The notes under the pieces were generated by a model. The model had not been told where the DNA came from. It made no database searches and worked only from the letters and a program-made list of their open reading frames with translations. A stretch of DNA of 44,289 nt. It comes from Bacillota bacterium. GTDB taxonomy: Bacteria; Bacillota; Clostridia; Lachnospirales; Lachnospiraceae. Location of the stretch: contig JAMPHT010000025.1 in NCBI GenBank assembly GCA_023663285.1, positions 1 to 44,289 of the forward strand. The letters are read 5' to 3'. A program made the position numbers and the translations under genes. This document shows, one piece after another, positions 1-44,289 of the stretch (position 1 is its first letter; the number at the start of each line of letters is the position of its first letter).

Positions 1-25
1 TCTGTCGCACCTTTCTTCCAACCGG

Positions 26-580
26 TCATCCCAGCTGGATTTGTAATAATTGTTTTGTCAAACTGTCCAACTTTGTGCGGATACTGCTATCCACAACTCT
101 GTCGCCTATACGGATGACCATTCCCCCGATGAGGGAAGCATCCGTTTCAAAATACATTTCCATCTCTCTGTAGCCGCTGGTCTCAAGCAGTCTTGCTTCC
201 ACTGCCGACCTCTGGGACGGCGAGAGCTCCAGCGCGGTAGTTACCTGCGCAATGCCGATCTTTTTCTGCTCCTTCACCTTGTCGGTAAAGTAGTCAAAAA
301 CCGCCGGCAGATCCCGGTAGCGCTCCTTGGAAACGATGATTTCCAGAAAATTCACCAGTTCTTCACTGACACGCCCTCTGAAAACCGTATCCACTACCTG
401 CAGCTTTTCCTGCTTGGGAATTCCCGGATGCTTCATCAACTCGTCAAACCGGGGATTCTCCGCAAGTATGTTCCTGACTGCGCTTATCTCCTCCAGGATC
501 TCTCCAGCCCTGTCCTCTCCGGATTCCATAGCCGCTTCAAACAAGGCCTCACCGTATGTCTTGGATACTAACTTAGCCAT
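26..580 (-). CDS. atpH: F-type ATP synthase delta subunit
   Basis: 184 residues, the usual length for the F1 delta subunit, which forms the peripheral stalk with subunit b and holds F1 to the membrane sector. The C-terminal block with IGGMVIRIGD followed by VVDSSIRTKL is the conserved delta/OSCP signature. Its start overlaps the end of atpF by 13 bases, indicating translational coupling in the atp operon. The alpha, gamma, beta and epsilon genes are expected beyond the left edge. Only 25 bases lie downstream, so the operon is cut by the window rather than ended. Confidence 0.95.
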   Translation of the reverse strand: MAKLVSKTYGEALFEAAMESGEDRAGEILEEISAVRNILAENPRFDELMKHPGIPKQEKLQVVDTVFRGRVSEELVNFLEIIVSKERYRDLPAVFDYFTDKVKEQKKIGIAQVTTALELSPSQRSAVEARLLETSGYREMEMYFETDASLIGGMVIRIGDRVVDSSIRTKLDSLTKQLLQIQLG

Positions 581-1110
581 GTCTTATCACCTATTTCCTT
601 TAAGGTTTCATCAATCAGCTGGTTTTGCACGTTGGTGTCGATGGATGCGGACACCACCTTTCCGGCCATGATAGCCGCAACTGCAACGATCTCCCGCTTT
701 ACTTCGTCGGAAATCTTCTGCTTCTCAAGCTCAGCCTCTGTCTTTGCCCGCTCCAGAATGCGTGCCGCCTCTTCCTTTGCCTGGGCAATGATCTGGTTCT
801 CATTGTTCAATGCCTTTTTCCGGGCTTCGCTTAAGATGGCTTCCGCCTCCTTGTCGATTTCCTTCAGCCTGCTCTCATAATCTTCCTTCAGGCGTCCTGC
901 CTCGTCCATGTCCTGCCTGGCCGTCTCCAGCTCGGAGCGTATCTTCTCCTTACGGCTGTTCAGCATCTTTCTTGCCGGATCAAACAGAAAATAGCTCATG
1001 ATGAGGAACAGCGCAAACATCGCTATAATGAGCAGGCAGGCGTCAGCAATCAGCTGCCAGTCCAGATCGAACAGCCTTGACAGCGACGGGCTCTCTGTTA
1101 AAAGTATCAT
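568..1110 (-). CDS. atpF: F-type ATP synthase subunit b
   Basis: 180 residues. One membrane helix lies at about residues 18-40 (LLIIAMFALFLIMSYFLF), followed by a long charged, alanine-rich helix typical of the dimeric b stalk. It sits between atpE and atpH as in other bacterial operons and overlaps atpH by 13 bases. Role: peripheral stalk linking the membrane sector to F1. Nothing unusual was seen. Confidence 0.95.
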   Translation of the reverse strand: MILLTESPSLSRLFDLDWQLIADACLLIIAMFALFLIMSYFLFDPARKMLNSRKEKIRSELETARQDMDEAGRLKEDYESRLKEIDKEAEAILSEARKKALNNENQIIAQAKEEAARILERAKTEAELEKQKISDEVKREIVAVAAIMAGKVVSASIDTNVQNQLIDETLKEIGDKTWLS

Positions 1111-1160
1111 CCTCTGCCTCCTTTCTGCCTTTTATAAGCTTTACGGTATGCCGCCTAAGC

Positions 1161-1427
<267 letters not shown>

Positions 1428-1443
1428 CTAAAATTTAGTAAGA

Positions 1444-2184
1444 TCATCTTCTTGTTCCATCACCTATCTCATTTGCGACGTAGGTCATGGTCAGCATACA
1501 AAATACATACGTTTGAATTGCTCCTGAGAACAAATCAAAATACACATGCAGCGCAGCGGGCCACAGGGTAGCGAACCAGCCCAGCAGGCCGTACACCAGC
1601 GCCATCATCGCCGTTCCCGACAAAACGTTGGCAAACAGACGTAAAGACAGCGAAACCGGCACAGCCAGATTACTGATAACGTTGATCGGGACCCATATGG
1701 GCAGCCATTTGGGAAGGGGTGAACAATAATCTTCCCATATCGTCAGCGGTTTCTGATATTTCCACTTGTTGATGCGGATCAGCATAAAGGTAATCAGGGC
1801 AAGCGGCAGTGTCACTCCGTAATCCGCAGTGGGCGGACGCAGGCCGAAAAGTCCCGAAATGTTGCTGACCAGAATGAAGATAAAGACAGTGCCGATGTAG
1901 TTGTAATACTTCGGCGCCGACGCCTCCATGGAGACATCCACCATGCCGTCAAGCTTTTCAACGATCAGCTCCACCACATTCTGGAAACCACCGGGCACCT
2001 CGGATGCCTTTGCCATACACCGCTTCGCCGCAATGGCAAAAACGATCAGAATCAGCATGACAAACAATACGCATACGTGTGTAGTTGTTATCCAGACAGT
2101 ATGTCCGAAAAAGGAATACTGAAAGACTCCGTGGATCATAAAATCCACGTCGCCACCACCGGATAACAAGATCCCATGCTCCAT
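1444..2184 (-). CDS. atpB: F-type ATP synthase subunit a
   Basis: 246 residues, strongly hydrophobic with several membrane helices. The conserved stator arginine lies in SLSLRLFANVLSG, the family hallmark. Subunit a forms the two ion half-channels beside the c ring. The gene sits directly upstream of atpE in the operon. The ATG is preceded by a GAGGTGAG-type ribosome site about 6 bases upstream. Confidence 0.96.
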   Translation of the reverse strand: MEHGILLSGGGDVDFMIHGVFQYSFFGHTVWITTTHVCVLFVMLILIVFAIAAKRCMAKASEVPGGFQNVVELIVEKLDGMVDVSMEASAPKYYNYIGTVFIFILVSNISGLFGLRPPTADYGVTLPLALITFMLIRINKWKYQKPLTIWEDYCSPLPKWLPIWVPINVISNLAVPVSLSLRLFANVLSGTAMMALVYGLLGWFATLWPAALHVYFDLFSGAIQTYVFCMLTMTYVANEIGDGTRR

Positions 2185-2240
2185 ACTCTCACCTCCTCTT
2201 CTCTCGTATTTTGTTTACCCGGAAAGCTTTTATGCTTTCC

Positions 2241-2714
2241 TTAAGAGGCTTCTTCCGGCTCCCGGTCCTCCTCTTCGGGAAGCGCCTGGGGCACAGGGTC
2301 GGTCTCATGAAACAACATATTATAGAATCTGTGAGTGAACGGCTGCAGATAAGCCGTCAGCTTCAGGCTCATGTATCCTAAGAACACGATCAGGGTATCC
2401 ATCACATTCGTCACCGAGACAATGGCCAGGATCACTATCACCATCAGATACCTGAAAACATATCCGCGGGTGATCAGCTTTGAGGCGGACGCGCTGTCCG
2501 CCAGGGCCCTGTCCAGCGTCCTGGCCATATGGATGCTGGCAGTCACCGCAAAGAGGACGCCAAACCATAAGCTTGAAGCGAATCTCAGCTGGTCCTTTAC
2601 AAAGAAAGCGCCCACTGTCTGGCATATCAGACCGTACAGCAGCATACCCGTGTGCATTTCCAGCAGCGTCCTATCTATCCTTTTCAGATACTTTATCATC
2701 TTTCCCGTTTTCAT
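2241..2714 (-). CDS. atpI: AtpI-like ATP synthase accessory membrane protein
   Basis: 157 residues with about four hydrophobic helices and an acidic C-terminal tail (EEEDREPEEAS). Position between atpZ and atpB, size and hydrophobicity match the ATP synthase subunit I / AtpI group, thought to help c-ring assembly and cation uptake. Sequence conservation in this family is low, so the call rests mostly on position. The start at 2714 overlaps atpZ by 44 bases; an in-frame ATG at 2699 behind GGGAAAG is an alternative. Confidence 0.75.
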   Translation of the reverse strand: MKTGKMIKYLKRIDRTLLEMHTGMLLYGLICQTVGAFFVKDQLRFASSLWFGVLFAVTASIHMARTLDRALADSASASKLITRGYVFRYLMVIVILAIVSVTNVMDTLIVFLGYMSLKLTAYLQPFTHRFYNMLFHETDPVPQALPEEEDREPEEAS

Positions 2715-2934
2715 CCCCGTCTATCTTCTTCACCAGACGGTAGACCCCCTGGCAGCCTGCCACGGCGCCTACAAAGAACAGGATCACCGTGATAAAGGAG
2801 GTCCCCAGCCTCCGATCCAGCCACAGTCCAAGCGCGGTAGTCATCCCCAGGGATGAGATCATGACCAGGCCCAGCTGCGTGATCAGCGGCAATACCTTAA
2901 AAGTTTCTTTTTTGTCATCATTTCGATGTTTCAT
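2671..2934 (-). CDS. atpZ: AtpZ/AtpI family small membrane protein
   Basis: About 87 residues from the ATG at 2934 (MKHRNDDKKETF). The frame is open to a TTG at 2961, giving 96 residues. Two membrane helices form a hairpin with a short basic loop (GLWLDRRLGTS) between them, as in AtpZ-family proteins encoded first in Firmicute atp operons. Known role for the family: a small accessory factor, probably for Mg2+/Ca2+ transport or rotor assembly. The C-terminus is charged (DGDENGKDDKVSEKDR). The start codon is uncertain. Confidence 0.75.
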   Translation of the reverse strand: MKHRNDDKKETFKVLPLITQLGLVMISSLGMTTALGLWLDRRLGTSFITVILFFVGAVAGCQGVYRLVKKIDGDENGKDDKVSEKDR

Positions 2935-2941
2935 ATTTCCC

Positions 2942-2970
2942 ATTATATCCAATTTCTGCAAAAAAGTCTA
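2942..2970 (-). promoter_or_regulatory. possible atp operon promoter
   Basis: On the minus strand TAGACT (2965-2970), a 17-base spacer and a consensus TATAAT (2942-2947). The -35 is weak and the predicted start of transcription lies almost at the proposed ATG of atpZ. Either the message is nearly leaderless or the true atpZ start or promoter differs. Confidence 0.35.
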
Positions 2971-2990
2971 GAAATATTTACAATTTGCCA

Positions 2991-3019
2991 TTGACTCTTT
3001 CACCTATCGGTTGTAGTAT
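2991..3019 (+). promoter_or_regulatory. promoter of GNAT gene
   Basis: TTGACT (2991-2996), a 17-base spacer, TAGTAT (3014-3019). It lies 34 bases ahead of the chosen ATG at 3053 and overlaps the upstream TTG at 3020, which argues against that TTG as the translation start. Confidence 0.55.
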
Positions 3020-3052
3020 TTGAACAAAGTTTGCGAAAGGAACCTGCACCCC

Positions 3053-3592
3053 ATGAATATCCGCATTGCCACGCCTCAGGACGCCGGCCGTCTGCTGGAG
3101 ATCTACGCCCCCTATGTGGAGCGCACCTGTATCACCTTTGAATATGAGGTTCCCACCCCGGAGGAGTTTGAGAGCCGCATCCGGCGCACGCTGGAAAAAT
3201 ATCCCTACCTGGCGGCGGAGGAGGACGGCGTTTTTCTCGGATATGCCTATGCGTCAGCCTTCAAGGGCCGGGCAGCCTATGACTGGTCTGTGGAGACTTC
3301 CATCTATGTGCGGGAAGGCTGTACTGGGAAAGGGATCGGCGCGGCGCTGTACAATGCTCTGGAGGAGCTTCTGCGCAGACAGCATATCTGCAATCTGTGC
3401 GCCTGCATCGCCTACCCTCATCCCGCCAGCGTCGCTTTCCACGAACATTTCGGCTATCATACCGTGGCGCACTTTCACGCCTCAGGCTTTAAAAAAGGAA
3501 AATGGCACGACATGATATGGATGGAAAAGGAGCTGTGTCCCCATACGGTCCCGCCCATGCCGTTTATACCGTTTCCGCAGATGGAGCATTAA
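3053..3592 (+). CDS. GNAT N-acetyltransferase (phosphinothricin-acetyltransferase-like)
   Basis: 179 residues from the ATG at 3053, which follows AAAGGA. The frame opens at a TTG at 3020, but that codon sits on the promoter. The sequence opens with MNIRIATPQDAGRLLEIYAPYVERTCITFE, split here as MNIRIATPQD and AGRLLEIYAP, typical of the Pat/YncA-like GNAT group. Residues GCTGKGIGAALYNAL form the acetyl-CoA loop (motif A), and a VAFHEHFGY motif near the end is also typical. Such enzymes acetylate small amines such as amino-acid analogues or methionine sulfone; the substrate here is unknown. Confidence 0.85.
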   Translation: MNIRIATPQDAGRLLEIYAPYVERTCITFEYEVPTPEEFESRIRRTLEKYPYLAAEEDGVFLGYAYASAFKGRAAYDWSVETSIYVREGCTGKGIGAALYNALEELLRRQHICNLCACIAYPHPASVAFHEHFGYHTVAHFHASGFKKGKWHDMIWMEKELCPHTVPPMPFIPFPQMEH

Positions 3593-3697
3593 TGTACCGC
3601 TCACATTTTACGGGATATGCCTTCTGCCGGAAACGGACCGTACAGTCCGCCGCAAGCTCAGCGTTCCGGTCATATATTGACAGAAAGGGGTCCTCAT

Positions 3698-4180
3698 ATG
3701 AATCAGATTTCCAGCCTTTACCGGCGCAGATTAATTCCCCCGGAGTGTATTCTGCTGAAGGATGACACGATCATAGAGCAGAATGATGAATTTCTCGTCA
3801 CCAAATGGAACACCCTTCGTCCGAAGCCGAATTTCTCCCACGGCTGCTCCTGCTATTTCCTGCGGGAAGGCATCAAGGTCAGCAAGATATACAGGGCGGA
3901 CGGCACGCTGTTATACTGGTACTGCGACATTGTGGAATACAGCCTTGATCCGTCGGAGACCGCCCTGACGGTCACAGATCTGCTGGTGGACGTGATACTC
4001 TACCCTGACGGGCATATGGAGGTAGTGGATCTGGACGAGCTGGCGGAGGCCATGGAGCGGGAGCTGATCACAAAAGAGCAGATGACCACCTGCCTGCGCA
4101 ATCTGAATCATCTGCTCACTGTTATTTATCGGGATAAATTTGACAGGCTTCAGGCACGATTAAACAGCCTGGGGCTGTAG
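3698..4180 (+). CDS. DUF402 domain protein
   Basis: 160 residues from the ATG at 3698 behind AGAAAGGGG; an earlier in-frame ATG at 3617 lacks a good ribosome site. The central part (YWYCDIVEYSLD, then LLVDVILYPDGHMEVVDLDEL) matches the DUF402 fold found in FomD/YgaC-type proteins, some of which hydrolyse nucleoside diphosphates or related phosphoesters using acidic metal ligands. The acidic pairs D-V-I and DLDEL would be the ligands. The function here is not known. It ends 6 bases from the convergent hydrolase gene, leaving no room for a separate terminator. Confidence 0.75.
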   Translation: MNQISSLYRRRLIPPECILLKDDTIIEQNDEFLVTKWNTLRPKPNFSHGCSCYFLREGIKVSKIYRADGTLLYWYCDIVEYSLDPSETALTVTDLLVDVILYPDGHMEVVDLDELAEAMERELITKEQMTTCLRNLNHLLTVIYRDKFDRLQARLNSLGL

Positions 4181-4186
4181 CGCTCT

Positions 4187-5413
4187 TTAATAAAAGATAT
4201 GCCCGCCGATACTGATCCCGGTCAGTCCCGGAATGGGAGTGCGGAAAAAGACGCAGTTCCCCACATTGGTCATGCCGGTCATAGCCTCGTCCGCCGCTCT
4301 GTAGCACTCCTGGGTGGCCTTGTTCGATGCCAGCGCCAGATCCAGCCTGCCGCTTGCCACCGGAGAAAACTGTTTCTTCTGATAAATGACGCCTACCACG
4401 GAGTCGGGAAATTTAGCGCTCAAGACCCGGTTTATCACCACGCTGCCCACTGCAAGCTTGCCGGCATAAGGCTCCGCCCCTGCCTCGCAGTAGATCAGGT
4501 TTGCCAGCAGATAGCGGTCATTCTCGCTGAAGTTTACCTCTGAAATGTCCCGCCAGGCCGCGTTTGCCGCCGCCTGGGACAGGGCGATCTCCTCCGCCAG
4601 CTTCTTGCGCAGATACTCCAGGTTCTCCTCTTCCTTTTTGATCTGCGCCTCCACCTCTCTGGCCCGTTCCTCCGCTTCCTCGATCTGGTCACCGTAATCC
4701 GCAATGGAGTTGGAGGTCTGGCTGATCAGGCCGGAAACCTTTTCCTTTTCCGCCTCCGCCTGCACCTTCAGCTGCTCCAGCTCATTCCTTTCTCCCTGAA
4801 GCCGCGCCTCCTGCTCTTCAATATAAATGCGGTTAGACCTGTACTCTTCCATCTTCTGCTGCTCGTAGACCGCCACCTTCTCGATGTAATCCGCCGCATT
4901 CAGTATCCCTGCAAGGCTCTTTTCCTTCAACAGCGCGTTGATATAGCTTTCATCGTTCATCTCATACAGTGCCCGCGCCCTGTCCACCATGCCTTCATAC
5001 TGCCACTGCTCCGTGGCCTTCGCATCCTCCAGCGCCGCCTGGGTATCCGCGATCTCCTGCTCCTTGTCCCGGATCTGCTGCTCCAGGCTTGCCAGCTCCT
5101 CCGCCACCTGGCTCAGCTGCTCATTCAGCTTGTTCAGTTTTCTCTGCAGGTCCTTCTGCTCTCCCTGGAGACCCTCAAGGGCCTCTTCGTTCTCGTTCCT
5201 CTGCTCCTCCAGCTCCTGCCGCCTCTCCTCGGCCTCATTGATCTGCTGCTGGGTGCTGGAGGTTGCGGACACCACAAGGGGACCGGGGAATAATTTCATC
5301 CCGGCGCCTACTACTCCGTCTGCCTTTCCCGAATCCCCGAAAAAGCTCACGGCTATCAATGCTGCTGTCAGCAAAGCAGCTGCCCTTCTCTTCCAGACCT
5401 TCAACTGTTGCAA
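4187..5413 (-). CDS. secreted coiled-coil cell-wall hydrolase, SleB-like domain
   Basis: 408 residues from a TTG at 5413 preceded by AAGGAAAGG. Residues 1-50 form a signal peptide (basic start, then LLTAALIAVSFFG). Residues ~52-275 are an almost unbroken heptad-rich coiled coil of Glu/Gln/Lys, like the N-terminal regulatory halves of PcsB, CwlO or EnvC. Residues ~295-408 are a Hydrolase_2/SleB domain, with the expected catalytic Glu in LIYCEAGAEPYAGK and the VGSVVINRV segment. SleB enzymes are lytic transglycosylases. The arrangement suggests a divisome- or FtsEX-type regulated wall hydrolase rather than a simple germination enzyme. Confidence 0.85.
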   Translation of the reverse strand: MQQLKVWKRRAAALLTAALIAVSFFGDSGKADGVVGAGMKLFPGPLVVSATSSTQQQINEAEERRQELEEQRNENEEALEGLQGEQKDLQRKLNKLNEQLSQVAEELASLEQQIRDKEQEIADTQAALEDAKATEQWQYEGMVDRARALYEMNDESYINALLKEKSLAGILNAADYIEKVAVYEQQKMEEYRSNRIYIEEQEARLQGERNELEQLKVQAEAEKEKVSGLISQTSNSIADYGDQIEEAEERAREVEAQIKKEEENLEYLRKKLAEEIALSQAAANAAWRDISEVNFSENDRYLLANLIYCEAGAEPYAGKLAVGSVVINRVLSAKFPDSVVGVIYQKKQFSPVASGRLDLALASNKATQECYRAADEAMTGMTNVGNCVFFRTPIPGLTGISIGGHIFY

Positions 5414-5424
5414 CCTGCCTTTCC

Positions 5425-5907
5425 TTAAACCCGGATATGTATCTGCCGTCCGGTGTGGGAATAGGGAACATAATGCACTCCCGCTGCGTCAAACATTTTT
5501 TTTGACGCCCGGTTTCCCGGCGTTCCTTCATATTTATCACTGTCGTACACCACCGTCCGGATGCCCGCCTGTATGATCGCCTTTGCACATTCGTTGCAGG
5601 GAAACAGGGATACGTATATCTTCGTCCCCTCCAGAGAGCCGCCCCTGTAATTTAAAATGGCATTCAGCTCGCTGTGGGTGACGAAGGGATACTTGGTATC
5701 CAGCTCCTCCCCCTCCCTGTCCCAGGGGAATTCATCATCCGAGCAGCCCATGGGAAATCCGTTGTAGCCCATGGACAGTATCTTGTTGTCATTGCTGACA
5801 ATGCACGCTCCCACCTGGGTGCTGGGATCCTTGGAGCGCATACCGGAAAGGTGCGCCACTCCCATAAAATATTCATCCCAGCTGATGTAATCTTCTCTCT
5901 TTCCCAT
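5425..5907 (-). CDS. dCMP deaminase family protein
   Basis: 160 residues. The zinc/catalytic motifs of cytidine/deoxycytidylate deaminases are clear: HSELNAI (His ligand and catalytic Glu) and PCNECAK (two Cys ligands). A dCMP-type insertion with PWDREGEELDTKYPF precedes the HSE. It converts dCMP to dUMP to feed thymidylate synthesis; ComEB belongs to the same family. It lies 27 bases downstream of upp in one minus-strand run of nucleotide-metabolism genes. Confidence 0.9.
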   Translation of the reverse strand: MGKREDYISWDEYFMGVAHLSGMRSKDPSTQVGACIVSNDNKILSMGYNGFPMGCSDDEFPWDREGEELDTKYPFVTHSELNAILNYRGGSLEGTKIYVSLFPCNECAKAIIQAGIRTVVYDSDKYEGTPGNRASKKMFDAAGVHYVPYSHTGRQIHIRV

Positions 5908-5934
5908 GCCGTCTCCTCTCAGTATGAAGCGTCG

Positions 5935-6564
5935 TTACTTTGTACCGAAGATACGGTCTCCCGCATCCCCAAGTCCGGGAACGATATAGCCATGGTCATT
6001 CAGCCTTTCATCCAGGGCGCCCACATACATATCCACATCCGGGTGCGCCTCCTCCATGGCCTTGATCCCTTCGGGCGCCGCAATGATGCACATGAAATGA
6101 ATGTTTTTGCAGCCTCTGTCCTTCAGCATCTGGATCGCCGCCGCTGAGGAACCGCCGGTGGCAAGCATGGGGTCCACCACAAACACTTCCCGCTCCGCAC
6201 AGTCCGCCGGCAGCTTACAGTAATACTCCACGGGCTTTAGGGTCTCCGGATCCCGGTACAGGCCGATATGTCCCACCTTCGCAGCCGGGATCAGCTCCAG
6301 GATACCGTCCACCATACCCAAGCCCGCCCGCAGGATCGGGACCACCGCCAGCTTCTTGCCCCGCAGCTCCTTTGCCGTGGTGGTACATATCGGCGTGGTG
6401 ATCTCCACATCTCCCAGCTTCAGATCGCGGGTAGCCTCATAGCATATCAGCATGGCGATCTCGCTGATGGTCTGTCTGAAATCCTTCGTGCCTGTCTCCT
6501 GCCTGCGGATAAAACCGATCTTGTGCTGGATCAACGGGTGATCCATGATTACTACTTTTGCCAT
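5935..6564 (-). CDS. upp: uracil phosphoribosyltransferase
   Basis: 209 residues, standard length. The PRPP-binding loop [15 protein letters not shown] is present, as is the uracil-binding end with [18 protein letters not shown]. It salvages uracil to UMP with PRPP. The gene follows rpiB by one base, and the rpiB-upp-atp neighbourhood resembles the Bacillus ywl-upp-atp order. Confidence 0.97.
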
Positions 6565-6565
6565 T

Positions 6566-7000
6566 TTATTTTCCTCCCTCCATCATATCGATTCTGCGCC
6601 GATGCTTCTCTTCTCCCGAAAAGGGCGTGTTTAAAAATGTCTCCACGATATCCAGGGCAAGGTTCGGCCCCAGTATCCCGCCCCCCAGGGCAAGCACGTT
6701 GGCGTCATTATGAAGTCTGGTCATCCTTGCGGAAAGTGTGTCCGAGCAAAGAGCGCAGCGCACACCCGGCACTTTGTTCGCCACCATACTGATGCCGATG
6801 CCTGTGGTGCAAATGACGATCCCCTTATCACAGATCCCCTCCGCCACCGCTTCCGCCACTGCCCGTCCGTAGACGGGATAATCCACCGAAGCCGTGTCAT
6901 TGCAGCCCATATCCCGATAAGGAATCTTATTTTCTTCAAAATAGTCCTTCAGGATTTCTTTCAACTGGTAACCACCGTGATCACTTCCGATTGCAAGCAT
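6566..7000 (-). CDS. rpiB: ribose-5-phosphate isomerase B
   Basis: 144 residues from the ATG at 7000 ([14 protein letters not shown]) behind a GGAGGA-type site; the frame extends to 7057 without support. The active-site features of RpiB/LacAB enzymes are visible: SDHGG, the cysteine in [12 protein letters not shown], and [11 protein letters not shown]. It interconverts ribose-5- and ribulose-5-phosphate. The stop lies 1 base from the upp start. Confidence 0.95.
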
Positions 7001-7078
7001 TATTTCTCCTCCTGTTTTCCTATTATTATAAACGCCGTTCGCCGCCGTTTGTTTCATGCCGCGGAAATCTTTTACCCC

Positions 7079-8143
7079 TCATACCCGAACCAGCCGGTGT
7101 CCCGCCGCCTTCAGCAGCCTGTTCATAATGGCCAGTCCCAGTCCTGCTGCCTCAAAGCTTTCCGCATATATTTTTGTGACTCCCTCGTCGTCAAATTCCC
7201 GAAGTACGGAAAACAGATTCCTTGCGACGCTCTCCTCATCCCTTCGGCTGCCCACACACTTCACGATATCCGCCAGACAACGGGGCATACTTTCAGCGGT
7301 GCAGATAATGCCGGTTTTCTCACCCTGCTCCCTGTCTGCCGCCGCCTGCCTGTTCATGTATTCGATCACTGCATCGGATTTTCCTTCCACGATAGTCAGT
7401 TCCCCCCTGGGCGCATAATGACGATACTTCATGCCCGGCGCTCTGGGGGCCTGTCCGCCATCCGTATCCAAAATTGTGACATCTGTGTCGATTTCTTCCA
7501 ATACACTCTTCAGCATCTCCTCGGTCACATAGCCGGGGCGCAATATCTGGGGCGGCGACACGGTCAGGTCAAGGATAGTGGATTCCAGCCCGATCCCCAC
7601 CCGGCCGCCGTCAATGATCATATCTATCCTGCCGTCCATATCCTGGATCACATATTTTGCCAGGGTAGGGCTTGGCCGCCCTGAACGGTTAGCGCTGGGG
7701 GCGGCAATATATCCTCCCCCATATTCTATCAGCTTCCGGGCCGTTCTATCCGAGGGAAACCGCACCGCCACCGTGTCCAGGCCGCCGGTAGTTTCGGCCG
7801 GAACAGCTTCCGCCTTATGCAGTATCATAGTCAAAGGACCGGGCCAGAACGCCTCTGCGATCCTGAATGCCTCCTCCGGTATCCGGCTGGCAATTTTCTC
7901 CATATCCTCCAGCCTGCCTATATGCACGATCAGCGGGTTGTCGGAGGGCCTTCCCTTCGCCTCGTAGATCTTCCGGGCGGACTCCCTGTTCAGGGCGTCT
8001 CCCCCCAGGCCGTATACGGTCTCCGTGGGAAACGCCACCAGGCCGCCGCTTTTTATAATGCTGCCCGCCCGGCGCAGCGCCGCGTCCTCCTCCGCCGTAA
8101 ACACTTCCCTGCCGGGCCTGATTTTTACCGTTACTGTATCCAT
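7079..8143 (-). CDS. ywlC: threonylcarbamoyl-AMP synthase (Sua5 type)
   Basis: 354 residues, the long two-domain form. Residues ~20-210 are the YrdC domain (GGLVAFPTETVYGLGGDA; PLTMILHK; AAPSANRSGRPSPT; GLESTILDL). Residues ~240-354 are the Sua5 C-terminal domain, joined by the PGMKYRHYAP linker. It makes threonylcarbamoyl-AMP from threonine, bicarbonate and ATP for t6A37 tRNA modification. First gene of the sua5-rpiB-upp-dcd run. Confidence 0.95.
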   Translation of the reverse strand: MDTVTVKIRPGREVFTAEEDAALRRAGSIIKSGGLVAFPTETVYGLGGDALNRESARKIYEAKGRPSDNPLIVHIGRLEDMEKIASRIPEEAFRIAEAFWPGPLTMILHKAEAVPAETTGGLDTVAVRFPSDRTARKLIEYGGGYIAAPSANRSGRPSPTLAKYVIQDMDGRIDMIIDGGRVGIGLESTILDLTVSPPQILRPGYVTEEMLKSVLEEIDTDVTILDTDGGQAPRAPGMKYRHYAPRGELTIVEGKSDAVIEYMNRQAAADREQGEKTGIICTAESMPRCLADIVKCVGSRRDEESVARNLFSVLREFDDEGVTKIYAESFEAAGLGLAIMNRLLKAAGHRLVRV

Positions 8144-8182
8144 ATTGACCGGCGCGCTCCTCCGCCTGCTTTATCTAAACTC

Positions 8183-8318
8183 GCAAGCCCGCGCTTTCAA
8201 GTGGCGTACGCCACTTTGCGCTTCTTTGTCCGATTTCATCGGACGCTTGCTCGCTAATAACCGCAGGAAAATCAAATGCCGCTTCGCGTCGCTTGATTTT
8301 CTTCTGCGCACATTATAT
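8183..8318. repeat. intergenic element of nested inverted repeats
   Basis: The closing pair GCAAGC (8183-8188) / GCTTGC (8245-8250) encloses two hairpins: a perfect 18-base palindrome at 8199-8216 (AAGTGGCGT and its complement) and GTCCGAT-TTC-ATCGGAC at 8228-8244. A third hairpin follows, with arms GAAAATCAA and TTGATTTTC at about 8267-8302, extended by CGCAG/CTGCG. There is no T-run, so it does not look like a terminator. It resembles a REP-like interspersed element or structured RNA between sua5 and the amidase gene. Confidence 0.55.
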
Positions 8319-8343
8319 CATAAACCGTCAAAAAGATAAAGTC

Positions 8344-9072
8344 TTAGTCTTGCCCATTCAAATATTGCAGGATACCCATATGTATGGCCCACGCCAGTTC
8401 CTCCTGATATTCGTCGCTGCAAAGCTTCTCCGCCTCCCCGCTGTTGGAGAGGAAGCCGCACTCCACAATAATGATAGGCACCCCTGTTTTTTTCAGAAGA
8501 TAATAGCTGTCGTTTGCCTTTACCTGGCGTTTGTTTTCCGGGTCCACCTTCTCCACGAGCTGCCGCTGCACCGACTCCGCCAACTCCTGCCCCTCCCTGC
8601 TGCCGGTGTAAAAAAACACCTGCGCCCCATGCACGTACTCCTCAGGATAGCTGTTTTGATGGATGCTGACGGTGATCTGGGGCCCGGTCTCGTCAATGAT
8701 GTTGATTCTTCTCTTCATGTCCTGCACCTTTTTATTGGATGCATCCGCATCATACAACCCCTCGTCGCTCTCTCTTGTCATCACCACCCTCACATCATTT
8801 GCCTCCAGATACTTCTTAAGCTTTTCCGCGATCAGCAGATTGATCTCCTTTTCCTGGGCTCCGTTTATTCCTATTTTTCCGGGGTCGATCCCTCCATGTC
8901 CGGCGTCGATGACCACACAAAATCTTTCTCTGTCTGCTATCCTGCCCCTCTCTTCTCCGCCCATGCCCTTTGCCGTAGTATACAGCACCACCTCTCTGCC
9001 GACGTACACAAGAGAGATCAAAAAAAGCATCCCCACCGCTGCCGAAATCAGCCTTTGATTCCACTTACTCAT
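8344..9072 (-). CDS. N-acetylmuramoyl-L-alanine amidase, membrane-anchored (CwlD-like)
   Basis: 242 residues. An N-terminal signal anchor (residues ~8-30) is followed by an Amidase_3 domain: zinc-ligand motif VVIDAGHGGIDPG, a second part with SIHQNS, and the catalytic-end motif IIVECGFLSN. It cleaves the lactam-precursor or stem-peptide amide bond of peptidoglycan. Length and single domain resemble CwlD, which makes the muramic-lactam precursor of spore cortex, but assignment to sporulation is inference. It is divergent from the sortase gene. Confidence 0.85.
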   Translation of the reverse strand: MSKWNQRLISAAVGMLFLISLVYVGREVVLYTTAKGMGGEERGRIADRERFCVVIDAGHGGIDPGKIGINGAQEKEINLLIAEKLKKYLEANDVRVVMTRESDEGLYDADASNKKVQDMKRRINIIDETGPQITVSIHQNSYPEEYVHGAQVFFYTGSREGQELAESVQRQLVEKVDPENKRQVKANDSYYLLKKTGVPIIIVECGFLSNSGEAEKLCSDEYQEELAWAIHMGILQYLNGQD

Positions 9073-9143
9073 AGTTTAGCCTTGCCATAAGTTTTCCTTA
9101 AATATATATTCTTCTTAATTTTTCTTTAAAACCGTCAAAAGTG

Positions 9144-9172
9144 TTGCAATGTTCTTTTTTTTGGGCTAATAT
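9144..9172 (+). promoter_or_regulatory. promoter of sortase-surface protein operon
   Basis: TTGCAA (9144-9149), a 17-base spacer with an eight-T run, TAATAT (9167-9172). Transcription would start near 9179, just ahead of the sortase ribosome site. Confidence 0.5.
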
Positions 9173-9201
9173 GGAGGTATCAAAGGACAATGAGGATATA
9201 T

Positions 9202-10095
9202 ATGAAAAACTTCAGGAAAGCATTGGCTGTCATACTGGCTGTCATGGCTGTCAGCTGTCTGACTGCCGCGGTGATCTTGATCATCCGCCAGGTCAGAGAT
9301 CATGTACAGACCTCCGAAGGCATGGAGGAATTGCGGGTATCCGCAGATGCGGCTCAAGCAGAAGGATCCGAACCGGAGCCGGAAAATGAGTTTCCCCCCG
9401 AAACCCCGGTGTCCTCTTCCCCGGAGCCGTCTCAGGAGCCTCCCGATGAGACCCCCGAACCCACTCCGGAGCCAACCCCGGAACCCATTGAAAATCCTTA
9501 CCGTGACAGCTTTCTTGCTAACAGTGATATGGCCGCGTGGCTGCAGATACCGGATACTGAAATCGATTATCCTGTGATGTGGACGCCGGAGGACGAGGAA
9601 TATTATCTCCGCCGAGGTTTTGACGGTTCAAAAAACAGCAACGGCTGTCTGATCCTGGATACCGACAGCTGCCTGGAACCCCTGACTACAAACCTGATCA
9701 TTCACGGTCACAACATGAGATCGGGAGCCATGTTCGGTACACTGACAGATTATAAAGACGAAGCTTTCTTTCAGACGCACAGGGCAATTTCCCTGTATAC
9801 AAAGGAATGTCGGCGCAACTACGAAGTCATCGCGGTATTCTACTCTCAGGTCTATAAAAAAACAGACCAGGTGTTCAAGTTCTACAAATTCTTCCAGGCT
9901 GACACCACTGAGGAATTTGATGATTTTTATCAAAATATAAAAGAGCTTTCGATTTATGACACTGGTGTCACGGCAGAATTTGGGGACTGCTTCCTTACCC
10001 TCTCCACCTGCGCGTATCACGTGAAGAACGGGCGGTTTGTGGTGGTGGCAAAAGAAGTAGAAAGCGGAGATGCTTATCTCCCCATTCAAAATTAA
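9202..10095 (+). CDS. srtB: class B sortase
   Basis: 297 residues from the ATG at 9202 behind GAGG; an in-frame ATG at 9190 behind AAAGGA is possible. A signal anchor (~4-30) is followed by a Pro/Glu/Thr-rich linker (repeated PEPTPEPT-like units, ~60-95) and the sortase domain. The catalytic triad is visible: His170 in IIHGHNM, Cys270 in TLSTC and Arg278 in NGRF. The TLSTC context and the central helix insertion place it in class B. It cleaves a C-terminal sorting signal and joins the protein to the wall. The next gene encodes a plausible substrate 13 bases downstream. Confidence 0.9.
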   Translation: MKNFRKALAVILAVMAVSCLTAAVILIIRQVRDHVQTSEGMEELRVSADAAQAEGSEPEPENEFPPETPVSSSPEPSQEPPDETPEPTPEPTPEPIENPYRDSFLANSDMAAWLQIPDTEIDYPVMWTPEDEEYYLRRGFDGSKNSNGCLILDTDSCLEPLTTNLIIHGHNMRSGAMFGTLTDYKDEAFFQTHRAISLYTKECRRNYEVIAVFYSQVYKKTDQVFKFYKFFQADTTEEFDDFYQNIKELSIYDTGVTAEFGDCFLTLSTCAYHVKNGRFVVVAKEVESGDAYLPIQN

Positions 10096-10108
10096 AGGAG
10101 GACTGAAA

Positions 10109-10978
10109 ATGCACAAGAAACTGAAACTTTTTGTATCCATGCTCGCGGCAGCCGCAATGCTTGTCCTGCTGCCCGGCAGCAATGTCATGACCGCAAGAGC
10201 GGATGAGGCCAAAACTTACTCCATCAAGTATATTGGAGGAAACGTCAACGGCTGGCGCTATGTATCCGGCAACACCTTTGAGGACGGAATGTCCCACAGG
10301 GAGCTTTACTACCTGATAAACCAGGATCTGAAGGACGGCGACCAGATCGTCATATACGCGGGAGACACCGCTGCCAACATGGAATTGGATCTCAGCGCTT
10401 TCAAGCTGAGTAACCTGACCATCCACCGGGATGCTACCGCCGTAGTTTTCACTGCCGGCGTCAGGGATTGTTATGTCCTTGCAGGCGCAGTCGCCGCCAT
10501 CAACGGAGATGTTACCAACGCCCATCTGTATGACAATACTACCTGCACCTTTAACAATAATGTGCTGGACATGGTGCTGCACATCGACAACGAGCCTCAT
10601 TCCAATATTTCCTGTCTGGGTACTGTGGGAATGTTCCAGGTTTTGAGGAACTCAGGCAGCTCATGGTGTACGTTTTACGATCTTCCCAAAGGTACCATGA
10701 AATTTGAAAACGGTACGATCCAGTTCACCGCCTCACCTACTCCTTCTGAGGCATACCTTCAGGCAAAGGGTGCTGCCGAAACCGCCAGTACTGCAGAAAC
10801 CGCCACTGCTCCCGAAGCCGCTCCCGCTGCTTCTGCCCCCGCAGTCGACGACGCTTCCGAGTATGATCAGGTTCCAAGGACCGGCGACAATAGCCTGGCT
10901 CTCCGGCTGATCTGCCTGACAGGCGCTGCTGCCGTATTGTTCGCAGGAAGCTATGCACTTTACAGGAAAACGAATTAA
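10109..10978 (+). CDS. secreted surface protein with VPRTGD sorting signal
   Basis: 289 residues from the ATG at 10109 behind AAAGGAGG. There is a signal peptide (~1-31, cleavage after TARA), then a ~190-residue beta-rich, low-charge domain that I do not recognise. An Ala/Glu/Pro-rich stalk (~215-245) leads to VPRTGD at 255-260, a hydrophobic segment and the tail YRKTN. This is the layout of an LPXTG-type sorting signal. No enzyme motif was seen. Being second in a two-gene operon with a sortase, it is probably that enzyme's substrate. Confidence 0.75.
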   Translation: MHKKLKLFVSMLAAAAMLVLLPGSNVMTARADEAKTYSIKYIGGNVNGWRYVSGNTFEDGMSHRELYYLINQDLKDGDQIVIYAGDTAANMELDLSAFKLSNLTIHRDATAVVFTAGVRDCYVLAGAVAAINGDVTNAHLYDNTTCTFNNNVLDMVLHIDNEPHSNISCLGTVGMFQVLRNSGSSWCTFYDLPKGTMKFENGTIQFTASPTPSEAYLQAKGAAETASTAETATAPEAAPAASAPAVDDASEYDQVPRTGDNSLALRLICLTGAAAVLFAGSYALYRKTN

Positions 10979-11007
10979 CAGACAAAGCATACTATTAAGA
11001 TAAACAA

Positions 11008-11054
11008 TTCAGCCATGTAATGCTGCAGCTCCTGCAGGTCATTACATGGCTGAA
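11008..11054. terminator. bidirectional hairpin between convergent genes
   Basis: A perfect 15-base inverted repeat (TTCAGCCATGTAATG at 11008-11022 and its complement at 11040-11054) encloses a second hairpin CTGCAG-CTC-CTGCAG. It lies between the ends of the surface-protein gene and the GH18 gene. T-runs are poor on both sides, so termination may need other factors. Confidence 0.6.
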
Positions 11055-11113
11055 GTATTGTACGCGCCGAATCTGAGCCGCAAAACGGCATATTCCGCTG
11101 CAGATCCGCGCGC

Positions 11114-12850
11114 CTAGTTTGCCGTTCCCGCGTACGCGGCTATCAACTCCCAGGCTGCCTTCGTGCCATAGCCCAGCCGCCAGACGGCGACGCCGCCTAT
11201 ATTCCGCGCTCTCATCGCATTCAGCTTCACTGTCAGGGACTCCGTATCCTCTATCCACATCTGGTAAAAAGCGCTTTCGCCCTGCCATTCGATATAATTC
11301 TGGCAGATCACATCGTCCCAGCCTGCGTCCTCCTGCTTCTTGCCATAGTTCTTCAGGCATTCCTCCACATTGCTGATGGGGATCGCGGAATCCGTCACCG
11401 TTACTCCCTCTGTTTTCCACAGCCTGGTATAAAAGGGAATCGCATTGATCACCTTTTCCGGCGGGACGTGCTCCAGTATCCGATCCAGACCGCCTGTCAC
11501 AAAATCAATGCTAGCCACGCTTCCCGCCTCCTGGGAACCGCCCCAATGCTCGTCATATCCCATCATTATCACATAGTCCACTACCTGTCCCTGAATGTCC
11601 AGCCTGTAAATATTGGAGGAATTCAACGGCACCTTGTCGTCCACGGACAGCACCAGCCCGTTCTGCCTGCACAAAACCGAAAGCTCTCTCAAGAACTGGT
11701 TAAAATGAGGCCGGGCCTCATCAGACAGCTCCTCAAAGTCGATGTTGATCCCATCCAGCCCGTATTCAAGCGCAGTATCCGTCATATTGCGGGCCATCTC
11801 CTGCCGCCTGGTGGTAGAAGCAAGGAGCTGATAGCTGTCAACCGCCGTTTTCGTATCCAGCGCATAGTTGAAATCATCCCACACGCCCCATACCTGCAGT
11901 CCGTAGCCGTGAGCCTTTTCCACATATTTTGCCGAGGCAAAGGATCTGAAAAGCTCTCCCTCGCTGTCCTTCAAGCTGAACCAGGTAGGTGCTATCACAT
12001 TGATGCCCTTTCCCTCCTTCACCATATCCGCCAGGGTGTCGTTGCCGCCCACGCCTCCTATCGCATGCCAGCCGAGGCTTACCTTTCCCTCCATGGAAAG
12101 GGACGTGTACTCCTCCGGTACATAATCGGTGACCGGCGTTTCCACCTCCGTGTCCAGATTTGTCAGCCGCTTGTTCTCCACATAGCCTATCATGGAATCA
12201 GAGGTCTTTACCTTGCTCCAGGTCTCCATCTCCTCCAGGAATTCCACCTTCTCCCCGGCGGCCAGCTCCCGGAGAATGGGACTCTTGATGCCGCCCTGTA
12301 CGCGAAGCTGGGTATCCTTCCCGATGGTATAGGTCCTGACCACTCCCCACTCCGTATAAAGCTGCAGATGCCTGTCAAACTTTTCATAAGAAAAATTTGC
12401 AAAACGCTTTATATAATCCGCAGCCACATATACCTTATCCTCCGCCATATAGCACACTACATACCCCGTGGGATGGCTCCCCTCGCCGTCCTGGTATCCT
12501 TTCTCGTCAAATACTGCCGTTATGATATCGCTTGCCGTGGTAAACAGCAGCTTCCGTTCCCCCTTATCCACGTAGAAGGTATCGTTCAGGTAAGTCTGCA
12601 CCATATCCAGCTCAAAATATACGGCGCCGTTTTTTACCACCGCCTGATCCCCGATCAGCTCATCCTGAAGCACGATGGCAAGGTTCCCGTCGGCGTCTCC
12701 CACGGCGGCGTCCGTCACTTTGTAATATTCATCCAGATCAGCCGTTTCCTTGCCATAGGAATATTTGTCTATCAGCTGTCCGCCAAACGCAACTCCTCCT
12801 ATTATAACGATCAGCAGCAACGCTATGATTACCGGTATTGCCTTCTTCAT
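11114..12850 (-). CDS. membrane-anchored GH18 family protein with SH3-like domain
   Basis: 578 residues. A signal anchor (~5-25) is followed by a copper-amine-oxidase-like/beta-rich segment (~60-165) and an SH3-type wall-binding domain (~180-235; TQLRVQGGIKSPILREL ... WSKVKTSDSMIGYVENKRL). A GH18 TIM barrel fills ~255-575 with the signature DGINIDFE; the catalytic Glu is residue 373. Related proteins (YaaH/YdhD type) act on peptidoglycan of spores or cell wall. It is anchored by an uncleaved helix, since no lipobox is seen. Substrate inferred as cell-wall N-acetylglucosamine linkages. Confidence 0.85.
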   Translation of the reverse strand: MKKAIPVIIALLLIVIIGGVAFGGQLIDKYSYGKETADLDEYYKVTDAAVGDADGNLAIVLQDELIGDQAVVKNGAVYFELDMVQTYLNDTFYVDKGERKLLFTTASDIITAVFDEKGYQDGEGSHPTGYVVCYMAEDKVYVAADYIKRFANFSYEKFDRHLQLYTEWGVVRTYTIGKDTQLRVQGGIKSPILRELAAGEKVEFLEEMETWSKVKTSDSMIGYVENKRLTNLDTEVETPVTDYVPEEYTSLSMEGKVSLGWHAIGGVGGNDTLADMVKEGKGINVIAPTWFSLKDSEGELFRSFASAKYVEKAHGYGLQVWGVWDDFNYALDTKTAVDSYQLLASTTRRQEMARNMTDTALEYGLDGINIDFEELSDEARPHFNQFLRELSVLCRQNGLVLSVDDKVPLNSSNIYRLDIQGQVVDYVIMMGYDEHWGGSQEAGSVASIDFVTGGLDRILEHVPPEKVINAIPFYTRLWKTEGVTVTDSAIPISNVEECLKNYGKKQEDAGWDDVICQNYIEWQGESAFYQMWIEDTESLTVKLNAMRARNIGGVAVWRLGYGTKAAWELIAAYAGTAN

Positions 12851-12924
12851 GATCTGCTACATTCCCTTCCTTCATCCAAAAGTGTGTATGTGTAACCGTC
12901 CGTAATATAGAAGCGAACAGTTAC

Positions 12925-12953
12925 ATCATACCACACTTGTCGCTTTAAGTCAT
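12925..12953 (-). promoter_or_regulatory. promoter of GH18 gene
   Basis: On the minus strand ATGACT (12948-12953), a 17-base spacer, TATGAT (12925-12930), about 75 bases ahead of the GH18 start. Confidence 0.4.
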
Positions 12954-13053
12954 TACCATTTTTTTAAGTCTGCAGCCATCACCACCGCCGTCCGCAAGAG
13001 AGGCAATCCTGTTTTTATCCGGCATAGGCTTTGGCTGCCCGGAGGCCGCCCGA

Positions 13054-13290
13054 TCAACTGTTATATACCCTGTCGAAACGGACCTGTTCGATATTACCGG
13101 CATCTCCGAATACATAGTCTGCCATATAGGGACTGTCCTCATGCACCGCTCTCTCCGCCGCCTCCCCTGGAAGCGCGGCTTCGCCATCTACAAAAAGCTC
13201 CACCCCACGGCTGCGCATCTGCTCCAGAAGAAGCCGCATATGCTCTCTGGCATCTTCCAGCCCTGTCACTTCACCTTTTTCTTCATACAA
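13054..13290 (-). CDS. small protein of unknown function
   Basis: 78 residues, acidic, with no signal peptide or membrane segment. A strong AGAGGAGG ribosome site stands 11 bases upstream of the ATG, which is why I accept it. The first half (LEDAREHMRLLLEQMRSRGVELFVDGE) is probably helical. I do not recognise the family and can assign no role. The overlapping frame 12945-13187 has no such site. Confidence 0.55.
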   Translation of the reverse strand: MYEEKGEVTGLEDAREHMRLLLEQMRSRGVELFVDGEAALPGEAAERAVHEDSPYMADYVFGDAGNIEQVRFDRVYNS

Positions 13291-13715
13291 GAATATACCT
13301 CCTCTCCCGATATTTTAAACCAAAAGGATCGTGATGAATCGTAAGTGCGCCGGCTGTACTTTTACAGGCAAAAATTGCCAATATCCAAACAGATTAAAAT
13401 GAATTATAATTGTGAAAATAGTAGTTGAAATACTATGAACAAGCAGTCGCCAGCTTTTTTGCGTGCCGATACTTGTAAGACATCCCGATAAGAATTTACT
13501 GAAGTCAGAATTTACTGAAATGTCATATAATATATCAGGATGAAGTGAGACGATATGTCCCTAAAATAAAGCTATATCAACCGAAAATACAGACCGCAGC
13601 CCCCTTTCCCGCACGAATTACCGGGGCACTTACAATATGATTATAGACTATCGCTCCTGCTTTTTCAAGTGTTTTATTGTAAATTCTTAAAAAAAACGAA
13701 AATTGAATCCTGCTA
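13291..13715. other. intergenic region without a recognised gene
   Basis: About 425 AT-rich bases upstream of both the 78-residue gene and mecA. It holds a small direct repeat (AGAATTTACTGAA twice near 13490-13520), a short GGCAA/TTGCC hairpin near 13365 and TATAAT-like strings without convincing -35 partners. I see no open frame with a ribosome site. Confidence 0.5.
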
Positions 13716-13744
13716 TTGACTTACAGGTTACGAGACGCTATCAT
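13716..13744 (+). promoter_or_regulatory. mecA promoter
   Basis: TTGACT (13716-13721), a 17-base spacer, TATCAT (13739-13744). Predicted transcription start near 13751, giving a ~50-base leader before the ATG at 13802. Confidence 0.6.
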
Positions 13745-13801
13745 ACAAGAAAAGTACCGGTTACTCGGCTTACCTGCAATGCAGAAGGAAAGGGTTGTGG
13801 T

Positions 13802-14512
13802 ATGAAAATAGAAAAGGTAAACGAAAATCAGATTCGCTGCACGCTGACCAGAGAGGATCTGGCCAGCCGCGAATTGAAAATAAGCGAACTTGCCTATGGC
13901 ACGGAGAAAGCAAAGACTCTGTTCCGGGACATGATGCGGCAGGCGAACTTTGAATTCGGCTTTGAAGCGGAGGATATTCCCCTGATGATCGAGGCAATTC
14001 CCCTGAACGCCGAATGTATTGTGCTGATCATTACAAAAGTGGAGGACCCCGAAGAGCTGGATACCCGTTTTTCCCGATTTGCTCCTTCCGTCACTGAGGA
14101 TGAAGAGGACGAATATGGGGCTGAGGACGCGGATGAGGTCCTTGACCTGTTCCGCAGGCTTCAGACTACTCCCCCTGAGACAGCGGCTCCTGAGCAGCCC
14201 GCGGAGACTTCCCTCTCCCGCATCTTCCTTCTTGAATCTCTCCGGCAGGCCATAGATGTATGCGGGCTGATCACGCCGGGCTATATCGGCAGGAGCGCTC
14301 TCTACAAGGATAACTCCCGACAGCAGTATTTTCTGATGCTGACCTCGGATGCCAGCCTTCGGGAGGACTTTGACAGAGTCTGTAACATCCTGTCGGAATA
14401 CGGCACTTTGCAGCGCAGCTTTTCAGGCAGCGAAAGCTATCTGTCCGAGCACTGCGAGGCGCTGATCCCTCATGACGCGGTGCAGGCGCTTTCCGGAGCG
14501 TCAACCTCATAA
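13802..14512 (+). CDS. mecA: adaptor protein MecA
   Basis: 236 residues from the ATG at 13802 behind GAAGGAAAGGG; the frame opens earlier at 13703 but that stretch overlaps the promoter. The N-terminal target-binding domain (MKIEKVNENQIRCTLTREDL) is followed by an acidic linker (EDEEDEYGAEDADE, ~100-115) and a C-terminal MecA domain (~140-236) ending near the HCEALIPHDAV segment. MecA delivers substrates to the ClpC-ClpP protease. A strong terminator follows. Confidence 0.88.
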   Translation: MKIEKVNENQIRCTLTREDLASRELKISELAYGTEKAKTLFRDMMRQANFEFGFEAEDIPLMIEAIPLNAECIVLIITKVEDPEELDTRFSRFAPSVTEDEEDEYGAEDADEVLDLFRRLQTTPPETAAPEQPAETSLSRIFLLESLRQAIDVCGLITPGYIGRSALYKDNSRQQYFLMLTSDASLREDFDRVCNILSEYGTLQRSFSGSESYLSEHCEALIPHDAVQALSGASTS

Positions 14513-14555
14513 GCTAAACATTCCATTTTAACTCTATTATCAATATCAAGTGCTG

Positions 14556-14592
14556 AAAGCGCTCCCGGACATTTTCCGCGAGCGCTTTTTCA
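14556..14592 (+). terminator. intrinsic terminator of mecA
   Basis: Nine-base stem AAAGCGCTC (14556-14564) / GAGCGCTTT (14580-14588) followed by further T residues. Confidence 0.85.
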
Positions 14593-14627
14593 TTGGATAG
14601 AAATAGGCGGCGAAAACAGATTGCCTT

Positions 14628-14819
14628 CTATATTTCTTCGATGGCCTTCATCAGCTCGTCGATGTCAATGCCGTGTACCATGGCCGCTTCCTCCAAAGAT
14701 TCCCCCTGTGCGGAGGGGCATCCCAGGCAATGCATACCCGCCTCCATCAGCACCGGCGCCACATCCGGATTGGTATGCAGGATCTCTCCGATGGTCATCT
14801 CCTTCGTAACTCCGCTCAT
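14628..14819 (-). CDS. DUF1858 domain small protein
   Basis: 63 residues, one DUF1858 domain: [30 protein letters not shown] and a C-terminal helix (named here as [14 protein letters not shown] then MHCLGCPSA). The HCxGCP motif with two cysteines is typical of this family, which also occurs fused to ScdA/RIC iron-sulfur repair or hybrid-cluster proteins. The likely role is metal or redox related, but unproven. It is divergent from the PFL operon with a shared 254-base control region. GGAGAG ribosome site. Confidence 0.85.
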
Positions 14820-14878
14820 ATTTATTCTCTCCTTTCATACTTCAAATGTGTAAAATAAACCTGTATCGGTTACACTAT

Positions 14879-14907
14879 AGTATAAGTTATTCCCCATGAT
14901 TTGACAA
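14879..14907 (-). promoter_or_regulatory. promoter of DUF1858 gene
   Basis: On the minus strand TTGTCA (14902-14907), a 17-base spacer, TATACT (14879-14884), about 60 bases ahead of the start. Confidence 0.6.
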
Positions 14908-14961
14908 GCTATTCTTGCGTATCCGTATCCCGCGGCGGGTATTTGGGACCGGCAAAAAAAC

Positions 14962-14999
14962 GGCGCGTAAGTGTACTTCAAAAAGTACACTCACACGCC
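14962..14999. promoter_or_regulatory. inverted repeat abutting the pfl -35 box
   Basis: Left arm 14962-14978 and right arm 14983-14999 pair at 15 of 17 positions around the loop CAAA, with a perfect core AGTGTACTT/AAGTACACT. It ends one base before the -35 hexamer. Both flanking genes point away, so it is unlikely to be a terminator; a regulator site is the better reading. Confidence 0.55.
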
Positions 15000-15028
15000 T
15001 TGACTGTTCACGTTGTTTTTCATATAAT
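15000..15028 (+). promoter_or_regulatory. pfl operon promoter
   Basis: TTGACT (15000-15005), a 17-base spacer, consensus TATAAT (15023-15028). A strong sigma-A type promoter about 45 bases ahead of pflB. Confidence 0.8.
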
Positions 15029-15073
15029 AGTACTTAAGAATCAGAACTTAAATTTTTATAGGAGGTATTTCAA

Positions 15074-17113
15074 ATGAAACCAATTGAAACAGATTTCGTG
15101 CGTGGCAAGTGGGACAAGGAAGTCAACGTCCGTGACTTCATCCAGAGGAACTATCATCCCTATGACGGCGATGATTCCTTCCTGGCAGGTCCCACACAGA
15201 ACACCAAGGACCTGTGGGCAATGGTGCTTGACCTGCAGAAGCAGGAGAGAGAGGCAGGCGGCGTCCTGGATATGGACACCAAGGTCGTTTCCACCATCAC
15301 TTCCCATGGCCCCGGCTATCTGGACAAGAGCAAGGAGACCATCGTAGGCTTCCAGACCGACAAGCCTTTCAAGAGGTCCCTGCAGCCTTACGGCGGTATC
15401 CGTATGGCAGAGAAAGCCTGCTCCGACAACGGCTATGAGGTCGATCCTGAGATCTCCGAGTTTTTCTCCACTCACAGAAAGACTCATAACGCAGGCTGCT
15501 TCGACGCCTACAATCAGGAAATGAGAGCCTGCCGTTCCTCCCATATCATCACCGGCCTTCCTGATGCTTACGGCCGCGGCCGTATCATCGGCGATTACAG
15601 ACGTGTTGCTCTGTACGGCATCGACAGACTGATCGAGGACAAGCAGGAGCAGAAGGATTCCACCGGCCGCGTTATGACCGATGACGTTATCCGCCTTCGC
15701 GAGGAGATCTCCGAGCAGATGGTTGCCCTGAAGATGATGAAGGAAATGGCTGCTTCCTACGGTTGCGATATCTCCAATCCCGCAACCAATGTAAAGGAAG
15801 CTATCCAGGCCGTATACTTCGGCTATCTGTGTGCTGTTAAGGAGCAGAACGGCGCCGCTATGTCCCTTGGACGTACCTCCACCTTCCTTGACATCTACGC
15901 AGAGAGAGACTTAAAGAACGGCACCTTTACCGAGGAGCAGATTCAGGAGTTCATCGATCACTTTATCATGAAGCTGCGCTGCATCAAGTTTGCGCGTACT
16001 CCTGAGTACAACCAGATCTTTGCAGGCGATCCCGTGTGGGTCACCGAGTCCCTGGCAGGCGTAGGCGTTGACGGACGCCACATGGTCACCAAGATGAGCT
16101 TCCGCTATCTGCAGACCCTGTACAACCTGGGCGCTTCACCTGAGCCCAACCTGACTGTACTCTGGTCCACCAGACTTCCCGAAGGCTTCAAGAGGTTCTG
16201 CGCTAAGACCTCCATTGAGACCTCTTCCATCCAGTATGAGAACGACGATCTGATGAGGGCGACCCACGGCGACGACTATGGTATCGCTTGCTGTGTATCC
16301 TCCATGGTCATCGGTAAGGAGATGCAGTTCTTCGGCGCTCGTGCAAACGTTGCAAAATGTCTGCTGTACGCTTTGAACGGCGGCGTGGACGAAGTTACCA
16401 AGAAGCAGGTAGGTCCCAAGTATCGTCCTGTTGAAGGCGACGTTCTGGATTATGACGATGTTGTCAGCAAGTTCGTAGACATGATGGAGTGGCAGGCGGA
16501 CGTTTATGTAAACACCCTGAACATTATCCATTATATGCATGACAAGTACTGCTATGAGAGAGCAGAAATGGCTCTGCATGACAGGGATGTGAAGAGATAC
16601 TTCGCTACCGGCGTTGCAGGTCTGTCCATCGTGGCTGACTCCCTCTCCGCTATCAAGTATGCAAAGGTTGAGGTCATCCGTGACGAGGACGGCATCATCG
16701 TTGACTTTAAGACCACCGGTGATTTCCCCAAGTACGGCAATGATGACGACCGTGTAGACGAGATCGCACAGTGGCTTGTTCACACCTTCATGACTGCTGT
16801 CAGAAGGCATCATACCTACAGGAACGGTATCCCCACTACTTCCATCCTGACCATTACCTCCAACGTTACCTATGGTAAGGCTACCGGTAATACTCCCGAT
16901 GGACGTAGAAAGGGACAGCCTTTCGCTCCCGGCGCTAACCCCATGCACGGACGCGATACCCACGGTGCGGTGGCGTCTCTGTCCTCCGTTTCCAAGCTTC
17001 CTTTCAGGGATGCACAGGATGGTATCTCCAATACCTTCACCATCATCCCCGGAGCTCTGGGCAAGGAAGATCAGGTGTTTGCCGGTGACATCGAATTAGA
17101 CTTGAACAAGTAA
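15074..17113 (+). CDS. pflB: pyruvate formate-lyase core lacking the glycyl radical domain
   Basis: 679 residues behind AGGAGG, against about 740-760 in ordinary PFL. The 10-stranded barrel core is complete: the Cys-Cys active pair is Cys406-Cys407 in [10 protein letters not shown]. The late segment [20 protein letters not shown], shown in parts as TITSNV and TGNTPDGRR, and GANPMHGRD are intact. The protein stops after [13 protein letters not shown] plus a short tail (IELDLNK), just where a normal PFL runs into its radical domain. The missing domain, with RVSGYA, is encoded separately at 17523-17765. The enzyme converts pyruvate and CoA to acetyl-CoA and formate. Activity must depend on docking of the separate domain (inference). 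Confidence 0.93.
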
Positions 17114-17182
17114 GTAACTCGGTCACGATGTCACCGTGTGATAATCGAGTTAGACTTGAACAAGTAAGATTTAAACAAGTAA
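17083..17182 (+). repeat. duplicated pflB tail and inverted repeats after the stop codon
   Basis: The last 25 bases around the pflB stop (17090-17114) recur at 17144-17168 with one mismatch, 54 bases apart and therefore in frame. A third partial copy ends in TAA at 17180-17182. An 11-base perfect inverted repeat (CGGTGACATCG at 17083-17093, complement at 17126-17136) spans the stop codon. TAACTCG (17115-17121) can instead pair with CGAGTTA (17146-17152), and the two pairings exclude each other. Confidence 0.8.
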
Positions 17183-17200
17183 TATAGAGAAGGAGACGCC

Positions 17201-17404
17201 ATGGACGACAAGAAAATGATCGACGACCTGATCAGTATGCTGGATTCCGGCATGACAGAAGGCGTGGGACACATCAATGTGGATTACGATGAAGAGGAAC
17301 AGCAGTCAAAGAATGTTCAGACAATGGGCTGTACGGACTGCTCCAGGACGCCGTTGGCCTGCAGTGTGCCTACCCTTGAGCAGGGATTGGACGATTACCA
17401 CTGA
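17201..17404 (+). CDS. small three-cysteine protein resembling the start of a glycyl radical domain
   Basis: 67 residues behind AGAAGGAG, in the middle of the pfl operon. Residues 7-28 align without gaps to residues 8-29 of the separate radical domain (D, L, L, D, T, G, H, N and V shared; 9 of 22 identical, most of the others similar). The GLY-loop half (RVSGYA) is absent. It is replaced by an acidic linker (DEEEQQ) and a tail GCTDCSRTPLACSVP with Cys44, Cys47 and Cys54. I know no named family. It may occupy the radical-domain groove of PflB, sense redox state or bind metal; all of these are inference. Confidence 0.8.
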   Translation: MDDKKMIDDLISMLDSGMTEGVGHINVDYDEEEQQSKNVQTMGCTDCSRTPLACSVPTLEQGLDDYH

Positions 17405-17425
17405 TCTTCCCATGGGCATCACTTT

Positions 17426-17457
17426 CCCGCTGCCGGAGGCAAAAATGCGACGGCGGG
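17426..17457 (+). other. hairpin between the small Cys gene and the radical-domain gene
   Basis: CCCGCTGCCG (17426-17435) pairs with CGACGGCGGG (17448-17457) with one mismatch and one wobble. There is no T-run, so it is more likely an RNA-stability or processing element than a terminator. Confidence 0.4.
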
Positions 17458-17522
17458 CAACAGCAATTTACGGGGAGGCGGTCCTGCCGCTTCCCTGCAC
17501 AAAATAGAAGGAGGAACTCATT

Positions 17523-17765
17523 ATGGCAACAAGTGCAGCACAGGTTGATAACCTTGTAAATTTATTGGATGGCTATGCTACCAAGGGCGGCCATCACCTG
17601 AACGTCAACGTTCTGAACAGAGACACTCTGCTGGACGCTCAGAAGCATCCTGAGAACTATCCTCAGCTGACCATCCGTGTATCCGGATATGCAGTCAACT
17701 TCATCAAGCTGACTCCCGAACAGCAGGCTGATGTTATTTCCCGTACTTTCCATGAGGCGATCTGA
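17523..17765 (+). CDS. grcA: separate glycyl radical domain of pyruvate formate-lyase (GrcA-like)
   Basis: 80 residues behind AGAAGGAGG. Residues 8-80 correspond to the C-terminal domain of [23 protein letters not shown] (8-27), the radical loop RVSGYAVNF with radical-bearing Gly55, and the end [13 protein letters not shown]. Known for the family: PFL activase abstracts a hydrogen from this glycine, and in E. coli a similar spare domain (YfiD/GrcA) rescues oxygen-cleaved PFL. Here the partner PflB has no domain of its own, so this protein should be the enzyme's permanent second subunit. A terminator-like hairpin follows. Confidence 0.93.
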
Positions 17766-17781
17766 GATAACCGCCGATTCC

Positions 17782-17813
17782 ATCCCCCGCTTTACCGGCG
17801 GGGGATTGTTTTT
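17782..17813 (+). terminator. intrinsic terminator/attenuator before pflA
   Basis: Stem ATCCCCCGC (17782-17790) / GCGGGGGAT (17798-17806) followed by TGTTTTT. It lies inside the operon, 21 bases before the pflA start, so it probably lets only part of transcription reach the activase. Confidence 0.8.
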
Positions 17814-17833
17814 AAATAATAGGAGGAAGTTTT

Positions 17834-18598
17834 ATGCAAGGCAGAATTCACTCTTTGGAAAGCTTCGGAACGGTAGACGGTCCCGGCACACGCTTTGTAG
17901 TCTTTGTGCAGGGCTGCCCTATGCGGTGCGCCTACTGTCACAACCCCGACACCTGGGACATGAACGACGGCACCCTCATGGAGCCGTCCTACATCATCGA
18001 GCAGTATGAAAGAAACAGCGCCTTTTACGCCAACGGCGGCGGCATTACGGTCACCGGAGGCGAGCCGCTGATGCAGATAGATTTTCTGATAGATCTGTTT
18101 ACCCTGGCAAAGGAACGGGGTATCCACACCTGTATCGATTCCTCCGGCATCGCTTTCAACCCTGAAAACGCTGACCAGCGGGAAAAGCTTGACAGGCTCA
18201 TGAGCCTGACCGACCTTGTAATGCTGGACATCAAGCATATCGATCCGGAGAAGCACAGGGATCTGACCAGGCAGCCCAACGCCAATATCCTGAAATTTGC
18301 AGAATATCTGAATGAAAAGCATATTGATATGTGGATACGTCATGTGGTAGTGCCCGGCATTACAGACGATGATAAATATCTTTATGACCTGGGATATTTT
18401 ATCGGTCAGTTCGAGAACCTCCGCGCGCTGGATGTACTGCCCTACCACACCATGGGAGAAAAAAAGTACGAAAGCCTGGGGATGGAGTACAGGCTGAAGG
18501 GCGTCCCTGCCATGGATAAGACAAAGCTGCTGGAAAAAAAGAAAGTGATCCTGGACGGCATCCGGAAGCGCAGGGAAGAAACAGCTAACAAGAATTAG
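17834..18598 (+). CDS. pflA: pyruvate formate-lyase activating enzyme
   Basis: 254 residues behind AGGAGG. Radical-SAM cluster motif CX3CX2C at Cys28, Cys32 and Cys35 (GCPMRCAYCHNP), SAM-binding GGxP-type segment ITVTGGEPL, and the usual opening with SFGTVDGPGTRF. It uses a [4Fe-4S] cluster and SAM to create the glycyl radical, here on the separate domain protein at 17523-17765. An electron donor is needed, and a ferredoxin gene follows 112 bases downstream. Confidence 0.96.
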   Translation: MQGRIHSLESFGTVDGPGTRFVVFVQGCPMRCAYCHNPDTWDMNDGTLMEPSYIIEQYERNSAFYANGGGITVTGGEPLMQIDFLIDLFTLAKERGIHTCIDSSGIAFNPENADQREKLDRLMSLTDLVMLDIKHIDPEKHRDLTRQPNANILKFAEYLNEKHIDMWIRHVVVPGITDDDKYLYDLGYFIGQFENLRALDVLPYHTMGEKKYESLGMEYRLKGVPAMDKTKLLEKKKVILDGIRKRREETANKN

Positions 18599-18632
18599 TT
18601 ATACCTAACCTATATTTTTCATAATTTCAATG

Positions 18633-18661
18633 TTGTAATTATTTCCGTTTTATATTACAAT
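18633..18661 (+). promoter_or_regulatory. ferredoxin promoter
   Basis: TTGTAA (18633-18638), a 17-base spacer, TACAAT (18656-18661). It gives the ferredoxin its own start site about 43 bases ahead of the ATG. Confidence 0.6.
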
Positions 18662-18710
18662 AGTTCTGGATATTGATAAATTCGTATCAGACAGTAAGGA
18701 GGATAAGGTC

Positions 18711-18881
18711 ATGGCATATGAAATCGGTGATGCGTGTGTAGCATGCGGTGCATGTGAGGCTCAGTGCCCTGTTGGCGCTATCAGCATGGGGGATGGCAAG
18801 TTTGAGATCGACGCTGATAAGTGCATCGATTGCGGTTCCTGCGCAGGTCAGTGCCCTGTTGGCGCTATTTCAGAGGCTTAA
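18711..18881 (+). CDS. 2[4Fe-4S] ferredoxin, clostridial type
   Basis: 56 residues behind TAAGGAGG. Two cluster motifs: CVACGACEAQCPVGAIS and CIDCGSCAGQCPVGAIS, each CX2CX2CX3CP. A low-potential electron carrier for pyruvate oxidation, hydrogenase or radical-SAM enzymes. Its place after pflA suggests supply of electrons to the activase (inference). The two halves share a perfect 21-base direct repeat (18761-18781 and 18848-18868), a strong trace of the ancient internal duplication or of later gene conversion. Confidence 0.96.
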   Translation: MAYEIGDACVACGACEAQCPVGAISMGDGKFEIDADKCIDCGSCAGQCPVGAISEA

Positions 18882-18893
18882 AAGAGCGTCGTT

Positions 18894-18932
18894 AAAGAAA
18901 GGCATCCTCTATGAGCTGCCTTTCTTTTTTTT
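18894..18932. terminator. bidirectional terminator, ferredoxin and merR
   Basis: Perfect 11-base stem AAAGAAAGGCA (18894-18904) / TGCCTTTCTTT (18917-18927) with a T-run on the plus strand. The last codons and stop of the minus-strand merR gene lie inside it; the complement of the T-run encodes the lysines of its KKKKGSS end. Confidence 0.88.
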
Positions 18933-19706
18933 GCCCAGGCCAAACCCCTTTTTAGCCTTTTTTCGTAAGAGCTCGTCCATCCTTTTATAGTATTCCTCAT
19001 CCCGCTCCTGCATCCTCTTATCCCTGAGTTCTTCTCTTTCCTCCTGCATCCTGAACTGATAATCCAGCTCCTTTACCACGTTTTCCCGGATTTCCCGGCA
19101 AAGCTCCTCGTTATTTTCCTGCAGTGTCTCGCGGATCAGCTGCTGCAGCAGCCACTGCAGCCTTTTTGATTTCTCTTCCTTTGACTCGGCTGCCAGCATA
19201 CCGTCGCCGGAGTGTACAATGTCCGCTGGCGCGGACATCGTCGCTGGCGCGGACATCGTCGCTGGCGCGGACATCGTCGCTGACGCGGACATAGCCGTTT
19301 GCGCAGACATAGCCGTTTGCGCAGACATAGCCGTTTGCGCAGACATAGCCGCTGATGCGGGCGCCGTCAGCGCTTCCATGTCAGGTATATCCCCGGCAGA
19401 TCCATCCGGCTCCCCTGTCATCTGCTCCGACCGCCTTTCCCCGTCCTTCTCCAGGCTCTCCGGCTGACCGGACAGCAAATCCAGCTTTCCGTCTTTCAGA
19501 ATCATCTTTATGGCTTTCAACTGCAATCCCCTCTCTTTCATTCCCTTGATCGTTTTAAAGCGCTCCACGTCCTCCTTTGTATAATACCGGTGCCCCAGCT
19601 CGTTTCGCTTGATCGGAAGATGCAGTTCCTCCTCCCAATAACGCAGTACGTGGCTTTCCACCTTCACCTCTTTTGCAGCATCCGAAATCAATAAATAGTT
19701 TCCCAT
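18909..19706 (-). CDS. MerR family regulator with tandem-repeat linker
   Basis: 265 residues from the ATG at 19706 (MGNYLLISDAAKEVKVESHV) behind AAAGGAGA; the frame extends to 19853 without support. The N-terminal winged helix-turn-helix (~1-75) contains VLRYWEEELHLPIKRNELGHRYY, seen here as VLRYWEEEL and GHRYYTKED, typical of MerR. A low-complexity linker (~115-165) repeats MSAQTA/MSAPAT. A charged coiled coil (~185-250) and a lysine tail follow. It lacks an obvious ligand domain. Target genes are unknown. Confidence 0.85.
   Translation of the reverse strand: MGNYLLISDAAKEVKVESHVLRYWEEELHLPIKRNELGHRYYTKEDVERFKTIKGMKERGLQLKAIKMILKDGKLDLLSGQPESLEKDGERRSEQMTGEPDGSAGDIPDMEALTAPASAAMSAQTAMSAQTAMSAQTAMSASATMSAPATMSAPATMSAPADIVHSGDGMLAAESKEEKSKRLQWLLQQLIRETLQENNEELCREIRENVVKELDYQFRMQEEREELRDKRMQERDEEYYKRMDELLRKKAKKGFGLGKKKKGSS
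19218..19359. repeat. 18-base tandem repeat inside merR
   Basis: Seven full 18-base units (19234-19359), each beginning GACAT on the plus strand, plus one partial unit from 19218. Two unit types occur in blocks: three GACATCGTCGCTGGCGCG-like copies and three GACATAGCCGTTTGCGCA copies, then a hybrid. Each unit encodes six residues, so copy-number changes keep the frame. Confidence 0.92.
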
Positions 19707-19744
19707 AGTGTCTCCTTTCTCCAAAAGCACTTCTGCAGCATAAT

Positions 19745-19772
19745 CGAGTAGGGAATACTTTCTCCCTACTCG
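19745..19772. repeat. inverted repeat upstream of merR
   Basis: CGAGTAGGGA (19745-19754) and its perfect complement (19763-19772) around an eight-base loop, about 40 bases upstream of the merR start. It may be an operator or a leader hairpin; there is no T-run. Confidence 0.5.
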
Positions 19773-19827
19773 TGCGCGGCCCGTGCGCCGCGTCAGCGGC
19801 AAAATACATCTGCACGGGTCTGCGCAT

Positions 19828-19860
19828 AAAAAGAGAACAAGCCCTTCGCTCATTCTCTTT
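19828..19860 (-). terminator. terminator of the gdpP-rplI-dnaB run
   Basis: On the minus strand AAAGAGAA (19853-19860) pairs with TTCTCTTT (19830-19837), followed by more T. It lies 15 bases after the dnaB stop. Confidence 0.7.
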
Positions 19861-19874
19861 CGTAAAAAACAGTA

Positions 19875-21224
19875 TCAAAATTCCTCGCCCTTCCTGCGCT
19901 CCAGGTTTGCGAACCTGGTGTACTCAGGCAGCCATGCCAGCTTTACCGTGCCGATAGGGCCGTTTCGCTGCTTGGCTATGATCACCTCCGAGATCCCGGC
20001 CTCCGGAGAATCGTGATTATAATAATCATCTCTGTACAAAAACATGACCACATCCGCGTCCTGCTCGATCGCCCCGGACTCTCTTAAGTCGGACAGCATG
20101 GGCCTGTGATCGGGCCGCTGCTCCACCGCACGGGAAAGCTGGGAAAGCGCTACCACCGGAACGTTCAGTTCCCTGGCCAACGCCTTCAGGGAACGGGATA
20201 TTTCCGAGATCTCCTGCTGCCGGGATTCCGTTCTGCCTCCTCCCGACATCAACTGCAGATAATCTATCATCACAATGGACATATCATGCTCCAGCTTATA
20301 CTTTCTGCACTTGGAGCGAAGCTCGGCAATGCTGATGCCCGGCGTATCGTCGATGATCAGATTGGACTTGCCGATGGTGCCTGCGCTCTCTATCAGCCGC
20401 TCCCACTCCTGGTCGTTCAACTGTCCTGTACGGAGCTTTTGGGCATCCACCCCGGACTCCTGGGAAAACATACGGTTTACCAGCTGCTCCTTACTCATTT
20501 CCAGGCTGAACAGCGCCACGGTCATATTTTTCCGAAAAGCCATATACTGTGCCAGATTCAGCTCGAACGCGGTCTTTCCCATAGAGGGACGGGCCGCCAC
20601 CAGAATCAGATCCGAGGGCTGAAACCCGGCGGTACGGTAGTCAAGATCAATAAAACCGGTCGGAATGCCCGTGACATTACCTTTATTCTTCGCCGCCATC
20701 TCGATCCTGTCCATGGCATTCATGACGATCTGGCGCACCGGTACGAAATCCTCTGTATTGCGCTTCTGCACCAGCTGAAAAACTCTTTTTTCCGTATCCT
20801 CCAGTATGTACTCCAGGCTTTCCTTCCCGGCGTAACAGGTATTCGCGATCTCCTCATTCAGACGTATCAGTCTGCGGAGCATGGCCTTTTCTGCCACAAT
20901 ATTGGCATAGTACTTGATATTTGCAGAGGTTGGGACCGCAGTGATCAGATCCCGGACAAATTCCAGGCTGCTGACCTCCGGCGGAACATCCTTCTCCTTC
21001 AGCTTGTTCTGCAGCGTGACAAGATCCACAGGACTTCCCGCGTCATTCAGCTCCACCATGGTCTCGTAGAGGATGCCGTACTGTCTGTTGTAAAAGTCGT
21101 CGCCTGTGATCAGCTCAGACGCCACCACGATCGCCTCCCTGTCCATGATCATAGAGCCTATCACGGACTGTTCAGCCTCAATGCTGTGGGGCAATATTCT
21201 TTTTATCACATTTTCTTCCGGCAT
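19875..21224 (-). CDS. dnaB: replicative DNA helicase
   Basis: 449 residues, normal DnaB length. N-terminal domain begins LPHSIEAEQSVIGSMI; Walker A is ARPSMGKTAFEL; the Walker B region is MIDYLQLMSGGG; the arginine-rich end includes IAKQRNGPIGTVKL. A hexameric helicase that opens the fork. It lies 13 bases downstream of rplI, the conserved Firmicute order. Confidence 0.97.
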   Translation of the reverse strand: MPEENVIKRILPHSIEAEQSVIGSMIMDREAIVVASELITGDDFYNRQYGILYETMVELNDAGSPVDLVTLQNKLKEKDVPPEVSSLEFVRDLITAVPTSANIKYYANIVAEKAMLRRLIRLNEEIANTCYAGKESLEYILEDTEKRVFQLVQKRNTEDFVPVRQIVMNAMDRIEMAAKNKGNVTGIPTGFIDLDYRTAGFQPSDLILVAARPSMGKTAFELNLAQYMAFRKNMTVALFSLEMSKEQLVNRMFSQESGVDAQKLRTGQLNDQEWERLIESAGTIGKSNLIIDDTPGISIAELRSKCRKYKLEHDMSIVMIDYLQLMSGGGRTESRQQEISEISRSLKALARELNVPVVALSQLSRAVEQRPDHRPMLSDLRESGAIEQDADVVMFLYRDDYYNHDSPEAGISEVIIAKQRNGPIGTVKLAWLPEYTRFANLERRKGEEF

Positions 21225-21237
21225 AGCCCTGTCCTTC

Positions 21238-21681
21238 TTAAGTCGTTACCTTTACTGTTATCTTCCCGGTGACCTGGGGATGAAGCCTGACGGAGACCTC
21301 ATAGCTTCCCAGATTCTTCAGCGCCTCCGGAAGCTGCAGCTTCTTCTTGTCCACCTCAACGCCGTACTGCTCCTTCAGGGCTGCGGAGATCTCCTTTGCC
21401 GATACGGAGCCGAAGGTTTTCCCGCCTTCTCCCGCCTTGATCTTTACCTCCACGATCTTCTCTTCCAGCTCAGAGGCCAGCGCTTTTGCCGCATCCAGCT
21501 GTTCCTTTGCGATTTTGGCGTCATTTGCCTTCCGAAGCTTTAAATCATTCATATTTGCAGCCGTCGCTTCCTGGCCGATCTTCTTCGGCAGGATATAATT
21601 TCGGGCAAAGCCCTCGCTCACCTCAACGACATCTCCCTTTTTTCCCAGCTTCTTATCGTCCTGTAATAATATTATTTTCAT
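21238..21681 (-). CDS. rplI: 50S ribosomal protein L9
   Basis: 147 residues from the ATG at 21681 (MKIILLQDDKKLGKKGDVVE); the longer frame to 21714 lacks support. The L9 N-terminal signature continues with VSEGFARNYILP, followed by the long connecting helix and a C-terminal domain ending RLHPQVTGKITVKV. Confidence 0.97.
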   Translation of the reverse strand: MKIILLQDDKKLGKKGDVVEVSEGFARNYILPKKIGQEATAANMNDLKLRKANDAKIAKEQLDAAKALASELEEKIVEVKIKAGEGGKTFGSVSAKEISAALKEQYGVEVDKKKLQLPEALKNLGSYEVSVRLHPQVTGKITVKVTT

Positions 21682-21801
21682 ATTTCCCTCCATACCGCTT
21701 CCGGCGGCGCCCACAATCTATGGCATCCACTCGGTATTCTTCAGTGCGAGCAGGCGCTTCCCTGCGTCGTAGGATTTCTCCGCGAAAAAGCCCGCTGCTT
21801 C

Positions 21802-23853
21802 TCAGATCTCATTGTTTTCCAGCATGGCGTCGATGGTCTGCTTCAATGCCCCGATGGCTTCTATCACTCCCATGCCTTCCATCTGGCACGCCGCGGTGCT
21901 CAAGTGCCCGCCTCCGCCCATTCTCTCCATGATGATCTGTACGTTCACCTCATCTATGGAACGGGCGCTGATATACACTGTGCCCTGATAATCCGTCAGT
22001 ACAAAGCTTGCCTTGATCCCCCTGATGTTCAACAGCTCGTTGGCCGCCTGCGCCCCGATGATCGTAGGGCTGGGAAGCTCGTCCGCCGTACAGATGGAGA
22101 TCGCAAAATACTGTCTGTATATCTCCGCCTGACTGACCGCATCCGCCTTTGCCTTATATTCCAGCGCATCCTCCCGAAACAGCTTCCGCACACGGGTCAC
22201 ATCCGCGCCGTTCCTTCTTAAGAAAGCCGCCGCCTCAAAGGTACGCACACCGGTCTTGGTCATAAAGTTATTGGTATCCACCATAATGCCGGAGTACAGG
22301 CAATCCGCCTCCTCCGTGCGGATCTTGATATTGTCGTAGGTATACTGCAATATCTCGGACACCATCTCCGAGGCCGAGGACGCATAGGGCTCTACATAGG
22401 AAAGGGTCGCATTCTCAATGGTCTCCGTTCCCTGTCTGTGATGATCCAGGACCACCACCGATTTGCAGAAGCGCAGCAGATCCGGACATTCCGTAATGGA
22501 AGGCTTGTTCACATCCACCACCACCAGGACGCAATTGCCCCCTGCCGCCTCAATGGCCTGCTGGCTCCCTATGATCATGTCCTCCTCGTACTCCGGATTA
22601 TTCTTAAACATATCCACCATGGGCTGGATGCTGGGAGGCACGTCGTTCAGCACTATATGGGCTTTTCTCTCCAGGGTCTGGGCCGCACGGTAGATCCCCA
22701 CCGCCGCGCCAAAGCTGTCGGCGTCCGGCATCCTGTGTCCCATCACAAGCACCAGATCCTTGCCGGTAATGATCTCACGAAGGGCATGAGCCTTCACTCT
22801 GGCCTTTACCCTGGTATTTTTCTCCACCTGCTGGCTCTTTCCGCCGTAGTAGATAATGCTCTCCGGCGTCTTGATGACCGCCTGGTCTCCGCCCCGCCCC
22901 AGGGCAAGGTCGATGGCATTGCGGGCGAATTCGTAATTCTGCGCATAGGTGAGCCCGTCCAGTCCCACCCCGATGCTGATAGTCACCGCCATTTCGTTTC
23001 CGATATTTACAGTCTTTACCTCCTCCAGAAGGTCAAAACGGCTCTCCTGAAGCTGGGCGATCATCTTCTTTCTCAGAATGACAAGGTATTTGTCCTTCTC
23101 CAGCTTCTTACAGATGCCGTCAAAGCCGGAAATATATTTATTTACCTTTCGATCGATCAACGCTATCAGCAGGGAGCGGCGCACTTCCTCCACACTCTCC
23201 AGCGCCTCCTCGTAATTGTCAAGATAGACCATTCCCACCGCAAGGCTCTGATCGTCCACCTCCTGCAGCGCAATGTGCAGGGCCGTCTCATCGTACAGAT
23301 ACACGGCGATCAGATATCCGTCATAATCCCTTGCGTCGATCATGTCGCTGTGCTCCGCCATCTCCTTCAGGGAGATCTTTTTGAACTTGGCAACATATTC
23401 ATTGCCCTCATACTCCAGCTCGTACTGCGCTTCATCCACCCCGTTGTCATCCGGCAGGCGGTCCCTGGTGATCGTGGGAAACAGAGAGGTGATGGACTTG
23501 CTGTAGCCCTTGGGCTGATTTACCACCGTCTCAAAGGCAATGTTGGTCCATATGACCTTCCCGCTATCGTCCAACAGGGCATAGGGCAGATCCATGTCCC
23601 GCAGCAGCTTTCTCTGAATCTGCCCGTATTCCGTGGCAAAGCTGATCAGCTCATTCATGATGATCGGCTTATTATAAAAATACAGGGACAGGGTAATGAT
23701 ATAGTAAACGACCGTATACCCCGTCAGCAGCAGTCCCGCCTGCAGATGGATCAAAAGCACTGCCACGTCCACGAAAAGGAGCAGGATCCCTAAGTATATG
23801 CTGAATTGTATATAGGACTTGATATGACCTTTTAATCGGATTCTTTTTTTCAT
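21802..23853 (-). CDS. gdpP: cyclic-di-AMP phosphodiesterase GdpP
   Basis: 683 residues from the ATG at 23853. Two N-terminal membrane helices (~15-60), a PAS-like domain (~75-160), a degenerate GGDEF domain (~165-300; AVTISIGVGLDG, no GGDEF motif), then DHH (~330-490; GHRMPDADSFGAAVG, VVVLDHHRQG, DTNNFMTKTG) and DHHA1 with GGGGHLSTAAC. It breaks c-di-AMP to pApA and so controls osmolyte uptake and wall stress. Precedes rplI and dnaB as in Bacillus (yybT). Confidence 0.95.
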   Translation of the reverse strand: MKKRIRLKGHIKSYIQFSIYLGILLLFVDVAVLLIHLQAGLLLTGYTVVYYIITLSLYFYNKPIIMNELISFATEYGQIQRKLLRDMDLPYALLDDSGKVIWTNIAFETVVNQPKGYSKSITSLFPTITRDRLPDDNGVDEAQYELEYEGNEYVAKFKKISLKEMAEHSDMIDARDYDGYLIAVYLYDETALHIALQEVDDQSLAVGMVYLDNYEEALESVEEVRRSLLIALIDRKVNKYISGFDGICKKLEKDKYLVILRKKMIAQLQESRFDLLEEVKTVNIGNEMAVTISIGVGLDGLTYAQNYEFARNAIDLALGRGGDQAVIKTPESIIYYGGKSQQVEKNTRVKARVKAHALREIITGKDLVLVMGHRMPDADSFGAAVGIYRAAQTLERKAHIVLNDVPPSIQPMVDMFKNNPEYEEDMIIGSQQAIEAAGGNCVLVVVDVNKPSITECPDLLRFCKSVVVLDHHRQGTETIENATLSYVEPYASSASEMVSEILQYTYDNIKIRTEEADCLYSGIMVDTNNFMTKTGVRTFEAAAFLRRNGADVTRVRKLFREDALEYKAKADAVSQAEIYRQYFAISICTADELPSPTIIGAQAANELLNIRGIKASFVLTDYQGTVYISARSIDEVNVQIIMERMGGGGHLSTAACQMEGMGVIEAIGALKQTIDAMLENNEI

Positions 23854-23875
23854 ATGAATACACTCCACTGCGCCT

Positions 23876-23884
23876 ATTATACCA
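23876..23884 (-). promoter_or_regulatory. extended -10 promoter of gdpP
   Basis: On the minus strand TGGTATAAT, a TGN-extended consensus -10, 23 bases ahead of the ATG. No good -35 at 17 bases; the TGN extension may compensate. Confidence 0.55.
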
Positions 23885-23914
23885 TACCCGACAACACTAT
23901 GCCACAAATTAATT

Positions 23915-23950
23915 TGTCAAAAAAGGAGATGTTTTGTCACATCTCCTTTT
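23915..23950 (-). terminator. terminator of the carbohydrate operon
   Basis: Ten-base perfect stem AAAAGGAGAT / ATCTCCTTTT (23921-23930 and 23941-23950) directly after the GH35 stop, with a six-T run on the minus strand. Confidence 0.88.
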
Positions 23951-25695
23951 TATCCGATGTCCGGCTCGCTTCGGAAGCTGATTTCTCCAGTGCTTTTGCC
24001 CTCTGTCTCGAACACGACGATCTCATTTTTGCCCTGCCGCAAAAGGGGCGCGGGGATGTACAGCCTTCTCTGGGGCCCTATCTCCCAGAACCTTCCGATA
24101 TTGAAGCCGTTGACCAGGACACAGCCCTTTCCCCAGCCCTCCATATCCAGGAAGGTATCTCCCTTTTCGTCCACCTGAAGCTCAAATCGGTAAAAGCCGG
24201 GCAGCCCTTCCGTATATCCTCTGGTGAAATCCAGCTTCTCCAGATCGTCGAGGGGCAGGCAGTACTGCCGCCAGTGGTGGTGCATATGCCCGTTTATCTG
24301 GACACAGCCGTCGATGCCCTTGCGCTGGTCCTCCATCCTGGGGCCGAAATTCACCCGCCCCATGTTCTCCACCAGAATGCGCAGCTCCTCTCCGGGCTCC
24401 GCCTGGGCGCAGACCTTATGCTCCTTAAGAAGCTCCCTGTCGTAAAGCGTCAACAGCTTTTTGTCCCCCAGGAAAATGCACGCTCTGTCATTTGCCTTAT
24501 GCAGGCGGATCCTCTCCAGCCTGCGCTCATTCTGTATCCCGGAAACATAAAGTATATAGCCGTAATACTGTCCCAGACGCTCCATGGACCTGACGCTGAC
24601 GCTTTCCATCGGCTCCGCTATATCCGGAAGAGCTTCAAATAATCCCACCCGATCCTTTGCCTGCACGCTGCCGTATGCCTTTTTCACAATGGCAGTGCCA
24701 GGCTCCACCCTGGGAAGAGGCGCGTACTTTCCGATGATCTCCCTGTAGACCTCATATTTTCGGGTAAGATCCCCTGCCTCCGTCAGAACCGCATCATAAT
24801 CATAGGACGTCACATCCGGCGTCAGGGCGTCGTAATAGTTAGAACCGTTCATAAAACCGAAGTTGGTGCCGCCGATGAACATATACACATTCACATGACC
24901 GGTCTGAAGCATCTCGTCCAGATCCGCCGCGCTCTGCTCCAGATTGCCCCGCATATGCCCGCCGTTGCCCCAGTGATCGAACCAGCCCACCCAGAACTCC
25001 GCGCACATCAGAGGCCCGCCCTTCACATACTTTTTCATGATGCCGAAGCGCTCTTTTGTGTTGGAACCGAAATTGCCTGTGGGAAGGGCTCCTTCCACGC
25101 ATCCCCCCTCCAGACTTTCATCCTTGGGCTCGTCCGAGGTGATCAGAGGCACCGTGATGCCTCCCTCACGCAGCATATCCCGCAGCCGCTCCAGATACTG
25201 CTTATCATTTCCGAAATAGCCGTACTCGTTTTCCACCTGCATGAGGATCACATTGCCGCCCTCGGTGATCTGCAGGGGCTTTAAAACAGGCAGCAGTACG
25301 TCATAATAATCCTGCACATGGGACAGGAATGTGGAGTCGCTTACCCGCAGCCGCATCCCCTCCTCCGCCAGCAGCCAGCCCGGCAGTCCTCCGAACTCCC
25401 ACTCCGCGCAGATGTAAGGAGACGGCCGTAAGATCACATACAGCCCAAGCTCCTCCGCTGTCTTTACGAATTTCACCACATCGCACAGCCCGTCAAAGAC
25501 ATATTCGCCCTTTCTCGGTTCGTGAAGGTTCCAGGGGATATAGGTCTCCACCGTATTCATTCCCAGACTTTTGAGCTTTTCAAGTCTGTCCCGCCAGTAC
25601 TCAGGCACAATGCGAAAATAGTGGATGCTTCCGGAAATTATTTGAAAGGGTCTCCCGTCCAGATAAAAGGTTTCCTTGATCTCAAATGTTCTCAT
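23950..25695 (-). CDS. GH35 beta-galactosidase, cytoplasmic
   Basis: 581 residues, no signal peptide. GH35 opening (FYLDGRPFQIISGSIHYFR), acid/base Glu157 in QVENEYGYF and nucleophile Glu233 in CAEFWVGWFDHWG. The C-terminal jelly-roll part carries GWGKGCVLVNGFNIGRFW, the usual family end. It removes terminal beta-linked galactose from oligosaccharides. Last gene of the operon, 19 bases after the GH30 gene, so it probably acts on imported products. Confidence 0.93.
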   Translation of the reverse strand: MRTFEIKETFYLDGRPFQIISGSIHYFRIVPEYWRDRLEKLKSLGMNTVETYIPWNLHEPRKGEYVFDGLCDVVKFVKTAEELGLYVILRPSPYICAEWEFGGLPGWLLAEEGMRLRVSDSTFLSHVQDYYDVLLPVLKPLQITEGGNVILMQVENEYGYFGNDKQYLERLRDMLREGGITVPLITSDEPKDESLEGGCVEGALPTGNFGSNTKERFGIMKKYVKGGPLMCAEFWVGWFDHWGNGGHMRGNLEQSAADLDEMLQTGHVNVYMFIGGTNFGFMNGSNYYDALTPDVTSYDYDAVLTEAGDLTRKYEVYREIIGKYAPLPRVEPGTAIVKKAYGSVQAKDRVGLFEALPDIAEPMESVSVRSMERLGQYYGYILYVSGIQNERRLERIRLHKANDRACIFLGDKKLLTLYDRELLKEHKVCAQAEPGEELRILVENMGRVNFGPRMEDQRKGIDGCVQINGHMHHHWRQYCLPLDDLEKLDFTRGYTEGLPGFYRFELQVDEKGDTFLDMEGWGKGCVLVNGFNIGRFWEIGPQRRLYIPAPLLRQGKNEIVVFETEGKSTGEISFRSEPDIG

Positions 25696-25714
25696 CGTTC
25701 TCTTTCCATTTCTC

Positions 25715-27328
25715 CTATCTTGTCAGTACTATCGTGGTAACGCTTCCTCCGGGGACCGTCACCGGCTTTGAAGGATCAAAGTCCTCCTCCAGCACGCACT
25801 CCAGATCATAGTCCTCCGAGGTCACATACATGGCGATCCTGCTGTATCCCTCCACACCTGCCAGAAGAAATTCCTGTTCAGCGTACTCTTCCTTTGTGGT
25901 CTTTTCATCCGGCGCCTGTCCGTCCTTCGTCTTGTCGTTGACAAACACCATCACCAGCTCCTGCTCTCCGTCATCATTGGTTCCGGTGAACGCCGTAGGC
26001 AGCATGGCTTCATGGTCTGCGCTTTCCGTCTGAATGTCCACCCGCACATAGCCCGGACGGACATATCGGCTGTAATTTCCATAGCTCCAAAGCCTTTTTA
26101 AGGGTCTGTACTTCTGGCTAGCCTCGTCGATGTAGATCAGGCCGTCCCGGTAGCCGCCGGGCGCCACTGCCACCCAACTCTGCCAGGACACCACCTCCAG
26201 GATCCTTAAGTCCTCTGCGATCTCCTGGGCAATGTGAATGGCGGAATCCATGGAAAAGTCGCTGCCGTTCACCATCTCGCACCACTCGCTGGTACGGATC
26301 TTCACATCAGGGTAATGCACCACCATCCAGTTCTTAAAGCTTTTCTTATTCTCCGCGTCAGACCAATAGGAATGATTGTCTATGGTATCAAAATGCTCCT
26401 TAAGTCTTGCGGTATTTAAGATGGCGGAGGTATAGCCTATGGCATCTCCCTTCCATTCCCCGCTCTCAGGCCCGGACAGCTTCACGCCCTCCAGGGCGGG
26501 ACGGCTCTCCAGCTCATCCAGAAAAGCAATATACACCTTCGCTACATCCGTCTTGGCGTAATGGCAGCCCTCCTGACCGTTGTACCAGTCCCACTGAGGC
26601 TCGTTGATAGGAGAGATGAATTTCACGGGAATCCCTTCCTCCACAAAATGCTCCGCCACATCCATGCAGTATCCCGCCCACTCCGGATACTTTTCCGGTG
26701 AAATATTCGTCCTGCTGCCCCCCTCTGTCATATGAGGCAGCCCGTTGTCCGTCAGCCGCACCAGAGGGCTGTTGCAGAAAAGAACCACCTCCTCCACTCC
26801 CAGCTCGCCTGCCTTTTTCAGGAACCAGACCGCATTGGCGTCCTTGTTAAAGTCATAGACCCCCGGCTCCTTCTCAAAGCACTGTGCCCGCCTGTGCTGA
26901 TCCCAGAAGGTCCCGGTCTTGCTCTCCACGGAGCCCGCACCCAGATTGAAACGATAGCAGGTCAGGCCGATGCCCTTTTCCCGGTCAAACAGCAGGGCGG
27001 CGATATCCTCTCTGGTGTTACCTCCCGTGCCGTTGGCGTCCTTGGTAAAACCCCCCACATACTGGCTCCACCACGCCCCGCTTGTGCCAAAGCTCTCTAT
27101 CGTCTGATAAGTCACGCTCTCATCCACTGTGATCCTGCTGTAATTTGTCTCTTCCATATCAGCTTCTCCGCTCCCTCCGGCTTCCTCTTCCTGTCCGCTC
27201 CCGCTTTCGGGGGATACCGCCCCCGCGCTTTCCCCGTCGGGAGACGCCGCGTTCTCCGGCGCCGCGCCGCAGCCAGCCAGTACAACCGCCAGCCCCAGCG
27301 CCGCCAAGATCATCTTCCTCTTTTTCAT
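25715..27328 (-). CDS. secreted GH30 family glycosidase lipoprotein
   Basis: 537 residues from the ATG at 27328. Lipobox VLAGC with Cys20, then a Ser/Gly/Glu linker (~22-55) and a (beta/alpha)8 + beta-sandwich GH30-type domain: IESFGTSGAWW near the start, acid/base Glu243 in ISPINEPQWDW and nucleophile Glu348 in TSEWCEM. GH30 includes endo-beta-1,6-galactanase, glucosidase and xylanase; the pairing with GH35 favours a galactanase, but this is inference. It is anchored outside the cell, so it would produce oligosaccharides for the ABC systems upstream. Confidence 0.83.
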   Translation of the reverse strand: MKKRKMILAALGLAVVLAGCGAAPENAASPDGESAGAVSPESGSGQEEEAGGSGEADMEETNYSRITVDESVTYQTIESFGTSGAWWSQYVGGFTKDANGTGGNTREDIAALLFDREKGIGLTCYRFNLGAGSVESKTGTFWDQHRRAQCFEKEPGVYDFNKDANAVWFLKKAGELGVEEVVLFCNSPLVRLTDNGLPHMTEGGSRTNISPEKYPEWAGYCMDVAEHFVEEGIPVKFISPINEPQWDWYNGQEGCHYAKTDVAKVYIAFLDELESRPALEGVKLSGPESGEWKGDAIGYTSAILNTARLKEHFDTIDNHSYWSDAENKKSFKNWMVVHYPDVKIRTSEWCEMVNGSDFSMDSAIHIAQEIAEDLRILEVVSWQSWVAVAPGGYRDGLIYIDEASQKYRPLKRLWSYGNYSRYVRPGYVRVDIQTESADHEAMLPTAFTGTNDDGEQELVMVFVNDKTKDGQAPDEKTTKEEYAEQEFLLAGVEGYSRIAMYVTSEDYDLECVLEEDFDPSKPVTVPGGSVTTIVLTR

Positions 27329-27383
27329 GCCATACCTCTCCCTGCAAACCATCGTAAATCCACTGCAAATCTGCCGCAATCCG

Positions 27384-27484
27384 GAAGAATCGCCTGCGGC
27401 GATTCTTCTGTACGAAGTAGCTCAGTCATACTGAGCGTGAGATCACTTAGCGAGGTCTTTTCGAGCTTAGTGATCTCCTTCGTA
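27384..27484. repeat. intergenic cloverleaf-like inverted repeats
   Basis: TACGAAG (27411-27417) / CTTCGTA (27478-27484) closes a three-way junction with two arms: GCTCAG-TCATA-CTGAGC (27420-27436) and a 13-base arm with one mismatch (27439-27451 with 27465-27477). A separate perfect 11-base hairpin GAAGAATCGCC/GGCGATTCTTC lies at 27384-27408. It occupies the 157-base gap between the permease and GH30 genes, the largest gap in the operon. Confidence 0.75.
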
Positions 27485-27485
27485 C

Positions 27486-28517
27486 TTAGCCGACTAATCC
27501 CGAATTCTCCATATTCTCCACCAGCTTTCGCTGCCCGATCAGGTACACGATGGCTAACGGTATCAGGAATATCAGCACTGCCGCCTGCTTCACGGAGTCA
27601 AATGCCATATCCGTGACCAATGGTATCTCATACCAGGTCCGCACGGCGTTCTGGATGTACTCCTTATTGGCCGTGTTGAAAGTAGTGGACAGGATGGTGC
27701 TCATATAAGCCCCGTCCGGGTTAAAGTAATTGGTGTAGTAGGTGTCTCCGTAATTCCACACAAAGGACAGTATTCCCACGGTGGAAATGATGGGCACCGC
27801 GTTGGGGACCATGATCTTGAAATAAGTCCTGTAAAAGCCGCAGCCGTCGATCAGCGCCGCCTCCTCCAGCTCCTTGGGAATGTTCTTGAAGAACTGGCTG
27901 AAAAGGAAAATAAACAGGCTCTGGTTGACTCCGAAGCCAAACACCGCCATCATCACCAGGGCAATGGGATTATTGATCAGCTTGATCTCCCCCGCTGCCG
28001 TGAACAGGTCCATGATGCCCAGCACGTCAAAATGAGTGAAGTAAATATACTGAGCCAGCAGCAATGACTGTCTGGGAAGCAGGAACACAATGATGACCAT
28101 GGCAAAGACGATCCTCCTGCCGGGAAAATCCACCCTTGCCAGCGCATAGCCAACCATGGCGGAAAAGAATACCTGGATCACCATGATGCCCGCCGCATAC
28201 AGTACGGATTTCACAATGGTCATCATCCCCTGCGGCATGGCAAGCCGGACAGCCGCCTTAAAGCTCACGGTAGAGCTTTCCAGGGGGATCCAGATCACAT
28301 TGGGGTTCCCCAGATCCTCAATGGAGGAGAACACCATGGGCACCAGGCTGATAATGGGATAAAGGATCGTAAAGCACAGCCCCAGGATCAGTACCATGGA
28401 AAACACGTTGACGATTCCCTTTTTCGAGCGGTTTTTAAACAGATAGATCGCAAGGGATGCGTCGTTTCCCGCCTTGATTTTATTTTTTTTGAAATTGGCC
28501 TTTTTCTTATTTGGCAT
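27486..28517 (-). CDS. carbohydrate ABC transporter permease (MalG type), pair 2
   Basis: 343 residues, six membrane helices after a basic N-terminal stretch (~25 residues). The EAA loop ELEEAALIDGCGFYRTYFKI contacts the ATPase. It is the second permease of pair 2 and overlaps its partner by 11 bases. No ATPase gene is in the operon, so a shared MsmX-type ATPase elsewhere is expected. Confidence 0.9.
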   Translation of the reverse strand: MPNKKKANFKKNKIKAGNDASLAIYLFKNRSKKGIVNVFSMVLILGLCFTILYPIISLVPMVFSSIEDLGNPNVIWIPLESSTVSFKAAVRLAMPQGMMTIVKSVLYAAGIMVIQVFFSAMVGYALARVDFPGRRIVFAMVIIVFLLPRQSLLLAQYIYFTHFDVLGIMDLFTAAGEIKLINNPIALVMMAVFGFGVNQSLFIFLFSQFFKNIPKELEEAALIDGCGFYRTYFKIMVPNAVPIISTVGILSFVWNYGDTYYTNYFNPDGAYMSTILSTTFNTANKEYIQNAVRTWYEIPLVTDMAFDSVKQAAVLIFLIPLAIVYLIGQRKLVENMENSGLVG

Positions 28518-29421
28518 TCTTCTTCACCACCTTTCCCATCAGAAGCATCACAAGTCCTAAGACCGCAAGCACATTGAATATGTAGACCACCGACAGGGCC
28601 GAGCCCACGCCGATCTTGTTCTGGGTGAAGGCAAAGCTGTACGCTTCCTCCGCGATGGCGGAACCCAGGAACAGCTCCACCACGGTGTAAATGATCACAA
28701 ACAGCGTGATATGGATGATGGAGGGAATGGTCACCTTCCAGAAGGTCTCATAGGCCGTAGCACCCTCCATCTTCGCCACCTCATAGAGGCTGGGGCTGAT
28801 GGACTGCAGGGCCGTCAGATACACCAGGGTCTGGACTCCCGCCTGAGAGATCAGGTCAAATATGTTCTCCACATAATTCATAATGGGGAACAGGATCCGT
28901 CGGGGCACATTCAGCACCCGCAGCATAAACATGGTGATATAGCTGCCGCTCAAAAGGTTGCTGCCGGTATCCAGGGCGTCCCCTGTTCCGGTGGTCATAG
29001 CCAGCATATCCACCACCACGTCGATACCCAGAATGATGGGCAGGAAGAAGATCAGCCTGACGAGTGCCCTTCCTTTAAATTTCCGGTTCGCCAGCAGCGC
29101 CATAAACAGGCTGAAGATCACGATCAGCGGCACGCTGATCAGCATATTGGTATTTTCCTCCGTAAACAGCCTTGCCATAGGCTGGGAATTGGTGGTCACC
29201 TCCGTGGCAAACAGATCGATGTAGTTCTGAACGCCGATCCACTCGAAGGTCATGCCGCCCTGCTCGCCCACGCCGATCTTATTAAAGGAATAATAAATGG
29301 TGTTCACCAGCGGCATCAGGAAAAAGGCGATAAAGCCGATGATAAAGGGGGATGCGAAAATCAACCCGTTTATCTTTTTCTTGGTTCTGTATGGAAGCTT
29401 TTTCTTATTGCCCTTCATCAC
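28507..29421 (-). CDS. carbohydrate ABC transporter permease (MalF type), pair 2
   Basis: 304 residues, six helices, EAA loop YEVAKMEGATAYETFWKVTI. The start overlaps the DUF5696 stop by four bases (ATGA), so the two are translated together. An unusually long stretch between helices 3 and 4 (LAMTTGTGDALDTGSN) is seen, as in permeases of this DUF5696-linked group. Confidence 0.88.
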   Translation of the reverse strand: MMKGNKKKLPYRTKKKINGLIFASPFIIGFIAFFLMPLVNTIYYSFNKIGVGEQGGMTFEWIGVQNYIDLFATEVTTNSQPMARLFTEENTNMLISVPLIVIFSLFMALLANRKFKGRALVRLIFFLPIILGIDVVVDMLAMTTGTGDALDTGSNLLSGSYITMFMLRVLNVPRRILFPIMNYVENIFDLISQAGVQTLVYLTALQSISPSLYEVAKMEGATAYETFWKVTIPSIIHITLFVIIYTVVELFLGSAIAEEAYSFAFTQNKIGVGSALSVVYIFNVLAVLGLVMLLMGKVVKKNAK

Positions 29422-32030
29422 TGCACCTCCTCTACAAGATAGCCTTCCGCCTCTATTGTGCCGCCGTCCTCCAGGGTCACGTCGTACAGGTTATAATTTA
29501 CGATCACCTGCACCCCTGTGGCGTAGGTGGTTCTGTATACGCCCTGGGCAAGGCACTCATGCCCCGTGATTTCCGAAGTCCCGATCTGTGCGCGGAGTTT
29601 ACTGCACTCCCGGTATACCGCATCGATCTTATCTTTGATCAGCGAGTACTGGACCGAATAGAGATAGCTGTAATCGCTGTCCTGCAGCACATCCACATTT
29701 TTCGCCGTCACGATGAACTTGGGGTAAGCCCCCGTCTCCGCCGACTGAAGTACGAAGTAAGCCGGATCTCTGGAGGAAATGTTCACATCCTCCGTGGTAT
29801 AGTCGATCAGACCGTTCATCACCAGCTGCTTGAAGGGGATGGTTTCCGCAAAGGTCAGGTAATCGCTGCTCTCCCTGGAGACGTCCACCGCAATGCTGCC
29901 GTACCCGATCTTATCCATATGAGGGTTCGTCAGCGCCAGCTCTCTTCCCTCCGCCAGCTTTGCCAGCTCATTCTCCAGCACCAGATTTCCCTGCTCGCCG
30001 CTGATAAATTCATTGAAGCGGTAATCCGCGTAATACATACCCGCCATATCGCCCACCGACAGGTATTTATAATCTCCGGCTCCTTTCAGGAAGCCATCCG
30101 TCACACTGTCCAGATACCGGGGCGACAGGGTGTACCAGGTATCGTGCTCCAATCCGTCGGAAAGAGCGGACACCTTGATCCCCAGCACCGCCATGTAACG
30201 GGAGCTCACCGCCGGGTCATTGGCAAAGTCCCTGACCGCCTGTCTGGATGCCCGAAAGCCGTTGCCCTTCTCCCATACCTTTGTGAGGGAGGTCTCCAGG
30301 AATAGGGGAATGCCGTTTGCCTCCGCGTACTCCCGCACTGCCTTCCAGTCCCTTTTGCTGCCGTTGCTGGTGGAAAGGCTGGCCCGATTGTTCATTTTCC
30401 CGTTCCAGCCGTTGTTAAAGACGCCGTCATACTGCATGAGATATTCCGTGCCCTCCAGCTCCTGCATCATAGCCAGCAGCTCCCTGTAATCGGTCATGGA
30501 ATACTCGCTGCTGTAGGGGATGCCCACAAAGCGCTTTGTCAGGTTCAGCGCGCCTACCACCTCGATGTACAGCTTTGCGGAACCGTCGTCATAGCTCTTT
30601 TGGATCCCTTCCTTTGCGGCCAGATAGTCCTGATAGCCCTTCGCCATGTCGAAATATCCAGACCTGGGACCGTAAAACTGATACCGCACCGTACAGTCAA
30701 TGTTCTGGGTCCCTGTGTTCACCAGATAGCTTCCGGCGGCTTCACTGTATGCGCCGTTTATCTTTACCCTTGTGTACTGGGCCAGTTCAAAGGAAGCAAA
30801 CACCTTGTTGTACTTGGAGCTGTCCGCTCCCACGCTGGCCAGCTTCATATGGATATAGCCGGTCCGGTCTCCCTCCTCCACAATAGCCAAAAAGCCCTTT
30901 TCCGTCCTGTCCGCCGGCCCGTAAAGCATACCGAACACCGGCATATACAGTTCCTCCCCGTACTGGGGCTGGAAATAATAGTCCTTGTAATAATCACTGT
31001 CATACAACGGCCGCTCGTAATCTCTGACGTCCGCCTTGTAGGAATTGAAATCCACCAGCGCCCCGCTTCCGTCCGGGATCAGGATCTTCCCCTCCTCATA
31101 CTGAGCCGCCGTCACTGCCCCGAAATTGGGAAGCAGGTCGATCTCCTGTATGGTGTAATAGTCGTTCCTGGAGACACAGGCTCCGCTGGGAATGTGAGCC
31201 TTCAGCTCTCCCTCCTCCAGGGTCACCTCCAACACAATGTCAAACTGCGCAGGCTCCGTAAAGGAAACGGAAAAACCAAAGGCGTCCGCATCCTCCAGCA
31301 GCATCTCCTGGGTATAGCCCACCAGTCCCGCCACCTCGATCATCTGGGTCACGGCGCTGGCAGGGGGCGTACCGGTGTAGGTCACCGCATAACATTCCTC
31401 CTGAAGGCTTCTCTTGTATACCAGGGAAAGGGTCTGCAGATACCTGTTTGCCCTTGTCTCATCCAGCTCGCCGCTGTCCCGCAGCCCCTCGATGCCGCCC
31501 TTGAACATCCCCTCATATCTTTCGGGAGACATCTTCCTGGGCAGATATTCATAGAACCTGTTGGATTCTCCCTCATTCAGGTTCATGTCGATCCTGACCC
31601 CGTTTTCCAGCTGATACAGCTCATAGGAGCCGAAGGCTACGCTCTGGTCATAGGAGTTCCACTCATGTATATTGTTGTCCTCCCCCAGATAGGTCAGCAC
31701 CAGGAGCGCTCTTTCGCTTCCCGAATCCGCACTTTTTACCGCCGTGGAAAATACATTTCCCTTTTCATCCTTCACCTCAAAAGTCAGGGTCTCCGTATTT
31801 AGGCTTAAAGTCATGCCGCCGTTTTCCGCCAGCACTACCTTTCCCGTATCGTTTGCAAGCTTTTCGCCGGACAGGGGCTCTCTGGACGCCGTCTCCGGCA
31901 CCCGGCTCTTTCCGACGCTCCACACCGGAATGCTCACCAGCACATACACCAGGGCTGCCGCCAGCAGGACTGTCAGGAAGATCTTGCCTATGGTATGCGC
32001 CGCGTAAAAAGATTTTATTTTGTTCACCAT
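29418..32030 (-). CDS. DUF5696 family large extracellular protein
   Basis: 870 residues. Single N-terminal membrane helix (~15-35), then an outside region with no lipobox. Residues ~40-330 look beta-rich. Residues ~480-800 look like a TIM-barrel glycosidase-like domain (QYDGVFNNGWNG; NGIPLFLETS; FAETIPFKQLVMNG; DPAYFVLQSAETGAYP). I match it to the DUF5696 group from general form and its usual neighbours (ABC transporter, Yip1, NHL). Enzymatic activity is unproven; a glycoside hydrolase is the best guess. Confidence 0.75.
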   Translation of the reverse strand: MVNKIKSFYAAHTIGKIFLTVLLAAALVYVLVSIPVWSVGKSRVPETASREPLSGEKLANDTGKVVLAENGGMTLSLNTETLTFEVKDEKGNVFSTAVKSADSGSERALLVLTYLGEDNNIHEWNSYDQSVAFGSYELYQLENGVRIDMNLNEGESNRFYEYLPRKMSPERYEGMFKGGIEGLRDSGELDETRANRYLQTLSLVYKRSLQEECYAVTYTGTPPASAVTQMIEVAGLVGYTQEMLLEDADAFGFSVSFTEPAQFDIVLEVTLEEGELKAHIPSGACVSRNDYYTIQEIDLLPNFGAVTAAQYEEGKILIPDGSGALVDFNSYKADVRDYERPLYDSDYYKDYYFQPQYGEELYMPVFGMLYGPADRTEKGFLAIVEEGDRTGYIHMKLASVGADSSKYNKVFASFELAQYTRVKINGAYSEAAGSYLVNTGTQNIDCTVRYQFYGPRSGYFDMAKGYQDYLAAKEGIQKSYDDGSAKLYIEVVGALNLTKRFVGIPYSSEYSMTDYRELLAMMQELEGTEYLMQYDGVFNNGWNGKMNNRASLSTSNGSKRDWKAVREYAEANGIPLFLETSLTKVWEKGNGFRASRQAVRDFANDPAVSSRYMAVLGIKVSALSDGLEHDTWYTLSPRYLDSVTDGFLKGAGDYKYLSVGDMAGMYYADYRFNEFISGEQGNLVLENELAKLAEGRELALTNPHMDKIGYGSIAVDVSRESSDYLTFAETIPFKQLVMNGLIDYTTEDVNISSRDPAYFVLQSAETGAYPKFIVTAKNVDVLQDSDYSYLYSVQYSLIKDKIDAVYRECSKLRAQIGTSEITGHECLAQGVYRTTYATGVQVIVNYNLYDVTLEDGGTIEAEGYLVEEVQ

Positions 32031-32039
32031 ACTCCCCTC

Positions 32040-32669
32040 CTACATCCTGCGGATGAATTCCTGGACCACATCCACAATAAAGGTGATCATCTTCTCTATC
32101 AGAGTAAAGAACAGCACGCCTAGGAAAATGATGATGACCGCCGCCACAAAGCTCAAGAATACAGACGCAATATTTTTTCCGAAGGAATACTCATGGATGG
32201 TGCAAAGCCCCGCCACGATCATGAACAGGAACCATACGATACCGATTCCGCTGATGACGTTCACGATCATGACCTCCTCCCGGATCACAAAATTGCTCAA
32301 TATGATCTGTACTATGGTGGCCAGCTCCACGGGCACCAGGGAATAGCCGATGACCTGGGTGATATCCCCCAGCCCTCCCTTGCCGTTCAAAAGCGTGGTC
32401 ACCGCCCAGTTGCTGACGATGAACAGCACAAACCCGGCTACCCAGGTAGCAAAGACAGACAGACTGTTCATGGCCGCTATCTGGGTGAAGTTCATGACAA
32501 AGCCCGTATACTGATACCGCACGCACTGCAAGATACCGAACAGCACAATGGAAAGCACCGCGATCAGCAGACTTCCCTTCCCCCTGAAGCGCATCTCATA
32601 AAAGGCGTCAAAGGGGTGGAAAAAGGAATATTTCAAATAATACAGCTTTTCTTTTATCTGTGCTTTCAT
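32040..32669 (-). CDS. Yip1 family membrane protein
   Basis: 209 residues from the ATG at 32669 (MKAQIKEKLYYLKYSFFHPF); the start overlaps the NHL gene stop by four bases. Five hydrophobic helices, with the FHPFDAFYEMRFRGKGS opening and the GGLGDITQVIGYSLVP segment typical of bacterial Yip1 proteins. Role unknown. In this locus type it regularly stands between the NHL protein and DUF5696, suggesting they form one membrane complex (inference). Confidence 0.8.
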   Translation of the reverse strand: MKAQIKEKLYYLKYSFFHPFDAFYEMRFRGKGSLLIAVLSIVLFGILQCVRYQYTGFVMNFTQIAAMNSLSVFATWVAGFVLFIVSNWAVTTLLNGKGGLGDITQVIGYSLVPVELATIVQIILSNFVIREEVMIVNVISGIGIVWFLFMIVAGLCTIHEYSFGKNIASVFLSFVAAVIIIFLGVLFFTLIEKMITFIVDVVQEFIRRM

Positions 32670-34195
32670 TTTTCCTCTCCTTTCCCCTTCATGGCCGCAG
32701 CCAGCTTTTGCTTTCTCTTTTTGCCCTGATTCCTGTGGTATCTGGCCTCGGACCAGATGACCGCTCCCACCAGCAGCAGGAGCAATGTCATAATGATTCC
32801 GAAGTGCTCCTCCAGCCACTGGCCCCTGTAGCCGTTGTATGCCTTGGAGTAGAACTCCCGGTTGTTGCCCAGCTTAAAGTAATACATCGCCGTCTCATAG
32901 TCATCCTTCATCAGGTAATTCTTGCCGATACCGCTGTAGGCCACCTCGTAATTGGCATTCAAAGCCACCGCCTTCTCAAAGGAGACCAGGGCCTCATCCC
33001 ATCTGCCGAAGTAATAGCTTTCGTTTCCGTCCAGCACGGCCTGGCCAAAGGCGGTTGGCGCCAGGATATAGAGGCACTTTAAGGTCTTATCAGCGGTCAC
33101 CAGCTTGTCGCCCAGCCAGGCAATGGCAATAGGAGTCTTATACTCGCCTTTCAGGTTCCCGGTGCTGCCAAAGACATTCAACAGCTGGCCGTCAAAATCA
33201 TAGAGGAAAATGCGCCCCTTGCTTCTGTCCAGCAGGGCATAGGTTCCGTAATCCGTCACCGCAATGTCCACAAACTGGCTTCCCATATCGTCGGAGTGCA
33301 TAGACCATATATCGCCTGTCACGCTGATATTCTCCTGCTCCCTCAGCACGTTCTCCCCCTTGGAATTCAGGCGGAACACGCTGTCCTGGGCGGAGGTGTC
33401 GTAGGTCACCGCCATGACAAAGCCTTCCCCGTCCAGGGTGATATTGTTGAAGGCAGGCGCATAGGTCTTGGACATCTGAGCCTTCTGCTCGTCACTGGCA
33501 ATGGACTTCCAGAAATAATCCATAAAGCTGTACATGGGCACATTCACGCCGTAGTAGCCGCTGAAGTCTCCCTCCGCCGTCAGCTCCAGGATGCCCTCGT
33601 AGCTGGACTGCACCACCACATAGATCCGGTTTGCGAAGTCCACGGTAAGCTTGGAGGGCTTGAACTGAGCGTCGCCGGACAGGTTATCCGGCCGCCCGAT
33701 GATCCGCTTTAAGCTGTAATCCTCCAGATTCAGCACTATGATCCTCTGGGCTCCCGTATCCGCTATGTATATCTCCTGCTCCTGCTCATGCACCCAGACT
33801 CCCTCCGGATTAGTCAGCATGATCTGGTTGCCGTCCTCATCCAGTGCGATCTTTCCCTCCGCATTTCTCAGAAGCTTCACGGAGTGAATATAGCTTCCGT
33901 CACTGTCCAGAACATTCATACGGCTCTCCAGCGAGTCGATGACAAAGATCCTGCCGTCCCGGCTGGTGCTCACGTCGTCCACGCTGGACAGCTTCGTGCC
34001 CCCCATATCCGCCTCGGTGACGGTCCTCTCCAGCACAAAGGCGGCGGGACTCTCCTTGACGTTCCCGTAATAATCATAGGTATAGCCGTCGTATACAACA
34101 TTACTGCCGTCTGCGGCAGCCGCCTGCGCAGTCATGGGCAGCAGCATGACTGCCGCCAGGACCGCTCCCAGGCATTTCCAATTCTTTCTTTTCAT
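32666..34195 (-). CDS. NHL-repeat / TPR membrane-anchored protein
   Basis: 509 residues. Signal peptide (~1-26, ends AQAAA), then a beta-propeller of NHL-type repeats (~60-375; for example NPEGVWVHEQEQEIYIADTG, given as GVWVHEQ and IYIADTG). Two TPR-like helical repeats follow (~385-450; ESYYFGRWDEALVSFEKAV). One membrane helix (~470-488) and a basic tail end it. It is probably held at the outer face of the membrane and may bind carbohydrate or partner proteins. It is not a known enzyme. Confidence 0.8.
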   Translation of the reverse strand: MKRKNWKCLGAVLAAVMLLPMTAQAAAADGSNVVYDGYTYDYYGNVKESPAAFVLERTVTEADMGGTKLSSVDDVSTSRDGRIFVIDSLESRMNVLDSDGSYIHSVKLLRNAEGKIALDEDGNQIMLTNPEGVWVHEQEQEIYIADTGAQRIIVLNLEDYSLKRIIGRPDNLSGDAQFKPSKLTVDFANRIYVVVQSSYEGILELTAEGDFSGYYGVNVPMYSFMDYFWKSIASDEQKAQMSKTYAPAFNNITLDGEGFVMAVTYDTSAQDSVFRLNSKGENVLREQENISVTGDIWSMHSDDMGSQFVDIAVTDYGTYALLDRSKGRIFLYDFDGQLLNVFGSTGNLKGEYKTPIAIAWLGDKLVTADKTLKCLYILAPTAFGQAVLDGNESYYFGRWDEALVSFEKAVALNANYEVAYSGIGKNYLMKDDYETAMYYFKLGNNREFYSKAYNGYRGQWLEEHFGIIMTLLLLLVGAVIWSEARYHRNQGKKRKQKLAAAMKGKGEEK

Positions 34196-34205
34196 GCCGC
34201 ACCTC

Positions 34206-35093
34206 CTATCCTTTGATTCCGGACGTTGCCATGGTCTCGATCACATTGCTCTGAGATACTACGAACACCGTGATAGGCACGATGATCATGATCAGAGATA
34301 CCGCCGAGGTCACGCCCGTCCTGGAGATACCGCCGCTGGCCAGCTGGGAAAGCACATAGCTTAAGGGCTTCAGTTCCTCGGAATAGATGAACACGCCGCC
34401 CGTGGTTCCCCACATCTGCTGGAAGGAAAGGATCACCAGGGTGATCCAGGCGGGCTTACACAGAGGCATCACCACCTTAAAGTAGATCCCGAACTCGGAA
34501 GCGCCGTCGATCTTGGCCGCCTCCAGCATATCATCCGGCACCTGGACCATGAAGTTCTTCATCAGGTATAAGCCTAAAGTCCCTCCCACTGCAGGCAGGA
34601 TCACCGCCCAGTAGGTATCGATCATATGCAGCCCGCTCATGATCAGATAGTTGGGGATCGCCGTGACCGATGTGCTGAACATCAGGGCATACACGATCAG
34701 GTTGCTCATGAATTTGGAACCGGGAAACTCATACTTTGCCAGAGGATACGCCGCCATGGAGCCCAGGAACACAGTCCCGAAGGTGCCCACTCCGGTGATC
34801 ACCAGCGTGTTGAACAAATACCGGGAAAGGGGCACGGTAAAGTCCTCGATAATGGTTCCCAGATCAAAAAAGTTATCCAGCGTAGGGTTATCCACCGTCA
34901 GCCTGGGCGGGAAAATAAAGATCTCCGACAGAGGCTTGAAAGCGCTGACGACGGTGTATACCAGCGGGAACAGGCTGAAGAGCCCGAACAGTCCCAGCAC
35001 CACGATCAGTATGATATCGCCTCCCAGGCTCCGATTCCTCCTTTTCAGCTTACGCTGCTTTAATTTATGGCTGATAAACTTGAATATTTTCAT
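34206..35093 (-). CDS. carbohydrate ABC transporter permease (MalG type), pair 1
   Basis: 295 residues from the ATG at 35093 (MKIFKFISHKLKQRK) behind GGTGAGGGG. Six helices and EAA loop MLEAAKIDGASEFGIYFKVV. Member of pair 1 with the gene at 35128-36030, 34 bases upstream. It ends ten bases before the NHL gene. Confidence 0.92.
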   Translation of the reverse strand: MKIFKFISHKLKQRKLKRRNRSLGGDIILIVVLGLFGLFSLFPLVYTVVSAFKPLSEIFIFPPRLTVDNPTLDNFFDLGTIIEDFTVPLSRYLFNTLVITGVGTFGTVFLGSMAAYPLAKYEFPGSKFMSNLIVYALMFSTSVTAIPNYLIMSGLHMIDTYWAVILPAVGGTLGLYLMKNFMVQVPDDMLEAAKIDGASEFGIYFKVVMPLCKPAWITLVILSFQQMWGTTGGVFIYSEELKPLSYVLSQLASGGISRTGVTSAVSLIMIIVPITVFVVSQSNVIETMATSGIKG

Positions 35094-35127
35094 ATATATA
35101 CCCCTCACCTTTCTGCAGTCCGTTAAT

Positions 35128-36030
35128 TTACCCCAATTTCCGCAGCAGCTTCTGCACAACGATGTTGCAGAACATCATGATCAGGAACAGGATCACCGCG
35201 ATGGTACAGGCATAACCCAGCTCATAGCGGACGTTGCCGAAATCATGCAGATGGGTCAGTATGGTATGGCCCGCGTAGCTCACAGAGGGGAAGCCCACCA
35301 GGTCGATGGAAAGCTGGGATACGGACAGGGAGCTGGTGATCTGCATCACCGCGCCGAACATCAGCTGAGGCTTCATGGAGGGCAGGATAATATACCACAG
35401 CTCCTGCCAGCGGTTCTTCACGCCTTCCACCGCGCCTGCCTCCAGCAGGGACTTATCCAGATTCTGGAAGCCTGCGATAAAGGTCAGGAAGCTGACCCCA
35501 AGGCTCAACCACAGCTGTACGATGATCAGGATCGGCATGATGTATTCCTTTGTCACCAGCCACTGGACCGCTTCCTGGGTGATGCCAAGCTTCATGAGCC
35601 AGGCGTTTACCCACCCGTAGGAGTCGGAGGAAAACAGTAGCTTCCACACCAGATAAGCGTTGCCGGAGATGGACGGCGCATAGAATACCAGCGTCATGAT
35701 GGCCCTTGGTATCCTGGGCAGGTCGTTTACCATCCAGGCAAACAGAAAGCACATGATGTAGCTCACCGGCCCGGTAATAATGGCAAAAAACAGGGTGTTC
35801 TTGATTGCCGTCAGAAAGATCGGGTCATATACTATCAGATCCAGATAATTGCTCCAGCCCACAAACTCAGGGGCCTCCACCATATTAAAGGAGGTAAAGC
35901 TGAACACAATGGACACAAGCACAGGCAAAAGCGTAAATATGAAAAATATGATCCCAAAGGGCGCGATCATCAGATATTTATACTTATGCCTTCTCCAGGT
36001 ATCGGCAAAGCCGCCTTTTTTCTTATTCAT
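35128..36030 (-). CDS. carbohydrate ABC transporter permease (MalF type), pair 1
   Basis: 300 residues, six helices, EAA loop LLEAGAVEGVKNRWQELWYI. Its start overlaps the giant binding-protein gene by eight bases, so that binding protein and this permease pair probably form one importer. Confidence 0.92.
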   Translation of the reverse strand: MNKKKGGFADTWRRHKYKYLMIAPFGIIFFIFTLLPVLVSIVFSFTSFNMVEAPEFVGWSNYLDLIVYDPIFLTAIKNTLFFAIITGPVSYIMCFLFAWMVNDLPRIPRAIMTLVFYAPSISGNAYLVWKLLFSSDSYGWVNAWLMKLGITQEAVQWLVTKEYIMPILIIVQLWLSLGVSFLTFIAGFQNLDKSLLEAGAVEGVKNRWQELWYIILPSMKPQLMFGAVMQITSSLSVSQLSIDLVGFPSVSYAGHTILTHLHDFGNVRYELGYACTIAVILFLIMMFCNIVVQKLLRKLG

Positions 36031-38968
36031 AGCTTCCTCCCCCCTCTTCCTTCACTGACAGATGCAGCTCCTCCCGTTTCCGGGTAAGCTCCTGATCAAT
36101 GTCCTTGATATTCAGGTACAGCGTCTCTCTGGGATTTGCGTGGTCGGATACCACATCGTTAAAGGAATACTGCACCATACGGGTCGTCATGTAGTTTCCG
36201 GGAACCGCCCGGATACCTATGTTCTGCTCGAACTGACTAAGCAGGCTGCTCAACTCCGCGTTGCTCCAGGGCAGCTGCTTCAAGACCTCCGGGTCGGCCG
36301 CTGCGTACCTGGCAGAGGTCCCCATGAGAGCCTCCAGGGAATTGGCAAACTGCAGCTGGGTGTCCGTGGAGGTCCACCACTTCAGAAACTCCCAGCAGGA
36401 ATCCAGATCCCGGTTCTTCGCCATAATGACGGACTGGGTGGTGTCCACCGCGAAGGAGCGGTCTATGCTTCCGTCCTCCTGCACCACGCCGGGAATGGGA
36501 TGAAAGCTCCAGAGACCCTTGATCTCCGGAGCAAAGATCTCCAGCTGGTTAAAGGTAGTATAATTGGTAATGCCCACCGGGATCTCTCCCGTGCGGAAAC
36601 GGTTGCTGAAATCCACCTGCACATCCAGGCCATAGCCGGTAAAGAAATCCGTGTAGTCCTTAAAGGCAATCATGGCCGCGTCGCTGGCCAGACCGCTCTC
36701 AATGCCGTAATCATTGCCCTCTCCCAGATAAGGGTCGCCGCCGTTCTGCATCACCATCCCCAGGTAAAGGTTCATATTGTAGGCAATGGAGCTGCTGTTG
36801 GTGGTGGCCTCCGTCTGCTGCACATTGGGTATGTAAATATTGTAATTGTTTTTCTGCAGCTCCGGTATCATCTCACGAAGCTCCTGCCAGGTATCGGGCA
36901 CCTCCAGTCCCAGCTCCGAAAGGATGTCGTCCCTGGTAAACAGCATCATAAAGGTGGTCTGTTCCGGAATTCCGTAATAGCCTCCCTGGAAAGCGGAAGC
37001 CTCCAGAGAGCTGTCATAAAACCGCTCCGTGGCCTGTTCATAGCCCTCCAGCCCGGACAGCTCCTGCACCGCGTTACGCATGGCAAAATCCTGTAAGGTG
37101 CTCTGGCCTAAGCCAATCACCACGTCGGGCCCGTTTCCTGCCAGCGCCGCCCGCAGCACCACGTCCACGGGAATCAACTGCAGATTCACGGAGATATCCG
37201 TATCCGGCGTGAATTCCTCCTCGATCATATTCTGGATCATCTGGGCCTGCTCGCGGCCGTAGGAGGCAAGCCATACCTTGATGGACTTTGCGCCGCTGCC
37301 GGAATCTCCCTCGGTGATCTGGCTGTTCTTGATAAAGAAGGTAGAGAAAAACCGCACTGTGCCGTTGCCAAGTCCGGCGAAGAAGGAATCCCGCGCCCTG
37401 GGCAGCTTTGCGTTCTCGGCGCTGAGCACCAGATAATCCAGCTCTAACGGCATGGACGCCACGTTCACCAGCCAGGTGCCCAGAGCGGAGACATTATTTT
37501 TAAACTGTCCCAGCTCCATGATAACGCTCTCCGGATCGTCCGCAAGCCAGGAAGCCTCCATGGCCATCTTTTCCAGCATGGCCGTATTCTCGCCCTTTTC
37601 GCCGGTGATAGCCACGATCTCGTCGATGACGGAGTAGAGGATCTCGCTCTGCTCCCGCATGGTCTCCACAAAATCCGGCAACTTCTTTACGATCTCATAA
37701 TCAATGAACCGGTTGGGCACCTGCCCTGTCAGCTGGATCACATCCAGATAGGCGGCATTTAAGACAGTCATGCTCTCCTCCACCTGGGTGATAATGCTTC
37801 CCATGGGGCCCATGACATTCTCCAGGGTGATGGTGTTCACCCCTTCCTGAAGATGGAACAGGTAAGGATTTCCCGCCTCGTCCGCCACGGTATAGTTGTT
37901 CATACCGTTCTGATAATCAAAGCCGATGGCCTGCATCTCCGCGTAGGGGACCTGACCGTTCACATACAGCCTGCGGTAGCTTGTAACGCCCCTGTTCAGG
38001 TTCTGGCGTCCCTTGAAGGACAGCTCGTAAAGTCCCTCCTGCACCACCTCTACCTGCCAGGTGATGGAATCTCCGGGCTGCGCCCAGTTCTCCGCCCCGA
38101 TGGTATTGTAGACTATGTAATAGGGATGAAAGGGCTGCAGCTCGCTGTCCGAATAATTCTTCTGAATATTGATGGAGGATGAGCTCTTGATGATGCCCGC
38201 CGTTCCGTCGATCTGACGTTCCGCCTGATAGATAAAATTCTCTCCGTCGTAGACTGAATACTGACCCTTAAGGGTCTCTATCACATCGGCATAGGCAGCG
38301 GGCTGCTCCGCCGCCTTAAAGGTAATGGAGGTAAACTCCATGGGCTCCTTGATGACCTCAAAGCCGATGGTATGCTTTCCCTTCTCCAGATACACGATCA
38401 GCGCGCCGTTGTTCCGTCTCTGATAATCCTCCAGGAACCACTTCGTCTCGCTGTATACCTCGTCCGCCTCAGGGCGGATCTCGTTCTTATTCTTTTCCCG
38501 GATCTCCCTGTCCTGCCACCAGCGCTTGATCACTATCTGGGACAGGGCCTCGTAGGGGATCTCCCCGTCTATGTACACCTTTCTCTGGATATCGGAGGTA
38601 GTTCCGGGCAAAGCGATATAGCCCAGCTCCACATTGTAGAAGCCGGACTCCGCCACCTGGAACTCCCATGTAATGGTTCCGTTATCCTCAGTCAGAATTC
38701 CTTGCTCTCCTATATTCGCGATCATATCCGCCGACAGGGTGAACTTCTCCAGATCCACCGCCACCTCGCTGCCGGACAGATTCCCGTCGTAACCGTTTGC
38801 CTCCAGGTACTCCCGGTAGCTGTCCTCATATGAGACTGTCGTCTGCTTTGGAACAGCGTTTGCCTCACTGCGCGCCCCTGACCGGGCTCCCATGACCACC
38901 AATAAAATGATGATGACTGCCGCTGCCGCCAGTGCCGCTATTAATTTACTGTTCGTTTTCAATTTCAT
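36023..38968 (-). CDS. giant extracellular binding protein, carbohydrate-binding modules fused to ABC solute-binding domain
   Basis: 981 residues from the ATG at 38968 behind GAGAGG. Uncleaved-type N-terminal helix (~8-28), no lipobox. Two similar beta-sandwich modules (~60-215 and ~240-400), each built around an EFQVAESGFYNVELGY or WQVEVVQEGLYELSFKG motif and a YVDGEIPY/YVNGQVPY motif, resemble CBM6/CBM35-type modules. A helical linker (~410-520) leads to a family-1 solute-binding domain (~550-960; GPDVVIGLG, WEFLKWWTS, EALMGTSARY). Normal binding proteins are ~400-450 residues, so this is about twice as long. Confidence 0.82.
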   Translation of the reverse strand: MKLKTNSKLIAALAAAAVIIILLVVMGARSGARSEANAVPKQTTVSYEDSYREYLEANGYDGNLSGSEVAVDLEKFTLSADMIANIGEQGILTEDNGTITWEFQVAESGFYNVELGYIALPGTTSDIQRKVYIDGEIPYEALSQIVIKRWWQDREIREKNKNEIRPEADEVYSETKWFLEDYQRRNNGALIVYLEKGKHTIGFEVIKEPMEFTSITFKAAEQPAAYADVIETLKGQYSVYDGENFIYQAERQIDGTAGIIKSSSSINIQKNYSDSELQPFHPYYIVYNTIGAENWAQPGDSITWQVEVVQEGLYELSFKGRQNLNRGVTSYRRLYVNGQVPYAEMQAIGFDYQNGMNNYTVADEAGNPYLFHLQEGVNTITLENVMGPMGSIITQVEESMTVLNAAYLDVIQLTGQVPNRFIDYEIVKKLPDFVETMREQSEILYSVIDEIVAITGEKGENTAMLEKMAMEASWLADDPESVIMELGQFKNNVSALGTWLVNVASMPLELDYLVLSAENAKLPRARDSFFAGLGNGTVRFFSTFFIKNSQITEGDSGSGAKSIKVWLASYGREQAQMIQNMIEEEFTPDTDISVNLQLIPVDVVLRAALAGNGPDVVIGLGQSTLQDFAMRNAVQELSGLEGYEQATERFYDSSLEASAFQGGYYGIPEQTTFMMLFTRDDILSELGLEVPDTWQELREMIPELQKNNYNIYIPNVQQTEATTNSSSIAYNMNLYLGMVMQNGGDPYLGEGNDYGIESGLASDAAMIAFKDYTDFFTGYGLDVQVDFSNRFRTGEIPVGITNYTTFNQLEIFAPEIKGLWSFHPIPGVVQEDGSIDRSFAVDTTQSVIMAKNRDLDSCWEFLKWWTSTDTQLQFANSLEALMGTSARYAAADPEVLKQLPWSNAELSSLLSQFEQNIGIRAVPGNYMTTRMVQYSFNDVVSDHANPRETLYLNIKDIDQELTRKREELHLSVKEEGGGSYE

Positions 38969-39003
38969 AGGGCGCCCTCTCATTTTCCATTCCCGATTTG
39001 GTA

Positions 39004-39039
39004 AAAACGGGCGGTAGGCCCCAGCCTCCCGCCCGTTTT
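39004..39039 (-). terminator. terminator/attenuator after the first binding protein
   Basis: Arms 39004-39018 and 39025-39039 pair at 14 of 15 positions (core AAAACGGGCGG), followed by TTTTT on the minus strand. It lies between the first binding-protein gene and the other ten genes, so part of transcription should stop here. Confidence 0.8.
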
Positions 39040-39081
39040 ACGCATTTCACAACATACAGTTTTATACCAAACAATTTCCCA

Positions 39082-41211
39082 TTATTCTGCAGCCGCCACT
39101 GTGACCTCCAGAGTCGCGCTGGCTGTGTTGCCCGCGTAGTCCGTCACTGTGACCTCTACATTGTAGGTGCCCGGTGTAGTGGTATCCAGCTCGGACAGGT
39201 CTGCGGTAATGCTGTCGATCACATCCAGACCGTCTGCATCCACTGCGGACTCCACGAAGTTCTTCCAGTCGATGCCGGAAGCGTCGGTATCCACCGCTAC
39301 GGTATCAGGCTCCGCCTTAGGCGTGATCACGGGAGCTGCGGTATTGTCAGGGTCATATACCACGACCTTGAACCGGGAGGTCTCCTCGTTGCCTGAGGAA
39401 TCGCTGATATGGATCTTCACGGAGCTGTCGCCCTCATAAATGCCTACGGTATCCAGACTCTCCTGGAAGCTGCCGCCGGTCATATCTTCAAAGGTCGCGC
39501 TTGCGGGATCCAAGACGCCGTCAACGGAATCCTCCGCGGTAAAGTACTGTGTCCAGTCGATATCCTCATACTTGGTTCCCACGGGAACTACAACGGTCTC
39601 CTTGGTAATGGAAGGCTTCTGGTTGTCATGGATGGTGTCGGACGCCAGGCTGTTGGCAATGTCGCTCATCAGGTTGTTCATGGCGTCCTTGTTTGCTTTG
39701 ATGGTCACGTCATAGGATGAGGTGCCGTCCACGCCCGTCAGGGACTTGCCCAGCAGGGTCGCAAAGGAAGCGTCGTTGTTCTCCCAGATGCCCAGCAGTC
39801 CTGCAGGATTTCCTGCCAGGTTGTTTGCGATAGCCTGGAAGCAAGCCAGCGCATCATCGCCGTACTCCTCATTATAAAGGTCAACGCCATAGCCCGCCAG
39901 CACATTAGCCGATGCGGAATCCTTGTACTGCGTCACAGAATCAACGCCGCCAAGGGACTTATAATAGGTATTCCAGTAAAGGATATATGCTTTCAGCGCC
40001 AGCTCTGTGTCAACCTTGCTGCCCTTCAGGATGCCTACGCTGTCGCCCATATTCAGCACCTGCTTGTAATCATCGCTGTCAGCAGCCAGACGGTCTGCTC
40101 TGGGCCAGGGAATGATGGCAATGCTCTCTCCACGATCGCCGCAGGAGGAAGCATAGCCGCCGATGGACCAGTTAGGCACATCCGAAAATACAGTAGCGCC
40201 GCGGCCAAAATCATTTCCGCCCTCACACCACTGGGGCACATAACCGTCGTCATAGAGTCCGCAGTCTGTCAGCAGTCCTGCAGTCCGCAACTTGTCAATA
40301 AACTGCACTGCCTCGATGGAGGCGTCGGAGTCCGCCGCAATAGCGCCGTCTCTGTAAATTCCGCTGCCGTTGGCATACATGGCTGCCAGAGCCGCATAGC
40401 GGAAATCTGTCTCATATGCCTGGACCGTGTCATAGAAGCCTGCATCCGCGGGAGCCGCCACATTGCTGTAATAAGCGTCTACCTTGGTCAGGTAATCCTC
40501 AAAAGTGCTCCAGGTCCACTCGCCATTCAAATAAAGATCCATGGGATAGATGGTTTTGCCGCTGTCATCCTTCAGGGCGTCTACCTGCTCCAGAAGGGTC
40601 AGGTTCACCACCAGAGGGAAATAGGGCACGTAATCCATATCGTTGTCCAGCAGATAATAATGTCCGAACAGCGCCTCGTCCAGAAGCCAGGAATTCTCAT
40701 CATCCTCGAAAAGACCTACATAATCGTCCAGCTTCTGCAGGATATTCTGTGCCAGGACCGTTGCTTCGGAACCACCCCACAGCACTGCAATATCGCAGAC
40801 AGGGTCTCCCGCCAATACGCTGGTCATCAGCTCGGTACGGGTATCCTCCGCATACTGAATAAACTCAAATTCCACGTTCAACTCGTTCTTGATAGCGTCC
40901 AGTCCGGCAAGGGCTGCCTGTCTCTCTGACTCGCCCATGGTATACTCGCCCGTCACATCATCCACATGATAAGGGTCAAGAGCGTTTACCCAGTGGGTTC
41001 CGTAGCGGATCACCGTGGTTTCCGCCGGGACCTCCGGCGCAGGCGTGCTCTCCGGCGCAGGCGTGCTTTCCGGTGTGCTCTCACTGGGCTCCTGAGAAGT
41101 ACCCCCCCCACTCGATTCAGCGCTGCCGCCGGTCTCGGCACTACCGCCGCAGGCTGCCAGTGAGAAAGCCATAACAGCACTCATCATCAAGGCTACTACT
41201 TTCTTTTTCAT
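39082..41211 (-). CDS. ABC solute-binding lipoprotein with two C-terminal Ig-like domains
   Basis: 709 residues. Lipobox SLAAC with Cys21, then a Ser/Pro/Glu linker (repeated STPAPE, ~25-62). A family-1 solute-binding domain (~65-540; GDPVCDIAVLWGG, FSDVPNWSIGGYA, LKAYILYWNTYYKS) precedes two bacterial Ig-like/DUF5011 domains (~550-635 and ~640-709; DTVGIYEGDSSVKIHISDSSGNE, parts DTVGIYEG and TPGTYNVEVTVTDYAGN). First gene of the operon, under its own operator. The Ig-like domains may push the binding site away from the membrane. Confidence 0.85.
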   Translation of the reverse strand: MKKKVVALMMSAVMAFSLAACGGSAETGGSAESSGGGTSQEPSESTPESTPAPESTPAPEVPAETTVIRYGTHWVNALDPYHVDDVTGEYTMGESERQAALAGLDAIKNELNVEFEFIQYAEDTRTELMTSVLAGDPVCDIAVLWGGSEATVLAQNILQKLDDYVGLFEDDENSWLLDEALFGHYYLLDNDMDYVPYFPLVVNLTLLEQVDALKDDSGKTIYPMDLYLNGEWTWSTFEDYLTKVDAYYSNVAAPADAGFYDTVQAYETDFRYAALAAMYANGSGIYRDGAIAADSDASIEAVQFIDKLRTAGLLTDCGLYDDGYVPQWCEGGNDFGRGATVFSDVPNWSIGGYASSCGDRGESIAIIPWPRADRLAADSDDYKQVLNMGDSVGILKGSKVDTELALKAYILYWNTYYKSLGGVDSVTQYKDSASANVLAGYGVDLYNEEYGDDALACFQAIANNLAGNPAGLLGIWENNDASFATLLGKSLTGVDGTSSYDVTIKANKDAMNNLMSDIANSLASDTIHDNQKPSITKETVVVPVGTKYEDIDWTQYFTAEDSVDGVLDPASATFEDMTGGSFQESLDTVGIYEGDSSVKIHISDSSGNEETSRFKVVVYDPDNTAAPVITPKAEPDTVAVDTDASGIDWKNFVESAVDADGLDVIDSITADLSELDTTTPGTYNVEVTVTDYAGNTASATLEVTVAAAE

Positions 41212-41240
41212 CCTTTTCCTCCTTTATTGATCGCCGTTTT

Positions 41241-41254
41241 TGAAATCGGTTTCA
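41241..41254. promoter_or_regulatory. LacI-family operator O1 at the carbohydrate operon start
   Basis: TGAAATCGGTTTCA, a LacI/cre-type palindrome with central CG. It lies directly after the -10 of the operon promoter, over the transcription start, where a bound repressor would block initiation. Confidence 0.85.
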
Positions 41255-41261
41255 TATTTAT

Positions 41262-41290
41262 ATGATAAATTTACATGGACATTTTGTCAA
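41262..41290 (-). promoter_or_regulatory. carbohydrate operon promoter
   Basis: On the minus strand consensus TTGACA (41285-41290), a 17-base spacer, TATCAT (41262-41267). AT-rich upstream region. Operator O1 lies just downstream. Confidence 0.85.
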
Positions 41291-41404
41291 TGTCTTTTTT
41301 TCATTTTTTAGAATCCATTGTCTATTTTGTCATTTTATACAAATTTTCACCTTGCATTTTTGTGCATATATTTATTTATGCCGCCATTGCCCCGAAAATG
41401 ACAG

Positions 41405-41416
41405 GAAATCGGTTTC
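41405..41416. promoter_or_regulatory. LacI-family operator O2
   Basis: GAAATCGGTTTC, identical over 12 bases to the core of O1 and 163 bases away, between the two divergent promoters. Two equal sites suggest DNA looping. Confidence 0.75.
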
Positions 41417-41469
41417 GAGATATGCTTTCGGTCATATGTTCCCGTATTCCTTCCGCTGTTTTTCGGCTA

Positions 41470-41498
41470 GTGACAAATTTCCTTAATTGGTGTATAAT
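41470..41498 (+). promoter_or_regulatory. lacI promoter
   Basis: GTGACA (41470-41475), a 17-base spacer, consensus TATAAT (41493-41498). Confidence 0.75.
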
Positions 41499-41558
41499 GG
41501 CATATCATATAGGTGCTCCGCAGCTATACGGCTGAAAGAGCATTATGGTCCTCGTTCA

Positions 41559-41572
41559 TGAAAGCGCTTTCA
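41559..41572. promoter_or_regulatory. cre-like palindrome in the lacI leader
   Basis: TGAAAGCGCTTTCA, a perfect 14-base palindrome that fits the CcpA cre consensus, about 55 bases after the predicted lacI transcription start. It could serve CcpA or auto-repression. Its centre (GCGC) differs from O1/O2 (TCGG), which favours a different regulator such as CcpA. Confidence 0.75.
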
Positions 41573-41636
41573 CATTTCAAAGGAAAGCTCGTACATACCA
41601 TTATTGAGAGGAATCAAAGGGAAAGGCACTGCAGTT

Positions 41637-42689
41637 ATGGAAGACTTACGAGCCTTAGAGGGAAAGAAAATCACAATTTACGACATTGCAAGAGAGGCAG
41701 GCGTCTCTCCCGCCACTGTGTCCAGAGTGCTGACAAGCAATGCAAAGGTAAAATCTGACAAGCAGGAGGCGGTCCGGGCGGTCATCGCCAAATATAACTT
41801 CCGACCCAACGCCCTGGCAAGAGGGCTGACCGAGACCCGCCGCAAGGTCATCGGCATCATTATGGCAGACGTCCGCAATCCCTATTATGCCAATCTGTTC
41901 GTAGCCTGCGAACAGGCGGCACGTGCCAAGGGTTATTCCCTCCTTCTGGAAAATTCTCTGGGACAGCAGGAGATCGAGGAGCAGCAGCTGGTCCTTATGG
42001 AAGAGCAGAGGGTGGACGCTATCATATTGGTGGGCGGCCGGGCGGACGATCTGCACTCCAACGAAGCTTTTGTGGAAAAGGTGAACCAGGTCAGCAATTC
42101 CATTCCCGTCATCCTCACCGGTAAGCTGGACGGCACTTCCTGCTGCCAGGTACGCATCGACGCCATCAAGACCATGGATCTGGTCATGGAGCACCTGATC
42201 GGCCTGGGACATAAGGACATCGCTCTGGTAGGCGGTCTTGACAGCGTGGCGGCCTCCTACGAAAAGAGAATGCGTTATAAACAGATCCTGGCAAAATACC
42301 AGATTCCCTGCCATCCCGAATACTATGAGACCTACGGCAGCTACGATTACGAAACCGGCTATATACAGACCCGCAAACTGCTTGCGCTGAAGAATATCCC
42401 CACCGCCATCATCGGCATCAATGATTCAGCTTCCGCAGGCGCTATGAACTGCATTCTGGAGCAGGGGCTTCGGATCCCCGATGACATATCCGTGGTAGGC
42501 TACGACAACACTCTCATTTGCAATGTGGTGACGCCGAGGCTTACAAGCATAGATTATAATTATGATGATTTTGCGGAAAAGCTGATCGCCACCGTAGAGG
42601 GCGTTTACAGCTCTGCCCCCCTTCCGCCGCTGCAATTGATCGAGCCCGCATTGATCGTCCGGGACTCTACGGGAAGGGCAAGAACGTGA
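41637..42689 (+). CDS. LacI family transcriptional regulator
   Basis: 350 residues from the ATG at 41637 behind GGGAAAGG; a TTG start at 41604 would add 11 residues. Helix-turn-helix ITIYDIAREAGVSPATVSRV (~12-31), hinge helix with NALARGLTETRRKVIGIIMAD (parts NALARGL, VIGIIMAD), and a periplasmic-binding-protein-like sensor domain (~65-345; DDISVVGYDNTLIC). Divergent from the carbohydrate operon and almost certainly its repressor via O1/O2. The inducer is unknown, probably a sugar or oligosaccharide. Confidence 0.93.
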   Translation: MEDLRALEGKKITIYDIAREAGVSPATVSRVLTSNAKVKSDKQEAVRAVIAKYNFRPNALARGLTETRRKVIGIIMADVRNPYYANLFVACEQAARAKGYSLLLENSLGQQEIEEQQLVLMEEQRVDAIILVGGRADDLHSNEAFVEKVNQVSNSIPVILTGKLDGTSCCQVRIDAIKTMDLVMEHLIGLGHKDIALVGGLDSVAASYEKRMRYKQILAKYQIPCHPEYYETYGSYDYETGYIQTRKLLALKNIPTAIIGINDSASAGAMNCILEQGLRIPDDISVVGYDNTLICNVVTPRLTSIDYNYDDFAEKLIATVEGVYSSAPLPPLQLIEPALIVRDSTGRART

Positions 42690-42797
42690 CGGAAGCTTCC
42701 GACAGGCTGTGCGGAAACCGTTTGAAAGCTGTAACGACAGCAACGAGGCTGAAGAAGTATAAAGCAGGCTGCGCAAAACTGCAAAAGGTATATAGAC

Positions 42798-42845
42798 AAA
42801 GGACCGACTCTCCCACATATTTCGTGGGGCGCCGGTCCTTTCATT
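42798..42845. terminator. bidirectional terminator, lacI and rpsR
   Basis: Stem AAAGGACCG (42798-42806) / CGGTCCTTT (42833-42841) with an inner CCCA/TGGG part and a following TTTTT on the plus strand. On the minus strand it lies after the rpsR stop. Confidence 0.8.
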
Positions 42846-42859
42846 TTTAGTTCTTTTAT

Positions 42860-43123
42860 CTAGTCCTGAACATAGGGCATCAAAGCAATGTGGCGCGCTC
42901 TCTTGATAGCTACGGTCAGCGCTCTCTGATGCTTTGCACAGTTGCCGGTGATACGGCGGGGCAGGATCTTGCCTCTCTCGGACACATATCTCTTCAGCTT
43001 GTTTGTATCCTTGTAATCGATCACGTTATCCTTGCCGCAGAATACACATACCTTCTTCCTTCTGTGCATCCCGCCCTTTTTCCTTACCGGCGCATCGGGT
43101 TTCTCTGCTTTATTGTAAGCCAT
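42860..43123 (-). CDS. rpsR: 30S ribosomal protein S18
   Basis: 87 residues. S18 core [20 protein letters not shown] (parts [16 protein letters not shown]) and [23 protein letters not shown] are intact. The N-terminal extension has CVFCGKD, together with the later Cys a possible zinc site as in C+ S18 forms. Last gene of rpsF-ssb-rpsR. Confidence 0.97.
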
Positions 43124-43151
43124 TTTATATGCCTCCTATCTTAAATCAAAC

Positions 43152-43625
43152 TTAGTTAAACGGTAACTCCTCGTCAATGCCGTCCGGGATGTTCATGAAG
43201 CCGTCGCCTGCTCCGGATGCTGCTGGCGCGCTGCTGCCTCTGTCGCCATAGCCTCCATTGTTATAACCGCCGTTATAGCCCCCATCTCCGTTGCCGCCGG
43301 AAGCGTTCTTGCTCTCGGCAAATTCGATCTCATCCACCATAATGCGGACGCTGTAAACCATCTGCCCCTCTTTATTGGTGTAATTGTCGTTCTGGACTCT
43401 GCCGCTCAAGACGATCTTGGTGCCCTTGTGCAGATACCTTTCCACAAACTCCGCCTGCTTGCCAAAGCAGGTGCAGTTGAAGAAATCGGCGTCAGGCTCA
43501 CCCTCGCGCTTGAATCTCCTGTCCACTGCCACGGAAAATCTTGCCACTGCGGTCTGGCTGGCTCCCTGGGAATATCTCACCTCAGGGTCTCTCGTTAAAC
43601 GTCCCATAAGAATTACTTTGTTCAT
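43152..43625 (-). CDS. ssb: single-stranded DNA-binding protein
   Basis: 157 residues. OB fold (~1-110; MNKVILMGRLTRDPEVRYSQ, FNCTCFGKQAEFVERYLHKG in parts), glycine/asparagine-rich flexible linker (NGDGGYNGGYNNGGYGD) and an acidic tip EELPFN that contacts partner proteins. Between rpsF and rpsR as usual in Firmicutes. Confidence 0.97.
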   Translation of the reverse strand: MNKVILMGRLTRDPEVRYSQGASQTAVARFSVAVDRRFKREGEPDADFFNCTCFGKQAEFVERYLHKGTKIVLSGRVQNDNYTNKEGQMVYSVRIMVDEIEFAESKNASGGNGDGGYNGGYNNGGYGDRGSSAPAASGAGDGFMNIPDGIDEELPFN

Positions 43626-43647
43626 AATCTACTCTTCTCGCTTTCTG

Positions 43648-43938
43648 TTAAGCCTCGTCCTGTCGTACAATCAAGTATCTGATGACGTTGTCCATGATGC
43701 GGACACGGCTCTCGATCTCAGCGGGCGCAGTACTCTCAGCGTCGAATTTGATGAAGTAGTAAAAGCCCTCTTTCATCTTCTGAACTTCATAGGCAAGTCT
43801 CTTCTTGCCCCACTCGTCCACTTCCGCAATAACGCCGCCGAATCTTTCAACCAGAGCCTTGCACTTGTCGATCACTGCTGCTCTTGCATCATCTTCGATA
43901 TTAGCGGACACAACTACGGCTAATTCATACTTGTTCAT
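43648..43938 (-). CDS. rpsF: 30S ribosomal protein S6
   Basis: 96 residues from the ATG at 43938 (MNKYELAVVVSANIEDDAR) behind AGGAGGTAAC; the longer frame to 44001 is leader. Core EVDEWGKKRLAYEVQKMKEG (parts WGKKRLAYE) and the C-terminal VMDNVIRYLIVR-like strand (IMDNVIRYLIVR) are typical. S6 pairs with S18 on the ribosome. Confidence 0.97.
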   Translation of the reverse strand: MNKYELAVVVSANIEDDARAAVIDKCKALVERFGGVIAEVDEWGKKRLAYEVQKMKEGFYYFIKFDAESTAPAEIESRVRIMDNVIRYLIVRQDEA

Positions 43939-43962
43939 CTTGTTACCTCCTTTTGGTCTCTG

Positions 43963-43984
43963 GCCCGCATCCAAGGTGCGAGCA
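43963..43984 (-). promoter_or_regulatory. leader hairpin of rpsF
   Basis: In the mRNA GCTCGCA pairs with TGCGGGC (one wobble) around CCTTGGA, just upstream of the rpsF ribosome site. Firmicute rpsF leaders often carry an S6:S18 binding structure; I cannot match this one to the known motif with confidence. Confidence 0.3.
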
Positions 43985-44009
43985 AGGAATTGATTCATCA
44001 CGAATCATT

Positions 44010-44038
44010 ATCTTATCATAAACTGCGAGGGATTTCAA
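44010..44038 (-). promoter_or_regulatory. rpsF operon promoter
   Basis: On the minus strand TTGAAA (44033-44038), a 17-base spacer, TAAGAT (44010-44015), about 70 bases ahead of the rpsF ATG. Confidence 0.55.
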
Positions 44039-44053
44039 GGGGGTGGGGAAAAT

Positions 44054-44289
44054 TTATTTATCTGCATAATGATATCGACAGGCCAGAATATATATATTGT
44101 CTTCATCTATTCTGTAGATCAAACGGTCTTTATCATTGACTCTTCTGCTCCAATAACCAGATAAATTTCCGCTTAAAGGTTCCGGCTTACCTAATCCTTC
44201 ATTACCGTTTCTCTCAATATCCTTGATCAGCTGGTTGATTTTTTTAAGTGTCTTTCGGTCTTCAGTCTGCCAATAAAGATAATCTTCCC
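44054..44289 (-). CDS. yoeB: YoeB/Txe family mRNA interferase toxin, partial
   Basis: The last 78 codons; the start lies beyond the right edge. Readable parts: EDYLYWQTEDRKTLKKIN at the cut end, then GLGKPEPLSGNLSGYWSRR and the end ILACRYHYADK. These carry the YoeB catalytic set: Glu in the E-G-x-GKPE segment, Arg in WSRR, and the His-Tyr pair near the end. YoeB cuts mRNA at the ribosome A site. The YefM-type antitoxin gene should precede it outside the window. Confidence 0.9.
   Translation of the reverse strand, partial: EDYLYWQTEDRKTLKKINQLIKDIERNGNEGLGKPEPLSGNLSGYWSRRVNDKDRLIYRIDEDNIYILACRYHYADK

Follow-up and report, generated by a model that had tools for sequence, protein, structure and literature searches.

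Pyruvate formate-lyase (PFL) supplies acetyl-CoA and formate in fermentation, and its radical is destroyed by oxygen. In an Acetatifactor-like Lachnospiraceae genome (3.07 Mb, 86% complete) the core of a PFL and its glycyl radical domain are encoded by separate genes with a further gene between them. This raises the question whether the two pieces form a working enzyme, and what the gene in between contributes. The locus lies on contig C17 in a stretch of 44,289 nucleotides, which was analyzed as a whole and is called the window below.

Organization of the Locus

The features of the locus are as follows:

15000..15028, + strand: candidate sigma-70-like promoter, TTGACT-17-TATAAT, 11/12 matches in a consensus scan (weak evidence)
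15074..17113, + strand: pflB core of 679 aa without radical domain, C-terminal GDIELDLNK (ORF, Pfam, TIGR01255, 1h16 alignment)
17083..17168, + strand: duplication of the 3′-end of the core gene, direct copies at 17090-17114 and 17144-17168, inverted arms at 17083-17093 and 17126-17136
17201..17404, + strand: middle protein of 67 aa, N-terminal part sharing homology with the first part of the radical domain, C-terminus CTDCSRTPLACSVPTLEQGLDD (ORF, profile searches, hhalign)
17523..17765, + strand: stand-alone glycyl radical domain of 80 aa with RVSGYAV, NCBIfam GrcA3 (ORF, Pfam, NF038360, PDB sequence alignment)
17782..17806, + strand: terminator-like hairpin between the radical-domain gene and pflA (consensus scan; weak evidence)
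17834..18598, + strand: pflA, PFL-activating radical SAM enzyme of 254 aa (TIGR02493, 296.4 bits, cut-off 231.75)

The core scored 1085.6 bits against TIGR01255 (cut-off 994.2) and matched positions 5-665 of 744. The match stops at 665 and the radical domain is another gene, so the domain is not part of the core chain. Both the sequence and the alignment with the E. coli PFL (1h16) revealed the catalytic cysteine pair (ACCVS) in the core, and an LGKED motif is present shortly before its C-terminal end. The original prediction had described a PFL encoded by two separate genes, with pieces that tile a normal PFL and lie apart with another gene between them, and this was verified: the core corresponds to residues 13-681 of the E. 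coli PFL and the radical domain to residues 683-758, while the 106 positions of Pfam Gly_radical are shared out between the core (1-51) and the stand-alone domain (50-106). The gap of 409 bases contains the 67-aa ORF, and the gene order is core, middle gene, radical domain, and then pflA. The predicted ribosome-binding site of the radical-domain gene was also found, with GAAGGAGGAACTCATT preceding the ATG start codon. The domain scored 161.3 bits against NCBIfam NF038360 “GrcA3” (cut-off 158).

The sigma-70-like and terminator-like sites, of which the region contains seven (4.3 expected) and five (3.2 expected), respectively, are not clearly more common than in shuffled sequence and are weak evidence. 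A core-middle-domain transcript is putative. Upstream, a divergent gene for a DUF1858/hybrid-cluster-protein-associated redox disulfide protein (14628-14819, − strand) adjoins the PFL genes, and a hairpin with 17-nt arms (14962-14999) is located between them. The ORF at 18909-19853 (− strand) contains a tandem low-complexity stretch with AMSAQT/ATMSAP repeats; presumably it encodes a MerR-like regulator.

A copy of the last approximately 25 nt of the core gene lies downstream of it, and an inverted copy separates the two. A dispersed repeat between the core and the middle gene was considered and rejected, the pattern occurring once in the genome. Among 82 loci with spacers of at least 30 nt, each compared with its own core, an inverted copy of at least 9 nt was present in 18 and a direct copy of at least 12 nt in 14. 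The duplication, which most loci lack, may result from a replication accident that recurs, or it may act as an mRNA switch.

Distribution of the Split PFL

In the genus, TIGR01255 matched in 134 of 138 genomes and scored above the cut-off in 90. The original prediction had suggested a genome search for short PflB proteins devoid of the radical domain, and such proteins were found in 88 of these 90 genomes, in which the match stops before the radical domain (four of the 88 seemingly stop at a contig edge and two run on through stop codons). Only G001 and G088 have a full-length match. Their PFLs group with ordinary full-length PFLs of Lachnospiraceae (L006, L007). In the two genus members represented by L006 and L007, the PFL is an ordinary full-length enzyme that belongs to a different clade, and no stand-alone radical domain was found in them; apparently, the split enzyme was replaced by a full-length PFL.

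Among the matches listed for genus genomes with a split core there was no full-length PFL, although such a hit would rank well above the lowest score listed; partial matches truncated by a contig end, e.g., a second one in G068, could be of either kind. For the window's own genome, the search with TIGR01255 yielded a single PFL-like match, the core itself; the absence of a full-length PFL was a check that the original prediction had asked for. As this assembly is 86% complete, the absence rests on the genus-wide data.

The family was sampled with 200 Lachnospiraceae genomes from 199 genera. The cut-off was exceeded in 146, of which 140 were among the matches listed: 68 have a split PFL (window included), 76 a full-length PFL, and four both, whereby the matches listed reach down to about 1081 bits and weaker full-length copies could be hidden. 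A PFL was called split according to where the profile match ends; 38 of the 68 loci were fetched, and all 38 were confirmed. In a phylum sample of 398 genomes 123 scored above the cut-off and four of these PFLs were split: those of the window, of one member of the family, and of two genomes from a different class. The split PFL is thus rare outside Lachnospiraceae (4/123, window included). The same split is kept across genus and family genomes, which rules out a sequencing artefact; the original prediction had argued against a sequencing frameshift from the distance between the two genes. An assembly error was likewise rejected, the split being conserved in the genus genomes, the family sample, and the loci found with the middle gene (see below).

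A second stand-alone radical domain of 80 aa is present in the window's genome on contig C12 (locus L002, 1441-1683, − strand), with 76 of 80 residues identical to the first; no PFL core was found among the ORFs of this 3.2-kb locus. The original prediction had taken the domain next to the core to be the only source of the radical, which did not hold. A second stand-alone copy was found in 15 of 50 genus genomes searched, including that of the window, which fits an exchange or a dosage effect of the subunit.

Selection and Alternatives to a Two-Gene Enzyme

The ratios of the median dN and dS values, determined for 45 loci against the window, were 0.056 for the core, 0.041 for the radical domain, and 0.059 for the middle gene, the last with 33 of 45 finite values and dS near saturation. 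A genuine two-gene PFL is well supported by its conservation in genus and family, the low dN/dS, and the lack of a full-length PFL among the matches listed for genus members with a split core. Judged from the sequences, the split PFL would be a working enzyme of two obligatory polypeptides that act together, and a probability of about 0.82 is assigned to this reading.

It is improbable that the core is instead a decaying PFL, and the radical domain an ordinary GrcA spare part for a full-length PFL that was lost or not sequenced. Spare parts of the GrcA type are known, the window's assembly is incomplete, some genus genomes have more partial PFL matches at contig ends (e.g., G068), and in the four family genomes mentioned split and full-length PFLs occur together. 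However, a core dN/dS of about 0.06, the 68 split genomes among the 140 listed for the family, and the missing full-length PFL in the listed matches of genus members with a split core speak against decay. Hardly credible is a joining of core and domain in translation by stop-codon read-through or frameshifting: the window's middle gene shares the reading frame of the core (709 codons), and in a few cases the profile match continues past the stop into the middle gene, but this gene is in frame at 35 of 105 loci, which is the chance level, the radical domain occurs in all three frames (33, 37, and 53 of 123), and it has its own ribosome-binding site and ATG.

A Single Lineage of Split Cores

In a tree computed from 86 cores, with full-length PFLs as outgroups, one change sets apart the 47 split cores together with L162 and L165. 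This group had a branch support of 97 in an 88-row version of the tree, which included two misread rows (L184 and L192, in wrong reading frames); these were left out of later core trees and tests and kept in the radical-domain tree. L195, a duplicate of L154, was not used. For the split cores alone three changes are needed, and a clade of these was rejected (p-AU 0.0026), while a clade of the split cores and L165 without L162 was rejected more weakly (p 0.028). The split cores therefore form one lineage, with one well supported and one less certain re-fusion.

The well supported case, L165 (genome G601), is a full-length PFL; where its core meets the radical domain there is a Cys-rich insert, TCGCEEVTC. 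The best identity of its radical domain is 0.85 to stand-alone domains and 0.72 to full-length PFLs, and it is most simply explained as a natural re-fusion. The radical domain of L162 has a best identity of 0.83 to full-length PFLs and 0.80 to stand-alone domains, and is found on a long branch, on the stand-alone side of a small radical-domain tree. L162 may represent another re-fusion or a surviving PFL that was never split. Taken together, it is simplest to assume that the split arose once, in the ancestor of a mainly Lachnospiraceae PFL lineage, and was stably inherited with rare re-fusion.

The Middle Gene and Its Cysteine Element

The gene between core and radical domain had been set aside as incidental. 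This view was not confirmed, because a cysteine element is present there at every split locus examined. The middle gene was found at all 29 split genus loci fetched (the window and 28 from the top of the TIGR01255 score list). A search of genome contigs with a middle-protein profile yielded 433 relatives, of which the best 80 were examined, and all 80 are situated between a split core and a radical domain, in this order, the core being only partial at some loci where the contig ends. These loci include the isolates Acetatifactor muris DSM 23669, Parablautia muri, and P. intestinalis, and the closest named relative by middle gene among the best 80 of 433 is a MAG labelled Acetatifactor muris with 100% identity over 67 aa.

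A wider sample comprised 40 split loci: two belong to another class and 38 to the family, most of the latter with scores at the top of the list. All of them have a radical-domain gene nearby and a Cys element, which forms the tail of the core in 19 cases and a separate middle gene in 21. On the core tree the two forms interchange. The elements contain 1-4 cysteines (the middle protein of the window has three), at least two in 38 of 40 and none lacking Cys, and [AS]CxxP is present in 36 of 40.

Comparison of the middle protein with the radical domain using hhalign resulted in a score of 40.5 (E 9.4e-8), compared to best scores of 21.1 in 200 column shuffles and 18.6 in another 100. In a PFL, a helix precedes the strand that completes the barrel. 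By the above comparison, approximately the first 30 residues of the middle protein share homology with the initial part of the radical domain. In the E. coli PFL, this initial part contains the barrel-completing strand, according to PMC8683613. With a profile of the C-terminal half of the middle protein, 10 of 20 tails scored above every shuffled tail, L131 and L154 exceeded only their own shuffles, and the CACCEP-type tails, L149, L155, and the L165 linker were indistinguishable from shuffles. The shortest tails have the cysteines alone in common with this half, and the Cys element is variable in sequence.

Three readings of the element were considered. Tentatively, as long as no radical subunit is present, it could occupy or guard the core's docking site. 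In a somewhat more doubtful extension, the enzyme would be a three-part system of a core, an exchangeable radical subunit, and a Cys “stand-in” that acts as a redox-controlled gate. The stand-in would copy the docking start of the radical domain, with thiols in place of the radical loop, cap the empty core, and compete with the radical subunit. A strict anaerobe might thus park its PFL safely during exposure to oxygen and reactivate it with a fresh 80-aa part.

Less likely, the middle protein is an accessory subunit that tunes radical transfer, as in benzylsuccinate synthase and 4-hydroxyphenylacetate decarboxylase, perhaps with a metal centre. Here too, a small conserved Cys protein is encoded alongside a glycyl radical enzyme, and BSS-beta was reported to promote thiyl radical formation (PMC12590467). 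However, the elements have only 1-4 cysteines, the middle protein, with its three, yielded no Pfam/NCBIfam or PDB-sequence match to small subunits of the BSS/HPAD type, which are characterized by a HiPIP-like Cys set binding [4Fe-4S], and in 19 of 40 loci the element is a mere core tail. Less likely still, the element is a relic of the original radical domain that serves as linker or in expression only and has no role of its own. The homology to the radical-domain start and the variable motif in some lineages are in line with this, but the dN/dS of the middle gene is as low as that of the core, and a Cys is present in 40 of 40 loci.

Proposed Working of the Split Enzyme

For the two-gene PFL, we infer assembly, activation in trans, catalysis, subunit exchange, and a role of the Cys element as follows. 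The 679-aa core would provide the substrate site and the catalytic cysteine pair. PflA would install the radical on the glycine of the 80-aa subunit, which, by homology to the E. coli PFL and GrcA, would dock on the core, supplying the last barrel strand and the glycine loop, and hand the radical to the core's cysteine. An E. coli PflB G734A variant produced formate with GrcA and none without it, as reported in PMC12338860, indicating that a radical in trans suffices. Compared to oxygen-cleaved PFL, an artificially truncated E. coli PFL (1-695) showed weaker binding of YfiD and a lower activation (PMC8683613), so splitting is not automatically harmless. The natural split is located about a dozen residues earlier than this truncation, and due to this earlier position the natural pair may work. 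It is plausible that the cell discards and replaces oxygen-cut domains, because damaged PFL of E. coli is restored by GrcA in this way. AlphaFold models of core, middle protein, and domain (L044 read-through) and of the window's core and middle protein had mean pLDDT values of 48.1 and 46.1, respectively; both are of low confidence, and no docking claim is based on them.

Should a separable 80-aa radical subunit be used by about half of the Lachnospiraceae genera that were sampled and have a PFL, models of oxygen sensitivity, radical repair, and formate production in the gut need revision. Genome surveys may misread split cores as truncated, and for mechanistic studies and engineering the pair would offer a glycyl radical enzyme that is split by nature.

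Comparison With Known Systems

The E. coli full-length PFL (1h16) is homologous across core and domain and shares the catalytic CC, but it is a single chain and has no Cys element. GrcA/YfiD of E. coli and Y06I of T4 are, like the domain of the window, small free-standing radical domains with RVSGYAV, and residues 20-79 of the window's domain align to residues 67-126 of YfiD (6owr). PflA activates YfiD, which provides PFL with the radical in trans (PMC8683613 and PMC12338860). The window's domain has the free-standing RVSGYA glycine domain and the NF038360 score of a GrcA-type protein. However, a PFL with its own radical domain, for which it could be the spare part, was absent from the matches listed for genus genomes with a split core, the assembly of the window being incomplete. 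While the PFL repaired by GrcA once had a radical domain of its own, a core of the window type never has one. GrcA also has a disordered N-terminus of about 60 residues that matters for binding (PMC8683613), whereas the subunit of the window begins at the equivalent of residue 683 of the E. coli PFL.

NF038360 (autonomous glycyl radical cofactor GrcA3) is an existing name for the domain, and the entry as displayed mentions neither a split PFL nor a cysteine element. In the open-access literature searched, no description of a split PFL was found. The best PDB matches to the core, above the E. coli PFL, are 38la and 38lb (“Formate acetyltransferase”), the sequences of which differ from that of the window; 38lb has a tail with CDMC after LGK. 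A PDB search with the radical domain matched neither a 38la nor a 38lb chain. Both entries were absent from the Foldseek matches listed for a low-confidence model as query, with a library ending on 8 April 2026, and thus they were apparently released later. From their sequences, 38la and 38lb are probably recently released cores of split PFLs, and therefore at least one group probably knows of the arrangement. The least expected part of the system is the conserved Cys element.
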